NCBI GenBank assembly: GCA_034521445.1
Contig: JAXHMM010000005.1
Coordinates: forward strand, 248,001 to 312,000
Origin: Balneolaceae bacterium
GTDB lineage: Bacteria > Bacteroidota > Rhodothermia > Balneolales > Balneolaceae
Length of the DNA: 64,000 nucleotides
Direction of reading: 5' to 3'
The notes beneath the pieces were generated by a model, which had not been told where the DNA came from, made no database searches, and was given only the letters and a program-made list of their open reading frames with translations. Position numbers and translations under genes: made by a program. Position 1 is the first letter of the stretch. Each line of letters starts with the position of its first letter. Positions 1 to 64,000 of this stretch are shown in pieces.

Positions 1-27
1 GCTCCGAACTCTGACCCGAACGGTGAC

Positions 28-1203
28 ATGGACATCGACGAACTGGCCGGGCGCCTCGCCCCCCACTATTCGCACTTCGACGTGGCCGACCGCCTGCTTT
101 TTACCGGCCACTCCCACCAGGCCTGGCCCGATGCGGCCCGCGAGGGACTACTGGAGGCCTGGGAGGCCGCCGCGGGGGAGGTGGACGCCAAGTGGGAACG
201 CGCCTTCGAAAAGGTGGACGTGCTCCGCGGCTACCTGCGCGACTGGTACGACGATCCTGACGGGCTCTGGTGCCGGGGCGAGAACACCCACACGCTGCTG
301 GTCTCCTGGCTGTCGGCCCTCGACCTGCCCTCCAATCCGCGGGTGGTGACCACCGATGCCGAATTCCACTCCATGGCCCGCCAGCTCAAGCGCCTGGAGG
401 AGGAGGGCGTGACGGTGGACCGTGCGAAGGCCGACCCCGACAGCCTGGTGCGCCAGCTCGGGAAGCTGCTCGAGCGCCCCGCGGCCGCCCTCATGCTCTC
501 GCGGGTCTGGTTCGAAAGCGCGGTGGTAAACCGGCGCCTCCCCGAAATCGCCGCCCTCGCCCGGGAGCGCGGAGTGCCCCTGCTGGTGGACGACTACCAC
601 GGCACCAACGTGGTGCCCCTCTCACTGCGGGAGGCGGGCATGGAAGACTGCTATCTGCTGGTGGGCGGCTACAAATACCTGCAGTGGGGAGAGGGCAACT
701 GTTTCCTGCGCTACCCGACCGGCTGTGGGCTGCGTCCCGTAGTCACCGGCTGGTTCGCCGACTTCGGCTCCCTGGACCGCCCGCAGGAGGGTCCGGTGGC
801 CTACGGGGAAGAGCACATGCGTTTCGCCAGCGGCACCTTCGACCCCGCCCCGGTCTTCCGCGCGGCGGCGGTGGTGGAATTCTTCCGGGCGCAGGGACTC
901 ACCCCGCAGGTGCTGCGGCGGCAGTACCGGGCGCAGGTGGGCCTGCTGCGGGAGTGTTTCAGGGAGACCGGCCTCAACCCGGATAGCATCCGCCTGCTCC
1001 ACGAACGTCCCCTGGACCAGACGGGCGGCTTCCTGGCCCTGCAGGCCCCGCGGGCACGGGAGATTCGCGCGGAGCTGATGCGCCGGGGCGTCTGGACCGA
1101 CGCCCGCGGAGAGGTGCTGCGCATGGGACCCGCACCCTATACCACATCAGATCAGATCCGTGAGGCCGTGGGGCTCCTGGCCGAGGCGGTACGCAGCCTC
1201 TGA
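28..1203 (+). CDS. Kynureninase-like PLP-dependent enzyme
   Basis: This 391-residue protein looks like a fold-type I pyridoxal-phosphate enzyme of the kynureninase / class V aminotransferase group. The cofactor signature is visible: acidic residues D188-D189 in VDDYHGTN, where the family keeps the Asp that contacts the pyridine nitrogen, followed 28 residues later by the likely Schiff-base lysine K216 in GGYKYLQWGEGN. The spacing and the Y-K-Y-L context resemble kynureninases, but no other tryptophan-degradation gene is nearby, so the substrate is unknown. The ATG at 28 is the first in-frame start in the window. Only 27 bases precede it, so it may be the last gene of an operon that begins outside. 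The reading frame is intact. Confidence 0.75.
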   Translation: MDIDELAGRLAPHYSHFDVADRLLFTGHSHQAWPDAAREGLLEAWEAAAGEVDAKWERAFEKVDVLRGYLRDWYDDPDGLWCRGENTHTLLVSWLSALDLPSNPRVVTTDAEFHSMARQLKRLEEEGVTVDRAKADPDSLVRQLGKLLERPAAALMLSRVWFESAVVNRRLPEIAALARERGVPLLVDDYHGTNVVPLSLREAGMEDCYLLVGGYKYLQWGEGNCFLRYPTGCGLRPVVTGWFADFGSLDRPQEGPVAYGEEHMRFASGTFDPAPVFRAAAVVEFFRAQGLTPQVLRRQYRAQVGLLRECFRETGLNPDSIRLLHERPLDQTGGFLALQAPRAREIRAELMRRGVWTDARGEVLRMGPAPYTTSDQIREAVGLLAEAVRSL

Positions 1204-1231
1204 AGGCCGCTCGTCGGAGCTGGCGTAAGGC

Positions 1232-1247
1232 CCCGCCCGCTGGCGGG
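1232..1247. terminator. GC-rich hairpin after the PLP-enzyme gene
   Basis: CCCGCC, a CGCT loop and GGCGGG form a perfect six-base-pair hairpin 28 bases after the stop codon of the PLP enzyme. No T-run follows, so an intrinsic terminator is only possible, not clear. Confidence 0.3.
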
Positions 1248-1319
1248 TCTACCCCGTACGCGGCATGGAGGAAGAGCGCATATTTTACTTATATTGTTCC
1301 CCGTCCGTGCAGCGGACAC

Positions 1320-1403
1320 GCCAGCATCGCCGGCTGGCATGCAGCCCGCAGCCTTTTTGAATTACGGGTGACACCGGGCTGTCACCAACGCCCCGTATCT
1401 TGC
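1320..1403 (+). promoter_or_regulatory. recA upstream region with inverted repeats
   Basis: Between the PLP enzyme and recA lie a hairpin GCCAGC/GCTGGC (1320-1338) and a perfect 7-bp inverted repeat GGTGACA-N6-TGTCACC (1367-1386). Ten bases further is TATCTTGC (1396-1403), which resembles the FCB -7 element TAnnTTTG and sits about 47 bases before the recA ATG. No good -33 TTTG was found at the usual distance. The inverted repeat is placed where a repressor such as LexA could act, but it does not match a LexA box I know. Confidence 0.4.
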
Positions 1404-1449
1404 AGGCGTCACCCCAAACGAGCAACGCAACCGTTCAACCACTTTCGCT

Positions 1450-2526
1450 ATGTCAGAGAAAAAGGACCGGGAAAAAGCCCTGGAAATGGCCATCGGCCAG
1501 ATTGAGAAACAGCACGGCAAGGGAACCATCATGCGCCTGGGCGACGAGGCCAGCCGCAACGTGGAGGCCATCTCCACCGGTTCCATCATGATAGACTATG
1601 CCTTGGGCGTGGGCGGCATCCCCCGGGGCCGCGTCACCGAGATTTACGGACCGGAGGCCAGTGGCAAGACCACCCTGGCCATGCACGTGATTGCCGAGGC
1701 CCAGAAAGCCGGGGGCTACGCCGCCTTCATTGATGCCGAGCACGCATTCGATCCCAAATACGCCAAAAATCTGGGCATCAACACCGACGAGCTGCTCGTC
1801 TCCCAGCCCGACAGCGGGGAGCAGGCCCTGGAGATCATGGAGACGCTGATCCGCTCTGCCGCCCTCGATGTGGTGGCCATCGACTCGGTGGCCGCCCTGG
1901 TGCCCCGCGCCGAGCTGGAGGGCGAGATGGGCGACGCGCACGTGGGTCTGCAGGCCCGCCTCATGTCGCAGGCCCTGCGCAAGATCACCGGCATCGTCAG
2001 CAAAACGCGAACTTCCTGCATCTTTATCAACCAGATCCGCGAGAAAATCGGCGTGATGTTCGGCAATCCCGAAACCACCAGCGGCGGACGCGCCCTGAAA
2101 TTCTACTCTTCGGTACGCATCGACATCCGCCGAATCGGCTCCATCAAGCAGGGCGACGACGTGGTGGGCAACCGCACCAAGGTCAAGATCGTCAAGAACA
2201 AGGTGGCCCCGCCCTTCAAACAGGTGGAGTTCAACATCATCTACGGCAAGGGCATCTCCAGGATGGCTGAGATCCTCGACCTGGCCGTGGAGTTCGACAT
2301 TATCCAGAAGCGGGGCAGCTGGTACCGCTACGACGGGGAGCCTATCGGCCAGGGCACTGACAACGCCATCGAGTTCCTGGAGTCCGACCCCGAGATCACC
2401 GATAAAATCGAGAAGCAGGTGCGCCGCGAGATTGACCCCGATCAGCAGGCCGAAGAGGAAAAGGCTGAAGGAAACGGGGAGGAAGGAGAAAACGGCGGCA
2501 ATGGCGACGACGGGGATGACGACTAG
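1450..2526 (+). CDS. recA: Recombinase RecA
   Basis: RecA forms ATP-dependent filaments on single-stranded DNA, catalyses strand exchange and triggers LexA self-cleavage. The 358-residue protein has the Walker A motif GPEASGKTT at residues 67-75, the usual N-terminal segment with [15 protein letters not shown], the invariant [18 protein letters not shown] region with [12 protein letters not shown], and a Glu/Asp-rich C-terminal tail (about residues 330-358) typical of the family. Length matches bacterial RecA. The ATG at 1450 gives the standard N-terminus. recX starts two bases after the stop, so the two genes are very probably co-transcribed. Confidence 0.98.
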
Positions 2527-2528
2527 CG

Positions 2529-3197
2529 GTGAAGGAGGAGATTCCGGCTGAACTCCCGGGGCCCATCACCGAGATCCGGCCCCAAAAGAAAAGCAGCGAA
2601 CGTTATTCGCTCTTCGTAGGGGAGGCCTTCGTCATCGGCCTGTCGGGTGACACCCTGCTGGAGTTCGGCCTCAAGAAGGGCGACCTCCTCACGCCCGAAC
2701 TCTGGCGGCGGCTGCGCGAGGCCGAGGGGCGCGGCGCCGTCAAGTCGTACATGGTCCGCATGCTCGGCCGCCGCGACCACGCCCGCCGGGAACTGTCCGA
2801 CAAGGCGCGCCGCAAGGACCTCAACCACGCCTTTATCGACGACGTGCTCGACGAGCTGGAACGCAAGGGCTACCTGGACGACCGCGCCTTCGCCGTCTCC
2901 TTCGCCCGCGACAAGTACGAGCTGAACCGCTGGGGACCCTCCAAAATCCGCGCCCACCTGCGCAAGAAAGGCATAGGACGCGCCGACGCCGACCGCGCCC
3001 TCGAAGAGGTCTTCGAGGAGGCCGATCTGCAGGCGGCGCTGCGCGGGCTGGTCGAAAAGCGCCGCAGGCACTTCTTGCGGGAGGAGGACCCCTTTAAGAG
3101 AAAGAAGAAAATATTTGATTATCTTGCCCGCAAAGGCTTCCGGGCCGGCAGCATCCACGCCTGCCTGGACGAGCTGACAAAGCTGGTGTCGGAATGA
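2529..3197 (+). CDS. recX: Regulatory protein RecX
   Basis: RecX binds RecA filaments and limits recombinase activity. The 222-residue protein is rich in Arg/Lys and helical, with the family core (LGRRDHARRELSDKA, then a segment ending ERKGYLDDRAFAVSFARDK) and the repeated three-helix modules. The GTG at 2529 is used because no ATG exists before the conserved core and because it lies two bases after the recA stop. The stop overlaps the next start in an ATGA arrangement. Gene order recA-recX is common in bacteria and supports the call. Confidence 0.9.
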   Translation: MKEEIPAELPGPITEIRPQKKSSERYSLFVGEAFVIGLSGDTLLEFGLKKGDLLTPELWRRLREAEGRGAVKSYMVRMLGRRDHARRELSDKARRKDLNHAFIDDVLDELERKGYLDDRAFAVSFARDKYELNRWGPSKIRAHLRKKGIGRADADRALEEVFEEADLQAALRGLVEKRRRHFLREEDPFKRKKKIFDYLARKGFRAGSIHACLDELTKLVSE

Positions 3198-4258
3198 AAA
3201 ACATCACTCTCGAAAAGGTCGTACGCTCCATCCTGGCGCTGGCCGGGATTGTGGTGCTGGGCATGGTGCTCTACAACTTTGGTGTGCTGGTGGGCTACGC
3301 CGTCATCGCCATGATCTTCAGCTACATCCTCGACCCGGTAGTCAACCGCATGCAGACGGCCGGCATGAACCGCACCGTTGCCATCACCCTTGCCATGCTG
3401 GGTGTTGGACTCATCCTGGTCTGGATCTCCACCAATATCATCCCGGTCATCGGCAACCAGATGGTGGAGCTGGCCGCCCAGCTCAACATCCAGAATATAC
3501 AGACCATCGCCCAGCAGGTAGAAAACCGCCTGGTGGCACAGTTCTCCTTTCTGCCTGACCGTTTTCTAAGCGACAACATTACCGACGTGCTCCGCGAGCT
3601 TTTCACCGTGGGCGAGGTGCCGGCCGCCGTCGGCAACCTCATCGGCATTTTCACCAACCTCTTTGCCGCCTCCCTTATCATCCCCTTCGCCACCTTCTTT
3701 TTCCTGAAGGACGGCTCGAAGATACGGCGCGACATCCTCTCGCTGGTGCCCAACAAGTACTTTGAAACCACGCTCAGCCTGGTGGACAAGATCGAGGCGC
3801 GGCTGGGCCACTACTTCCGCACCGTCATGCTGCAGAGCGTGCTGGTGGCCCTGACCTCCTTCCTGGGACTCACCATCGCAGGGCTCAACAACTCTCTCTC
3901 GGTAGGCATCGCCGTAGGCGTGGCCAACACCATTCCCTACTTCGGACCGGTTATCGGCTACTTCCTTTCGGCTGTGGTCTCCATTATCGAGGTGGGCGAC
4001 TTCTCGCTGGTGCTGCCCTGCGTGCTGGCCATCCTCTGCGTACAGATCCTGGACAACGTGGTCTTCCAGCCCATGCTCTTCTCCCGCTCGGCCGACATGC
4101 ACCCGGTGGCCATCCTCTTCATCATCATGATCGGGGCGGAGGTGGCCGGCATCCTGGGCATGCTCATCGCCATCCCCATCGCCACTATGGTCAAGATCAC
4201 CATCAACCAGGTGCGCTGGAGCCTCAACAACTACTACGTCTTCCGCACGGGCGGCTGA
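3194..4258 (+). CDS. AI-2E family (PerM-like) permease
   Basis: A 354-residue polytopic inner-membrane protein with about eight hydrophobic segments: two near the N-terminus (residues 8-45), one at 60-85, then a cluster from about 155 to 335. The family signature region is seen as GVANTIPYFGPVIGYFLSAVVSI followed by DNVVFQPMLFSRS and HPVAILFIIMIGAEVAGILGMLIAIP, quoted here in pieces because conservation is strongest there. AI-2E proteins are reported as exporters of small solutes, including sodium/proton antiport and autoinducer-2; the substrate cannot be read here. It overlaps recX by four bases (ATGA), making it the third gene of the recA operon. Confidence 0.88.
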   Translation: MKNITLEKVVRSILALAGIVVLGMVLYNFGVLVGYAVIAMIFSYILDPVVNRMQTAGMNRTVAITLAMLGVGLILVWISTNIIPVIGNQMVELAAQLNIQNIQTIAQQVENRLVAQFSFLPDRFLSDNITDVLRELFTVGEVPAAVGNLIGIFTNLFAASLIIPFATFFFLKDGSKIRRDILSLVPNKYFETTLSLVDKIEARLGHYFRTVMLQSVLVALTSFLGLTIAGLNNSLSVGIAVGVANTIPYFGPVIGYFLSAVVSIIEVGDFSLVLPCVLAILCVQILDNVVFQPMLFSRSADMHPVAILFIIMIGAEVAGILGMLIAIPIATMVKITINQVRWSLNNYYVFRTGG

Positions 4259-4269
4259 CCGCCTGCGGG

Positions 4270-4284
4270 CGGGGCGAGGCCCCG
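4270..4284 (+). terminator. Probable terminator of the recA operon
   Basis: CGGGGC-GAG-GCCCCG is a perfect six-base-pair stem with a three-base loop, 12 bases after the permease stop, followed by a T-rich stretch (attctcttcactatttt). It precedes purN, so it probably ends the recA-recX-permease transcript. Confidence 0.5.
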
Positions 4285-4352
4285 ATTCTCTTCACTATTT
4301 TCCTTATCTTCCTGCTGAACCGAAACGCCCGAACATCTCACCTACCGCGGAC

Positions 4353-4988
4353 GTGCCCAGCATCGTCGTTTTTGCCTCCGGCTCAGGCTCCAATTTCCAG
4401 GCCGTCATCGACGCCGCCCGAAGCGGACGCATCCCCGCCTCCGTCGCCGGACTGATCACCGACCGGGAGGGTATCCGCGCCATTGAACGGGCACGGGAGG
4501 CAGGGATTCCCGTGCGTGTCATCCCCCCCGGCGAACAACCCGGCAGACAAAACTTCGCCGGGGCCCTGCTCGACGCCCTCAATACCTGGAAGCCCGACCT
4601 GGTGGTGCTGGCCGGTTACCTGCGCAGAATTCCACCCTCGGTCATCCGCCGCTATCCCGGGCGCATCATCAACATTCATCCGGCCCTGCTGCCCGACTTC
4701 GGCGGGGAGGGCTTCTACGGCATGCGCGTGCACCGCGCCGTCCTGGAGGCGGGCCGTGAGACATCCGGGTGCACTGTCCACCGGGTGACCGAGAACTACG
4801 ACGAGGGACCCATCCTGGAGCAGGTAACCGTACCCGTGCACCCCTGCGATACCCCCGAGACACTGGCCGCCCGCGTGCTGGAAAAAGAGCACGAACTGCT
4901 GCCCCGTGTAATCCGCAATCTGCTGGAGGGTGAGCGTTCCTCCGCGTCCGGCAATTCCGCAGCCCCCTCATCTCAATCCCAATCCTGA
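4353..4988 (+). CDS. purN: Phosphoribosylglycinamide formyltransferase (GART)
   Basis: PurN transfers a formyl group from 10-formyltetrahydrofolate to GAR in purine synthesis. The 211-residue protein starts with the family signature IVVFASGSGSNFQAVIDA and carries the catalytic triad N107 and H109 (in INIHPALLPDF) and D150 (in ENYDEGPI), equivalent to N106/H108/D144 of the E. coli enzyme. A GTG at 4353 gives the correct N-terminus. The last 20 residues (SASGNSAAPSSQSQS) are a low-complexity extension. It lies 12 bases before purH, so the two purine genes form an operon. Confidence 0.95.
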   Translation: MPSIVVFASGSGSNFQAVIDAARSGRIPASVAGLITDREGIRAIERAREAGIPVRVIPPGEQPGRQNFAGALLDALNTWKPDLVVLAGYLRRIPPSVIRRYPGRIINIHPALLPDFGGEGFYGMRVHRAVLEAGRETSGCTVHRVTENYDEGPILEQVTVPVHPCDTPETLAARVLEKEHELLPRVIRNLLEGERSSASGNSAAPSSQSQS

Positions 4989-5000
4989 TCCCCGACGCCC

Positions 5001-6575
5001 TTGGCTCTCCAACCCCTGGAATCCCTCCCCGAAACGCCCCTCACCCCCAAACGCGCCCTGGTCTCGGTATCCGACAAGCGCGGGCTGGAGTCTCTGGCCC
5101 GCGCCCTGCACGCCGCGGGCGTGGAGATCATCTCAACCGGCGGCACCGCCGCCCGCATTCGCGAGCTGGACATCCCGGTCACCGGCGTCTCCGAGCTTAC
5201 CGGCTTCCCGGAGTGCCTGGACGGCCGCGTGAAGACGCTCCATCCGAAGGTGCACGCCGGCGTGCTCGCGCGCACCTCCCACGCACCCGATCGGGAGGAG
5301 CTCGCCCGGTTGGACATCGAACCCATCGAACTGGTGGCCGTCAACCTCTACCCCTTCGGGGAAACGGTGGCACGCGACGGAGTCGGCCCCGCCGAGGCTA
5401 CCGAGCATATTGACATAGGCGGACCCACCCTGATCAGGGCGGCCGCCAAGAATTTCGCCCACGTGGCCGTGCTCACCTCCCCCGACCACTATGCCTCCCT
5501 CATCGAAGAGCTCCAGGCGGACGGCACCGTTTCCTTCAGGCTGCGCCGCAAACTGGCCCTTGAGGCTTTCAACCACACCGCCGCATACGACGCCCGCATC
5601 GCCGGCTGGTTCAGCGGCTACTGCGGGGAGGAGGTGCCCTCCCGGCTCCATCTCTCGCTGCCGCACTCCCAGGAGCTTCGCTACGGAGAGAACCCGCACC
5701 AGAAGGCCGCGGTCTACGGGAAACAGAATCGCCATATCGACTGCTTCCACGGCAAACAGCTCAGCTACAACAACCTGCTGGACGTAGATGCCGCACTCAA
5801 TCTCATGGCCGATTTCGGGGAGGCAGGTCCCACCTGCGCCATCTTCAAACACACGGTTCCCTGCGGAGTGGCCTCCGCCGGCACCCTGCGGGAGGCGTGG
5901 TCCCGCGCCTTCGCCACCGACACGCAGTCGCCCTACGGAGGCATCGTGGCGGTGAACCGACCCATCGACCGGGAGACCGCCGAAGCGATTGACGAAATCT
6001 TCACCGAAATTGTGCTGGCCCCCTCCTTCGAGGACGAGGCCCTGGAGCTTCTCACCGAAAAGAAGAACCGCCGCCTCATCCGCATCACGGAACCGGTGGA
6101 CCACACCGGGGTCCGTCAGGTGCGCTCCATCTTCGGGGGCGCCCTGGCCCAGGAGCCCGACCACGGCCCCATCCGCTATGAAAATTACGAGGTGGTTACC
6201 AAACGCCGTCCCACGGAAGAAGAGGTCGAAAACCTGCTTTTCGCCTGGAAGGTGGTCAAGCATGTGAAGTCCAATGCCATCGTCTACGCCCGCGGGGGAC
6301 AGACCCTGGGTATAGGCAGCGGACAGACCAGCCGGGTGGAATCCTCCAAAATTGCCATCGCCAAAGCACGCGAGGAGGGCCTCTCCCTGGAGGGCAGCGC
6401 CATCGCCTCCGATGCCTTTTTCCCCTTCGCCGACGGCGTGGAGGCGGCCGCCGAAGCCGGGGCCGAATCGGTCATTCAGCCCGGCGGAAGCATTCGCGAC
6501 GAGAAGGTGATCGAGGCCGCCGACCGCCACGGCATGGCCATGGTATTCACCGGCATGCGCCATTTCCGCCACTAA
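5001..6575 (+). CDS. purH: Bifunctional AICAR transformylase / IMP cyclohydrolase
   Basis: PurH carries out the last two steps of IMP synthesis. The 524-residue length matches the family. The N-terminal MGS-like cyclohydrolase domain (residues about 10-160) shows [21 protein letters not shown] and [13 protein letters not shown]; the C-terminal transformylase domain has [15 protein letters not shown] and the [10 protein letters not shown] block that holds the catalytic Lys-His pair. The start is taken as TTG at 5001, since no ATG or GTG lies between the purN stop and the conserved N-terminus. The frame is intact. Confidence 0.96.
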
Positions 6576-6619
6576 TCCTCAGGCCCTGCAGAATGAGTCC
6601 TTAATTCGCAAATAGATTA

Positions 6620-6653
6620 ACAATATTGTATTTTCAATCTGCCGTTTCGGCAG
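6620..6653 (+). promoter_or_regulatory. mreB leader: palindrome, -7 element and hairpin
   Basis: A perfect 10-bp palindrome ACAATATTGT (6620-6629) overlaps TATTTTCA (6629-6636), a fair match to the FCB -7 element, with TTCG 20 bases upstream of it. Three bases later CTGCCG-TTT-CGGCAG (6639-6653) forms a perfect hairpin in what would be the mreB 5' leader. The ribosome-binding site AAGAAGGAG is at 6683-6691. Confidence 0.4.
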
Positions 6654-6693
6654 GCAACCGAATCCACACATCGCGCACCCCAAGAAGGAGACC

Positions 6694-7749
6694 ATGCAGA
6701 CTACCGAGGCCACCGATAACCAAAGCCAGAAAAAGAAGGGCGGGCTCTTCGACTGGCTCTATACCGACATCGCCATCGACCTGGGCACCGCCAACACCCT
6801 GATCTACTCGCGCGATGAAGGCATCGTACTCAACGAACCCTCCATCGTGGCCCTCAACATGCAGAACGAGCCGGTGGCTACCGGACACGAGGCGCGCCTC
6901 ATGCACGAGAAGACCCACAAGAACATCCGCACGGTTCGTCCCCTGCGCGACGGGGTGATCGCCGATTTCGAGGTGGCCGAGCAGATGATCCGGGGCATGA
7001 TCAAGAAGGTACAGATGAAGTGGTATTCCAGCACCCGCAAGATGGTGGTCTGCGTTCCCAGCGGCATCACCGAGGTGGAGCGGCGCGCGGTGCGCGACAG
7101 CGCCGAACACGCCGGCGCCAAGGAGGTCTACCTGGTGGACGAGCCGATGGCCGCCGCCATCGGCATAGGCCTCAACGTCCATGAGCCCATCGGCAACATG
7201 ATTGTGGATATCGGCGGGGGCACCACAGAAATAGCCGTCATCGCCCTCTCGGGCATCGTCTACGCACAGTCGGTGCGCCTTGGCGGAGATGAACTGAACG
7301 AGGACATCATCAACTATTTCCGGCGCAACCACAACCTGCTGATCGGCGAGCGTACGGCCGAAAGCATCAAGTGCGAGATCGGTTCGGCGGCCCCGCTGGA
7401 CGAGGAGCTGGAGAGCGTGACCAAGGGACGCGACCTGGTTAACGGCGTGCCACGCACGCGTCATGTTACTTCCAAGGACGTGCGCGAGGCCATCTCCGAA
7501 TCGGTAAACACCATCGTGGAATCCATCACCAAGTCCCTCGAACAGACCCCGCCCGAGCTCTCGGCCGACATCCTCGACCGCGGCATTATGCTCACTGGAG
7601 GAGGCGCCCTGCTGAAGAATCTGGACAAACTCATCATGGAGACCACCGACCTCCCCGTACACATTGCCGAAGATCCACTTACGGCGGTGGTGCGCGGCAC
7701 GGGCGCCATCCTCGAGGATCTCGACTACTATCGAACCGTCATTACCTGA
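6694..7749 (+). CDS. mreB: Rod-shape determining actin MreB
   Basis: MreB is the bacterial actin that polymerises under the inner membrane and guides side-wall peptidoglycan synthesis. The 351-residue protein has the phosphate-1 motif IAIDLGTANTLIY near residue 27, connecting motifs around VPSGITEVERRAV and the phosphate-2 motif MIVDIGGGTTEIAVIAL, and the adenosine motif GIMLTGGGALLKNL near the C-terminus. An N-terminal extension of about 25 Lys/Gln-rich residues precedes the core. An AAGAAGGAG Shine-Dalgarno site directly upstream supports the ATG at 6694. It heads a five-gene elongasome operon. Confidence 0.97.
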   Translation: MQTTEATDNQSQKKKGGLFDWLYTDIAIDLGTANTLIYSRDEGIVLNEPSIVALNMQNEPVATGHEARLMHEKTHKNIRTVRPLRDGVIADFEVAEQMIRGMIKKVQMKWYSSTRKMVVCVPSGITEVERRAVRDSAEHAGAKEVYLVDEPMAAAIGIGLNVHEPIGNMIVDIGGGTTEIAVIALSGIVYAQSVRLGGDELNEDIINYFRRNHNLLIGERTAESIKCEIGSAAPLDEELESVTKGRDLVNGVPRTRHVTSKDVREAISESVNTIVESITKSLEQTPPELSADILDRGIMLTGGGALLKNLDKLIMETTDLPVHIAEDPLTAVVRGTGAILEDLDYYRTVIT

Positions 7750-7765
7750 AACCCCTCCCACGTGA

Positions 7766-8617
7766 ATGCGCTTCCGACTCCCACGCATATCCGACGCTAA
7801 GGACCACATCCTGGCGGCTGTGCTGCTGGTACTCGCCTCAGCCCTGATGCTGGGACGCTACCAGGGGGGCATCGACAACCTGCGCAAAGTCTCCATCACC
7901 CTCTTTTCCTACCTGGAGGAGCCCCTTTCCAACATACGGGTCTACCGGCAGGCCTTGAAGACCAACGCCTACCTGCGCAAGCAGAACGTGCTGCTGCAGG
8001 ACGAGGTAAGCCGCCTGCGCGCCGCCGGGCAGCGCAACGAGGAGCTGCGTTCCCTGCTCAACTTCCAAAGCGAAAGCACCCTGCAGATGGAGCCTGTGCG
8101 CGTGGTGGCCAAAGAGATTAACCAGATCAATAATTTCCTGACGGTGGACGCCGGCGCAGAAGCCGACATCGAGGTGGGCATGCCCATGGTGGCGGCCGAC
8201 GGACTGGTGGGCAAGGTGATCCTCACCTCCGGCTCCTACGCCCAGGTCATGCCCTTCTACAATTCCGCCTTCAGGGTCAGCGCCAGGCTGCTGCGTTCCA
8301 GTCAGCCCGGCATCGTCTCCTGGGAGGGTACCAGCGGCATTGCCATGGGCGAACTGGTGCTCAACTACGTGCCCCAGACCGTGCCGGTGGACACCGGTGA
8401 GGTGGTGGTCACCTCGGGCTTCAGCAATCAGTTTCCTGCCGACATTCCCATAGGCCGGGTGATACGCACCGAGCCCCTGGAGGGCAGGGAGACCCAGCGC
8501 ATCTATCTGCGGCCCTACGTGGACATACGTCCCCTGGCCGAAGGTTTCCTGGTGCGCTTCACGCCGGACACCACCATCTCAAACCTGAACGAGGCCTACC
8601 GGGAGATGTTTGAATGA
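7766..8617 (+). CDS. mreC: Rod-shape determining protein MreC
   Basis: MreC is a bitopic periplasmic scaffold that activates the PBP2-RodA complex. The 283-residue protein has one N-terminal membrane segment (about residues 12-30, HILAAVLLVLASALMLGRY), a coiled-coil stretch (about 60-95) and the beta-barrel core with DAGAEADIEVGMPMV and VVTSGFSNQFPADIPIG motifs. It starts 16 bases after mreB and overlaps mreD by ATGA. Confidence 0.93.
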   Translation: MRFRLPRISDAKDHILAAVLLVLASALMLGRYQGGIDNLRKVSITLFSYLEEPLSNIRVYRQALKTNAYLRKQNVLLQDEVSRLRAAGQRNEELRSLLNFQSESTLQMEPVRVVAKEINQINNFLTVDAGAEADIEVGMPMVAADGLVGKVILTSGSYAQVMPFYNSAFRVSARLLRSSQPGIVSWEGTSGIAMGELVLNYVPQTVPVDTGEVVVTSGFSNQFPADIPIGRVIRTEPLEGRETQRIYLRPYVDIRPLAEGFLVRFTPDTTISNLNEAYREMFE

Positions 8618-9084
8618 GCGGAAAGCAGATTAAGCAGATAGCGCTGGGACTTGGCATGGTGGCGGTGCAGGTGATGCTCTTCCGCCATCTCAAAATCCTG
8701 GACATGCAGCCCGACCTGGTGCTGGTGTTCCTGCTCTGGTACATGAGCCGCGCCGACCGGACCTCCGCTATTCTTATGGGTGCACTGCTGGGACTTACCC
8801 AGGACGCCATGATGGATCTCTGGGGACTAAATATGTTCTCCAAAACGTTTATAGCCTTTGCGGGACACAACCTATTGCCAGGCGGCAGCGAGACCCGCCT
8901 GCTGCTGAACCAGGTGGCCCTGACCGTCCTGATCGCCGCCCTTGCCCACAACCTGGTCTTCCTGGGACTGAATTGGGTCGTCGATATCTACTCCGGGGAG
9001 TTCATATTCTGGCGCCACTGGCTGGGCAGCAGTGTCTACACGGCCGCGCTGGCGGGCTTTATTCACCTGTTCCGCACCCGATAA
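8614..9084 (+). CDS. mreD: Rod-shape determining protein MreD
   Basis: MreD is a small polytopic inner-membrane partner of MreC. The 156 residues contain about five hydrophobic segments, a first one with a QVMLFRHLKILDMQPDL pattern typical of MreD, and a GLTQDAMMDLWGLNMF region. The start codon overlaps the mreC stop, and the PBP2 gene follows after nine bases, so the position within the operon supports the identification more strongly than sequence alone. Confidence 0.88.
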   Translation: MSGKQIKQIALGLGMVAVQVMLFRHLKILDMQPDLVLVFLLWYMSRADRTSAILMGALLGLTQDAMMDLWGLNMFSKTFIAFAGHNLLPGGSETRLLLNQVALTVLIAALAHNLVFLGLNWVVDIYSGEFIFWRHWLGSSVYTAALAGFIHLFRTR

Positions 9085-9093
9085 GATATTCTC

Positions 9094-10995
9094 ATGCACT
9101 ACCGCTCCAAACAGCGAACTAAAACCTCCATCCGGGTCCTCCAGATCGCGATGGGCGGGCTTGCCCTGATCATCCTGGGAAGGCTGGTGCAGCTGCAGAT
9201 TGTGGAGCACGACACCTACGGACCTCTCAGCCGCGAGAACGCCCTCCGGCAGGAGACGGTAACACCGGCACGGGGACTGATCTTCGACCGCAACGGGCGG
9301 CTGCTGGTGGACAACGAACCCATCTATACCATCACCATCACACCCGCCCGCTACGACAACAGCAAAAGTCCCGTGCTGGCCGACATCATGGACGTGTCCC
9401 TGGACGTCGTGGAGCGGAGGGTTCAGGAGGCGCGCGACTACTCATGGTACCGCTCCTCGCGGCTATTCACGGAGGTGGACTTCCGCAAATTCTCAGTACT
9501 GCAGGAGAACATTTGGAGGCTCCCCGGCATCGGACACCAGTTGGAGAGCAAGCGACACTACCCGGTGGACAGCCTGCAGGCCTCCCACGTGATGGGCTAC
9601 CTGCGGGAGGTCTCCCAGCAGGAGTACGAAAGCTCCCGGAACTACCACCTGGGCGACAAGGTGGGCAAGAGCGGACTGGAAATGGTCTACGAAAACCACC
9701 TGCGCGGGGAGTCGGGCATCGAGTACATCAAGATCAACGCGCTCGGGCAGTCCCTCGGCAGTTACGACAACGGTTCGCTCGACGAGTCACCGGTCAAGGG
9801 GGCCGACCTCTACACCACCCTTGACGCCGGCCTTCAGGTATTGGCGGAGGATCTCATGGAAGGGCTGCGCGGTGCGGCCGTGGCCATAGACCCCGACAAC
9901 GGGGCCATTCTCTCCCTGGTGAGCGCTCCCCAGTACGATATCCGCAAGCTCTCCGGACGCATCGACTCGGCCTATTGGCAACAGGTCAACGCCGACACCA
10001 CCGACCCCCTCTACAACCGCGCCATCTCCAGCATCCAGCCGCCGGGTTCCACCTTCAAGCCTCTGATGGCGTTAATGGGACTTGAAATGGGCCTTATTAC
10101 CCCCGAAACCGAGATCAACAACCCGGGTTACTACCAGCGCGGTCGCCGTTACAACGACCTGGCCCCCCCGGGCGCCTACGATGTGGGACGCGCCCTGGAG
10201 GAGTCGTCCAATACCTTCTTTTTCTGGCTGATGGACCGCATGGCCAATAGTCGCAGCATCAACCGCTGGCACGAGCTGGCTTCCGATTTCGGCTTTGGCA
10301 AGGCCAGCAACGTGGACCTGCCCTATGAAAACGCCGGCATCCTTCCCGACTCCGCCTGGCTGAACCGCAACCTGGGCGAAGGGCGCTGGGGCATTGGCGA
10401 CATGATGAGCCTGGGGGTGGGACAGGGTTTCATATCGGCAACCCCCCTCCAAATGGCGCAGCTTGCCGCCCAGATCGGCAATGGGGGATACCGCATTCGT
10501 CCCCACCTGGTCAACACCATCCGCCAGAGCGACGGTACGGTGCGCTACACCGATACGCCCCGCGAGAAGATCGCTTGGGTGGACGAGGAGAACCTCGAGG
10601 TGGTCAAAAGCGGCATGCGGCGTGTGGTGCAGAACGGCGGCGCCCGCATATACGCCGACCTGGACAGCGTGCGCGTGGCGGGCAAGACGGGCACCGCGCA
10701 GAACCCCCACGGGGCCGACCACGGCTGGTTTATCGCCTTTGCCCCCATGGACGACCCGCAGATCGCCGTCGCCGTGCTCGTGGAGAACGCAGGATACGGC
10801 TCCCAGTCGGCCGCTCCCATCGCCTCGCTCATGATTGAGCAGTACCTGAACGGGCGCATCGGCGACAGCTGGGAGCGGCAGTTTACACGGCAGCGGGTGG
10901 AAGAACTCAAGGCCGAGCTCCGGGGAGGCGGGTCCGCCGACAGCGTGGCCGTGCCCACGACCGCCCCCTCCAACACCGAAGACGACCCGCAATGA
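9094..10995 (+). CDS. mrdA: Penicillin-binding protein 2, peptidoglycan transpeptidase
   Basis: This is the monofunctional class B transpeptidase that crosslinks side-wall peptidoglycan with RodA. The 633-residue protein has an N-terminal membrane anchor (about residues 13-33), the PBP dimerisation domain with RGLIFDRNGRLL, and the transpeptidase domain with active-site serine S319 and K322 in PGSTFKPL, the SSN motif at 371-373 and KTGTA at 531-535. The C-terminal 40 residues are Ser/Asp/Pro-rich. The stop overlaps rodA (ATGA). Confidence 0.96.
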   Translation: MHYRSKQRTKTSIRVLQIAMGGLALIILGRLVQLQIVEHDTYGPLSRENALRQETVTPARGLIFDRNGRLLVDNEPIYTITITPARYDNSKSPVLADIMDVSLDVVERRVQEARDYSWYRSSRLFTEVDFRKFSVLQENIWRLPGIGHQLESKRHYPVDSLQASHVMGYLREVSQQEYESSRNYHLGDKVGKSGLEMVYENHLRGESGIEYIKINALGQSLGSYDNGSLDESPVKGADLYTTLDAGLQVLAEDLMEGLRGAAVAIDPDNGAILSLVSAPQYDIRKLSGRIDSAYWQQVNADTTDPLYNRAISSIQPPGSTFKPLMALMGLEMGLITPETEINNPGYYQRGRRYNDLAPPGAYDVGRALEESSNTFFFWLMDRMANSRSINRWHELASDFGFGKASNVDLPYENAGILPDSAWLNRNLGEGRWGIGDMMSLGVGQGFISATPLQMAQLAAQIGNGGYRIRPHLVNTIRQSDGTVRYTDTPREKIAWVDEENLEVVKSGMRRVVQNGGARIYADLDSVRVAGKTGTAQNPHGADHGWFIAFAPMDDPQIAVAVLVENAGYGSQSAAPIASLMIEQYLNGRIGDSWERQFTRQRVEELKAELRGGGSADSVAVPTTAPSNTEDDPQ

Positions 10996-12242
10996 AGAGC
11001 CTACGAGACCTGAACTGGATTATGGTAGGCCTCTGGGCGGCCCTCTGCGCCATCGGCATGGTGGCCATCTACAGCGCCACGCTGGGACCCGTCTCGCAGT
11101 TCCTGCCCGAATACATCCAGGTCAACTTCTGGAAGCAGCTCATCGCCTTCGGCATCGCAGTTGTGGTGCTTGTGGGCGTGCAGTTCTTTGATCCGCGCAA
11201 CTTCCAGGAGGGTTCCTACCTCTTCTACGCAGTCTGCATCGTACTGATGATTCTCACGCTGATCTTCGGGCGCGAGGTGAACGGTGCAAGGAGCTGGCTG
11301 GTTATCGGACCCCTGAACCTGCAGACCAGCGAGCTGATGAAGGTGGCCACCATCCTGGCCGTGGCCAACTACCTGACCAGCCGGCGCAACATCTCCACGG
11401 AAAACCTGCGCTACGCCTTAACCACCGTGGGACTTATCCTGCTGCCCACCGTACTGGTGATCCTGCAGAACGACACCGGAACCGCCATCGTCTTCCTGGC
11501 ACTCATCCCCGTCATGCTCTTCTGGTCCGGCCTCCCCTACGGGATCTCTCTGCTGATGATCTCCCCGGCTATCATCGGCTACCTGAGCATCATCGCATGG
11601 TACTGGGGACTGGCCGCCGCACTGGTGCTTACGCTGGCCATCTTCCTGATCCAGCGTCGGACCTGGCTCACCTTCGTCTCCTTCGCCAGCGGACTGCTTA
11701 TCGTTATCGGCATGCAGGTGGCCCTCTTCCAGGTGCTTCAACCCCACCAGCGTGCGCGCATCGAAGCCTTCACCAACCCCTCATTCGATCCCCAAGGGGC
11801 CGGCTGGAACGTAATTCAGGCCAAGACGGCCATAGGTTCGGGGGGACTCTACGGCAAGGGATTCACGGAGGGGACCCAGACCCAGCTCCGCTTTCTGCCG
11901 GAGCAGTGGACCGACTTCATCTACTGCGTCATCGGCGAGGAGTTCGGCTTTGTCGGCTCCAGCCTGGTGCTGCTGCTTTTTATGGGTCTCGTGCTGAGGC
12001 TGCTCAACAGCGCGGGCACCCACAAGTCACCCTTCGCCCAGCTTGTCATCGTTGGGGTGACCACCATCCTATTCATCCACTTCTTCATCAACGTGGGCAG
12101 CGCCACCGCCCTGCTTCCCGTCATTGGACTGCCCCTGCCTTTCATCAGCTACGGGGGCTCGGCCCTGCTCGCCAACACCCTCATGCTGGCCATCTGCCTG
12201 AACCTGGACTTCTATAAGCGCCACTTCAGTATCTACGGCTAA
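10992..12242 (+). CDS. rodA: Rod-shape determining SEDS glycosyltransferase RodA
   Basis: RodA is the SEDS-family peptidoglycan polymerase that pairs with PBP2. The 416-residue protein has about ten membrane segments and the family regions GREVNGARSWLVIGPLNLQ, QNDTGTAIVFL and the C-terminal LPVIGLPLPFISYGGSALL signature. It is somewhat longer than the E. coli protein because of extra hydrophobic sequence around residues 190-240. It is the last gene of mreBCD-mrdA-rodA; a 386-base gap follows. Confidence 0.95.
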   Translation: MKSLRDLNWIMVGLWAALCAIGMVAIYSATLGPVSQFLPEYIQVNFWKQLIAFGIAVVVLVGVQFFDPRNFQEGSYLFYAVCIVLMILTLIFGREVNGARSWLVIGPLNLQTSELMKVATILAVANYLTSRRNISTENLRYALTTVGLILLPTVLVILQNDTGTAIVFLALIPVMLFWSGLPYGISLLMISPAIIGYLSIIAWYWGLAAALVLTLAIFLIQRRTWLTFVSFASGLLIVIGMQVALFQVLQPHQRARIEAFTNPSFDPQGAGWNVIQAKTAIGSGGLYGKGFTEGTQTQLRFLPEQWTDFIYCVIGEEFGFVGSSLVLLLFMGLVLRLLNSAGTHKSPFAQLVIVGVTTILFIHFFINVGSATALLPVIGLPLPFISYGGSALLANTLMLAICLNLDFYKRHFSIYG

Positions 12243-12351
12243 AGGCACCGTGTGAAACTTCCCTTCCTGTACGCTATATTACATAGGTACTTTTGCATCG
12301 GCCCTCCTCTATATGACCAAGCCGGAGCGCACAAACCCATCGCGCCACCCA

Positions 12352-12370
12352 TTCGGGACCACGTCCCGAA
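12352..12370. terminator. Perfect 8-bp inverted repeat after rodA
   Basis: TTCGGGAC-CAC-GTCCCGAA is a perfect hairpin about 110 bases after the rodA stop. It lacks a T-run, so it could be a factor-dependent terminator, a processing signal or a protein-binding site. Confidence 0.35.
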
Positions 12371-12390
12371 GAAAGATCCGCCCCGGCCCT

Positions 12391-12603
12391 ACCTAGTTTT
12401 ACATACATAGATACACCTAGTACAAGATTAGGCGGATAAACCTATATACATCATCCCACAAAAAACGTATCCTAGTTAAAAATCACAGACAGTTTATCAG
12501 GGGGGATTCCCCTCCAACGATTCTCGATGCGTGGGCTGAGATTGCCTGATGAAGGCAGTCGTGCCGGGACGGGGACGCACGGGGCACGGTTACGTAGCTA
12601 GGA
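12391..12603. repeat. CCTAG sites upstream of the response regulator
   Basis: ACCTAGT occurs at 12391 and 12415, TCCTAGT at 12470, and the reverse form CTAGGA at 12598. Two more lie downstream of the regulator gene: ACCTAGT at 13347 and reversed CTAGGT at 13374. A related string CCTATATAC is present at about 12440 and again just before the 13347 site. CTAG is a rare tetranucleotide in many bacterial genomes, so six sites around one regulator gene suggest binding sites, perhaps for the regulator itself. Confidence 0.45.
12499..12603 (+). promoter_or_regulatory. Candidate structured leader of the response regulator gene
   Basis: Three perfect short hairpins occur in order: AGGGG/CCCCT (12499-12513), TGCCT/AGGCA with loop GATGA (12543-12557), and CGTGCC/GGCACG (12560-12588). 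The loop of the third contains ACGCA, which can pair with TGCGT at 12528-12532 and would make a pseudoknot. It does not fit any riboswitch class I can recall. The pattern CTGAGAT, GCC, GGCAG, CCGG also appears in the leader of the KaiC-like gene. Confidence 0.35.
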
Positions 12604-12628
12604 ACTATCAGTACCACCTATTTCATCT

Positions 12629-13273
12629 ATGGCATCGGTTACAATCCTGATCGCGGTCTACTACGAACTGGTCCGTGACGGTATTGAAAAGCTGCTGGAC
12701 GGCCAATCCGGGCTATCGGTCGCCGACACGGTGCAGAACTCCAAAGAACTTGCCTCCTACGACTTTCCCGGGGGGGCCGACCTGCTGGTCCTGGACCTTG
12801 ACATGCCTGACCTGGATGCCCGCAATTTCATTCACGGACTGCGCCGGGAACATCCCGACGTCCACGTCCTGGCGCTGAGCGACCAGGCCGACGCCGAAAC
12901 GGCTCGCGCCGTCATGCGGGTGGGCGCCTCGGGCTATATGATGAAAAAACGGGGCGTGGAAGACCTCGTCAAGGCCATCGAGAATATTGCCGGGGGCGGA
13001 CAGTACGTCTGCGACGACACCCTCCGGCTGCTGATTCAGCAGAGCGGGACAAGCCATGACGGGGCGCTCGAATCGGACATCCTCACCGATCGCGAGATGG
13101 AGGTGCTGCGTGAAATCTGCGGGGAGCTTACCAACAAGGAGATCGCCGAAAAACTCTCCATCAGCGTCCGCACGGTGGACGCCCACCGCCGCAACCTGCT
13201 TCAGAAGACGGGCGCACGCAACACGGCCGGCCTGGTCAAATACGCGATAAAGCATGGCCTTTACGAGCCGTGA
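12629..13273 (+). CDS. LuxR/NarL-type response regulator with degenerate receiver
   Basis: A 214-residue two-domain regulator. The receiver (residues 4-120) keeps the likely phospho-acceptor D56 in LVLDLDMPD, S84 in LALSDQ and the lysine pair K106-K107 in GYMMKKRGV, but the acidic pair that normally binds Mg2+ after the first beta strand (usually DD in ILIADDHELVR) is V10-Y11 in ILIAVYYELVRDG. The C-terminal LuxR-type helix-turn-helix (about 152-211) is intact: LTDREMEVLREI, NKEIAEKLSISVRTVDAHR. It probably binds DNA but may not accept phosphate in the normal way. It lies upstream of, and in the same direction as, the KaiC-like ATPase and histidine kinase. Confidence 0.88.
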   Translation: MASVTILIAVYYELVRDGIEKLLDGQSGLSVADTVQNSKELASYDFPGGADLLVLDLDMPDLDARNFIHGLRREHPDVHVLALSDQADAETARAVMRVGASGYMMKKRGVEDLVKAIENIAGGGQYVCDDTLRLLIQQSGTSHDGALESDILTDREMEVLREICGELTNKEIAEKLSISVRTVDAHRRNLLQKTGARNTAGLVKYAIKHGLYEP

Positions 13274-13296
13274 AGGCCTGCCCCGCCTTTGCCGGC

Positions 13297-13328
13297 GCCG
13301 GATGGACGCCAAGCACCCACCGTCCGGC
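13297..13328 (+). terminator. Hairpin after the response regulator gene
   Basis: GCCGGATGG and CCGTCCGGC form a nine-base-pair stem with one G-U pair and a 14-base loop, 24 bases after the stop codon. No T-run follows, so terminator function is tentative. Confidence 0.35.
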
Positions 13329-13346
13329 TAGAACTTAGGCCTATAT

Positions 13347-13548
13347 ACCTAGTCATATTCACTTTATCTCCAACTAGGTGTTTTACGTCATCCCTTTTCG
13401 CGCTGCGCGTCTTATATTAACGTTAACATCGATTAATCCCATCCAATACTGATTCACTATCGCACGCCATCATCCTGACAGGCGTTAGCTTCGCCCAGGC
13501 ACCTGAGATGCCGGCAGCCGGTGGAGCCGCGTTAAACATTCAGCACCC
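13347..13548 (+). promoter_or_regulatory. Upstream region of the KaiC-like gene
   Basis: It holds two CCTAG sites (13347, 13374 reversed), TATATTAA (13413-13420, possible -7 element) overlapping the palindrome TTAACGTTAA (13417-13426), and then a GC-rich leader with hairpins ACGCC/GGCGT (13464-13485) and GGCA/TGCC (13498-13512). The last hairpin includes CTGAGAT followed by GGCAG and CCGG, the pattern shared with the leader of the response regulator. Confidence 0.4.
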
Positions 13549-14988
13549 ATGAGTACTGACGCACGCGTACCCACCGGCCTGGCAGGGCTGGATGAAATTC
13601 TGAAAGGGGGCTTCCTCCCAAATAACGCCTACTTGGTCCGCGGCGGACCCGGTACGGGAAAGTCCACCTTCGGCATGCATTTCCTTTCACACGGCGCGCG
13701 ACTGGGTGAAAAGGCGCTCTACATCACCCTTGGGGAATCCGAGAAAAACCTGCGACGCAACGCCGGACGCATGGATATCGACCTGGAGGGCGTGTATTTC
13801 GTGGACGAAAGTCCCCGGCAGGACCTGGAGGAGGAATCCGGCTCCTACGGTATTTTCCATTCGGGGGATGTAGAACAGCAGCCCATCCTGGAATCGGTGG
13901 TCGAAAAAGTCCGCGAGCTGGAACCCAACCGGGTCTTCCTGGACTCCATCACCATGCTGCGTTTCCTGAGCCGGGACCCCTTTCAGCTGCGCAAGACGGC
14001 CCTCTCGCTCATGAATTACATCGGCGATCGCGGGGGAACCCTGCTGATGACTTCCGAGACGGCCGACGACAAATCCGAACAGGACGCCACCTTCTGGGTG
14101 GACGGCAACCTCCACCTGGAATACAGTCCCGACTGGCGGAAATTGAGGGTGACCAAGTTCCGGGGCTCCGACTTCATGCACGGCACCCACGCCTTCCGGA
14201 TATCCGAACAGGGCATTACCATTTTCCCACGCCTGCAGCCCCGCAACTACGAGCGAAAGTTCGTCAGCGAAGCCCTCTCCAGCGGCATACCGGAGCTGGA
14301 CAACCTTCTGCACGGGGGACTGGAGAAGGGAACCATCACCATCGTAACGGGTCCCACCGGGACGGGCAAGACCAACATGGGGGTTCAGTTCCTAAAGGAG
14401 GCCGCCTCGAGGGGCGAACGTTCGGCCCTCTACACCTTTGAGGAGTCGGCCGAGACGGTGATCCGGCGATCGGAATCCATCAACGTGCCGATCCGACACA
14501 TGATCGAAAAGGGCAACCTGCGCATCGTACCGGTGGGACCCCTGACCTATTCGCCCGACGAATTTCTCAACATGGTGCGTACCGACGTGGAGGAGAACGG
14601 CACCACCATGGTGATGATTGACAGCATCGGCGCGTACAGCCTGGCTGTACGCGAGGAGAACACCCTGGAGAGATTGCACACCCTCACCGTCTACCTGCAG
14701 AACATGGGCATTACGGGACTGCTTCTTCACGAGGCCTCCAACATTACCGGCCAGTTTGAAACCACCGGCATGAACGCCAGCTACCTGGCCGACAACATTA
14801 TATTCCTGCGCTACATGGAAATGGAGGGCGAACTGCGCAAGGTCGTGGGCGTACTCAAGAAACGCATGAGCGATTTTGAGCGCAGCATCCGCCACTTCGA
14901 GATCACCTCGGAGGGACTCCAGGTGGGCGGGCGCCTCGACAATCTGCGGGGCATCCTGACCGGCCTGCCGGAGCAGATGCAAAGCTGA
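13549..14988 (+). CDS. KaiC-like double RecA-fold ATPase
   Basis: A 479-residue protein made of two tandem KaiC/RecA-type ATPase domains. Domain I has Walker A GPGTGKST (33-40) and Walker B Asp D132 in VFLDS; domain II has Walker A GPTGTGKT (268-275) and D358 in VMIDS. The paired catalytic glutamates are present in domain II (FEES) while domain I has LGES with only one. Where cyanobacterial KaiC carries phosphosites S431/T432, this protein aligns as S411-Y412 (NASYLADNII). KaiA and KaiB are not in the window. The kinase gene starts six bases after the stop, so the two are almost certainly one operon, which suggests the ATPase state is read by, or controlled by, the kinase. Confidence 0.9.
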   Translation: MSTDARVPTGLAGLDEILKGGFLPNNAYLVRGGPGTGKSTFGMHFLSHGARLGEKALYITLGESEKNLRRNAGRMDIDLEGVYFVDESPRQDLEEESGSYGIFHSGDVEQQPILESVVEKVRELEPNRVFLDSITMLRFLSRDPFQLRKTALSLMNYIGDRGGTLLMTSETADDKSEQDATFWVDGNLHLEYSPDWRKLRVTKFRGSDFMHGTHAFRISEQGITIFPRLQPRNYERKFVSEALSSGIPELDNLLHGGLEKGTITIVTGPTGTGKTNMGVQFLKEAASRGERSALYTFEESAETVIRRSESINVPIRHMIEKGNLRIVPVGPLTYSPDEFLNMVRTDVEENGTTMVMIDSIGAYSLAVREENTLERLHTLTVYLQNMGITGLLLHEASNITGQFETTGMNASYLADNIIFLRYMEMEGELRKVVGVLKKRMSDFERSIRHFEITSEGLQVGGRLDNLRGILTGLPEQMQS

Positions 14989-14993
14989 TTCCC

Positions 14994-17222
14994 GTGTCCT
15001 ACGACTTCGCACACATATCGCCAGGCGCTGCTCAGGACCGGAAGACCGCCAAACCGGTGATCCTGGTCTGTATGAGCAACGAGGCCGATTTCAGGCAGCT
15101 CAGCAACAGAATGTCCGACAACTACCTGGTGGTGCAGTCCAACCGCGGGCTGGAGAGTATCCGTTTTGATCTCTGCCTGGCCGACCGTTCCTACCTCCAG
15201 GAAAACCTGGGCGCGGTCCGCCGATGCCGGGAGTCCTCCGCCCCTGCCTTCCTGCCCTTCGTGCTGCTGGAACATGATACCAGCTGGCTCGGCCACGACG
15301 ACCCGGTGATGAGCCTGGTTGCCGACGTGGTTCCGGTACCCGTCTCCCCCACCATCCTGCGCTCCCGGCTGGATACGCTGCTGCAGACCCGTTCCTACTC
15401 CCTGCAACTGGTGCGGCAGAACCGCAAACTGAACGAGGAGCGCTCCTTCATCAACCGCGCCATCCAGAGCCTTCCCGGACTCTTTTACGTAATGGACGAC
15501 AACCTGAACATGGTCCGGTGGAACGAAAACCTGGAGCGCGAGCTGGGTTACGGCGGAGAGGAGCTTCGCCAGATGAAACCCACTGATTTCGTACAGCCGG
15601 GAGAGGGCCCGCGCGTGCGCGCCGCACTGCAACGGGCCATAGAACACGGCTCGGCGGAACTGGAGCTGAACCTCAGGTCCAGCAGGGGCGACTTCATGCC
15701 CTATTTCGTAACGGGAAAGGTATTCGAACGCAATGGGGAGAGATTCCTCGTAGGCACCTGCACCAACCTCACCGATCTCAGGGACGCTGAATCCGAACGG
15801 GACCGGCAGGCCAGTCTGCTGCAGAACCTCTTCGAGCACTCCCCCACCGCCATTGCGCTGCTGGACGATGAGGAGCGGGTGGTCTCGGTGAACCGGCGAT
15901 TCCAGAGCATGTTCGGCTACACCGAATCGGAAGCGAAAGGCAGGATCATCAACGAACTTATCACCCCTGAAGGAGAGGAGGTGGACCAGCATGAGCTGCT
16001 GGAACATCACGAGCAAACAGGGGATAAAATGCAGTTCGAATCGATGCGCCGTCACAAAGACGGCAGCCCGGTACCTGTGCTCATTGGCGCCGTGCCTATC
16101 CGCAACGGGGACACCTCGGAATCGCTCGGCAGCTACGTTCTCTACACCGACATGAGCCTGCAGAAAGCGACTGAGGAAAAGCTCTCGGACAGCCGGCAGC
16201 GCTGGGAAAGCCTGGTAAACAACGATCCCGATCTTATTCAAATCACACGCCCGGACGGCATAATCCTGTATATTAACCCGGCCGGCGCCCGCTTTTACGG
16301 CGTGGACGACCCGGAAGAACTGAAGGGGGAGAACTACTTTGACCTGCTGGACATCGACGACACGGCCAAGGCGCGCGACCGCATCCGCCGCGTGCTGAAC
16401 GGGGAGACCTTCCCCCCCAGGGAGTACCGCATCACCACGCCCGACGGCATCGACCGGTACATTGAGGTGCAGGCCGTCCCCATTACGCTGGAGAACGGGG
16501 AGGCTGCCCTGCAGCAGGTGGGCCAGGACCTGACCGAACGTATCCGCTACGAGCAAGAGCTGGAGCAGTCACTGACAGACCGCGAGGTGCTGCTCCAGGA
16601 AATCCACCACCGCGTCAAGAACAACCTCGCCGTGGTATCGGGCCTGCTGCAGATGCAGCGCTTCGATTCGGAAGATCCCGATCTCATTGAAGCCCTTCTT
16701 GCCAGCGAAATGCGCATCAAATCCATGGCCCTCATCCATGAGAAACTCTACAACTCCAACTCCCTTTCCAACATCTCCCTGGAGCCCTACCTCAGGGACC
16801 TGATCGATACCATGCAGGGCACCCTCGAGCTGGGATCCCGGGTGGAGGTCGAGCTGACCTGCGACGCCATTGCCCTGAACGTCAACCAGGCGGTGCCCTG
16901 CGCCCTTATCCTCAACGAGCTGCTCTCCAACGCCCTCAAGCACGCCTTCGGCAAGGAGGAAGAGGGACAGATCTACATTCGTGTGCAAAAGGAGGGAGCA
17001 AAAGTCCGTGTCACCGTACATGACAGCGGACCAGGCATCCCGCCTGAGGTGACGGAGGAGGAGGGCGGATCGATGGGCTTTACCATCGTACGCACGCTGG
17101 TGGACCAGCTCGGTTCCAGCCTTCGGATCGAAGAACGCCAGGGCGCGCACCTCTCCTTCGCCTTCGAGCCGGAATCGAGCCGCGGCTCATCCAGCGCACT
17201 GGTAGAACGCGAAGAAGGCTAG
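14994..17222 (+). CDS. Multi-PAS sensor histidine kinase, HisKA_2 type
   Basis: A 742-residue kinase with no clear membrane segment, so it is probably cytoplasmic. Order of parts: an N-terminal receiver-like region without a convincing phospho-Asp (about 20-130), three PAS domains (about 150-270, 285-395 and 405-520), the HisKA_2 dimerisation and phospho-acceptor segment with H538-H539 in EIHHRVKNNL, and a HATPase_c domain with NELLSNALKHAF, DSGPGIPP and GSMGFTIV motifs. The GTG at 14994 is chosen from its six-base spacing to the KaiC-like gene. A natural hypothesis is that it signals to the response regulator encoded just upstream; the degenerate receiver makes that uncertain. Confidence 0.9.
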   Translation: MSYDFAHISPGAAQDRKTAKPVILVCMSNEADFRQLSNRMSDNYLVVQSNRGLESIRFDLCLADRSYLQENLGAVRRCRESSAPAFLPFVLLEHDTSWLGHDDPVMSLVADVVPVPVSPTILRSRLDTLLQTRSYSLQLVRQNRKLNEERSFINRAIQSLPGLFYVMDDNLNMVRWNENLERELGYGGEELRQMKPTDFVQPGEGPRVRAALQRAIEHGSAELELNLRSSRGDFMPYFVTGKVFERNGERFLVGTCTNLTDLRDAESERDRQASLLQNLFEHSPTAIALLDDEERVVSVNRRFQSMFGYTESEAKGRIINELITPEGEEVDQHELLEHHEQTGDKMQFESMRRHKDGSPVPVLIGAVPIRNGDTSESLGSYVLYTDMSLQKATEEKLSDSRQRWESLVNNDPDLIQITRPDGIILYINPAGARFYGVDDPEELKGENYFDLLDIDDTAKARDRIRRVLNGETFPPREYRITTPDGIDRYIEVQAVPITLENGEAALQQVGQDLTERIRYEQELEQSLTDREVLLQEIHHRVKNNLAVVSGLLQMQRFDSEDPDLIEALLASEMRIKSMALIHEKLYNSNSLSNISLEPYLRDLIDTMQGTLELGSRVEVELTCDAIALNVNQAVPCALILNELLSNALKHAFGKEEEGQIYIRVQKEGAKVRVTVHDSGPGIPPEVTEEEGGSMGFTIVRTLVDQLGSSLRIEERQGAHLSFAFEPESSRGSSSALVEREEG

Positions 17223-17223
17223 T

Positions 17224-17844
17224 CTAATCCTCCCTGTAGATCTTCTCCGTGCGCAGCCGAAAGGTGCGACGGTGGTGCGGGGTGATGCCGTGCTCGGCCA
17301 GTCCCCGGTAGTGCTCGCGCGTGGGGTAGCCCACGTTGGTCTTCCACCCGTAGTGAGGATACGTCTCGTGTAGCTTTTTCATCAGGCGGTCACGGTGCAC
17401 CTTGGCCAGGATGGAGGCCGCGGCAATGCTCGCCGACCGGTCGTCGCCCCCCACCACGCAGCGCCGGGGCAGAAGTCCATCGGGAAAACGGTTGCCGTCC
17501 ACCAGCAGATAGTCGGGCTCGCCCCCCTCCTGTTCGGTGCATCGAACCATGGCCCGCAGGGAGGCGTGAAGAATATTCAGCTCGTCGATCTCCCCGGGCG
17601 AGCACTGCTGCACGCTCCACCAGGCGGCCCGCTCCTTTACCAGCTCCGCCAGCCGCTCGCGGTCGGAAAGCTCCAGGGTCTTGCTGTCACGCAGCTCCTC
17701 CAGTCCCGGTCCGCTGCCCGGCTCGAAGATCACCCCGGCGGCCACCACCGGACCCGACAGGCACCCGCGCCCCGCCTCGTCGAGTCCCATGACCCGACGG
17801 TATCCCTCCTCCCAGAGCTTTTTTTCCATCTTGAATCGGTCCAT
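17224..17844 (-). CDS. rnhB: Ribonuclease HII
   Basis: RNase HII removes ribonucleotides from DNA-RNA hybrids and starts ribonucleotide excision repair. The 206-residue protein has the catalytic acids D22 and E23 in GLDEAGRG, D116 in LLVDGN and D134 in VVGGDDRSASIAAASILAKV, matching the DEDD arrangement of the family. Length is normal. The gene converges with the histidine kinase gene, with one base between the two stop codons. The region upstream of its start carries a GACTT repeat array. Confidence 0.95.
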   Translation of the reverse strand: MDRFKMEKKLWEEGYRRVMGLDEAGRGCLSGPVVAAGVIFEPGSGPGLEELRDSKTLELSDRERLAELVKERAAWWSVQQCSPGEIDELNILHASLRAMVRCTEQEGGEPDYLLVDGNRFPDGLLPRRCVVGGDDRSASIAAASILAKVHRDRLMKKLHETYPHYGWKTNVGYPTREHYRGLAEHGITPHHRRTFRLRTEKIYRED

Positions 17845-17897
17845 ATCCCTTCCTTCTGCGGCCGCCCGCCTGAATGAATTATCGATTCATCGCGTTC

Positions 17898-17972
17898 TAG
17901 ACTACCCGACTTCCAGACTTTCCGACTTTAAGACTTATTAGACTTATTAGACTTTAAAAGACTTTAACACTT
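17898..17972. repeat. GACTT repeat array 1
   Basis: About nine degenerate copies of an 8-9 base unit beginning GACTT (GACTTCCA, GACTTTCC, GACTTTAA, GACTTATTA twice, and others) lie head to tail between rnhB and the VWA gene. The array ends seven bases before the VWA start codon, where a ribosome-binding site would be expected. Similar arrays occur at 19121 and 41988 in the same orientation. Confidence 0.85.
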
Positions 17973-17978
17973 AGTAGC

Positions 17979-19088
17979 ATGCATTTCAAGTACCAAGAGT
18001 GGGATGAGCGCTTTGCCCGTATAGACGGATCGAATCCCTTCGACTCCCTCTGGGAGCTCTTCCAGGAGCTGCTCACCATCGCCAGCGGCGACGTGGCCCA
18101 GGCCATGCGCTGGCTCACCCAGCTCGACGAAGATTACAATATTACCGAGGAGTTTGAGGACTATGCCCTCGGTGATTTCATTGAGGAGCTGGAAAACCGG
18201 GGCTATATACGACCAGACCAGAATGAGCAGGTCATGGTCATCACCCGCAAGACCGAACGCGCACTGCGGCAGCGCTCCCTGGAAGAGATCTTCCGCAACC
18301 TGGACAAGGGTGCGGCGGGGGGACACCAGACCCCGCATGCAGGCAAGGGCCTCGAGCGTCAGCCCGAGACGCGCGACTGGAAGCCCGGCGACGACCTTGG
18401 CCACATCGACAGCGTCGGTACCATGATGAACATGCTGCGCCACAGCAGCATCGACCGATTCAACCTGCGCGAGGACGACCTCCGCATGCACGAGACCGAC
18501 CACAACACCGCCGTAGCCACTGTGCTGCTCATCGACCTGAGCCACTCCATGATCCTCTACGGTGAGGACCGCATCACCCCCGCCAAGAAGGTGGCCATGG
18601 CCCTCTCCGAGCTCATCATGAACAACTATTCATCGGACTCCCTCGACATTGTGGCATTCGGCAACGAAGCCTGGCAAGTGGAGGTGGAGGACCTTCCCTA
18701 CCTCAAGGTGGGTCCCTACCACACCAATACCCAGCAGGCCCTGCAGCTGGCCCGTCACATCCTGCACCGGCGCAAATACGCCAACAAGCAGGTGTTCATG
18801 ATCACCGACGGCAAACCCTCCTGCATCATCGAGAATGGGAAAATGTATAAGAACAGTTTCGGGCTGGACCGCAAGATTATCAACCGGGTGCTGGACGAGG
18901 CCGTGAAGTGCCGGAGGGACGATATCGAAATCACCACCTTCATGATCGCGCGCGATCCCTACCTTCAGAACTTTGTGCGCGAGCTTACCGAAGCCAACAA
19001 GGGGCGCGCCTACTTCGCCTCCCTGGACGAGCTGGGCGGGTACATTTTCGAGGACTACATCCGCAACCGCAAGCGCCGCATCTCCTAA
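17979..19088 (+). CDS. VWA-domain protein
   Basis: A 369-residue protein with a C-terminal von Willebrand factor A domain (about 180-360). The metal-ion-dependent adhesion site is intact: D186-L-S-H-S190 in LIDLSHSM and the later Asp in ITDGKPSC. The N-terminal 170 residues are charged and helical with no motif I recognise. No signal peptide or membrane segment is seen. Such VWA proteins often work with a MoxR-type AAA ATPase, but none is adjacent here. The ATG at 17979 directly follows the GACTT array, and another array follows the stop. Confidence 0.8.
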   Translation: MHFKYQEWDERFARIDGSNPFDSLWELFQELLTIASGDVAQAMRWLTQLDEDYNITEEFEDYALGDFIEELENRGYIRPDQNEQVMVITRKTERALRQRSLEEIFRNLDKGAAGGHQTPHAGKGLERQPETRDWKPGDDLGHIDSVGTMMNMLRHSSIDRFNLREDDLRMHETDHNTAVATVLLIDLSHSMILYGEDRITPAKKVAMALSELIMNNYSSDSLDIVAFGNEAWQVEVEDLPYLKVGPYHTNTQQALQLARHILHRRKYANKQVFMITDGKPSCIIENGKMYKNSFGLDRKIINRVLDEAVKCRRDDIEITTFMIARDPYLQNFVRELTEANKGRAYFASLDELGGYIFEDYIRNRKRRIS

Positions 19089-19090
19089 AC

Positions 19091-19120
19091 AAAAAAACCG
19101 AAGCAGCACAGCTGCTCCGG
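19091..19120 (-). terminator. Intrinsic terminator of the skp operon
   Basis: Read on the minus strand, a hairpin with AGCAGC/GCTGCT flanked by CCG/CGG (19098-19120) is followed by seven T residues (the A-run at 19091-19097 on the plus strand). This fits an intrinsic terminator for the minus-strand envelope operon and sits two bases after the stop of the convergent VWA gene. Confidence 0.65.
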
Positions 19121-19214
19121 ACCCCCGACTCCCCGACTCCCCGACTTTCGGACTTCCCGACTTTCGGACTTTCGGACTTTCGGACTTATAAGACTTTAAG
19201 ACTTTATAGACTTA
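19121..19214. repeat. GACTT repeat array 2
   Basis: About eleven units: a CCCCGACT motif repeated at the left edge, then several exact GACTTTCG copies, then AT-rich variants (GACTTATAA, GACTTTAA, GACTTTATA). The last unit, GACTTA at 19209-19214, includes the stop codon of the minus-strand skp gene (19212-19214). The array lies between that gene and its probable terminator. Confidence 0.9.
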
Positions 19215-19763
19215 AATACCGAGTTGCTGCATCACCTGGTCGGTGATGTCATTGTTCTGGCGCATATCCTGCGAGGCGTAGAGAATGATCATGTCGCCCT
19301 GGTAGGTGCGGGTATTCAGCACGTAGTCCAGACCCTGCTGCTCGGCCACCGCGTCGATGGCGCCCTGGATCTTCTCGAAGAGCGGGTTCAGCAGCTCCTG
19401 CTGCTTCTGCTGCACTTCCTGGTTGACCTGCTGCTCAAACTGCTGAAGGTCGGCGCTGAGCTGTCCCAACCGCTCCTCCTCCTTGGCAGCGGCCGCATCG
19501 GAGATGACAGCTGATTTCTGCTGGTACTCGGAGATAGCGGTCTGAAAATCCTGCTCCTTCTGGGCCAACTCGGCCTGTTTGCGTTCGCGGAAATTCTGCA
19601 GGCTCTGCTGCACCGCCGCAAAATCGGGCATGCGCTGAAGTACCGTAAGGGGATCCACGAAACCGATGCTGGTCTGGCGGACCTGGGCCTCCGTGGCCGG
19701 AACCCAGGCGGCCAGCCCTACGAATAGAGTGAGAATGAATAGCGTAATTGTGCGTCGTACCAT
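19212..19763 (-). CDS. OmpH/Skp family periplasmic chaperone (third copy)
   Basis: Skp-like proteins bind unfolded outer-membrane proteins in the periplasm and hand them to BamA. The 183 residues comprise a signal peptide (ending near TEAQ), the family start IGFVDPLTVLQRMPDF, a long Gln/Glu-rich coiled coil (about 55-130) and a C-terminal beta segment (GLDYVLNTRTYQGDMIILYAS). It is the last of three related genes downstream of bamA. The sequence resembles copy two more than copy one. Its stop codon falls inside a GACTT repeat array. Confidence 0.88.
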   Translation of the reverse strand: MVRRTITLFILTLFVGLAAWVPATEAQVRQTSIGFVDPLTVLQRMPDFAAVQQSLQNFRERKQAELAQKEQDFQTAISEYQQKSAVISDAAAAKEEERLGQLSADLQQFEQQVNQEVQQKQQELLNPLFEKIQGAIDAVAEQQGLDYVLNTRTYQGDMIILYASQDMRQNNDITDQVMQQLGI

Positions 19764-19809
19764 GGTTCGTTTAACGTAATTTAAATGCGGTCGGTTGGTT
19801 TCTGTCGCT

Positions 19810-20397
19810 TCAGTTGCCGCCCGAATTGCCCTGGGCTGCGTTGCCGTTGCCGGTGGTGTCGGGCGACTGGCTGTTCACGCGCTGGATCACCTGCTGGGTA
19901 ATGTCCATACTGGAATCGGCCGAGTAGTAAACAATGTTGCTGCCCTGGGCGGTGATCTCACTAAGCACCATGTCCAGCCCGTTCTGCTGGGCGATGGCCT
20001 GGATGGCCTGGTTGATACGCTCGTAGATGGGTCCCAGCAGCTCCTGGCGCCTCTGGGCTATCTCCTGCTGGGCGGTTTGTTGAAGCTGATTCAGGTTCTG
20101 TTCCATCTGGGTCAGCTCCTGCTCCCGCTGGTTGATCTGATCCTGGGTCATGCCGGACTGGTTCTGCTGGTAGGTGGCCACTGCGTTTTGGAATTCGGTG
20201 GAAGCCTGCTGCAGCTCCTGCTGCTTCTGCTGGATGAAGGTGTTCAGCTGGTCCTGGATCTGCTGGCGCTCGGGAAGCTGGTTCATCACTTCCTGGGTGT
20301 TTACGAATCCGATTTCGATGCGATCCACCTGGGCACTGGCCAGGGAGACGCATAAAAACAGTAAAAGACTTGCAAGTCCGGTTAGCTTTCTAAACAT
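19810..20397 (-). CDS. OmpH/Skp family periplasmic chaperone (second copy)
   Basis: A 195-residue secreted protein with a signal peptide (cleavage near ASAQ), the pattern IEIGFVNTQEVMNQLPERQQ, a strongly Gln-rich coiled coil (about 45-125) and the C-terminal NGLDMVLSEI / NIVYYSADSSMDIT strands. The last 20 residues are Asn/Gly-rich and low complexity. It follows copy one after 89 AT-rich bases, where a separate promoter is possible, and precedes copy three by 46 bases. Confidence 0.88.
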   Translation of the reverse strand: MFRKLTGLASLLLFLCVSLASAQVDRIEIGFVNTQEVMNQLPERQQIQDQLNTFIQQKQQELQQASTEFQNAVATYQQNQSGMTQDQINQREQELTQMEQNLNQLQQTAQQEIAQRRQELLGPIYERINQAIQAIAQQNGLDMVLSEITAQGSNIVYYSADSSMDITQQVIQRVNSQSPDTTGNGNAAQGNSGGN

Positions 20398-20486
20398 CGT
20401 TGATTGCTTCTAAATTGCCGTTCTGGTTCACCATAGTACACTTTTTCTCCGGTGTGGAAAGCCTGAGATAATACTAACTATTTTGC

Positions 20487-21032
20487 TCAATTGCTTGTTT
20501 CATCGGGGCTGATGCCCATCTGACGGAGCACCGCTTCGTTGAGGTTCCACTCCTCGCCGCCGAAAAGCATGGATGACTGGCGGGCCCGGTCAAACACAAA
20601 GTCAAACTCCTGGCGCTGCGCCACCACGCCGACAGCTTCCATGATCCGCTGCTGAAGCGGCTTCAGGAGCTCCTGCTGTCTCTGAAAATAGTCACCATCG
20701 GGTCCAAAGTGCTGCTCCATGTAACGCTGGCGCTCCTGCACAAGGGCTTCGATCTCGCCCTGTCTTTGTATACGTACGGAATCGCTGAATAGTATCTCGC
20801 GTTGCTGAAATTGCGCTCTCAGGCGGTCAATTTCATTCTCCTTGGAAGCAAGTTCCTTTTTCCAGTCCGCAGCAAGAAGCTGCAACTGTTCACGTATGCC
20901 CTCGTAGTCAGGCAACTTCTCCAGGAGCTGGTCGGTGTTTACATATCCGATTTTTTGCTCCTGCGCCTGGGCTTCGGGCGCCGCAAGCGCAGCCAGCATC
21001 ACGGCCAGCACTATACAGGCTGTTCGTCTCAT
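20487..21032 (-). CDS. OmpH/Skp family periplasmic chaperone (first copy)
   Basis: A 181-residue Skp-like protein directly coupled to bamA: its ATG at 21032 overlaps the bamA stop as ATGA, which decides this start over a longer frame. A signal peptide (MRRTACIVLAVMLAALA) is followed by QKIGYVNTDQLLEKLPDYE, a charged coiled coil (about 50-120) and the usual C-terminal region. It is more divergent from the other two copies in the coiled coil, with fewer Gln residues. Confidence 0.88.
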   Translation of the reverse strand: MRRTACIVLAVMLAALAAPEAQAQEQKIGYVNTDQLLEKLPDYEGIREQLQLLAADWKKELASKENEIDRLRAQFQQREILFSDSVRIQRQGEIEALVQERQRYMEQHFGPDGDYFQRQQELLKPLQQRIMEAVGVVAQRQEFDFVFDRARQSSMLFGGEEWNLNEAVLRQMGISPDETSN

Positions 21033-23527
21033 TGGAAAGGCGAGCCGATGTTGAAGAGGAACTGCCACTCGCCGGCGCGCACTCCTGTGCCCGGTATGCC
21101 GTCCATACGATAACCGTAACTCAGGTCTACCAATCCGAGGACAGGCAGAAAGAGGCGCACGCCCACGCCGGTAGCTCGCTTCACATCGAAGGGCGAAAAG
21201 TCCTCCACGTTAAGGTAGGCGTTGCCCGCATCAATAAAGGTGTAGGGAATCACCTGAAGCTGCTGTTCGTTGACCGCGCGGATGCGCAGCTCCATGGTAT
21301 ACTTGCTGAAAAGGCGCCCTCCCACCGCCTCGCCATCCTGGCGGGGCGATATGGAGCCGTTGCGTCCCCCGGGAAAGCCCCTCAGGTCGATGTTGTCCTG
21401 AAGGAAACTCTGTCGCTGCTGCATGGGCGTGCCGCCCAGGATATAGCGCTGGAATTCACTGCGTCGTTTACTTCCCAGATAGCCCAGGTAGCCGAATTCG
21501 ACGGTATTGGTCAGCACCAGGTTGCCTATAATGTTCGTATGGTTTTCATACAGCGTCTTAGCCTTGTAGTACTGGGAAAAGCCGGGAAGAGGAGGCGCCA
21601 CTTCCACCGAGAACTGCAGCTTGGAACCCCCGGTTGGGGCGATGGGATTATCCACCGAATTGCGTTCAAGCATGTGTCGCAGGCTGATGATGCTGGACGT
21701 CCCCTCTGCCAGGAAGCTGGTACCTCCGGTCACATCGTAATTCTGGTAGGAGAGTGAAAGTTGCTGACTGAAGTAGTCGTCCGGCCATGTGAGGCGACGC
21801 CCGATGGAGACGCTGCCCTGGAAAAGCTCGTTGCGGATGTCGCTGTTGCGGTAGCGGATCAGATCGTAGCTGGCGTTCACGCCCAGCGAGATGGGATTTC
21901 CACCCAGCCAGGGTTCCTGAAACCCGGCGTTGAAACTCTTGTAACCGCTCCCGGTAATCTGGGCGCCCACGGTGAGACTCTGTCCGTCGCCGGAGGGAAT
22001 GGGGTCCCATCCCTCCCCGCGCAGGGCGCGGGAAAGTGAAAAATTGTTGAAGTTGAAGCGGGTGGACAGAATCAGACCGATGCCGCGCCCTCCGAAACCG
22101 CCGGAAAGTTCGAAATTGTCGGTACTCTGCGATTCGTTGAGTTGGTAGAAGATGTCTACCGTATGATTCTGCTGGTCGGGACTCAGGTTGGGACGGACCG
22201 ACTCAGGCTGGAAGTAGCCGAGCTGTCCCAGTTCCCGTACGGTGCGGATCACCATCGCCTCATTATAGACCTTGCCGGGGATGGTGCGCAGGGAGCGCCG
22301 CACCACGTCGTCGTGCGTCTTGGTATTGCCGGAGAAGGAGACGCGGCGTATTTCCGCCTGTTCGTCCTCAGTCATGGTAATATGGATATCCACCGAATCT
22401 CCCTCCACCATCTGTATGTCGGGAAAGGCCTGGAAAAAGAGGTATCCCCGATTGCTGTAGAGCGTGCGGATGTCGGTCTGCGGGCCGCCCTGACCCTGCC
22501 ATTGACCCAGGTTTTTCTGGAACTTCGTCTGGTTGTAGACGTCCCCCTTTTCCATGTCCATGATCTGCCGGAGTGTCTGCGTCGGGAAGATTGTATTGCC
22601 CTCGAACGTCAGACTGCGTAGGTGGTACTGGGGACCTTCGGCCACCTCCATGTTCACACGAATGCCCTGCTTGCCCTCCTTGTACTCGTAGGTATAGACC
22701 GAATCGTCCAGAATGCGGAAGTCGATATACCCGTTCTGGGTATAGAAATTCTCCAGGTTGGTCTGCGCCGTCTCGAAATCCTCCTCCTTGAAGAGCTTCT
22801 TGGAGAAGAACTTCCACCACTTGTCTTCCTGAATGGCATCCAGCTCCTTACGAAGAGTCTTGTCGCTGAAGTTCTCATTGCCGGTGAAGGTGATGTCCTT
22901 GATCTCAAGGCGTTCCCCCGGGTCAATGTCGAAGATCAGGTCTACCCGGTTGGTCACCGTATCCACCTCGCTGGTGCTTACCTCCACCTGGGTTGACCAG
23001 TACCCCTTTTGCCGGTAGAAGCGGTTGATGGTATTCACGGCCTGGGCCTCCGAGGCCTCGGTCACCGCAAATCCGGGCTGCAACATAATGCGCTCGCGCA
23101 GGTCCTCGCGCTGGGAGCGCTTGATATTGCGCAGTTCGTAGCCCTGCAGCCGCGGCTGTTCCTGCAGCGAAATGCGCAGATAGATGTTGGTGCCCTCCAA
23201 CCGGGTCTGCGTAATGCAGATGTTGGTAAAGAGCCCCGAGTTGTGGAGCTGGCGGATGGCGTTGGGAATGTCCTCGCCCGGGTGGGTAATGGTGCTGCCA
23301 ATGTCCAGCCCGGACTGGGAAATCACGAAATTGTCACTCACGGTCGCATTGCCCTCCACCTCCACGTCCTGTACCGTATACTGGGTCGGATTGACCTGGA
23401 GGGGATTGGTGATCTGAAAGTCAGAGGAACAGGTCTGAACCTGGGCTTGGAGGTCGGCGGCGCCCAGGACAAAGAGCATGACAATAAGAAAACCGAATGT
23501 TGAGGTGCCTGAGAACTCCTGAAACAC
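21029..23527 (-). CDS. bamA: Outer-membrane assembly factor BamA
   Basis: BamA is the essential Omp85 insertase of the outer membrane. The 832-residue protein has a signal peptide (LIVMLFVLGAADLQAQ), several POTRA repeats (about residues 45-400; examples ITFTGNENFSDKTLRKEL and LTFEGNTIFPTQTLRQIM), then the C-terminal beta barrel with GGFGGRGIGL and the conserved FSLG-like end of barrel strands, finishing in Phe-Gln. The start is GTG at 23527, 30 bases after uppS. Gene order uppS-bamA-skp is typical for the FCB group. Confidence 0.95.
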   Translation of the reverse strand: MFQEFSGTSTFGFLIVMLFVLGAADLQAQVQTCSSDFQITNPLQVNPTQYTVQDVEVEGNATVSDNFVISQSGLDIGSTITHPGEDIPNAIRQLHNSGLFTNICITQTRLEGTNIYLRISLQEQPRLQGYELRNIKRSQREDLRERIMLQPGFAVTEASEAQAVNTINRFYRQKGYWSTQVEVSTSEVDTVTNRVDLIFDIDPGERLEIKDITFTGNENFSDKTLRKELDAIQEDKWWKFFSKKLFKEEDFETAQTNLENFYTQNGYIDFRILDDSVYTYEYKEGKQGIRVNMEVAEGPQYHLRSLTFEGNTIFPTQTLRQIMDMEKGDVYNQTKFQKNLGQWQGQGGPQTDIRTLYSNRGYLFFQAFPDIQMVEGDSVDIHITMTEDEQAEIRRVSFSGNTKTHDDVVRRSLRTIPGKVYNEAMVIRTVRELGQLGYFQPESVRPNLSPDQQNHTVDIFYQLNESQSTDNFELSGGFGGRGIGLILSTRFNFNNFSLSRALRGEGWDPIPSGDGQSLTVGAQITGSGYKSFNAGFQEPWLGGNPISLGVNASYDLIRYRNSDIRNELFQGSVSIGRRLTWPDDYFSQQLSLSYQNYDVTGGTSFLAEGTSSIISLRHMLERNSVDNPIAPTGGSKLQFSVEVAPPLPGFSQYYKAKTLYENHTNIIGNLVLTNTVEFGYLGYLGSKRRSEFQRYILGGTPMQQRQSFLQDNIDLRGFPGGRNGSISPRQDGEAVGGRLFSKYTMELRIRAVNEQQLQVIPYTFIDAGNAYLNVEDFSPFDVKRATGVGVRLFLPVLGLVDLSYGYRMDGIPGTGVRAGEWQFLFNIGSPFQ

Positions 23528-23557
23528 GATTGAGCTTCCGAGATTAATAGTGATGGA

Positions 23558-24376
23558 TTAGGTTGTCAGCTCTTGAACGAACGATCCGGACGATTTCTTG
23601 CCATTGAGTTTCCCGAAGCGGCGATCCCTTTCCTGGAAGGAGTGAATGGCGTTGTAGAGCTCGTCGCGGCGAAAATCAGGCCAGTAGGTTTCCGTGATAT
23701 AGAGTTCGGAATAGGCGAGCTGCCAAAGCAGGAAGTTGCTGATGCGGTATTCACCGCTGGTGCGAATGATGAGGTCGGGATCGGGAATATCGGCCGTCGA
23801 CAGGTGGGAGCTGAGCAGTTCGTCGTCAATCTGGTCGGGCTCCAGCCCCCCCTCCTTGACCTCCTGGGCCAGCTTCTTGACGGCCTCCACGATATCCCAT
23901 CGGCCTGAGTAGCTCAGGGCCAGGCAGAGATGCAGCCGGTCGTTGCCCCGGGTCAGCTCCATGGCCTCCTCCAGTTCCCGCTTGCAGCGGGAGGGGAAGC
24001 GGTCGATCTGCCCGATGGTGTTCAGGCGGATGTTGTTCCTGTTTAGGTTTTCGGCTTCCTTGCGAAGGGAGTTGGCCAGTAGCTTGAGGAGGGCGTTCAC
24101 CTCGGTACGGGGACGGCCCCAGTTTTCGGTGGAGAAGGCGTAGAGGGTGAGGTATTTCACGCCGATCTGAGCGCAGGCTTCGGTAATGTCGCGTACCGAA
24201 TCGACGCCCGCCTTATGGCCGAACGAGCGGAGGTTGCCTCTCCGCTTGGCCCAGCGGCCGTTGCCGTCCATAATGATGGCGACATGCGCGGGCACTTTCC
24301 CCGACTCCTTGAGTGCTTCCTGTTTCTTCAGATCGGCACGGTCTTGCGCCTTATTTGTCAGCGAAATAGTTTCCAA
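23558..24376 (-). CDS. uppS: Isoprenyl (undecaprenyl) diphosphate synthase
   Basis: UppS makes the C55 lipid carrier used for peptidoglycan and other envelope polymers. The 272-residue protein has the catalytic Asp D37 in HVAIIMDGNGRWAKRRG, the substrate-binding LTLYAFSTENWGRP motif and the C-terminal RTSGEYRISNFLLWQLAYSE region. An N-terminal extension of about 28 charged residues precedes the core, slightly longer than E. coli UppS. Confidence 0.96.
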   Translation of the reverse strand: METISLTNKAQDRADLKKQEALKESGKVPAHVAIIMDGNGRWAKRRGNLRSFGHKAGVDSVRDITEACAQIGVKYLTLYAFSTENWGRPRTEVNALLKLLANSLRKEAENLNRNNIRLNTIGQIDRFPSRCKRELEEAMELTRGNDRLHLCLALSYSGRWDIVEAVKKLAQEVKEGGLEPDQIDDELLSSHLSTADIPDPDLIIRTSGEYRISNFLLWQLAYSELYITETYWPDFRRDELYNAIHSFQERDRRFGKLNGKKSSGSFVQELTT

Positions 24377-24452
24377 ATTATACCCTTATAGTCGTTTTGT
24401 CGTAAGCTCAACATATTAGAGCTTTCACTGCGTTAATTCAAGCTGTTTAACG

Positions 24453-24929
24453 TCACAGCTCATCGATATTGTCCAGCAGCGAAAGCATTTCCAGGAGGCT
24501 CCACGCCGCTTCGGCCCCCTTGTTCCCCTTCTCCCCGCGCTGACCCGACCGCTCCTGTGCCTGTTCCACCGTATCGGTGGTCAGCACCCCGAAGGTCACG
24601 GGCTTGTCCTCTTCCATATTCAGCTTCAGCACGCCCCTGTTGGCCGCATCGCAGACGTAGTCAAAGTGCGAGGTTTCGCCGCGTATGACGGCGCCCAGGG
24701 CCAGCACCCCGTCGGTGTGCGCCAGCAGGCGCCTGGCCGTGAGGGGCAGCTCGTAGGAGCCCGGGCAGTGCGCCACCACGATACGGTCATCGCTCACGCC
24801 GCAGTCGCGCAGGGCCTCCAGGGCTCCCTCCAGCAGCTTGTCGGTGACAAAGGAGTTCCAGCGGGCCACCGCGATGCCGATGCGCCAGCCGCGGTCTTCC
24901 GTATCGCCTTCCAGTTCGGTTATACTCAT
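24453..24929 (-). CDS. ribH: 6,7-dimethyl-8-ribityllumazine synthase
   Basis: RibH joins 3,4-dihydroxy-2-butanone phosphate with the ribityl uracil precursor in riboflavin synthesis and usually assembles as a 60-mer or pentamer. The 158-residue protein has VARWNSFVTDKLLEGA, the PGSYELPL loop, GAVIRGETSHFDYV with catalytic H88, and the phosphate-binding region near TTDTVEQAQERSG. The start overlaps the stop of the PHP gene (ATGA), so it is translated with that operon although no other riboflavin gene is nearby. Confidence 0.95.
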   Translation of the reverse strand: MSITELEGDTEDRGWRIGIAVARWNSFVTDKLLEGALEALRDCGVSDDRIVVAHCPGSYELPLTARRLLAHTDGVLALGAVIRGETSHFDYVCDAANRGVLKLNMEEDKPVTFGVLTTDTVEQAQERSGQRGEKGNKGAEAAWSLLEMLSLLDNIDEL

Positions 24930-25774
24930 GGCTGCTCTGCAGGTTCCGGTTGTCGGGAGGCGGCCAGGCGCTGCAGGCGGTCGGCGTGCGAGCGGGCCAC
25001 CGCCACCACCCCGAAGCGTCCGTGGTAGCCGTCGGCCTCCCCGTGAAAGTCGCTGCCGCCGGTAACCAGCAAGTCCTGCTGTTCGGCGAAGGATTCCAGC
25101 TCCTTCTGGGTCTCCCAGTCGTGGCTGGGGTGAATGACCTCGATGCCGTCCAGTCCAAGTCCGGCGAGCTCCCGACGCTCATGGGGCGAATAGAGCTTGC
25201 CGGGATGGGCCAGCACAGCCGCACCCCCCGCCTCCTTTACCCGCCGCACGGCTTCTGCGAAGTCAAAATAGTCGTTTTCTATAGGACCCAGGGCGTGGTC
25301 GCCCAGGTAGCGGATGAAGGCCTCGCGGGGAGAGGCTACATAACCTTTCTTGACCAGCAGGGAGGCGATGTGCGGGCGCCCGATGTTTCCCCAGCTGGCC
25401 TCCACCTTCACCTCTTCAATGTCCAGGTCAATGCCCTCCCGGGAAAGTTGTTCGATGATCCACTTGCCGCGCTCCAGGCGCGCCCGCCGGTGGCGACGGC
25501 AGAGACCCGCCATGGACTCGTGCGCGGGGTCAAAGGCGTAGGCCAGCAGGTGACACTCGCGTCCCTCCCAGCCGGCCGTGATCTCGATACCGGGGATGAG
25601 CTCCACCTCATAGTCACCCGACAGCTCCTTCGCCTCCCGGTAACCGTCGAGGGTGTCGTGGTCGGTGATGGCGATGCAGGCCAGCTTCATGCGGTCGGCC
25701 AGCGCCAGAATCTCCTCCGGCGAGGATTTCCCGTCGGAGGCAGTGGTATGAATGTGCAGGTCAGCCTTGTCCAC
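24926..25774 (-). CDS. PHP-domain phosphoesterase
   Basis: A 282-residue stand-alone PHP protein of the YciV / RNase AM / nucleoside 3',5'-bisphosphate phosphatase type. Metal-binding motifs are complete: DLHIHTTASDG near the N-terminus, ITDHDT, PGIEITAGW, a central H in GRPHIAS, LAHPGK and GSDFHGE near the C-terminus. It starts one base after the stop of the protease gene and overlaps ribH. The exact substrate (oligoribonucleotide ends or 3'-phosphoadenosine nucleotides) cannot be told. Confidence 0.88.
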   Translation of the reverse strand: MDKADLHIHTTASDGKSSPEEILALADRMKLACIAITDHDTLDGYREAKELSGDYEVELIPGIEITAGWEGRECHLLAYAFDPAHESMAGLCRRHRRARLERGKWIIEQLSREGIDLDIEEVKVEASWGNIGRPHIASLLVKKGYVASPREAFIRYLGDHALGPIENDYFDFAEAVRRVKEAGGAAVLAHPGKLYSPHERRELAGLGLDGIEVIHPSHDWETQKELESFAEQQDLLVTGGSDFHGEADGYHGRFGVVAVARSHADRLQRLAASRQPEPAEQP

Positions 25775-25775
25775 G

Positions 25776-27410
25776 TCAGTTCCCCAATTGAAGGATGCTT
25801 CGGTAGCGATCGCCGTCGCCCAGCAACTCCACGGCCCGCCCCATCAGGGGATCGCGGTCCAGGCTAAAGGCGATGCGCGACTGCTGGTCACGGTAGCGGA
25901 GCAGCAGCTCCCGGTAGAGCAGGGTCTCCAGGCGGCTGCGCTCCTCCTCGAAATTCTGCCGCTTGCGCTTGTCCACCAGCTCGCGGAGGGCGGCCACGTG
26001 AGAGGAGGCCTCGCTGTCCTGAACGGCCGAGTCCACCTGGTCCAGGTAGGCATCGGCGGGCACACGGTAGCTGAAGGACGCCTCCTCCAGGTATTCGCGG
26101 AAGTCCTCGTAGACGGCTGGAATCTCCGACTCACCCGGCATTCCGGGATGCTCGGAGGCGTAGCGGTTGGCGAAAAAGAAGATGTGGTTCTGCTGCTGAA
26201 GGGCGGTCTGCAGGGCTGTGGGCTGCGGGGCGGTCACCTCCACGTCGGGCGCGATGCCCTCCCCGTCGTAGACCGTGCGGCCGTTGCGCGTAGTGAAGGC
26301 GCGATGAGTGGAGTCGGGGGAGGCGGCGCTGTCGCCAGCCGCGTAGTCCATCGACTGAATACTGCGTCCGCTGGGGATATAATACCTGGAAGTGGTGATG
26401 CGCAGAGAGGTGTTGTAGGAGAGAGGGCGCACGATCTGCACCAGTCCCTTGCCGAAGCTGCGCTCGCCCATGACCACGGCGCGGTCGTAATCCTGAAGGG
26501 CACCGGCCACAATCTCCGAGGCGCTGGCGCTGCCGCCGTTCTGCAGGACCACCACCGGCAGGTCGGCCGCCAGGGCCGGCTCGCTGCTGGCGTAACGATC
26601 GGTATGCTCCTCGCTGCGGCCTCGCGTCTCCACCACCGTGAGCCCCGGCGCGATGAACTTGTCTACGATGCCCACCGCCTCGCCCAGGAGTCCACCGGGA
26701 TTGTTGCGCACGTCCAGGATCAGTCCCCGGAGCTCGCCCTCCTCCCGCAGCTCATTGAAGGCCGTGCGCACCTCGTCGGCGGCATTTTGGCCGAAGCGGT
26801 TGAGCTGGATGTAGGCAATGTTGCCCTCCGGCCCCACCCGCGAGCGGTAGGCCACGTTGTGCACCTCGATGCGCTCGCGGGTCAACTCAAAAGTCAGCGG
26901 TTCGTCCATGCCGTAGCGACGCACGGTGACAGTCACCGTGGTGCCGGGCTCCCCGGAGGTCATATTGCGAATCTCGTCGGGCGCGTAGCCGCTTATATCC
27001 ACGCCGTCTACGGCTATGATCTCGTCGCCGGTACGGATGCCCTGCCGCTGGGCGGAATGGCCGTCCGTGGGCGCGATGACCACCACGCGGTCACCCCGGA
27101 AACCCACCTCCAGTCCCACGCCGCCGTAGCTGCCGCGAGACATGATTTCCATCTGCTGGCTCTGCGCCTCGTCCACGAAGACGGTGTAGGGGTCAAGCGT
27201 CTCCAGCATGGATCGAATGCCCCGCTGCATGAGGCGCTCAGGGTCCACTTCCTCCACGTAGTTGAGGGAGACCTCGCGGTAGACCTCGCTGAAGATGGTG
27301 AAGTTCTTCTTGATGAGGAAGAAGATATCGGGGTTCCGTACCGCTCCAACTGCCGTAACAAGCAGTACGGCGGCCAGCAGCGTTGCGGCGCTCTTCCTCA
27401 GCAGCTTCAT
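25776..27410 (-). CDS. C-terminal processing protease, S41 family
   Basis: A 544-residue periplasmic S41A protease. It begins with a signal peptide or anchor (about 8-24), has a PDZ domain (about 90-165, GVGLEVGFRGDRVVV and IRTGDEIIAVDG), and the protease core with catalytic S296 in GGSASASEIVAGAL and K321 in RSFGKGLVQ, spaced as in Prc/CtpA. A C-terminal extension of about 150 residues is helical. It starts 12 bases after the LysM transglycosylase; C-terminal proteases often trim peptidoglycan hydrolases, so a functional link is plausible. Confidence 0.92.
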   Translation of the reverse strand: MKLLRKSAATLLAAVLLVTAVGAVRNPDIFFLIKKNFTIFSEVYREVSLNYVEEVDPERLMQRGIRSMLETLDPYTVFVDEAQSQQMEIMSRGSYGGVGLEVGFRGDRVVVIAPTDGHSAQRQGIRTGDEIIAVDGVDISGYAPDEIRNMTSGEPGTTVTVTVRRYGMDEPLTFELTRERIEVHNVAYRSRVGPEGNIAYIQLNRFGQNAADEVRTAFNELREEGELRGLILDVRNNPGGLLGEAVGIVDKFIAPGLTVVETRGRSEEHTDRYASSEPALAADLPVVVLQNGGSASASEIVAGALQDYDRAVVMGERSFGKGLVQIVRPLSYNTSLRITTSRYYIPSGRSIQSMDYAAGDSAASPDSTHRAFTTRNGRTVYDGEGIAPDVEVTAPQPTALQTALQQQNHIFFFANRYASEHPGMPGESEIPAVYEDFREYLEEASFSYRVPADAYLDQVDSAVQDSEASSHVAALRELVDKRKRQNFEEERSRLETLLYRELLLRYRDQQSRIAFSLDRDPLMGRAVELLGDGDRYRSILQLGN

Positions 27411-27422
27411 GACGGGAGGGAT

Positions 27423-29471
27423 TTAGTTGGGCTGGTTGATGCGGAGAGTCTGTCCCTCGAAAATGCGGTTGCCCGAAAGGTTGTTGAGTCGCTTCAGCTG
27501 GTCCACCGAGATGCCGAAATTAATGGCGATCTCACTCAGCGTGTCGTTAGCCTTCACCTGGTACCTTATGGTTTCGGCCTCGCCTTCCGAGGAATCCATA
27601 TAGGCCTGCACCACGTTGGTACCGGAGCGCTGCTCCCGCTCAATCTGCTGCTTGCGGTCATAAGACATGCTGTTCACCTGGCGGTAGTAGGCCTGCTGGC
27701 CTTCCGGCACATAGACGGTCAGATCCTGTCCCACGTGGATGGTGTTGCTCGTGTTGTTCCAGCCGCGGATCTCAAAAGACCGCACGTCGTACCATTCGGC
27801 GATGTGCCCGATGGTGTCCCCGCTCTTGACCGTATAGTTCATGGCGGCAGAATTGGCCGGGGCCGAACGCTGCTGGCGGGTACTCGGGGCGCTGCTGCGT
27901 CCCTGGTTGGAGGGACGGTTGGCGGCTATTTCGCCGGAGCCGCCGGGCGGCAGGGGCACCACAATCTTCTGACCGGGATGGATAGTGGAGGAGAGATTCT
28001 CGTTGGTTTCAAAGAGGCTGCGTACCGTGGTGCCATAGCGGTTGGCGATATAGCCCAGGTTCTCCCCGCGGCTGACGGTGTGCATGGTGACGTTGCGGCT
28101 GCGCTCCTCCTGGGGAATCTGGTCGTAGTTCGAAGCCAGCGTCTGGCGCGCGCCAACAGGCAGCTTGAGCGGGTACTTGCGTCCGGGCGGAGTGGCCCAG
28201 CGCAACAGCTCGGGGTTGTACTCCTCGAGCTGTTCGGTGGTGATGCCGGCGGCCTCGGCCAGCGCCTCCAGCGGCATGAGGGGATCCACCTCCATGACTT
28301 CGTAGTCGTAGGGCTCTCCTTCGTACTCCTCCTGGAAGCCGAACTCGGTGGGGTTCATGGCCACCATGGTGGCGGCAATAAAGCCGGGCACGTAGTTGCG
28401 GGTCTCCCGCGGCAGAAAGGGATACGCGGCCCAGTAGTCCTCCTCCCCGGCGGCCCGTATGGCGCGCTTGAGTCCCCTGGGACTGATATTATAATTGGCC
28501 ATGGCCAGGTGCCAGTCGCCCCAGATATTGTGCAGGTCGCGCAGGTGGCGCGCCGCAGCACGGGTGGCCTTCTCGGGATCGCGGCGCTCGTCCATCCACC
28601 AGTTAGCCTCAAGTCCGTACATGCGCCCGGTGGCGCCAATGAACTGCCACATGCCCACGGCGGCCGCCCAGCTCCGCGCGTTGGGATTGAGCCCGCTTTC
28701 GATCATGGCCAGGTGCACCAGCTCGGTGGGCACGCCCTCCTCACGGAAGATGCGGCGCATCATGGGAAAATACTTCTCGGAACGCTCCAGCCAGGTCTCC
28801 ATCACCTCGGGCACGCGCATGGTGTAGTAGAGCAGCGTGCGATTCACCTGTTCGTTCTGGACCAGGGGTACCTCGGTTCTGGGCGTAGTGATGTCTTCGG
28901 GGAGCGAGTAGCTATCGTTCATCCAGTCGTCCTCACCGGAAAAAAGTTCGTCCTGTATGGCGAAAATCTCACCCTCCGCCTCGTTGGCCGGCTCCTCGAT
29001 GCCGTAGAACGAGCGGTACTCGGTCATCAGGGAGCGGTAGAGTTCGGCGAATCGCCGGTCGTCCTGCACCTCGGGATAGTCTTCCAGCAGTCCCTGCATA
29101 CTGTTGAGGGCGCGGGTAAGCTGTTCCTCCGCCTCCAGAGGGTTGTCATTGACCTGGGCGTCAATGGCATTCACCTGCATGCGGTAGATGTCGGCCACAC
29201 GCACCATGACGTCCTTCTGAAAATCGTCCAGCGGGCGCCGCTCGGGGGGCGTCTCGGGGCCGAGGCTGTCGCCGGCGGCGATGCCCGAGAGCATGGGATT
29301 GGTGAGGGGTAGCAGTTGCTTCTGAATGGGAACGGCCAGCAGATCGAGATCCAGGGTATCGGCCTGCGGTTCGTGGGTATGGGACCCGTCATCGGATCCG
29401 TTTTGAGCCGCCAGGGGCGTCCAGCTTGCGGTCAGGAAAAGGACTAGAGCGGTCAGTATCGTTTTCTGCAT
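27423..29471 (-). CDS. LysM-containing lytic transglycosylase (MltD type)
   Basis: A 682-residue secreted murein hydrolase. It has a signal peptide (about 1-22), an SLT catalytic domain (about 230-370) with GVPTELVHLAMIESGLNPNA, where the Glu before SGLNP is the expected catalytic acid, and AVGMWQFIGATGRMYGL, then three LysM repeats for peptidoglycan binding: MHTVSRGENLGYIA, NYTVKSGDTIGHIA and RYQVKANDTLSEIA. MltD of E. coli has a similar plan. It heads the minus-strand envelope cluster. Confidence 0.93.
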   Translation of the reverse strand: MQKTILTALVLFLTASWTPLAAQNGSDDGSHTHEPQADTLDLDLLAVPIQKQLLPLTNPMLSGIAAGDSLGPETPPERRPLDDFQKDVMVRVADIYRMQVNAIDAQVNDNPLEAEEQLTRALNSMQGLLEDYPEVQDDRRFAELYRSLMTEYRSFYGIEEPANEAEGEIFAIQDELFSGEDDWMNDSYSLPEDITTPRTEVPLVQNEQVNRTLLYYTMRVPEVMETWLERSEKYFPMMRRIFREEGVPTELVHLAMIESGLNPNARSWAAAVGMWQFIGATGRMYGLEANWWMDERRDPEKATRAAARHLRDLHNIWGDWHLAMANYNISPRGLKRAIRAAGEEDYWAAYPFLPRETRNYVPGFIAATMVAMNPTEFGFQEEYEGEPYDYEVMEVDPLMPLEALAEAAGITTEQLEEYNPELLRWATPPGRKYPLKLPVGARQTLASNYDQIPQEERSRNVTMHTVSRGENLGYIANRYGTTVRSLFETNENLSSTIHPGQKIVVPLPPGGSGEIAANRPSNQGRSSAPSTRQQRSAPANSAAMNYTVKSGDTIGHIAEWYDVRSFEIRGWNNTSNTIHVGQDLTVYVPEGQQAYYRQVNSMSYDRKQQIEREQRSGTNVVQAYMDSSEGEAETIRYQVKANDTLSEIAINFGISVDQLKRLNNLSGNRIFEGQTLRINQPN

Positions 29472-29506
29472 CTCCGGAAAATTGGTTGGGGTCTTTGAAA
29501 GCTACA

Positions 29507-29514
29507 CAAAATTA
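29507..29514 (-). promoter_or_regulatory. Possible -7 element for the transglycosylase operon
   Basis: On the minus strand TAATTTTG matches the FCB -7 consensus TAnnTTTG exactly, 36 bases before the ATG, in an AT-rich pocket. No clear -33 TTTG lies at 19-20 bases. Confidence 0.4.
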
Positions 29515-29674
29515 GCAAAAATAATGGAAAAGGGAATAGATTTTCCCCCCTGCCGCAGGACGGCATCGTCGCGCACCGGATTGGAGGGGATACCGGCATA
29601 CCCGACGCGGCGGGCGGGAGCGACGGAGGTTCAACGCACAGAAGGGGCATTTAGCGTGGGGAGTCGCCGCGAAT

Positions 29675-31353
29675 CTAACCCTGGGCCAAGGGCCAACGTC
29701 GTCCGCTCCCGAAGGCCTTGACGCTAACCTTTAGGCCGGGCACGGCCTGGAAGCGCTTGAATTCGTTTTGCTGCACCATGCGCACGATTCGCCGGACGGT
29801 CTGCGGGTCGTAGCCCGCCCCGGCGATCTCTTCGGGCCCCTCCTGCAGCTCCAGGTAGCGGCGCAGGATGCCGTCCAGCTCCTTGTAGGGCGGCAGGCGG
29901 TCCTGGTCGGTCTGACCGGGCGCCAGCTCCGCGCTGGGCGCCTTCTCCAGGACGGCGCGGGGAATCACCTCGCGTCCGTAGTGTTCCCGGTTCAGCCAGC
30001 GTGCCATTTCGTAGACCTCCATTTTGTACAGGTCGGCAATGACGCCCAGCGCGCCGGCCATATCGCCATAGAGCGTGCAGTAGCCGGTGGCCAGCTCCGA
30101 CTTGTTGCCGGTGTTGAGCAGCAGGGCTCCCGTGTCGTTGGAAAAGGCCATGAGCAGCGTCTGCCGGATGCGCGGCTGAAGGTTCTCCGCGGTGTGTCCC
30201 CCGGGCCGGCCGATTACCGGCTCCAGGGCGGCGGCATAGCGCTCATAGAGACCGTCCACCGGCACCTCGTGAAGCTGAATGCCCAAGTTCCGGGCCTGGG
30301 CCTCCGAGTCAGTCACGCTGCCCTCCGAGCTGACGGCCGAAGGCATGGTGAGGGCGGTCACGCGGCCGGGTCCCAGCGCCTCGGCGGCAATGCATGCCAC
30401 CAGTGCGGAATCGATACCCCCGCTGAGTCCCAGCACCGCGCTGTCGCTCACGCCCGTTTTTCCAAAATAGTCGCGTACACCCAGCACCAGGGCCCGGAAG
30501 ACACTTTCCGGGGCCTCGGGGGGCTCCGCCGCCGCGGATGACTCCGGGTTCGCGTCCAAGGCCTGCAGGCTGCCGTCCTCCTCCCAGCGCAGGTCCACCC
30601 ACCCCTCCTCGAACAGGGGCACGCGGGCCGCCACCCGTCCCCGGGCGTCCAGCGCCATGGAATCGCCGTCATGAATGAGCTCGGTGTTGGCCCCCACCTG
30701 GTTGGCATAAAAAAGTGGAAGCTCCAGGCGCTCCACGTGGCGGCGCAGCATCTTCAGACGCGAGGCAGGCTTGCCGCGGGTATAGGGAGAGGCGGAGATG
30801 TTGATAATGCACTGTGCCCCGCGTTCGGCCAGCTCGGCGGCGGGACTGGTGTCGTAGGTATGGTACTGGATTTCGTTCTCGTTCTGCCAGAGGTCCTCGC
30901 AGACGGTCACCCCGAGGGCGCGTCCCCGGAATGCCAGCGGCTCGAAGGGCCCCCGGTTGGACTCGAAATAGCGCAGCTCGTCAAAAACGTCGTAGGTGGG
31001 CAGCAGGGCCTTGTGCACCTCGCCCAGGAGCTCCCCGCCGGAGGCCAGCAGGGCGCTGTTGTAGCAGGGACGTCCGGTACCGCTGGTGTTGGCGGTCACC
31101 GTACCGAATAGCAGGCCGGTTTCCGCGCCGGAGGTGGCCGCAACGAGCTCGCGGTTGGCCGCGTAGAGGGCCTCCCGGAAGGCAGGCCGCTCCAGCAGGT
31201 CCATGGGCGAGTAGGCCGCCGTCACCAGTTCGGGGAGGATGAGCAGCTCCACGCCTGCCGAAGCCGCCTCTCCCATACGCCTGTCGGAATGGCGGCGGTG
31301 TTCCCGCGCACCGCGCCGACGGTGGGATTCAGCTGTTGGACGCGGATTCTCAT
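29675..31353 (-). CDS. nadE: Glutamine-dependent NAD+ synthetase (one frameshift)
   Basis: NadE amidates nicotinate adenine dinucleotide to NAD+ using glutamine. About 558 residues: an N-terminal nitrilase-type glutaminase with E in LLILPELV, K in HKALLPTYDVFDE and C in VTVCEDLWQNE, then the synthetase with the PP-loop GLSGGIDSALVA. The natural start is the ATG at 31353, preceded by AGAAGGAG and giving MRIRVQQLNPTVG. A single missing base near 31288 separates that start from the rest, so the intact frame appears to begin without it. The amidohydrolase stop lies 19 bases upstream, so the genes are probably co-transcribed. Confidence 0.92.
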
Positions 31354-31372
31354 ACAACGGCTCCTTCTATTG

Positions 31373-33041
31373 CTATTGGGTGGTGTCGTACACTTTCTCG
31401 CCGGCCACCCAGGTCTGCAGCACCTCGGTCTGCCAGATCTCGGAGGCCGGAACCTCGAAATAGTCGCGATCCACCAGGATGAAATCGGCCCACTTGCCCT
31501 CCTCCAGGGTGCCCAGCACCTCCTCCTGGTGGGCGGCCCAGGCAGCGTCGAGAGTGAAGGCGCGGAAAGCCTGCAGGCGGCTCATCGCCTCGGAGGGATA
31601 CCATCCGCCCTCGGGATTGCCCTGGTGGTCCATGCGCGTCACGGCCGAATAGAGCCCGTAGAAGGGATTCACGTGCTCCACGGGAAAGTCAGAACCCGCG
31701 GCGATCACCGTGCCCTGGTCCAGGAAGGTCTGCCAGGCGTAGGCGCCCTCCATGCGGTCGGCCCCGATGCGGTCCTCCGCCATGTTCATGTCGCTTGTGG
31801 CGTGGGTGGGCTGCATGGAGGCCACGATGTTGAGCTCCTCGAAGCGCGGGATGTCGTCCGGGTGGACAATCTGCGCGTGTTCGACGCGGTGGCGAAGTCC
31901 CTGCTCGCCCAGGCTGTCCCGGGCCGCCTCAAAGGCGTTCAGGATCACCCGGTTGGCCCGATCGCCTATGGCGTGCACGTTCATCTGCCAGCCGGCGGAA
32001 GCGACCTTCATGACCATGCCGTTCACCTCTTCCTGCGAATGAAAAAGCAGTCCGCGGTTGCCGGGATCGTCCGAATAGGGTTCCAGGAGCGCGGCGCCGC
32101 GGCTGCCCAGCGCGCCGTCAATGGAGAGTTTGACGCTGCGCAGGGCAAGCATGTCGTCCGCGTAGGAGTTCACCGGTCCGTCGGCGGCCAGCTGCTCGAA
32201 GGTGTCCCCGGTGCCCCTGTACATGGCGTAGATGCGCGTGGTGAGGCTGTCGCCGTCCACAAAGCGTTTGTAGCGCTCCCAGCTGTCGAGGCCGATGCCC
32301 GCGTCGTGCACGCTGGTCAGCCCGTGCGAGCGCATCTGCTGCAGGGCGAGCGAGAGGGCCTGGTCGCGCTCCTGTTTGCTGGGCGCGGGGATCTGGGAGG
32401 TGATCAGACTCATGGCGCCGTCCACAAAAACCCCTGTGGGATTGCCCTCCTCGTCGCGTATGATCTGTCCCCCTTCGGGCGCCTCGGTCTCGGCCGTGAT
32501 GCCGGCGATCTCCATGGCGCGGGAGTTGGCCCAGCCGGCATGCCCGTCCACGCGTCCCAGCCAGACGGGACGATCGCTGACGGCCTGGTCCAGCTCTTCG
32601 GCCGTGGGGAAGCGCCCGATCTCCCAGAAGACCTGGTTCCATCCGCGTCCCCGTATCCATTCCGCGTCAGGATACTGCCCGGCGTAGTCGGAAACGATCT
32701 GCAGGGCCTCGTCCAGGGTCTGCGAGCCGGTCACGTTGGCGCCCAGCTCCTGGCTGCCCAGGTTTGAGACATGCACATGGGCGTCGATCAGTCCCGGCAG
32801 AAGCACGCGGCCCTGTCCGTCGATACGGTTGGCGGCCTCCACAGCCAGGCTGTCACCCGTCTGTAGTACCCTGCCGTCGCGGAAAGCGATGCTGGTGAAG
32901 GTCTGCAGTTCCCCTTCGGCGTCCAGGGTGTAGCCGGTTCACGTTGTGGATAACCGTGGTTTCGCCGCCGGAGCCGGCGCAGCCGGCCATCAGAAAGACG
33001 GCGGCCAGAACCACAGCTAGTAGTCTATGGGAGAGGTACAT
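31373..33041 (-). CDS. Amidohydrolase family 3 lipoprotein (one frameshift)
   Basis: A metal-dependent hydrolase of the YtcJ/LAF3 type, about 555 residues. The true N-terminus is a lipoprotein signal (ATG at 33041, lipobox LMAGC), so the enzyme should be membrane-anchored outside the cytoplasm. One extra C near 32939 shifts the frame after VIHNVN; correcting it continues into GYTLDAEGELQ and then the amidohydrolase core. Metal-binding motifs include DAHVHVSN, VHAIGDRAN, RHRVEHAQIV and AAGSDFPVEH. The substrate is unknown. It lies between pyrG and nadE on the same strand. Confidence 0.85.
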
Positions 33042-33093
33042 GGATACGATGGTATGGGTTGGGAAAAGTCAATGCGATCGGGAGGGGCGGCTG

Positions 33094-34809
<1,716 letters not shown>

Positions 34810-34925
34810 CCGGAATGGAGCTTGGGGAAGGCGATATGCCATTCAAGATTCTCGATCCGCATGACACATACGCGGGTGTCGTTGATCTATTGAATTCGTC
34901 AGAATGCCGGATCATTTAACCAGTG

Positions 34926-35324
34926 CTAAGGTTTTGATACCACCTTTAAGTCCAGTTTTTTGGCCATGTGGTCAAAATCCTTGTCGTTATGCAGGAGCGG
35001 CATACTATGTTCCGCGCACCATGTTCCTACAATCAAGTCTACGGTCTTCCGGATGGTAATGCCTCCGGATCGCAGGAATCGGTAGTTGGAGGCCGATTTC
35101 ATGGCCATTTCCTTCCCCCCAAGCTGGACACACTCCAGAAAATCCAGAAAATCCCGCGCCGTATAATAGTCACGGTCTTTTCTGAAACCCCTGAGTATTT
35201 CCGTCAATATGATATCGCCAATAATGATTGAATCACTGGATAGCGACTGCTCCAGGTAGTCGGTTTGCCAGTTCACGACTCCATTGAAATAGTCAATCCA
35301 AACGCTGGTATCCACGAAAATCAT
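34926..35324 (-). CDS. vapC: VapC-type PIN-domain toxin
   Basis: A 132-residue PIN-domain RNase with the four catalytic acids D5 (MIFVDTSVWIDYF), E42 (TEILRGF), D96 (VDLIVG) and D114 (HNDKDF). VapC toxins cleave tRNA or rRNA and are held in check by VapB. The start overlaps the stop of the antitoxin gene by four bases (ATGA), the classic type II operon layout. Intact frame; noticeably lower GC than neighbours, a common sign of transfer for such modules. Confidence 0.92.
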   Translation of the reverse strand: MIFVDTSVWIDYFNGVVNWQTDYLEQSLSSDSIIIGDIILTEILRGFRKDRDYYTARDFLDFLECVQLGGKEMAMKSASNYRFLRSGGITIRKTVDLIVGTWCAEHSMPLLHNDKDFDHMAKKLDLKVVSKP

Positions 35325-35518
35325 TTGTCATCCCGCCGCATGTCTTCCAGGTCACCCTCCCATCTCAGTTTTCCCCGCAACTCACGAATCTGCTCTTGCT
35401 TCTTGCGCTGCAAAAGTAATTTCAGCCCAGCCTCTACCGCGTCTTTTTTGGTCTTGAATTTGCTCATGCTCAATACCTCGTTCATCAGATCGTCGTCAAT
35501 TACAATATTGGTTCTCAT
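35321..35518 (-). CDS. vapB: VapB-type antitoxin
   Basis: A 65-residue antitoxin. The N-terminal half (TNIVIDDDLMNEVLSMSKFK, then a TKKDAVEAGLK helix) looks like the DUF2191-type ribbon-helix-helix DNA-binding fold; the C-terminal charged half (LRGKLRWEGDLEDMRRDD) resembles the toxin-neutralising tail of VapB proteins. It is first in the operon and would autoregulate through the palindrome just upstream. Confidence 0.88.
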   Translation of the reverse strand: MRTNIVIDDDLMNEVLSMSKFKTKKDAVEAGLKLLLQRKKQEQIRELRGKLRWEGDLEDMRRDDK

Positions 35519-35530
35519 ATTCTTTATACT

Positions 35531-35579
35531 TAATGTGTAATATTTAATTAAATATACACATTAGCCCGTCAAGTACAAA
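35531..35579 (-). promoter_or_regulatory. vapBC promoter and operator
   Basis: On the minus strand TTTG (35579-35576), exactly 19 bases, then TATATTTA (35556-35549) is a near-perfect FCB-type promoter. It overlaps a long inverted repeat with arms TAATGTGT/ACACATTA and an AT core (35531-35563), symmetric except for one extra base. The vapB ATG lies 13 bases further on, so a bound VapBC complex would cover the promoter. Confidence 0.7.
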
Positions 35580-35649
35580 GGAATAGTAACCGTGTGACCC
35601 TGAAACCATTGTCCCATTACAAAATTGGGATCTGTATCAAGCGCGCAGG

Positions 35650-36534
35650 CTACCTGACCTCCTCCGCCACCTCCCTGAGCAGGCCAGGCTTGTTGGAGAA
35701 GATGCCGGCCGCGCCCCGGCGGATCAGCCTGCGCATGCGGCGGGGGGAGTCGACCGTATAGACCAGGAAGGGTATGCCGTACTCCTTCAGGTTTTTCAAC
35801 CGCTTGTCGCTGAGCTGCGTGTAGCTGCAGTTGAAAGCGTCCACCCCGTACTCGGACACCAGGTGGGAGGGTGACTTGTCGCCCGAAAGCCCGCGGTTGT
35901 AGAGCAGGGCCACGGACAGGTCGGGCGAGATGCGTTTGAATCGTCGCACCGCGCGATAGTCAAAGCTGGAGAAGATCACGTGCTCCTCCATGCCGTACTC
36001 GCGAACCAGCTCAGCCGCCTTCTCCTCCACGCCGCCCCTGGGCTTCTCCCCCACCGCACCGGTCTTGATTTCCAGGTTCAGGGCGATCTTTCCCCTGGCC
36101 CAGCGCACCACCTCCTCCAGGGTGGGGATCTTCGTGCCGGCAAAGCGCTCGCCGAACCAGGAGCCGGCGTCCAGCTCACGCAGCTGCTCCAGAGAATGAT
36201 CGGCCAGGGGACCCGCCCCGTCGGTGTGGCGGTTCAGACGGGCGTCGTGAAAAACCACCGGCACCCCGTCGCGGCTCATCAGCACATCCAGCTCGATCAT
36301 CTCGGCGCCCCGCTCCACCGCCGCCTCGAAGGCGGGCATGGTGTTCTCCGGGAAGTCGGCGCTGGCGCCCCGGTGGGCGATCACGATGAATCCGTCTCCG
36401 TCGTCGTTGTACAGCTTCGGCAGAGGCATGTCGGTGGATATGATTTCGTGTTCAGCGTTGTCTTGGGCTGCGCCTGGAATGGCCGCCAGCAACAGCAGAG
36501 CCGGCAGGAGCAGCTGTACGGGGCACCTCCTCAT
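35650..36534 (-). CDS. Glycerophosphodiester phosphodiesterase
   Basis: A 294-residue secreted GDPD enzyme that would hydrolyse glycerophosphodiesters to glycerol 3-phosphate and an alcohol. The start is the ATG at 36534, which overlaps the previous stop (ATGA) and gives a signal peptide (LLLPALLLLAAIPGAAQ). Family motifs are IAHRGASADFPENTMPAF, ELDVLMSRDGVPVVFHD with the metal-binding Glu and Asp and catalytic His, and a C-terminal VYTVDSPRRMRRLIRRGA. It follows two small membrane-protein genes. Confidence 0.9.
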   Translation of the reverse strand: MRRCPVQLLLPALLLLAAIPGAAQDNAEHEIISTDMPLPKLYNDDGDGFIVIAHRGASADFPENTMPAFEAAVERGAEMIELDVLMSRDGVPVVFHDARLNRHTDGAGPLADHSLEQLRELDAGSWFGERFAGTKIPTLEEVVRWARGKIALNLEIKTGAVGEKPRGGVEEKAAELVREYGMEEHVIFSSFDYRAVRRFKRISPDLSVALLYNRGLSGDKSPSHLVSEYGVDAFNCSYTQLSDKRLKNLKEYGIPFLVYTVDSPRRMRRLIRRGAAGIFSNKPGLLREVAEEVR

Positions 36535-36857
36535 TCCGCGCCGCCCTCCGCCTCCAGCCAGTCGCGCAGCTCGCGAATCTGTCTTTTCTGCCAGAAAATG
36601 AGTCCTACATTGACGGCAAAGACGCCCGTGATCACCCAGAAGACCGCCTTGCTGAGCTGGGTGATGTCGTAGTAGAACGAATAGCCGAAAAAGATCATGG
36701 CCGCCAGGTTGATGGCCAGCTGAATCCATTTGTTCCGTGCGCGCTTGTCCAGCGCCTCCAGCTTGTCGCCGGTGGACAGGTCGCGCTCGTCCTTCTTGAG
36801 ATGAATATGGAGGTATGACTCCAGCCGCTCCCGATCGTCTTCGCTGTACTCGGTCAT
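36531..36857 (-). CDS. Small membrane protein, two predicted segments
   Basis: A 108-residue protein I do not recognise. A charged N-terminus (about 1-42) is followed by two hydrophobic segments (about 44-63 and 68-90) and a basic/acidic C-terminal helix. It overlaps the GDPD gene by four bases and follows the next small membrane gene by one base, so the three form an operon. Confidence 0.7.
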   Translation of the reverse strand: MTEYSEDDRERLESYLHIHLKKDERDLSTGDKLEALDKRARNKWIQLAINLAAMIFFGYSFYYDITQLSKAVFWVITGVFAVNVGLIFWQKRQIRELRDWLEAEGGAE

Positions 36858-36858
36858 G

Positions 36859-37200
36859 TCAGTTCCGGGCGTCCATGATTCGGCGGATGGCTTCCCGGAT
36901 CAGGGAGTCTGATCCCCCGCCTCCCGCGAAGGAGGAATAGAGCAGCCAAACTCCCAGCATGGTCACCACGCTGGCAAACATGGTCAGCACCGTGGAAAAC
37001 CAGAGGGGCGAAACCAGTCCCAGCACCGAGATGAGCACCACCGTCAGTCCCAGTCCCACCTGCGCGGCGCCCGCGATCAGGTGGAGGACGCTGGAGGCGT
37101 GCACCTGCTCGATAAGGCCGGCGAGCCGTGAGTGATACTCCGATTTATTGTGTATGTTGGAAGCGGTTTTCCGTCCCTCGCTGCGATCCTTGTCGTTCAT
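36859..37200 (-). CDS. Small membrane protein, two predicted segments
   Basis: A 113-residue protein of unknown function with two hydrophobic segments (about 39-62 and 66-90) separated by SPLWF, a charged N-terminus and a short C-terminal helix. It is the first gene of the operon with the next small membrane protein and GDPD, transcribed divergently from rlmB. Confidence 0.65.
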   Translation of the reverse strand: MNDKDRSEGRKTASNIHNKSEYHSRLAGLIEQVHASSVLHLIAGAAQVGLGLTVVLISVLGLVSPLWFSTVLTMFASVVTMLGVWLLYSSFAGGGGSDSLIREAIRRIMDARN

Positions 37201-37282
37201 AACGGTTACCCCAGATTAGATACACTCCCTCTGTCCAATTTAACCGAATTTGCCAATTTATCAATCGGAATTAACCCCCTCC

Positions 37283-38020
37283 ATGTCCGATAACATATAT
37301 ATCTACGGGAAAAATCCCGTCCGGGAAGCCCTCACCGACCAACCCGAAAAAGTGGACAAGATCTTCCTGCGCGACTCCCTGCACGACCACCAGGTCTCAG
37401 GCATCATGGAGATGGCCTCCTCCCACCGCATCCCGGTAAACCACGTGCCCGGCGCCAAGCTGCATGAGCTGGTGGGCAGCGTGAACGACCAGGGCGTGGT
37501 GGCCCTGATGAGCGCCATCGCCTACCGCGAATTCGGCGAATGGCTGGGGGAGGTGGACACCTCGGACTATCCCGCCGTTCTCATGCTCGACGAGATCACC
37601 GATCCCCACAACATGGGCGCCATCCTGCGCACCGCGGCGGCGGCCGGCATGGAGGCGGTGCTGGTGCCCAAGCACCGCCAGGCCCCGGTCAACGCCACCG
37701 TCTATAAGGCCTCGGCTGGGACCGCAGGGCGCATTCCCGTGGTGCGGATGGGCAACCTTAACCAGTCCATCATGAAGCTGAAGGACGAGGGGTTCTGGAT
37801 AGGAGGACTGACTGCAGGCGGGGAGACGCCCCTGTTCGAGCTGGAGGTGGATCGTCCCCTGGCTTTCGTAATCGGCAGCGAGGGAGAGGGCATTCACGAA
37901 AAAACCCTCGAGCACTGCGACTACCGGTTCAGCATTCCCCTTCGCAACCGCGTGGAGTCGCTCAACGCCTCCGTAAGCGCGGCGCTGGTCTGCTACGAGT
38001 GGCTGCGCAAGAAAGGATAA
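37283..38020 (+). CDS. rlmB: 23S rRNA 2'-O-methyltransferase RlmB (SpoU family)
   Basis: A 245-residue SPOUT methyltransferase, most like RlmB which methylates G2251 of 23S rRNA. The N-terminal substrate-binding domain begins NIYIYGKNPVREAL; the knotted domain carries the three SpoU motifs: DPHNMGAILRTAAA, FVIGSEGEGI and IPLRNRVESLNASVSAA. ATG at 37283 fits the family start; an upstream in-frame TTG at 37250 is less likely. Confidence 0.93.
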   Translation: MSDNIYIYGKNPVREALTDQPEKVDKIFLRDSLHDHQVSGIMEMASSHRIPVNHVPGAKLHELVGSVNDQGVVALMSAIAYREFGEWLGEVDTSDYPAVLMLDEITDPHNMGAILRTAAAAGMEAVLVPKHRQAPVNATVYKASAGTAGRIPVVRMGNLNQSIMKLKDEGFWIGGLTAGGETPLFELEVDRPLAFVIGSEGEGIHEKTLEHCDYRFSIPLRNRVESLNASVSAALVCYEWLRKKG

Positions 38021-38035
38021 GGATCCTGCTGCTGA

Positions 38036-39304
38036 CTACTCGTAGAGCAGGTAGGGCCTGCGCAGCTCGCGGAACGCACGCACCTCATCCTCCCAGGTGG
38101 CGGAGATATCCTCCCGCTGCAGCCAGGCGCGGAGGGAGTCGTTGGGGATGCCGGTCAGGTTCTGCATGTAGGCGTTCACAGCGCCCCCTTCGGTATGTTC
38201 CAGGAGGAAGCGCAGCAGGTCGGTCCCCAGCACCAGGGGATCCACGGCCGAAGGATCCTCCAGGGTCAGAAGCACCCCGTAGCATCGCCGCCCGTCGTAG
38301 TCGATCTGCCCGTGCCGGCCCGCCGCCTTGGTGCAGGGCTGATACCCTTCAGGCTCCATGCCTACGCCTGCATGCCGTTCGTCCAGCTCAACGATGCGCT
38401 CGTAGCTGTTGTCGGTGGCGGGCGAGCCGATCAGCAGAAAGGGCTGTTCGGTATCCCTTCCCTCCGACAGGTTGGTCCCCTCGAACAGCACGGTTCCCAG
38501 GTAGAGGTAGGCGTTGTCGAAGGCAGGCAGGTTGGGCGAGGGGGCGATCCACTCCAGGCCGGTCTCCGGCCAGAGCATGTCGCGGCTCCAGCCCTCCATC
38601 TCCACCACCTGCAGGTCGGGCTCCCGGTCGGCACTGATCCATCCCTCCCCCACCATCATGCGCGCCAGTTCGCCCATGGTCATACCGTGGATCATGGGCA
38701 CGGGGTAACGTCCCACAAAAGAGCGGAAACGGTCTTCCACCACCCAGCCGGCCACGTATTCCCCGCCGGCCGGGTTGGGACGGTCGAGTACCCAGACGGA
38801 AACGCCTGCGCCGGCCGCGGCCTCCAGGACGTTTCCCACCGTGGAGCTGTAGGTATAAAAGCGCGCCCCCACGTCGGGCAGGTCCGCCAGTACCACGTCC
38901 ACCTCCTCCATCATCTCCGGCGTGGGCGTGCGGGTCTGCCCGTACAGGGAGTATACCGGCAGGCCGGTGGCCTGGTCTATCCCGTTCTCGATGGTTTCGC
39001 CGGCCTCACCCTCCCCGCGGAAGCCGTGCTCGGCGGCAAAAAGGGCGGTCACGTTCACACCCCGGGCCAGCAGGGTATCCAGCATGTGCACCCCGTCAAC
39101 GCGGGAGGTGGGATTCATGAGAAGTCCCACGCGCAGGTCCTCCAGCTCCCCCAGGCGTTCGTCGAGTAGCATCTCCGCGCCGGTGCGCACCGTCTGACGG
39201 GCGTCCGGAGAGGTGGAGTTGGACCCGGGCGCGCTGCCGCAGCCCGACGCGGCCATCAGTGAAAGGGCCGTCAGAATCAGCGGGATAAGGAGGGCATTGC
39301 GCAT
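38036..39304 (-). CDS. DUF1343 exo-beta-N-acetylmuramidase (NamZ-like) lipoprotein
   Basis: A 422-residue exported protein with a lipoprotein signal (MAASGCGS) and the DUF1343 fold: VGLLMNPTSRVDG, AAEHGFRGEGEAGE, PVYSLYGQTRTPTPEMME, DVGARFYTYSST and WIAPSPNLPAFD. Family members include NamZ, an exo-acting N-acetylmuramidase that trims peptidoglycan ends for recycling. It is intact and convergent with rlmB. Confidence 0.85.
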   Translation of the reverse strand: MRNALLIPLILTALSLMAASGCGSAPGSNSTSPDARQTVRTGAEMLLDERLGELEDLRVGLLMNPTSRVDGVHMLDTLLARGVNVTALFAAEHGFRGEGEAGETIENGIDQATGLPVYSLYGQTRTPTPEMMEEVDVVLADLPDVGARFYTYSSTVGNVLEAAAGAGVSVWVLDRPNPAGGEYVAGWVVEDRFRSFVGRYPVPMIHGMTMGELARMMVGEGWISADREPDLQVVEMEGWSRDMLWPETGLEWIAPSPNLPAFDNAYLYLGTVLFEGTNLSEGRDTEQPFLLIGSPATDNSYERIVELDERHAGVGMEPEGYQPCTKAAGRHGQIDYDGRRCYGVLLTLEDPSAVDPLVLGTDLLRFLLEHTEGGAVNAYMQNLTGIPNDSLRAWLQREDISATWEDEVRAFRELRRPYLLYE

Positions 39305-39322
39305 CGCAGCCGGGCCGGCAGA

Positions 39323-39754
39323 TTATGCGTGGTTGGCCACCACCTCCTGATCGCTGAAGAAGAAGGCCGATTCAATCCTGCCGTTCTCCACCGAGTCGGA
39401 GCCGTGAATGATGTTCTCACCGATGCTGTCGGCAAAGTCAGCGCGGATGGTGCCCTCCTCAGCCTCCTCGGGATTGGTGGCCCCGATGAAGGTGCGGAAA
39501 TCCTCGATGGCGTTCTCCTTCTCCAGGATCATGGGCACGCAGGGACCGCTGCTCATGAAGGCGCAGAGGTCGTCGTAGAAGGGGCGTCCCTTGTGGACAG
39601 CGTAGAAAGCCCCGGCGGTGGCTTCGGTAAGCCGGGTCATTTTCATTGCGCGGATGGTAAATCCGGCTTCCTGAATTCGGCGTATGACCTCGCCCGCGAG
39701 CTCTTTTCGCAGGCAGTCAGGTTTTAGAATCGTAAGGGTTTGCTCAACAGCCAT
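39323..39754 (-). CDS. ndk: Nucleoside diphosphate kinase
   Basis: Ndk balances nucleoside triphosphate pools. The 143-residue protein has the TLTILKPDC start and the phospho-histidine H117 in NIIHGSDS, with [17 protein letters not shown] just before. Normal length and intact. It lies upstream of namZ on the same strand and is divergent from the adenylate cyclase gene. Confidence 0.96.
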
Positions 39755-39821
39755 GTGCTTCTAATCGTAATTAATTTGTAACAATTGGGGTTCAAATCGC
39801 TCTTTTAAGTACAACGGTCGA

Positions 39822-39852
39822 TAAATATAAGGCAAAATCGCTAATTCCCGAA
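39822..39852 (-). promoter_or_regulatory. Possible ndk promoter
   Basis: On the minus strand TTCG, 19 bases, TATATTTA resembles the FCB -33/-7 promoter; it is about 68 bases before the ndk ATG. A hairpin CCCGAA/TTCGGG (39847-39863) partly overlaps it on the side facing the adenylate cyclase. Confidence 0.4.
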
Positions 39853-39905
39853 GCTCTTTCGGGCCCCGCGGCGCCGCCCGGCGGGCCGCCCAGCCAAGGA
39901 CATAG

Positions 39906-41987
39906 ATGACCGCATACGAATTCAATTGGAACTGGCAGCTGGCCTCCGGGCCGGAGTACCTCTGGCCGATGCTCGCCGACACCGGCGCCCTCTGCCGCGA
40001 CCTGGGCGAGCCGGCCATCCGGGTTGACGAGCGCCGGCTGCCCAACCGTCCCGATGGCCTCCGCATCGCCCACGAGGGCGTCTCCAACTACGAGGTATGG
40101 GAAGAGGAGCCCTGCGAGTGGGAGTATCCCTACCAGTTCACCCGGCGGAGAAATTATCTCAACGGCCCCTGGCGCTCCATGTCCCGCCAGGTGGAGTTGG
40201 TGCCCAAAGCGGGGGGCACGCGGGTTTACGTGCGCACCCGGCTGAAACCGCGAAGCCGACTGCTGGCCATGGCGGCCGCCCTTCACCACGCCACCCTGGG
40301 AAAACGGCGCTGGCAAGGTGTGCTCCGCACCTACGACCGGCTGGCCCTGTCGGGGCGCCTCCCCTACCAGGAGCGCAAACCCCGCTCGACGGTCCGCGGC
40401 GGCGAGGAACGCCTGGAGGAGGCGCGCCGAAAAGTGATCGAAATGACCGGCAACACGCAGGTCACCGAATACCTGGCCGACTTCCTGCGGCGGGCCCACA
40501 AAACCGAACTGCACCGCATCTCCCCCTACAAGCTGGCCGACCTCTGGGGTACGGGGCGACGGGAAACCCTACGCGTCTTCCTGGCCTCCGCCCACGCGGG
40601 AATATTGAACCTTGCCTGGGAAGTGACCTGCCCGGCCTGCCACAGCGTGCAGGACCGCTGCCGCACCCTCCCCGATGTGCGCGAACCCCTCTACTGCCGG
40701 CGCTGCCGCGAGAAATTTTCCGTGCACTTGACCCGCACCCTGCGGCTGCGTTTCCGCGCCCACCCCCTGGTGCGGAAATCAGACCCGGCCCTCTACTGCG
40801 CAACCGGTCCCCGCAGCCGGCCGCGCACCGCCGTGCGCCAGGTCATGGAAGCCGGGGAGACGCGCTACCTGAAGACCCGCCTGCCGGCCGGCGCCTATAC
40901 CATCTCGGCGGGACGCGCGGAAGGCTCAGCCACCCTGGAAGTCAGCGAGGAGGGACACGACACCGTGCGCGTGCTGCTCACCCCTCGCGGCTTCGACGGA
41001 GAGGAAATCCCACTCTCGACCGAACCCAACCTCGTTCTGGACAACAAAACCCCCTTCCGCCAGTCCATCGCCATCGAGGCCAAGGCGTGGGACGACCGCG
41101 AGGTCTGCGCCTCGGAGGCCATCTCCCTTCAGATCTTCCGCGAGCTTTTCAAGCGGGAGGTGATCGGACAGGGCGAGCGCCTGGAGGCCGAAAACCTCAC
41201 CTTTATGTTCACCGACCTGCGCGACTCCGCCGCCCTCTACCGGAACCAGGGCGACCGGCGCGCCGTCGGCCGGCTGATCGAACATTTCGCCATCCTTCAG
41301 AAGACAGTGGACCGCGCCGGCGGAGCCGTTGTAAAAACCATCGGAGACTCGGTGATGGCCGTGTTCAACCGACCCGCATCGGCCATGAAGGCCTTCATGG
41401 AAGCGCAGCGCCTGACCCGGGGACGTACGGGCAGCGACTTCAGGCTCAAGGCGGGCATCCACCGGGGCGACTGCGTGGCCGCGGGCGTAAACGACCGCAT
41501 CGACTATTTCGGCAATACCGTAAACCTGGCTTCCCGGCTGGTGGACTACGCCGGGGAGAACGAGGCTGTGCTCTCCGCCGCCGTAGCCTCCGACCCCCTG
41601 GTACGAAAGCTCCTGGACCGGCGCGCGCCTCAGTTTCGGGTGGAGGAAGACACGCCCGCCATCCGCGGCTACGAAGGCGAGGCCCTGCCCGTCACCCGCG
41701 TGGCCATGGAGACCGCCACTGGGCAGGAGCGTCCGTTCGAAGAAGAGTCAAAAAGTCTGATGCCAAGCGTCGGCCGAAGTCGGCAAGGCCTCCGGTGCAC
41801 AAGTCTGCTGCCTGCAGTCCTAAAGTCCGGAAGTCCCAACCGGTCTCTTCGACTCCGGCAGTCTGACGGGCGTGGTTCCAGGTATGGACATGCTCGCGCG
41901 CACCCGCAGCTGTCTTTGCATCCCTTCCTGCCGCCTCCCGGCCTGCGCTTGGAATGCTACCCGCCCTTTCGCCATTTAGTCCAATGA
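39906..41987 (+). CDS. Class III adenylate cyclase with SRPBCC-like N-terminus
   Basis: A 693-residue protein. The first 150 residues resemble an SRPBCC/START-type ligand-binding fold; a middle region (about 180-400) has two CxxC pairs, C242/C245 and C264/C267, that look like a zinc ribbon within a DUF5939-like domain; the cyclase homology domain (about 428-600) has metal-binding D437 (FTDLRDS) and D481 (KTIGDSVMAVF) and the N540/R544 pair in VNLASR, so it should be active on ATP or GTP. K477 suggests ATP. No membrane segment is seen. The last 90 residues are unlike any domain, and their DNA carries AAGTC motifs like reversed, decayed GACTT repeats. Confidence 0.82.
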   Translation: MTAYEFNWNWQLASGPEYLWPMLADTGALCRDLGEPAIRVDERRLPNRPDGLRIAHEGVSNYEVWEEEPCEWEYPYQFTRRRNYLNGPWRSMSRQVELVPKAGGTRVYVRTRLKPRSRLLAMAAALHHATLGKRRWQGVLRTYDRLALSGRLPYQERKPRSTVRGGEERLEEARRKVIEMTGNTQVTEYLADFLRRAHKTELHRISPYKLADLWGTGRRETLRVFLASAHAGILNLAWEVTCPACHSVQDRCRTLPDVREPLYCRRCREKFSVHLTRTLRLRFRAHPLVRKSDPALYCATGPRSRPRTAVRQVMEAGETRYLKTRLPAGAYTISAGRAEGSATLEVSEEGHDTVRVLLTPRGFDGEEIPLSTEPNLVLDNKTPFRQSIAIEAKAWDDREVCASEAISLQIFRELFKREVIGQGERLEAENLTFMFTDLRDSAALYRNQGDRRAVGRLIEHFAILQKTVDRAGGAVVKTIGDSVMAVFNRPASAMKAFMEAQRLTRGRTGSDFRLKAGIHRGDCVAAGVNDRIDYFGNTVNLASRLVDYAGENEAVLSAAVASDPLVRKLLDRRAPQFRVEEDTPAIRGYEGEALPVTRVAMETATGQERPFEEESKSLMPSVGRSRQGLRCTSLLPAVLKSGSPNRSLRLRQSDGRGSRYGHARAHPQLSLHPFLPPPGLRLECYPPFRHLVQ

Positions 41988-42050
41988 CCCCCCGACTTTC
42001 CGACTTATTAGACTTTCTGACTTTCCGACTTTATAGACTTATAGAGACTT
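41988..42050. repeat. GACTT repeat array 3
   Basis: About seven units (GACTTTCC, GACTTATTA, GACTTTCT, GACTTTCC, GACTTTATA, GACTTATA, GAGACTT) between the adenylate cyclase and the DUF255 gene, same orientation as arrays 1 and 2. The final GACTT merges with the TTG start codon of the next gene at 42049. Confidence 0.9.
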
Positions 42051-44118
42051 GAACCGACTAAAAGACGAAAAAAGCCCGTATCTCAAGCAACACGCCGATA
42101 ACCCGGTGGACTGGCATCCCTGGGGCGAAGAGGCTTTCAGGAGGGCCCGGGAAGAGGACAAGCCCGTCTTTCTCTCCATCGGCTACGCCACCTGCCACTG
42201 GTGCCACGTCATGGCGCACGAGTCCTTTGAGGATCCCGAGGTGGCCCGGCTGATGAACGAGGCCTTCGTCTCGATCAAGGTGGACCGCGAAGAGCGGCCC
42301 GACATCGACCACACCTACATGCTGGTCTGCCAGATGATGAGCGGGCAGGGCGGCTGGCCCCTCAACGTGCTGCTCACCCCCGACAAGGAACCTTTTTATT
42401 CGGCCACCTACCTTCCCAAAAGAGGACGGGGAGGACGGCCGGGCATGCTGGAGCTTGTGCCATGGATAGACGGGCTCTGGGAGGACGAACGCGAGAAGGT
42501 GATGCGCTCGGCGGAGAACCTCACCGAGGCCTACCGCAAGAGCACCCGCCACGCCGGAGAGACCTTCGACTATGAAGAGACGCTCGACACCGCCTGGCAG
42601 GCTTTCCGCTCCAGCTACGATCCCGAACACGGGGGCTTCGGCGAGGCGCCCAAATTCCCCTCCCCCCACAACCTGGGCTTCCTGCTGCGCTACGGCTGGC
42701 GCACAGACTCCGGGGAGGCCGCCGACATGGTGGAACGCACCCTCACCCGCATGCGCTACGGGGGACTATTCGACCAGGTGGGCTTCGGCTTCCACCGCTA
42801 TTCCACCGACCGGCGCTGGCTGGTGCCCCACTTTGAAAAGATGCTCTACGACCAGGCCGGACTGCTGATGGCCTATACCGAGGGATGGCAGGTGACCGGC
42901 CGCGAACTCTTCCGCGACACCGCCCGCCAGATCGTGACCTACCTGGAGCGTTGCCTGCTGTCCGACACGGGAGGCTTCCACTCGGCGGAGGACGCCGACA
43001 GCCCCGGCGGCGGCGAGGGCGACTTCTATACGTGGACCGCCGATGAAATACGCGAGCTGCTGCCACCTGGACAGGCCGAGCTGGTGCTGCGCGCGTGGAA
43101 CTTCACCGAGGAGGGCAACTGGCGGGAGGAGTCCAGCGGCCGGCGCGACGGCACCAACATCCCCCACCGCGACCGTAGCCTGGCCGAACTGGCCGGGGAG
43201 CGGGGCGAGGAGCCTGAAACCACGGCCGACCTGCTGGAAAATGCGCGTGGCGCCCTCAGGGAGGCGCGCGAAGAGCGCCCCCGCCCCGGCCTCGACCACA
43301 AGATACTCACCGACTGGAACGGCATGACCGTGGCCGCCCTGGCCCGCGCCGCCCGCACCTTCGGCCGGGAGCGCGAGGAGGAGCTGGCCCGCGGAGCGGC
43401 GGACTTCCTGCTGGACGAAATGCGTCACGGCGAGGGACACCTGCTGCACCGCTGGTGCGAGGGCGAGCGATCGGTGCGCGGCAACGCCGACGACTACGCC
43501 TTCCTGCTCTGGGGACTCCTGGAACTGCACGAGACCACCCGGGAGACCCGCTGGCTGGAGGAGGCGGTCGACCTGGCGAAAGTTTTCGTGCGGGAGTGCT
43601 GGGACCCCGCCGAGGGGGGCTTCTTCTTTACCGGCGCTTCCGAGGAGGTGATCCTGGCGCGCGCCAAGGAGTTCTACGACGGAGCTATGCCCTCCGCCAA
43701 CTCCGTGGCCGCCTGCTGCCTGCTTCGCCTCGCGCGCCTGACCGGCGAGAGCTCCTGGGAAGAGAAGGCCGAACGCACCCTGGCCCTCTACAAGGAGCAG
43801 GTATCCGGCGCCCCCACCGCCTTCTCGCAGATGCTGCAGGCCCTGGAGTGGCAGGTGGAGGGAGGAAGGGAAATCATTGTGCGGGGCAAGCCCGGCGAGG
43901 CGCCGGTGCGCCGTTTTCTGGAGGACCTCAACAGGCGCTTTCTGCCCCACCGCGCAGTGCTGGTGGCGGGAGAGGGCGACGAAACACTGGCCCGGCTGGC
44001 CCCCTTCCTGGAAAACTTTACCCGCCGCGGCGGCGAGCCCGCCTTTTACATCTGCCGCAACTACACCTGCGAGCGGCCGGTCACCGACCCGGAAAAGGCC
44101 CTTGAACTGCTGGAATAG
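42049..44118 (+). CDS. DUF255 thioredoxin-domain protein (YyaL type)
   Basis: A 689-residue protein with an N-terminal thioredoxin-like domain holding [18 protein letters not shown] and the CHWCHVM motif, then an alpha/alpha-barrel like those of six-hairpin glycosidases (about 180-600; [30 protein letters not shown]). Family members are widespread but poorly characterised; roles as sugar epimerase-like or redox proteins have been suggested. The only start matching the family N-terminus (NRL..E.SPYL) is TTG at 42049, created by the edge of the repeat array. Intact. Confidence 0.85.
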
Positions 44119-44138
44119 CTTTCCTGCCCGATCCTGCT

Positions 44139-44203
44139 TATCTTTAACAGCATAAATCCGTCCGACCGGCTTTGACGTATATACCAACAGAATAACCATA
44201 CGT
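44139..44203 (+). promoter_or_regulatory. Upstream region of the ECF sigma gene
   Basis: TATCTTTA (44139-44146) resembles the FCB -7 element. Closer to the gene, ACGTAT (44175-44180) and ATACGT (44198-44203) form an inverted repeat around an AT-rich spacer, a possible operator or autoregulatory ECF target. Confidence 0.35.
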
Positions 44204-44826
44204 GATCTTCTTCAACCTGATGATGGCCATCGGCAACAGTCCCGGAGGGGCGGAGCGAGAAGTGCGGGCTGCTCCGCAGGATACAGCAGCGCGATCAGCA
44301 GGCTCTGGAGGAATTCTATGAGCTGTACAAGGGACTGCTCTTCGGGATGATCCTGTCGGTGGTGGGAGACCGCGAGGAGGCGGAAGACCTGCTGCAGGAG
44401 GTCTTCCTGAGGATATGGGAGAAGGCATCCAGCTTCGACGAGTCCCGCGGCAACGTCTACAGCTGGGTGGTCACCCTTGCACGCAACCGTGCCATTGACC
44501 GTATAAGATCCAAGGGCTACAAGACCCGGGAAAAACAGTCCCAGGTCCTGAACGACGAGGAGCGCGGACCGACCCTGGAGGGCCAGGCCCGGGACCCGCT
44601 CACGAGCACCATCTACGCCGATCGGGCCGAGGCCGTCACAAAGGCCCTGCGGGAAATCCCGGACGAGCAGCGCAAGGTTATTGAAATTGCCTACTGACAA
44701 AGGCCTCAGCCAATCGGAGATCGCCGAGCGCCTGGACCTCCCGCTGGGTACGGTCAAGACCCGCACCCGGCTGGCATGATGAAACTGAAGGATTTACTCG
44801 AAGACACCATCGAACACCATGGCTGA
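44202..44826 (+). CDS. ECF RNA polymerase sigma factor (frameshifted)
   Basis: About 205 residues. Region 2 is clear: LLRRIQQRDQQALEEFYELY, GDREEAEDLLQEVFLRIW, and SWVVTLARNRAIDRIRSK. Region 4 is clear after correction: IPDEQRKVIEIAYYKGLSQ and IAERLDLPLGTVKTRTRL. Three single-base errors are inferred: an extra base near 44264, an extra G near 44693 that creates a false stop, and a missing G near 44774. The start may be GTG 44202 or ATG 44220/44223. The stop overlaps the anti-sigma gene by eight bases. This resembles SigK-type sigma factors paired with RskA. Confidence 0.85.
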
Positions 44827-45678
44827 CCAACACACACCGGATAAGCGTTTCCAGGAGCTGTGCGCCGGCTACGTGCTGGGCGCTCGGAACCCGGCGACCG
44901 CCATGCGTTCGAGGAGATGCTGGAGGAGGCGTCGGAGGAGGATTACGCCTGGTACGAAGAATGAAGGCCGCAGCCGCCCAGCTCAGCTACGCCGCGGAGC
45001 CAGGGGAGCCTCTCCCGAAGTGAAGGAGCGCCTGATGGCACGCATCACCAGCAGCAGGCAATCCGCTTCCGGGTCCGGGCAGGCCGGTGCGGGCGCGATG
45101 AACGGCGGGGCGGGTGGCCCCGGCACCGGTTCCGGCGAGGAAAAGGACTCCCGCATGCGCCTGGCCGTGGCCGCCTCCTTCGTGCTGCTGGTGGTCAGCC
45201 TCAGCCTGATCTTCTACGCCTTCTACATGAGTTCGCAGCTCAGCGACACCCGTCAGACCGTCGAGCGGCAGCAGGTGCGCATCGAGCAGCTCACCTCGGA
45301 GCTGGAGCAGAAGGAGGAGATGCTGGCCATCCTGGGCTCCCGGGAGATCAACGTGGTCTTCATGTCGGGCATGGAGGTGAATCCCGACGGCTACGGCAAG
45401 GTGATCTGGGATCCCGAGCGCGAGCAGGCCCTGCTGCAGGTCTCCAACCTGCCGGCGGTGCCCGAAGACAAGGACTACCAGCTCTGGATCCTCCGTGACA
45501 ACCAGGCGGTCAGCGCGGGGCTCTTCTCGATGACGGACTGACATGGGCAACGCCTTTTTCAAGATCGAGAGGCTGGCGGACATACGGGAGACCGCTGCCA
45601 ACGCCTTCGCCGTCACCATGGAGCCCAAGGGGCATGCCGCAGCCCACCGGCGACATGTACCTGATGGGCAACATGTAG
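44819..45678 (+). CDS. RskA-type anti-sigma factor (frameshifted)
   Basis: A membrane anti-sigma factor expected to bind the preceding ECF sigma. The N-terminal cytoplasmic part after correction reads LCAGYVLGALEPGD and HAFEEMLEEASEEDYAWYEE; a single membrane segment lies near RMRLAVAASFVLLVVSLSL; a coiled coil and an extracytoplasmic RskA domain follow (KVIWDPEREQALLQVSNLP, DYQLWILRDNQAVSAGLF). Three missing bases between 44885 and 45010 cancel out, leaving an open but scrambled stretch. Two more errors near 45539 and 45630 break the C-terminus, which ends at the TAG at 45678. Confidence 0.8.
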
Positions 45679-45689
45679 CAGGGACCTGT

Positions 45690-46445
45690 TTAGTTCCCGC
45701 TCATCTTCTGGAAGAGAAAGTCCTGCAGGCTGAGCACCTGCACGCCGCTGGGAATCTCCACCATGGCGCGGGCCACGGCCGATTGGTTGATGCTGCTTAC
45801 CTCGGTCACCGACACCTGCCGCCGGTCCTTGATGTACTCGATGCGCATGGGAAAGTAGCCCTCCTGGAAGATGGGGTTGAAGGAGAGATCGCCCCCCCCG
45901 AGCATGGTCGGGCTGTCCATCCAGGAGTCGCCCAGCATGCCCCAGTTGATTTCCAGGCCGTCGGTCATCCAGATCTCCGTTCGCTGGTCCGGGTTCTCAC
46001 GGTCGCGGAAAACGAACTTCTCGCAGGTGTAGCCCTGAACCTGGCGCATCTCGCCGGTGCGTTCATAGTCAATGCGCTCTCGCTGCAGGCATCCTGCCGG
46101 CCGGATCCTGCGACTCCTCGCCGAACATCCGGGTGAAGGAGGTGATGTCGGCCTTGGAAATGGTCAGGGCCATGTCATTGCCCGTCAGGAACACGAAATC
46201 CTCAAAGTCCAGCCGCACCAGTACGCCCTCGGTCTGGAAAGGCATGTTCATGTTGTAGCTGTTCTCCCTGCAGGAGGATGCGCTCCGGGCGATGTGCAGG
46301 GTGAAGGTGTCGTCGGCGCGGCGCTCGCCGTTCTCGATTTCGTAGCTGTCAAAAACGATGGTGCCCTGGAACTGTGCCAGCGCGGGCAGGGCGGGAATGG
46401 CCAGCAGCAGCGCCAGCAGGAGGGTAGTATGCGTAGGGTCTTCAT
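45690..46445 (-). CDS. Secreted DUF4412-type protein (frameshifted)
   Basis: About 250 residues pieced together from three frames: a signal peptide (MKTLR then LLLALLLAIPALPALAQ), FQGTIVFDSYEIENGERR, then NMNMPFQTEGVLVRLDF, and the C-terminal half VQGYTCEKFVFRDRENPDQ to DFLFQKMSGN. This arrangement resembles DUF4412 proteins of Bacteroidota, which are secreted and of unknown function. Four or five single-base errors are inferred. It converges with the anti-sigma gene, 11 bases between stops. Confidence 0.6.
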
Positions 46446-46525
46446 AGTGATGCGGTTGTATGCAGGTTGTTTACCATCTTGTACTCAACGCGTGAGACTT
46501 TGTTGCGGGGTAGGCCCCTGCTCTC

Positions 46526-47655
46526 TCAAGCCTCCTGGAGCACGTCGGTGTCCACGTTCACCTTCTTGATCCAGCCGCCGGCCAGCAGGTCGTCGCCTTC
46601 GTAGCAGACCACGGCCTGTCCGGGTGTGATGGCCTCGCGCCCGGCGGGGAAATAGACCTCCATCTCGTCGTTCGCCGGTCTGGGCGAGATAGCCCACCGC
46701 GCCGTCGTCATTGTAGCGTATGGCGCCGGTGATCTCCATGCCGTCTTCCGGCACACGGTCGTATTTCATCAGGTTGATGTCACGGGCCACGCAGGTGGTG
46801 CTCACCAGGTCCTTTTTCTCGCCCACGGTAATCACGTTGGTCTCGGGATCAATGTCCGTCACGTACACCCTCTTGCCCAGGGCCAGGTCGAGTCCCCTCC
46901 GCTGGCCGATGGTATAGAAGGGATAGCCCTCGTGCTCGCCCACGATGTTGCCCTCCTGGTCCACGAACTTGCCGCCGGACACGCGCTCCTCGAGGCCATC
47001 CACACGGTCCTTCAGGAAGCGCCGGTAGTCGTCGTCCGGCACGAAGCAGATCTCGAGGAGTCAGGCTTGTCAGCCACCTTGGTGAGGCCGAACTCTTCGG
47101 CCATATCGCGGATTTCGGTCTTCTCATAGGTACCCAGGGGAAGATGGTACGCGCCAGGTGCTTCTGGTGCACGCCCCAGAGGGCGTATGACTGGTCCTTG
47201 CGCGGGTCGAGTCCCCTCGAAACCACGTAGCGCCCGTTTTCCTCGCGGACACGGGCGTAGTGCCCCGTGGCAATGTAGTCGCAGCCCAGCTTGTCGGCGC
47301 GGCGCAGCAGGGCTGCCCATTTGATATGGGTGTTGCACAGCACGCAGGGATTGGGCGTGCGCCCCGACATATAGTCCTCCACGAAGCGGTCGATGACCCA
47401 GTCACCGAACTCGTCGCGGATGTCCACGATGAAATGCTTGAAGCCGTGGCGCACCGCAATCTGCCGGGCGTCGTTCATCGACTCCAGCGTGCAGCAGCCC
47501 GTCTCCTTGTCGGACTTCCCCTCTACCCGGGAGTAGTCCCAGGTTTTCATCGTTATGCCTATCACGTCGTATCCCTGCTCCTTGAGCATCACGGCGGAGA
47601 CCGAAGAGTCCACGCCGCCGCTCATGGCAACCAAGATGCGTCCTTTGCTGCTCAT
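46526..47655 (-). CDS. mnmA: tRNA-specific 2-thiouridylase MnmA (frameshifted)
   Basis: MnmA thiolates U34 of tRNAs for Lys, Glu and Gln. About 376 residues after correction. The PP-loop is RILVAMSGGVDSSVSAVML; one catalytic Cys is in TPNPCVLCN, the second in the SSEICFVPDD region; ATGHYARV, RKDQSYALWGV and YTIGQRRGLDLAL are also clear. Single-base errors near 47147, 47060 and 46685 split the gene into three frames. The ATG at 47655 gives MSSKGRILVAMSGG. The gene is essential or important in most bacteria, so real loss is unlikely. Confidence 0.93.
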
Positions 47656-47833
47656 GGGTCGGTTTGCGTGTGCGTTCAATGTGGAATAAGTGCGGTTAAC
47701 AGGCGCTGCGGGCAGATGGCCCGGCGCGAACCCGCAAAGTACCAATTTTTTGTGTAAATCGTGTGAACGTGCAGGCCCGCGAAGAGGTGAAACGGGGAGC
47801 CCGCCCGGCCATTGCCCAACCCCGGACTCCAGA

Positions 47834-48437
47834 CTACAGATAAAGATAGGGCTTCCAATCCTCCTGAACCCCACTGAGGATGGACTGCAGGAAGGTAATG
47901 TGCACGGGCCGGAACGGCTTGCGCTCGAGGGCATGGAGGCTTCCTCCGGGGTACGGTTGCCCTTGCGCACGTTGCACTCGTCGCAGGCGGTCACCGCAGG
48001 TTCTCCCAGGTGTCGCGTCCCCGCGGCTGCGCGGTAGCACGTGGTCGATGGTCAGGTTTCGGGAGGCCCCGCAGTACTGGCAGCGGTTGCCGTCGCGCTT
48101 CATCACGTTGCGCCGGGACAGGACGATTCGATCGTAGGGCAGGTTGATGTAGCGGCGCAGGCGGATGACCGAGGGATATTCGTACTCCTCGACTGATGGT
48201 GCGGAGCTTCTTGTCGGGATAGTCGTGCAGCAACTCAGCCTTGTCCAGCCACAGCAGTTTCACGGAGCGTTCCACGGAGCAGACGCTCAGGGGCTGGTAG
48301 TCCTTGTTGAGTACGAGACATTCGCATCCATCGCTGGAAAAGGTTGTTCCGCCTGCCGGCGGAGGGCCGTCCGGCTCCGGCCGATGCAGGCCCGCCGGGA
48401 GGAATTCCGGTTGATCGTCAACGTGTGGAATCAACAT
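47834..48437 (-). CDS. HNH endonuclease-domain protein (frameshifted)
   Basis: About 200 residues. The N-terminal part reads CLVLNKDYQPLSVCSVERSV and LLWLDKAELLHDYPDKKLR; after correction the zinc-binding HNH core follows: RDGNRCQYCGASRNLTIDHV, RSRGGRDTWENLVTACDEC and NVRKGNRTPEEA, ending in LSGVQEDWKPYLYL. This short stand-alone HNH protein is common in the FCB group; its role is unknown and it is not linked to a methylase here. About four single-base errors are inferred (near 48195, 48040, 47995 and 47935). Confidence 0.85.
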
Positions 48438-48501
48438 GAAATTTCGCTTAAATGCAACGCAGGGGCGCCTGAAGGCGGTCTCCCTTTCAACTTCGCGGGA
48501 C

Positions 48502-49635
48502 TTACCCGCCGAAGAAGAACTTGACGATCTCCGCCTTGATCTCGGGATTGATGGCCACGGCCAGGGCGATTGAGACGGCCAGTCCGATGAGGGCGTAGCC
48601 GGCGTCCTTGCCGATAAGCTTGAGCGACCGGCCCAGGGGCTTGCCCTTGCCGCGCATGTCGCTGAAGGTCATGGCGAGCTCCCGTCGGCCAGCAGTCCGA
48701 ATGAACACCCAGGTGGTGCGTCATGGGGATGCGTTGCTCTGGATCTTGAAAAGTCAGAGGATGACGGCGTAGACGAAGTCGATGATGGTGGCCGATCGGA
48801 TGTCGCGCACATCCGATTTCTCGGTGACCACCTTCTGGATCTTGTCCCCGCGCAGGGTAGAAGAGAATGCCCAGCCCGAAAAAGATGTAGAGGGCGAAAG
48901 CCAGGAACTGCCCAGGCTCAGCGAACGCGGCAGGTAGACCGCGATGTTGGCGGCGTCCTGCATGATCCAGACGGCCCAGAGCGAACCGCTGGTGATCCAC
49001 TGGATGACCGTCCAGTACACTGCCGGCTCACCCTTGACGAATTTCTGGATCACCTTCGAAAGCACCATCCAGACCACGATGGCGACGACGAAGGCTACAA
49101 GGTAGCCCGAGAGACTTTTCACCAGCACGTTGCCGATGGCGCTCGCGCTGGCCGAGAAGCAGCTCAGCAGAAGAAAGGTGGTCGAGACCGGCATGCGCAC
49201 TGCGCGTCAGCAGCAGCAGGAAGATGGGCGCGGCCACCTGCAGAAAGGTGAAGGAGCTGGGGGCCTCCGAAAAGCCCTTCGAGGCCAGGCGCTGGTGGCT
49301 GACGTCCCCGTCGTAGACCACCCAGCTGTAGGATACCGTCACCAGGAAGATGCCCCCGATAAACAGCCAGAGCACCCACCACTTCTTGTCCTCGTTGGAG
49401 GCCAGGAAGGTGCCGATGGTCTGGATGCTGTCGTTGGCGATGGCCGAGTAGCCCGCCAGGGCGAAGCCGACCCACCTGGCCACCTCGGCGTTGGGGAAGG
49501 TGACGCCCGCGATGAAAAGAAGATGCCGATCAGCGCCAGGAAGGTCCGCTCCTCGCGAAAGACCGTGTAAAAACTGGTGGGAATGAGCTGCTGCAGGAAG
49601 GATCGTTTCTCGGATTGCTCGGAGGACTTGGACAT
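48502..49635 (-). CDS. PiT-like inorganic phosphate permease (divergent, frameshifted)
   Basis: A polytopic membrane protein of about 377 residues. Two internally related halves show PiT-like signatures: AIANDSIQTIGTFLASN and MQDAANIAVYLPR, which resemble the ANDxxN motif, and PVSTTFLLLS and PMSTTWVFIGLLAGRE, which resemble the PVSTTH motif. The protein is divergent from classical PiT and could carry another anion. Four or five single-base errors are inferred. The ATG at 49635 gives MSKSSEQSEKRSFLQQ. Pho-box-like repeats lie just upstream, which supports a phosphate role. Confidence 0.6.
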
Positions 49636-49720
49636 TAATGGCAGGTTACATTGCAATGTGCCGGTGCTGTCGGATCGCCGCTGATGATGCGCCGCGGCCC
49701 CGAAAATCCATCCAAGGGTA

Positions 49721-49785
49721 TTAAACATATGTTAACTTAATGTTAACAAACCGCTATATGTCCAATTCTTAACACAATCTTAATG
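49721..49785. promoter_or_regulatory. Pho-box-like direct repeats
   Basis: TTAAAC at 49721, TTAACT at 49732 and TTAACA at 49743 are spaced exactly 11 bases apart; a second pair, TTAACA at 49769 and TTAATG at 49780, is again 11 apart. Direct TTAACA-like repeats with 11-base period are the known layout of PhoB/PhoP boxes. They lie in the 322-base region between the PiT-like permease (minus strand, starting at 49635) and gdhA (plus strand). The rest of that region holds a T-run at 49852 and a possible gdhA -7 element. Confidence 0.55.
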
Positions 49786-49904
49786 CCGCTCCTCCGCCGA
49801 AAGCCCCTGCGCCGCCCTCCCCGGCCCGCCGCCTTAAGGGCTGAACGTTTTTTTTCGTACCTTTCGGTGGGCAATTAAGTGGGTGTTTTCTTCAAAATCC
49901 TCTT

Positions 49905-49912
49905 TATATTTA
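49905..49912 (+). promoter_or_regulatory. Possible gdhA -7 element
   Basis: TATATTTA matches seven of eight positions of the FCB -7 consensus, 46 bases before the gdhA ATG. No convincing -33 element was found. Confidence 0.35.
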
Positions 49913-49957
49913 GCCCGTTTCAATCACCGCGATTTCAATCCATTCAGCACCTTTTTC

Positions 49958-51268
49958 ATGCCCTACCACAAGAACATGTACACCACCGGCTGACGACAAG
50001 GAGCCGGGGCCCAAACTGGACGAGGAATCCCCTTTTGAATCGATGATGGAGCGCTTCCGCTTCGCCGCGGAGATCCTCGACCTGGACGAGGGCATGTTCC
50101 AGTACCTGGGCCAGTCCGGTCAAGCAGGTGATCGTCTCTCGTGCCCGTGGTCATGGACGACGGGCGCATCGAGGTCTTCGAGGGCTACCGTGTGATCCAC
50201 GACAACGTGCTGGGGCCCCTCCGAAGGGGGACTCCGCTACGCCCCCGACGTCACCCTTGAGGAGGTGAAGGCCCTGGCCGCCTGGATGACCTGGAAGTGC
50301 GCCGTGGTCAACGTGCCCTTCGGCGGCGCCAAGGGCGGCATACGATGCAACCCGACGAACTTTCCAAGGCGGAGCTGGAGCGGCTCACCCGCCGCTTCAC
50401 CACCAACATGGTGGAGATCTTCGGAGCCGACCGGGACATTCCCGCCCCCGACATGAACACCAACGAGCAGGTGATGGCGTGGATCATGGACACCTACTCC
50501 ATGAACGTGCGGCGCACCGAAACCGGCGTGGTCACCGGCAAGCCCATCATCCTGGGCGGCTCGCAGGGTCGCAGGGAGGCCACCGGCCGCGGCGTGGTGA
50601 CGGTCACCCTGGGCGCCCTCGACCGCCTCGGCATCCTCCCCAACAAGTGCACGGTGGCCGTGCAGGGCTTCGGCAACGTGGGATCGATCTCCGCCAAGCT
50701 CATGTATGAGCAGGGGGCCAGGGTCATCGCCGTCAGCGACATCTCCGGGGGATACTACCGCAAGGACGGACTCGACATACCGGCCATGATGGACTACGCC
50801 CGGGAAAACGACAACGCCCTGCAGGGATACCCCGAAGCCGACCCCATTACCAACGAGGAGCTGCTGCAGCTGGAATGCGACGTGCTCATTCCCGCGGCCA
50901 AGGAGGACCAGATCGGCGTCACAATGCCGACAAGATCCGGGCCCGCGTCATCGCCGAGGGAGCCAACGGACCGGTGACCGCCAACGCCGACTCCATCCTC
51001 GAGGACAACGGGATTATGGTTCATCCCCGACATCCTGGCCAACGCCGGGGCGGTGACCGTCTCCTGCTTCGAGTGGGTGCAGGACCGCCAGGGTTACTTC
51101 TGGACCGAGGAGCGGGTCAACCGCCGCCTCAACCGCATGATGCGCGACGCCTTCGACAACCTGTTCAAGGTAAGCGAGGAATACCACTGCACCCTGAGGC
51201 AGGCTGCGTACGTATTCGCGATTAACAAAGTGGCCACGGCCCTGAAGATGCGTGGCATCTACGCCTGA
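49958..51268 (+). CDS. gdhA: Glu/Leu/Phe dehydrogenase (glutamate dehydrogenase, frameshifted)
   Basis: About 436 residues after correction; it would interconvert glutamate and 2-oxoglutarate with NAD(P). Recognisable blocks in order: [59 protein letters not shown], the catalytic-lysine region [36 protein letters not shown], the Rossmann motif [12 protein letters not shown], and [12 protein letters not shown]. About six single-base errors lie at 49990, 50115, 50140, 50217, 50340 and 50925-51025. The central 600 bases are intact. Hydrophobic-substrate dehydrogenases cannot be fully excluded. Confidence 0.9.
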
Positions 51269-51308
51269 CTCACTCCTAACCGGGGATCTCACCCTGAACG
51301 CCGAATCA

Positions 51309-51719
51309 GTGACGGGAACCGAACTCGACACGCTGGTACTCTCCTCGAGCTACCGACGAGCTGGAGCGCCTCGAGCCTCATCTGAATAAGCTGCAGGACC
51401 GGCTGGAATTCCACAACGACGAGTACGCTCGCATCATGCTGGCACTCAGCGAAGCCGTCACCAACGCCATCGTGCACGGAAACGGGGAGGACCCCGAAAA
51501 GAGCGTCACCGTGCGCTCCACGTTGGATGAGGGCCGCCTCAGCATCTCGGTGCAGGACGAGGGGAGGGCTTCGATCCCGAACGATCTGCCGGACCCGCTC
51601 AGGGAGGAGATCTGCTCAAGGAGGGCGGGCGCGGCGTCTACCTGATCGAACAGTACTGCGACAGGGTGAACTTCAGCCGGGAGGGCACGCGCATTACCAT
51701 GGAATTTGACCTCGGCTAG
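51309..51719 (+). CDS. RsbW/SpoIIAB-like ATP-binding protein (frameshifted)
   Basis: About 136 residues of the GHKL serine-kinase/anti-sigma type. After correcting an extra T near 51352 the N-terminus reads LVLSSSTDELERLEPHLNK; then the N box RIMLALSEAVTNAIVHGN, the G1 box VQDEGGGFDP and the G2 region LLKEGGRGVYLIEQYCDRV. Such proteins bind a partner sigma factor or phosphorylate an STAS anti-anti-sigma; neither is adjacent. The start is uncertain (GTG 51309 is used). It follows gdhA on the same strand. Confidence 0.7.
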
Positions 51720-51767
51720 GCCGCCTGCCGGCGACCTGCCTCCGCACACACGGCCGGCTGATGTTTC

Positions 51768-52099
51768 CTAGTTGGCAAGCTGGGCTTCCAGCTGCTTCTT
51801 CAGCTGCGCCTTGGGCACGGCGCCCACGATCTGATCGACCACCTCGCCGTTCTTGAAAATCGAGGAGAAGGGGATGCTGCGAATGCCGTATCTTGGTGGA
51901 AATCTGCGGGTTGTTGTCCACGTCCACCTTGCCGATCTTGGCCTGCCCTTCAAATTCGTTCGGCCAGTTCCTCGACGACCGGGGCCACCATGCGGCAGGG
52001 CCCGCACCATTCGGCCCAGAAATCGACCAGGACCGGCTTGTCGGATTGGATAACGTCTTCGTCAAAGGAGTCGTCGGTAAAGGTCAATGCTTTTCCCAT
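51768..52099 (-). CDS. trxA: Thioredoxin (frameshifted)
   Basis: A 110-residue thioredoxin: [20 protein letters not shown], the active site [29 protein letters not shown] and [19 protein letters not shown]. The ATG at 52099 gives MGKALTF. Single-base errors near 51958 and 51893 break the frame; the second disrupts the region around the cis-proline, which reads IRSIPF after correction. Convergent with the RsbW-like gene. Confidence 0.93.
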
Positions 52100-52220
52100 A
52101 ATGCTGTGCTGCTTCAGGTGAGTATTTTTCCAGTGATAATGACACCATTTCAATCAAGAATATCAACGAATAATTCCTCCCGCGCATATCGTTTCTTGCT
52201 ATAACGCTCATCACCGAACT

Positions 52221-55200
52221 TTATGCAGCGGTGCCCTCAGGAGGTCCCCCGTTCGACTTGGCCAGGGCCACCGCATCCTCCCCGACCAGGCCGCGCAGCT
52301 CGGACAGCAGCTCCTCGCTGGGCTCCACCACAAACTTGCGAACATGCATGGGAAAGGGCCGCTTGGCCTCCTCGCTGATCACGTTGAAGCGCACGTTGGC
52401 CTCCCCCGGTGCTCGGCGAAGAGTTCGGCCATGCGGCGCAGCTCCTCCTCGCGCACCTGCGAGGTGTCGATATCCAGGCGCAGCTCCAGGCGGTCGGAGG
52501 AACTTCCGCGCATACTTTCGATGCGCTCGAAGGAGTTGGCGATGATCTTGGGCTCGCCCCTGCGGCTGTCGGTCACGCCCGTCGATAACCACCAGGGTGT
52601 CCACCTGTATCATGCCGAGACAGCGGTCGTAGACGTCGTTGAAGGCGATCACCTCCAACGACCCGCTCAGGTCTTCCACCTGCAGGAATGCGAAGGGTCG
52701 TCCCCGCTTGTCGGTAACCCGTTTCGCCGAGGCGGTGATGCCCTGCGCAACGCACTTCGGTGCGGTCGTCCAGCCGCTCCAGCTTGTCGGGGTCGAGGGA
52801 GTGCGAGCAGAAAAGGCGCACCTCCTCGCGGTACTTGCTCGAGCGGGTGCCCGCTCAGGTAGAATCCGATCAGCTCGCGCTCCTTGTTGAGGCGCTCGAT
52901 GTTCGACCACGGCTCCACCTCCCGCAGCGGCGGCTCGTCGATGGCCGAGGCGCTGCCCGAGCCGTCCCCGAAGAGGTCCGACTGGTTGGATTCCTTCATC
53001 TCCTGCACGCGCGAGCCGTAGCTGAGCAGGGTCTCGATATTCTCCAGCAGCTGCCGCCGGTTGGGATTGACGCTGTCGAAGGCGCCGGCCTGGAAGAGGC
53101 TCTCCAGGGTGCGCTTGTTGCAGACCCGCGAGTCGATGCGGCTGGCGAAGTCATAGACCGAGTCGAAGGGACCGTTCTCCTCGCGCTCTTCCACCACGGC
53201 CTCCACCGCGCTGGTCCCCACGCCCTCGATGGCCTCCATGCCGTACTGGATGCGGCCGTCGAGTGCCACGAACTTGCCCTCCCCGGTATTGATGTTAGGC
53301 GGGTCTACCGTAATGCCGTTGCGGTAGCACTCCTCGATAAACTTGGACACCTTGTCGATGTCGCCCATGTTGTGGCTGAGCACCGCCGCCATGTACTCGG
53401 CGGGATAGTTGGCCTTGAAGAAGGCGGTCTGGTAGGCCACCACGGAGTAGGCGGCCGAGTGCGACTTGTTGAATCCGTAGTTGGCGAACTCGGCCATCAT
53501 GTCGAAGATCTCCCGGGCCTTGGCCCTCCTCCACCCCGTTGGCCAGGGCCTTCTCCACGAAGATCTCCCGCTGCTCGTCCATCACCTTGGTCTTCTTCTT
53601 GCCCATGGCGCGGCGCAGCAGGTCGGCTTCGCCGAGGGAGTAGTTGGCGATGATCTGGGCGGCCTTCATGATCTGCTCCTGGTAGATCATGATCCCGTAG
53701 GTGGGACGCAGCAGCTTCTCCAGGTCGGGGTGCGGGTAGCTCACCTCCTTGCGGCCGTGCTTGCGGTCGATGTACTCGGGGATGAATTTCATCGGACCCG
53801 GCCGGTAGAGGGCGTTCATGGCGATGAGATCGTCCAGCGAGGTCGGCTTGAGCTGCTTGAGGTACTTGCGCATGCCATCCGACTCAAACTGGAAGGTTCC
53901 ACCGTGTTGCCCTTCTGGTAGAGCTCGAAGGTGGTCTCGTCGTCGAAGGGGATCTCGTCGAGTTCGTAGTGGCGGCCGTAGTTGCGCTCCACGTACCGGA
54001 TGGCCGTCTTGAGGATGGAGAGGGTTTCGAGTCCCAGGAAATCCATCTTCAGGAGCCCGCACATCTCGGCGTTGGGCCCGTCGTACTGGGTGATAAGCTC
54101 CTTGTCCTTCGACAGGGCCACCGGCACGTACTCGTCATCTCGACCGGGGCGATGATCACCCCGGCGGCGTGGATGCCCGACTGGCGCACCGAGCCCTCCA
54201 GGGTGCGGGCGTAGCGCATCATCTTGGCCACCTGCGGATCGGGCGCCTCGAAGAGACCGGCGATCTGCTCGGCCGTCTCCGGGTTCTCGCTCTTGTCCAG
54301 TACCTTGTCGAAGGTGTCCACCCGGGGCGGTCGGGGAAGAGCTTGGCGATGCGGTTCACCTCCTGCAGCGGCACCCCCAGCACGCCGTCCCACGTCGCGT
54401 ATGGCCGTCTTGGCCTTCATGGTGCCGTAGGTGACGATCTGCGCCACGTTGCAGCGGCCGTACTCCTCCACCACGTAGTCGATGACCTCCTGGCGGCCGG
54501 TGTCGTCGAAGTCTATGTCGATGTCGGGGGGACTCACCCGCTCCGGGTTCAGGAAGCGCTCGAAGAGCAGGTCGTACTCCATGGGATCGATGTTGATGAT
54601 GCCCAGGCAGTAGGCCACCACCGAGCCCGCGGCCGATCCCCGGCCGGGCCCCACAAACACGCCCCGCCGCCGCGCCTCCGTCGTAAAGTCCTGCACAATC
54701 AGGAAGTAGCCCGGAAAGTCCATTTCGCTGATGATGGACAGCTCCTGCTCGATCGCGCTCGTGCACGTCCTGGGTGACCTCCCCGTAACGCTTCTTCGCC
54801 CCCTCGTAGGTAAGGTGGCGCAGGTAGGCGTCCATGGAATCGAAGCGGTCCGGGATGCTGTAGTGGGGCAGCAGCAGCTCGGAGCTCAGGTCGATGGGAT
54901 CGACCTTGTCCACGATCTCCCGGGTGTTGTCCACCGCCTCCGGCAGGTCGCTGAAAGCTCCTCCATCTCCCCGGGGTCTTCAGGTAGTATTCGGGGTTGA
55001 GGTTGTTGTGGTCGTCCGTAAAGCGGAAGCGGTCGCGGTCGTTGATGTCGGCGTTGGTCTGCAGGGCCAGCAGGATGTCGTGCGGCCTCCGAGTCCTCGC
55101 GATCCACGTAGTGGCAGTCGTTGGTGGCGATCATCTTCACCCGGTACTCCTTTGCCCAGCGTACCAGCACCTCGTTGCAGCGCTGCTGGTCGGAGAGCCC

Positions 55201-55720
55201 GTGGCGCTGCAGCTCCACGTAGTAGTCGTCCCCAAACAGGTCCAGGTACCATTCGAAAATCGCGCGCGCCTCCTCCTCCCCCTTCTTGATGATGGTCTGG
55301 TTGATCTCGCTGGCCAGGCAGCAGGTGGTGGCGATCGAGTCCCTCGCTGTAGCGGGCCAGGGTTTCGTGGTCGATGCGCGGCTTGTAGTAGAGCCCGTCG
55401 GTGTAGCCCAGCGAGCAGAGCTTGGTCAGGTTCTTGTAGCCGGTCATGTTCTTGGCCAGCAGCACCTGGTGGTAGCGGGTGCGGTCCTTGCGGTTCTCCA
55501 TGCCGGAGGGCGTCACATAAAACTCGCAGCCGATGATGGGCTTCACGTCCTGGCGGCGTGCCTCCTTCACGAACTCCGGCACCCCGTACATGTTGCCGTG
55601 GTCGGTGATGGCGAGGCCCGGCATGCCCGCCTTTTTGGTCTTGCGAACCAGCTCGGAGATGCCGGCGGCCCCGTCGAGCATGCTGAATTGCGTGTGGCAG
55701 TGAAGGTGGGAAAAATCCAT
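52221..55720 (-). CDS. dnaE: DNA polymerase III alpha subunit (frameshifted)
   Basis: The replicative polymerase, about 1166 residues. Order of parts: PHP domain (FSHLHCHTQFSMLDGAAG, LAITDHGNMYGVPEF), polymerase core with VGPGRGSAAGSVVAYCLGI, the catalytic aspartates in PDIDIDFDD and SGIHAAGVIIAP, then FQFESDGMRKYLK, NALYRPGPM, MIYQEQIM and FNKSHSAAYSVVAYQTA, a helix-hairpin-helix region, and a C-terminal OB fold (GRPFAFLQVEDLSGSLEVIA). About thirteen single-base breaks are inferred (for example near 55340, 55083, 54757, 54138, 53900, 53525, 52855, 52580 and 52410). All conserved blocks are present in order. Confidence 0.95.
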
Positions 55721-55853
55721 GAGGTCAGCCGCGCTCCCGCTTGATCATTAATTGCATTTTTTTACGAATGGAAACTAGCTTTTTAGTGGCCCAACTGTTT
55801 CTTTTTATACCCCTTTTAAAATAGTAAACAGACACCAAAATAGTGAACCGTTC

Positions 55854-56536
55854 ATGAAGACTTTCCACCGCAATCTGCTACCTGCGCTTTTGATGGCTGC
55901 AACCCTGTTGGCGGGCTGCTCATCATCAGGTAACTACTACCTCGCCCCCGACTACCAGGAGAACAAGGTGAACGAAGAAGTGCTTATCCTGCCGGTCAAG
56001 CAGGAGATCTTCGCCCGGTACTTCCAGCATACCTTCGGCTTCCTGTCGAGCACGCAGGAAGAGATCTTCTGGGACGCCCTGGAGCGCGGCTACTCCCGCT
56101 CGGCCGGCGTCACGGCGCGCACCTACAACCTACGAAAGCATCGATTCCTCCGACTACAAGATCACCTCCCTCGAAATCGAGGACGGCACGATGGAGGTCA
56201 TCACGCCCAGCGGCACCCGGCAGTTCCAGGTGGAGGGCCTCAGCCCCGGTTTCGTGCTGCTGCTGGACCAGTTCAGCTTTGAGAAACGGCTGAGAACGCC
56301 GGCAGCTCGGGCTACGCCGGACACGAGCGCGAAATCGACTACGCGCTGCGCTTCGAGACCAAATATGTGTACCGGGACACCCGCAACAACGCTCCCGTGG
56401 CCTGGGGCATCGCCACCTCCGACAAGGACCTTGAAGGGGAGGATGCCGACCAGAGACGACTACAAGGACCTTCTGACGCGGGTCATGCAAGCGTATCGCC
56501 GAAAATGGTCCCGTGCGCGGGAATCCGCAGCCCTGA
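55854..56536 (+). CDS. Lipoprotein of unknown function (frameshifted)
   Basis: About 227 residues. A clear lipoprotein signal (LLMAATLLAGCSSSG) is followed by YYLAPDYQENKVNEEVLIL, QEEIFWDALERGYSRSAGVT and, after correction, TSLEIEDGTMEVITPSGTRQ, then FVLLLDQFSFE. The C-terminus, RIAENGPVRGNPQP, ends at the TGA at 56536. At least three single-base errors are inferred (about 56132, 56290-56315, and 56450-56490). I do not recognise the family. It is divergent from dnaE. Confidence 0.65.
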
Positions 56537-56741
56537 CGGCCTGCAGGAATCAACGTGGAGGGCTGCCCCTGCCCGCAAAGGGGTTCGCCCACGGGTGAAA
56601 TCTTCAGTCTTAATGTATAATTTCCAGTACCTTACCACGTTGATCACATGGTTATGCGATTTTGAAGAAGCTTGACAGTCCCTACACTTAATCAAAGCAA
56701 AGAGAAATCGCATATATACAGACTCAAAACATCCCAGCGCC

Positions 56742-57479
56742 ATGAAGAAACTATTGACCATTTTCGTCGGTTTTCTGCTGTTCGCGACGAGCCAGGGCTT
56801 TGCCCAGGATAACCAGATCACGGCCGAAGAACTACGGCAATACATAGGTGAGAAAGGCGTCTACCGCACACGTACCAGCAAGCGCGTCAAGGGCACGCCC
56901 TACCTGAACAAGGACTTCAAGATGGGCTACATCATGCTCACCGAGAAGTCCCGCAGCGAGGACCTGCCGCTCCGCCTCAATACCTACGATCAGGAAATTG
57001 AATTCGCCCGCGGCGAAGAGGTATTCGCCATTCCCCCAACCGGATAAAAGGCTTCGTCATCTACAATGAATTCGGCAACGTGGTTTTCAAGAACGGCTTC
57101 CGTTCCGAGGAATACGACGTCAACGGCTCCACCCTGCTGCGCATCATTCACGACGGGCAGACCAAGCTGCTGGCCCATCATGTCACCAACCTGCAGGAAG
57201 ACATGGCCAGCTACGGCATGGCCAGCCAGCTTGACGAATACATTGACGACCGCCACTACTACCTGGTCCAGCCCGACGGCACGTGGAACGAGATCCGCCT
57301 GCGCAAGCGCGACATGCATGCGGAGCCTCGAGCCCTACCGCGACCAGATCGAGGAGTTTGCCAAGCGTAACAGCCTGGACTTCGGCGAGGAGCCCGAAGT
57401 GGCTACCATGCTGAAACACTACGACTCGCTGATTCAGCAGAATTCCGCCTCGAATTCCGGATCGGACGGCGGCTCCTGA
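56742..57479 (+). CDS. Secreted protein of unknown function (frameshifted)
   Basis: About 245 residues with a signal peptide (LLTIFVGFLLFATSQGFAQ). The rest is hydrophilic and mixed alpha/beta: AEELRQYIGEKGVYRT, GYIMLTEKSRSEDLPLRLN, KGFVIYNEFGNVVFKNGF and DEYIDDRHYYLVQPDGTWNE. Two single-base errors (near 57040 and 57325) split it into three frames. The C-terminus is Ser/Asn/Gly-rich. No family recognised. The 205 bases before it are AT-rich, with no motif I can name. Confidence 0.65.
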
Positions 57480-57521
57480 CCCGTCCGAATCCCGGACCGG
57501 GCTATTCCCCGCCCCGGCGAG

Positions 57522-58082
57522 TCACTCCTGCGCGTCCCCGCTTTGAAACGGGCGCGCGCCGAATGAACAGCTCCGTTTGCGGGTTAAGGTGCTCTCGAAG
57601 AGCACGAATTCCCGGACGGGGCATGGTGGTCCCTCCCAGTCGCGGTGGCGGCGCAGCCAGGCGCGGGCCGCCTCCCCGCCGGACCTTCCGGGTCGCCCTT
57701 CACCCGCGCCAGGGTGACGTGCGGCACGTAGCCGCGCCGTTCGGGATCAAGTCCGGCGCCCCGGCACACCTCCTCCACATCCTCCTGCAGCCGCATGAGA
57801 GGCTCCTCCGGCAGCACGCCGGCCCAGATGGCGCCGGGATTCCGTTCGTCCGGGAAACGCGCCCGTGCCCCGGAAGGTGAGCCCGAAGGGCTGAACGTCC
57901 ACCGTGCGGAGGGCGCCGGCAATCGCGCCGGCCGCCGGCTCGGTCACCTCGCCGATAAATCGCAGGGTAAGATGCATCTGTCCGGTGTCCTGCCATTTGA
58001 GTCCGGCGGCGGATGCATCCTGCAGCCGGCCGAGGCTCTCCCGGAGCTCACCGGGAAGGGGTATGGCGACAAAGAGGCGCAT
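57522..58082 (-). CDS. thpR: RNA 2',3'-cyclic phosphodiesterase (frameshifted)
   Basis: A 2H phosphoesterase of the LigT/ThpR type, about 186 residues. It starts MRLFVAIPLPGELRESLG, has the first HxT motif in QMHLTLRFIGEV, and after an error near 57870 continues PGAIWAGVLPEEPL with the second HxT motif in VPHVTLARVKGDPEG. At least one more error lies near 57685, and the C-terminus is uncertain; a TGA at 57522 is used. acyP lies nine bases upstream on the same strand. Confidence 0.8.
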
Positions 58083-58091
58083 GGGGCTTTA

Positions 58092-58367
58092 TCAGGCGTA
58101 GCGTACGTCAAAGGAGGCCATTTCGGGGTCGGGAGCTTCCTCCTCCACCTCAACTGTGGAGACTCGCGCGCTCCGGGGTCCCCTCCGGCAGCGCTCCACG
58201 ATGGTGTCCACCGCCTGCTCGCCTCCCTGGAAGACGGCCTCGACGCGGCCGTCGGGCAGGTTCATGACCCAGCCGCCCAGATCGAGCTCTTTGGCGTTCA
58301 CGCGGGTGAAATGGCGGAATCCCACACCCTGCACTCGTCCGCTGATATGCACGTGCACTCGTTTCAT
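58092..58367 (-). CDS. acyP: Acylphosphatase
   Basis: A 91-residue acylphosphatase with the signature GRVQGVGFRHFTR, holding the phosphate-binding Arg, and GWVMNLPDGRVEAVFQG with the catalytic Asn N36. It hydrolyses acyl phosphates such as 1,3-bisphosphoglycerate. The gene is short and shows no frameshift, one of few intact ones in this part of the window. Confidence 0.93.
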   Translation of the reverse strand: MKRVHVHISGRVQGVGFRHFTRVNAKELDLGGWVMNLPDGRVEAVFQGGEQAVDTIVERCRRGPRSARVSTVEVEEEAPDPEMASFDVRYA

Positions 58368-58546
58368 GATGGTCTCTTCTTTTTTTTAGGCTAATATAGA
58401 AAAGGAGATTTGAGGTAAAGGGACAAGAGGGTGGGGCAGATTGGGAGGCTGGCGGATTGACAGGCCGGGAAATGGACGGGAGGGAGAATGAAGCGGGAAT
58501 CTTCTGTATCATAGTCTATCCTCTACAACCTCAACCATTGAGAACG

Positions 58547-59484
58547 ATGACGCTTACCCAGTTGTCCTATATCGTGGCCGTGGATCGCTACCGGCATTTC
58601 GCGACGGCCGCGGAGAAGTCCTACGTCACCCAACCCACGCTCAGCATGCAGATCCACAAGCTGGAGGACGAGCTGGAGGTGACCATCTTCGACCGCTCCA
58701 AGTCGCCCGTGGTCCCTACCGAGATCGGAGAGAAGATCATTGAACAGGCCAAGGAGATCCTCAAGCAGTCGAAGCGCATCGAGGACATCGCCGCCCTCAC
58801 CGACGCGGAGCTGCGCGGCACCTTCCGGGTGGGCATCATCCCGACGGTGGCCCCCTACCTGCTGCCGCTCTTCCTGCGCAGCTTCGCCGACAAGTTTCCC
58901 ACGTGAAGCTCATCTTCGAGGAGGTCATGACCGAGGAGCTGCTGGACCTGCTGGATGAGGACCTGCTCGACGTGGGCATCCTGGCCACGCCGGTGGAGCG
59001 CGGCAACATCTACGAGGAGGAGCTCTACTACGAGCCCTTCGTGGGCTACATCTCCCGCGACCATCCCCTGGCCGAAAAAGATAAACTGACGGTGGACGAC
59101 CTGGACGCGGCCAACCTCTGGCTGCTCAACGAGGGCCACTGCTTCCGCGACCAGACCGTCAAGCTCTGCAAAAAGCAGCGCCGTGAACTGCTCAACAACA
59201 CGCAGATTGAATTCGAGAGCGGCAACCTGGAAACCCTCAAGCAGCTGGTGGAGCAGGATTTCGGGATGACCCTCCTGCCCTTCCTTGCCAGGAACCAGAT
59301 CGACGAGCAGTGCGCCCGCGCCCACCTGCGCTACTTCACCGAACCCGCGCCGCGACGCAAGGTGCGCCTGGCCTACGGGCAGAAGTTTTTGAAGCGCAAC
59401 ATCGTGCAGGCCTTCCTGGAGGAGATCCGCGGGGCCATTCCCGAGGAGCTGTCCTCTCCCAAAGACGCCCTCATCGTGGAGTAG
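58547..59484 (+). CDS. oxyR: LysR-type peroxide sensor OxyR (frameshifted)
   Basis: A 312-residue LysR regulator. The N-terminal winged helix reads LTQLSYIVAVDRYRHFATAA and TQPTLSMQIHKLEDELEV. The effector domain carries the redox pair in NEGHCFRDQTVKLCKK: the two Cys are nine residues apart, as C199 and C208 of E. coli OxyR, and HCxRDQ is preserved. This supports peroxide sensing rather than a generic LysR. A single-base error near 58900 (after FADKFP) breaks the frame. The ATG at 58547 is chosen from the family start. Confidence 0.9.
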
Positions 59485-59610
59485 GCAGGCGCCGGACCAG
59501 ACCAGGCCCCGGCCTTCCCTTGTCGCCAACTCCCCCATCTCCGCCTTGGTTTTTCTGGCCCAGTATGCCTAAATTTCGGGCTATTTCGAATCCGCCCTAA
59601 CAACCCGTAC

Positions 59611-60563
59611 GTGGAGCACAGCTTACTTCTCTGGCTTGTATTCAACGCCTTCATCGTCCTGATGCTGGTGATCGACCTGGTGGTGTTCCACGGCAAGGAA
59701 CACGAGGAGAGCATCCGGGAAGCGCTGATTTGGACCGGCGTCTGGATCACCCTCGCCCTCATCTTCGGCGTGGGCGTCTACTACTACATGGGCACCGATA
59801 CGGCCATTGACTACTACGCGGGCTACCTCATCGAGAAGTCGCTGTCGGTGGACAACATCTTCGTCTTCCTGCTGGTCTTCTCCTACTTCCAGGTGCCCGC
59901 CGAGTACCAGCACAAGGTGCTACTTCTCGGGGCATCTTCGGGGCGCTGGTGTTCCGCTTCCTGTTCATCTTCGCCGGTGTGGCCCTCATCGAGCGCTTCG
60001 ACTGGATCATCTACGTCTTCGGAGCCTTCCTGGTCTTCACCGGCATCCGCCTGGCCCTGGAAAAGGACAAGGAGGTGCACCCCGAGCGGAACCCCGTCCT
60101 GAGGCTGATGCGCAAGTTTGTACCCACGACCAAGACCTACCACGGATCGCGCTTTTTCATCCGGAAGATGGGGCGTACCTTCGCCACCCCCATGCTGGCC
60201 GTGCTGGTGGTCATCGAGACCACCGACGTGATTTTCGCCATCGATTCCATCCCCGCCATCCTGGCCATCACGCAGGACGAATTCATTGTCTACTCTTCCA
60301 ACGCCTTCGCCATCCTGGGGCTGCGCGGCCCTCTACTTCGCCCTCTCCGGCATCATGAAACTCTTTCACTACCTGCACTACGGACTGTCGCTGATCCTGG
60401 TCTTCGTGGGCGTGAAGATGCTGATCTCTGATTTCTATCACGTGCCCACCGAGTACGCCCTGGGCTTCATCGCCCTGACGCTGACGGCAGCGGTCATTAT
60501 CTCCATCTACTTTCCCAAGGAGGATGATCCGGTGCACGGGAGAACATGCCGGATGAGGAGTAA
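59611..60563 (+). CDS. TerC family integral membrane protein (frameshifted)
   Basis: About 317 residues with seven to eight membrane segments. TerC signatures are clear: EKSLSVDNIFVFLLVFSYF, VFGAFLVFTGIRLALEKDKE and VIETTDVIFAIDSIPAILA, with the acidic residues thought to bind metal. Relatives (Alx, MeeF/MeeY) handle manganese or tellurite resistance. Single-base errors occur near 59930, 60327 and 60541; the corrected end is ENMPDEE at the TAA at 60563. The GTG at 59611 gives the family start. Confidence 0.9.
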
Positions 60564-60645
60564 GCCAGGCCATGAACCCGCCCGTAAATACGACCGTTAA
60601 CCTGTCCATGCCGCCAACCCGCCTTAACCGAGTAACACGAGCAGC

Positions 60646-61084
60646 GTGATCGAAGCTTTTACCGCCAAATGGTTCATCTTCTACTACCTCGCCCTGGGCA
60701 GCCTGCTGCTGGCCACGGGTGCGGGACTGCTCTGGCGGCCGGGACCTCTCAAGGACTACCTCCTTGAGGCCGCCTCCACCGACCGGTACCCCAGGGGACT
60801 GCGCCGCCTGTTCTCCTGGATCTTCTTCTTTACCCTCCCCGGGCTGGTGTTCAGCTTCATTCCCTTCTCGTGGACCGAGCTCCTGCTGTCCCTCTGGAGT
60901 TTGTTTATCGTGTACATCGGCGGGGTGCAGCTGCTGCGCTGGCCCGAGTTCCGCTACCTGCTGCGCTCCCGCAAATTCCGCCTGGACCGGGACCTTCGCA
61001 AGGGGGGTGCCGTCATGGTGTCAGCCGGCCTGGTTATCATCCTGCTGGCTTACTTCAAAGATGCACGGACAAGCATTCCTGTGA
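60646..61084 (+). CDS. Small polytopic membrane protein (probable frameshift)
   Basis: About 145 residues with four hydrophobic segments (about 10-29, 52-72, 76-96 and 124-140). The family is not recognised. As written, the frame runs on into the exonuclease gene. Removing one base in AAAGATG near 61055 gives a C-terminus FKMHGQAFL ending at the TGA at 61084, which overlaps the GTG of the next gene, the arrangement seen elsewhere in this window. I therefore treat the apparent fusion as an error. Confidence 0.6.
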
Positions 61085-62130
61085 CCGCCATCCGGAAAGG
61101 ATCATCGCACGCCATCCGCCTGCCGGGCTATGGGGTGACGCTGGACGGGAGCGGTGCGCACGAGGGACATACCTTCATCTCCCACGCCCACGCCGACCAC
61201 CTGCCCCGCCGCTCCGGCGCCGGCCGCCGGGGTCGGCCATCGTGGCCACCCCGCCCACGGCGCGCCTGATGCGCTTGCGCGGGCTTACCGGGGCAAAGTG
61301 CGCGAGCTCCCCTTCGGCGAACCCCTGGAGCTGGAGCGCTGCCGGGTGACCTTTCTCCCGCCGGACACATCCTGGGCTCGGCAATGACCTTGGTTGAGGG
61401 GGAGGAGGGCAATGTGCTCTACACGGGCGACTATCGAACGCCGCCCTCCCCCGCCAGCGAGGGATTCAGGTTGCCCGGCGGGGGAGGTGGACCACTTCAT
61501 CACGGAGGCCACCTTCTCGCCTTCCCTATCTACCGCTGGCCCTCCAGCGACGCGCTGGCCGCCCAGGTGCGCGGTTTCGCCCTGAAGACCCTGCAGGAAG
61601 GCGCCACCCCCGTCTTCCTGGCCTACAGCCTGGGCAAGGCGCAGGAGGTGATGCACCTGGTGGCGCCCCTGGGGCAGGACCGTACAGATCCACGGCGCCG
61701 GCCACGAGCTCTGCGGGGTCTACGAGGAGGAGGGCATCGACCTGGGGCGCTACGAGTCCTACGACGCCGACACCTGCGAGGGAAAGATCCTGGTCTGTCC
61801 CTCCTCGGCCTGGAACAGCGGCTTTGCCTCCCACCTGAAGAGCACCCGGCTGGCCTACTGCTCGGGCTGGGCCACCCGGGAGGCGGCCCGCACGCAGATG
61901 ACCGTGGACGAGCTCATCCCGCTGTCGGACCACCTGGACTTTTTTGAACTGATCGCGCTATGCAAAAAGCTGCGGCCCGGCAAGGTCTGGATCACCCACA
62001 CGCCCAACCCCGGCGTGGTGCAGCACTACCTGCAGGAGGAGGGCATCGCGACGGAATTTCTGGAGGAGCCGGGGAAGGCGACGAGGAAAACTCCGGCGAC
62101 GGCGGCGAATCCGCGGGGGATGATGCATGA
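61081..62130 (+). CDS. Ligase-associated metallo-beta-lactamase-fold exonuclease (frameshifted)
   Basis: About 349 residues of the MBL-fold nuclease group that travels with bacterial ATP-dependent DNA ligases. Motifs: FISHAHADHLPR with the metal ligands, VATPPTARLMRLRGL, VLYTGDYRTP, FLAYSLGKAQEVMHL and SDHLDFFELIALCKKL. The corrected C-terminus is acidic (GDEENSGDGGESAGDDA). About five single-base errors are inferred (near 61210-61235, 61300, 61370, 61480 and 61680, plus 62075). It overlaps the ligase gene by ATGA. Confidence 0.82.
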
Positions 62131-63838
62131 GCGACCGCAGCTTCCATAGCCTGGCCGTGGCCGCCGGCGCATCAACGCCACCCGCGGCACCAACGCCAAG
62201 ACGCGCATCTGCGCCGGCTACCTGCGTTCGCTGGAGACCGACGAAGACCTGGAGCTGGCCGTGCAGTTCCTGGCCGAGGGCGCCTTCCCGGCCTCTCCGG
62301 CAAGCGGGCCTCCGTGGGCAGCCGCACCTACTCCACGGCCGCCGCCCGGTACTGCGAGATCGACTACGACAAGGTGTTCTCGCCCTGCAAGACCGCCCTG
62401 GGCAGCGCCTCCGAGGCCATCCAGAAGCTGACCGCCAACATCGACGCCGCCCGCGCCAAACGCTCACCCGACCGCCCCACCCTGCAGGAGGTGCGCGGGT
62501 ATTACGAGGAGCTCTACGGGGTCTCCTCCCGCGCCGACAAGCAGGAGATCCTCCAGCGCGCCTGGCGCCGCATGGAGCCGGTGGAAATCAAGTACTTCAT
62601 CCGCATCATGAGCCAGGGCTCCCTGCGCATCGGCTTCGAGACGCGCAGCGTGATCGACGCCGTCGCCGAGGCCTGGGACGCGACCCGGAGTCGGTGCGCT
62701 ACGCCCACATGATCACCGGCAGCGCCGGGCGCACGGCGGTGCTGGCCCGCCGGGGCGAGCTGGACCAGGCGCGGTTCACCCTCTTCAGCCCCTCTCCTTC
62801 ATGCTCGCCTCCCCCATCGAGAGCCGGGCGGTGGAGGACCTCTCCGGCTATATCGCCGAAGAAGAATTCGACGGCGATGCGCAGCCAGGTGCACGTGAGC
62901 GGGCAGCAGGTGAAGCTGTTCTCGAGAGACCTCAACGATATTACCCCTTCCTTCCCGGAGGTGGTACAGCTCTTCGCCTCACGCCCCCTGCCCGACCTGG
63001 TGCTCGACGGGGAGATCTGCGTGTACCGCGACGAGGAGATCCTCCCCTTCCAGCTGCTGCAGAAGCGCATGGGACGCAAGAAACCGGGCAAAAAGGTGCT
63101 GGAGGAGTACCCCGTGCTCTTCATCGCCTACGACGTGCTCTACCACGACGAAGGGCCGTTCTTCGGACGCACCCTCAGCCCGGCGGCGGGAGCTGCTGGA
63201 GGAGCTGGCCGCCCGGCACCGCCTGCCGGTCACCAGCCAGTTCGAGGTGGAGGACCACGGAGACGTGGAGCGGCTTTTCGAGCGGGCGCTGGCCCACGGC
63301 AACGAGGGACTCATGCTCAAAAGGAAGCAGAGCACCTACGAGTACGGGCAGCGGCGCAAATCGTGGCTCGAAGGTGAAAAAGCCCGGGGGCACCCTCGAC
63401 ACCGTCATGATGTACGCCCATGCGGGCAGCGGAAAGCGGGGCGGCTACTCTCGGACTTTACCCTGGGGGTGAGCGTGAAAGAGGACGAGCGCTACGAGGA
63501 GGAGTTCATCCCCATCGGCAAGGCCTACGGCGGCTACACCGATGAGGAGATGAAGGAGCTCAACCGCAAGATCAAGGAGATCACTGCGGAGCGCTACAGG
63601 TCCCACGCTGGGCCTGCTTCCCGAAATCGTCATCGAGCTGGAATTCGACGACATCCAGGTCAACAATCGCACCAAGGCCAATTATACCCTGCGGCTGCCC
63701 CGGTTCAAGGCCATCCGGTGGGATCTGGGACCCGGGAACGTCGACACCCTCAAGGACGTGGAACGTATGTACCGCGAAAAAATCGAGCGTGACCGCCTCA
63801 AGCAGCACGAGAACCCGTCCTTTTATTACGGGGAGTAG
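62127..63838 (+). CDS. ATP-dependent DNA ligase (frameshifted)
   Basis: About 570 residues. The N-terminal DNA-binding domain has TANIDAARAKRSPDRPTL and VEIKYFIRIMSQGSLRIGF; the nucleotidyl-transferase domain has LVLDGEICVYRDEEILPF, NEGLMLKRKQSTYEYGQR and the C-terminal OB fold LLPEIVIELEFDDIQ. Motif I, normally KxDG, reads E-F-D-G (codons 62864-62875): the nucleotidylated lysine codon is GAA. About seven single-base errors surround it, so a substitution error is possible. Gene pairing with the exonuclease suggests a repair role, since bacterial replication normally uses the NAD-dependent LigA. Confidence 0.88.
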
Positions 63839-63841
63839 CCA

Positions 63842-64000
63842 TTAAGAATTGTTGCACCACAAAATGTAGAGGCACAGCATGATAACCAGCAAATCTGAGT
63901 TGTATAAGGACCTTGCCTTTGCATCAGAGGCATCAGATTGAGATCGCTTCTTCCACCAGGAATAAGCCGAATAAACTATGATCAATACCATCACCGCATT
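63842..64000 (-). CDS. C-terminal part of a membrane protein, cut by the window edge
   Basis: On the minus strand a frame is open from the window end to a TAA at 63842 (52 residues). It shows two hydrophobic stretches (AVMVLIIVYSAYSWW and LLVIMLCLYILW) separated by a charged loop. It is AT-richer than its neighbours. No function can be given. Confidence 0.45.
   Translation of the reverse strand, partial: NAVMVLIIVYSAYSWWKKRSQSDASDAKARSLYNSDLLVIMLCLYILWCNNS

Follow-up and report, generated by a model that had tools for sequence, protein, structure and literature searches.

A KaiC and histidine kinase gene pair of Balneolaceae without detected KaiB, and a receiver-fold kinase domain that accompanies KaiC

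The distribution of KaiC proteins extends far beyond that of clocks, and their roles without KaiA and KaiB are, to our knowledge, largely obscure. In cyanobacteria, clock output is provided by SasA and RpaA: SasA binds KaiC via a KaiB-like thioredoxin-fold domain, and RpaA is a regulator of the OmpR type. Outside this system, KaiC3-type proteins were shown to autophosphorylate without KaiA, and some of them carry Tyr at the site equivalent to T432 (PMC5520375). Furthermore, Rhodopseudomonas palustris possesses a cluster of kaiC, kaiB and a PAS kinase gene that gives a weak rhythm (PMC4794148).

Here we describe a KaiC locus within a 64 kb stretch of DNA, analyzed as a whole and called the window, from a Balneolales genome that is 97.8% complete (G000; other genomes of the order are numbered likewise). 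A search of the literature returned no paper linking KaiC with Balneolaceae. Between rodA and rnhB, the plus strand carried a LuxR-type regulator (RR), KaiC and a sensor kinase in this order, with 275 nt between RR and KaiC and 5 nt (14989-14993) between KaiC and the kinase (Table 1). The original prediction of three genes running in the same direction was borne out by Pfam matches and coordinates, as was its description of the kinase as a three-PAS protein of the HisKA_2 class (HisKA_2, E 2.7e-24; HATPase_c, E 8.1e-16).

Table 1. Features of the KaiC locus and its leaders, in window positions.
Feature	Positions	Strand	Evidence
ACCTAGT half-site, RR leader	12391-12397	+	Word count in window
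Operator-like dyad ACCTAGTACAAGATTAGGC, RR leader	12415-12433	+	Matrix score 20.0, rank 1 in 64 kb
Conserved box CCTATATACATC, downstream of dyad	12441-12452	+	Among loci compared, only in RR leaders of window, G034 and G073
LuxR/NarL-type regulator (RR), atypical receiver	12629-13273	+	Pfam GerE E 2.9e-17, Response_reg E 1.9e-15; alignment
ACCTAGT half-site, KaiC leader	13347-13353	+	Word count in window
Operator-like dyad ACTTTATCTCCAACTAGGT, KaiC leader	13361-13379	+	Matrix score 16.0, rank 2 in 64 kb
Conserved box TAGGTGTTTTACGTCA, KaiC leader	13375-13390	+	TAGGYNTTTTACGTCA, among loci compared, only in KaiC leaders of window, G006, G073 and G072
Double-domain KaiC, 479 aa	13549-14988	+	PF06745 twice, 270 bits; residue table; alignment to solved KaiC
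Sensor histidine kinase, 742 aa, GTG start	14994-17222	+	Receiver-fold N-domain, three PAS, HisKA_2, HATPase_c
KaiC-linked receiver-fold N-domain of kinase	15048-15440	+	AlphaFold2 model, receiver-structure matches, KaiC linkage
Kinase core, HisKA_2 + HATPase_c	16599-17165	+	Residues 536-608 and 637-724; phosphoacceptor motif EIHHRVKNN

KaiC of the window type was found in 12 of the 129 genomes of the order, all belonging to one family, the Balneolaceae, and spread across its genera; a thirteenth match, in G091, was a KaiC of another, KaiB-linked type. A kinase of the same build directly followed KaiC in every one of these 12 genomes, and the genes flanking the cluster varied from genus to genus. 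KaiC and the kinase are a conserved unit. Named relatives of the window KaiC came from Aliifodinibius and Balneola MAGs; when contigs were searched by profile, a single-protein query returned nothing and a five-row alignment returned four relatives. RR lay just upstream of KaiC in the window, G011, G006, G034, G073 and G072 and did not adjoin it in G065, G003, G076, G103 and G109, which makes 6 of the 11 genomes in which adjacency could be judged (G029 was left out because a contig end cuts the locus). The neighborhood comparison thus upheld the predicted three-gene module for KaiC and the kinase and was weaker for RR, yet the operator-like dyad common to the RR and KaiC leaders, described below, ties RR to the KaiC promoter.

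The window KaiC contains both RecA-like domains, with the P-loops GGPGTGKS and GPTGTGKT. Its CII domain retains the P-loop, the catalytic EE pair and the equivalents of T426 and S431, and has Tyr at the T432 position; this S/Y arrangement of phosphosites is the rule in the window KaiC branch. In CI, each of the 11 family members of full length has Gly or Val in place of the first catalytic Glu. The protein scored 199 bits against the 546 required by the curated cut-off for circadian KaiC, and in an alignment to solved KaiC it stopped 2-3 residues past the last aligned residue, with no KaiA-binding tail, whereas the solved cyanobacterial chains extend 20-30 residues beyond that point. The PF07689 (KaiB) search was negative in G000 and throughout the 12 genomes with window-type KaiC, which are drafts, 10 of the 12 being at least 95% complete. 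The identical search was positive in three other Balneolales genomes, and it therefore works there. A Kai clock with KaiB was rejected on this result, and a Kai clock for the window KaiC is unlikely, because KaiB went undetected in the 12 genomes and KaiC ends without the KaiA-binding tail. The original prediction had offered a timing role, which these results do not support. A timing device in the form of a reduced Kai clock, or of an hourglass whose phosphorylation state is read by the kinase, would be compatible with the KaiC fold, the intact CII catalytic residues and the T426/S431 equivalents, as well as with the KaiA-independent autophosphorylation of KaiC3-type proteins (PMC5520375) and the weak rhythm of Rhodopseudomonas palustris (PMC4794148). 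However, the lack of KaiB and of the tail, together with the loss of the first CI Glu throughout the family, argues against such a device, which we regard as highly improbable. The module looks like a signaling switch, not a clock, and judging from its residues KaiC may possibly serve as an energy-state switch.

The front of the kinase comprises about 130 residues that Pfam and NCBIfam did not recognize in the window protein; this N-domain was absent from the original prediction. An AlphaFold2 model of it gave a confident receiver fold (pLDDT 87, pTM 0.81), the top VIA-align match of which was PleD (Z 14.6, 2.3 A over 124 residues). The N-domain is without the acidic pair of ordinary receivers and carries an invariant Asp at the phosphoacceptor site. 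A front domain of the SasA type was not found, as G000 contained no KaiB-family match and the N-domain model is a receiver fold. As a possible origin of the N-domain, the small stand-alone REC-like proteins of a KaiC-less island, considered below, showed weak similarity (probability 78).

The distribution of the N-domain followed that of KaiC. Among the 129 Balneolales genomes, strong matches (E<1e-10) occurred in 12 of the 12 KaiC genomes and in 2 of the 117 others, an association with a Fisher p of 3e-15 when shared descent is ignored. One of the two exceptions, G079, has kept the kinase beside a 128-codon kaiC remnant with an internal deletion, and in the other, G087, no KaiC was seen close to the N-domain kinase; the kinase may therefore also have a KaiC-independent role. 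A profile built from Balneolaceae alone matched KaiC-side kinases of haloarchaea and Acaryochloris (E 1e-30 to 1e-12), the cores of which are HisKA. In 17 whole plasmid records, an uneven sample of haloarchaea, all 21 N-domain matches, from 12 plasmids, lay by KaiC genes, with two intervening genes in a single case. Two haloarchaeal plasmids with this KaiC type had no N-domain match, and KaiC is followed there by a stand-alone response regulator.

These results suggest that the N-domain couples the kinase to KaiC. We also considered that it might have nothing to do with KaiC binding and serve other sensing or kinase dimerization, the genes having stayed together only through transfer as a block operon. 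The kinases of G079 and G087, which have no working KaiC nearby, and a patchy distribution suggestive of block transfer are what such an explanation would predict; however, N-domain and KaiC stay paired in archaea, a cyanobacterium and Balneolaceae although kinase cores and PAS numbers vary, and we consider the explanation improbable. In its broadest form, coupling through the N-domain would mean an undescribed KaiC-docking domain of archaea, cyanobacteria and Balneolaceae, by which KaiC without KaiB controls kinases with differing cores in a relay that is not a clock. We put this forward tentatively, rating it slightly below an even chance, and a 2017 mBio survey of archaeal KaiC, which lay outside the literature searched, may already mention the domain.

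RR consists of a receiver and a GerE (LuxR) output domain according to Pfam. Its receiver was correctly predicted to be atypical: Asp56, Ser84 and Lys106 are present, and AVYY stands at the position of the Mg-binding acidic pair. The RR copies of the window, G006, G034 and G073 had no acidic residue of this pair, and those of G011 and G072 had one Glu. Ordinary phosphotransfer from the kinase to RR is doubtful because this receiver has no Mg site. Of the 20 genomes searched, just six gave matches to the atypical RR group at E<1e-105; all six carry KaiC, and the matched RR adjoined it. In G011 and G072 a canonical RR directly precedes the atypical one, and in G011 a HisKA_3 kinase comes before that canonical RR.

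Unusual leaders had also been predicted, and the leaders of RR and KaiC both proved to carry one operator-like dyad, with the common consensus RCCTA-N8-11-TAGGY. When a weight matrix built solely from other genomes was scanned along the 64 kb window, the third-ranked site reached 12.9, against 20.0 and 16.0 for the two leader sites. All four window copies of ACCTAGT, and five of the six of CCTAGT, lie in the two leaders. Among the loci compared, the window, G006, G073 and G072 had TAGGYNTTTTACGTCA in their KaiC leaders, and it was seen nowhere else. The dyad was also present before kaiC in G003, G076 and G065. A riboswitch or other structured RNA in the window leaders was rejected (no Rfam match; fold z-scores of -0.7 and -0.6). 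The strict dyad occurred at 10 sites in G000; those followed up included the RR leader, one site within coding sequence and one upstream of mraZ, which may be a chance occurrence. Since the pattern read backwards is commoner genome-wide than the dyad itself, the pattern alone is no guide to a regulon, and regulon prediction from the strict dyad in G000 was rejected.

The dyad was found in a second setting, a KaiC-less island common in Balneolaceae that encodes a membrane kinase, a canonical RR, a small REC-like protein and a PAS HisKA_2 kinase. Eight of 11 such islands had a strict dyad between RR and the second kinase, compared with 0.03 expected from genome density. The island shares with the window locus the RR family and a dyad before its second kinase, and the recognition helix is nearly the same in both; it differs in that it has no KaiC, its RR has a canonical Mg site and its kinase is without the KaiC-linked N-domain. 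Because the dyads are common to both leaders and the islands, and the recognition helix is nearly identical, the RR family probably binds the dyad and the module is probably autoregulated. Alternatively, KaiC and the kinase might form the module by themselves and RR might be only a co-regulated neighbor, with another protein binding the dyad or the kinase signaling elsewhere. The separation of RR from KaiC in 5 of 11 genomes and the missing Mg pair of its receiver would fit this alternative, as would the dyads before kaiC in G003, G076 and G065, all of which lack an adjacent RR. However, these three genomes hold a paralogous RR with a near-identical recognition helix in an island, which in G003 and G065 has the dyad, and the atypical RR was found exclusively with KaiC; we therefore regard RR as a mere neighbor as unlikely, if a serious contender.

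Altogether, we favor, with a little better than even confidence, a KaiB-free KaiC signaling module in which the N-domain puts the kinase under the control of KaiC and RR acts on the module's own promoters. KaiC, with the ATPase and autokinase residues of its CII ring kept, would be made together with the HisKA_2 kinase and would engage it via the receiver-fold N-domain, so that the nucleotide or phosphorylation state of KaiC sets kinase activity; the PAS domains would provide a second input, and RR would be the DNA-binding output or an autoregulator at the dyads before its own gene and the KaiC-kinase pair. We infer the KaiC-kinase contact, the direction of control, the dyad binder and the signal sensed. 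An N-domain that accompanies KaiC in archaea and bacteria offers a concrete candidate contact point for KaiC signaling, and a dyad common to both leaders predicts self-regulation of the module.

Outside the family, the nearest plasmid KaiCs were haloarchaeal (Halorussus vallis, 50.2% identity over 98%), followed by Acaryochloris at 44% and the plasmid KaiCs of rhizobia and Paraburkholderia at 36-37%. In the KaiC tree, Balneolaceae, haloarchaea and Acaryochloris were joined (98/98), apart from the KaiB-linked KaiC of Bacteroidota, and a likely source of this KaiC is transfer, in one direction or the other, between halophilic bacteria and archaea. The haloarchaeal systems (Halorussus vallis, NZ_CP100002.1; Haloferax larsenii, NZ_CP078065.1) resemble the window in a KaiC that is 48-50% identical over its full length, in S/Y phosphosites and in KaiC-side kinases with a window-type N-domain; the usual neighbors of this KaiC in haloarchaea are sensor kinases, HalX or HalOD1 proteins. 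They differ in that the kinase core is HisKA, whereas that of the window is HisKA_2, in that HalX or HalOD1 proteins stand where the window has a LuxR-type RR, and in that most retain the CI Glu pair, of which the first residue is gone in Balneolaceae. Thus, the pairing of KaiC with a kinase, taken in the original prediction as part of a possibly undescribed module, also exists in haloarchaea; the novel elements are the form found in Balneolaceae, the N-domain as a link between kinase and KaiC, and the operator.

The cluster of Rhodopseudomonas palustris likewise has a PAS histidine kinase adjoining KaiC and no KaiA, but it includes KaiB and S/S phosphosites (PMC4794148), whereas the window has no KaiB, S/Y sites and a shorter KaiC C-terminus. 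The KaiC-KaiB-KaiB clusters of Bacteroidota, including that of G091 in the same family, share a double-domain KaiC, and a kinase gene frequently lies close by; they form a separate branch (100/100), are about 28-30% identical to the window KaiC, and have a longer KaiC C-terminus, S/S or S/T sites and an adjoining KaiB. Finally, SasA-RpaA and the window locus both associate a histidine kinase and a DNA-binding regulator with KaiC, but the window kinase carries a receiver-fold domain and its RR is of the LuxR/NarL rather than the OmpR type.

A gene for a small degenerate receiver-like protein lies between the LuxR-type regulator and KaiC genes in three of the Balneolales genomes (G006, G034 and G073), and the window lacks this gene. 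In a further Balneolales genome, G079, kaiC is reduced to a remnant of 128 codons that carries an internal deletion, and the downstream kinase with the receiver-fold N-terminal domain is intact.

Coordinates of the features described
Feature	Location	Strand
Small receiver-like protein	L038:9227-9664	
Small receiver-like protein	L039:9339-9623	
Small receiver-like protein	L078:6876-7235	
G079 kaiC remnant	L167:6129-6515	
G006 KaiC leader	L038:8897-9046	-
Perfect dyad upstream of mraZ (L106)	G000:C6:639693-639710	
OmpH/Skp-like gene	window 19212-19763	-
OmpH/Skp-like gene	window 19810-20397	-
OmpH/Skp-like gene	window 20487-21068	-

A paralogous island without KaiC is common in Balneolaceae (loci L141-L152 and L154); it encodes a membrane PAS kinase, a canonical LuxR-type regulator, a REC-like protein of ~130 aa and a PAS HisKA_2 kinase, and it also carries the operator-like dyad of the regulator and KaiC leaders. 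A perfect dyad, ACCTATTGGTTTATAGGT, was observed upstream of mraZ in the window's own genome, where it may be a chance occurrence.

In Haladaptatus (L173, L175), a stand-alone response regulator gene, not a kinase gene, overlaps a KaiC of the window's type, and in G464 (L084) the gene directly downstream of a distant KaiC of the same class (36%) encodes a HisKA_3 kinase whose N-terminal region is unrecognised. The window also contains three tandem OmpH/Skp-like genes.

Finally, the G006 KaiC leader showed an unusually stable predicted RNA fold (z -2.84), whereas the leaders in the window do not fold unusually well.
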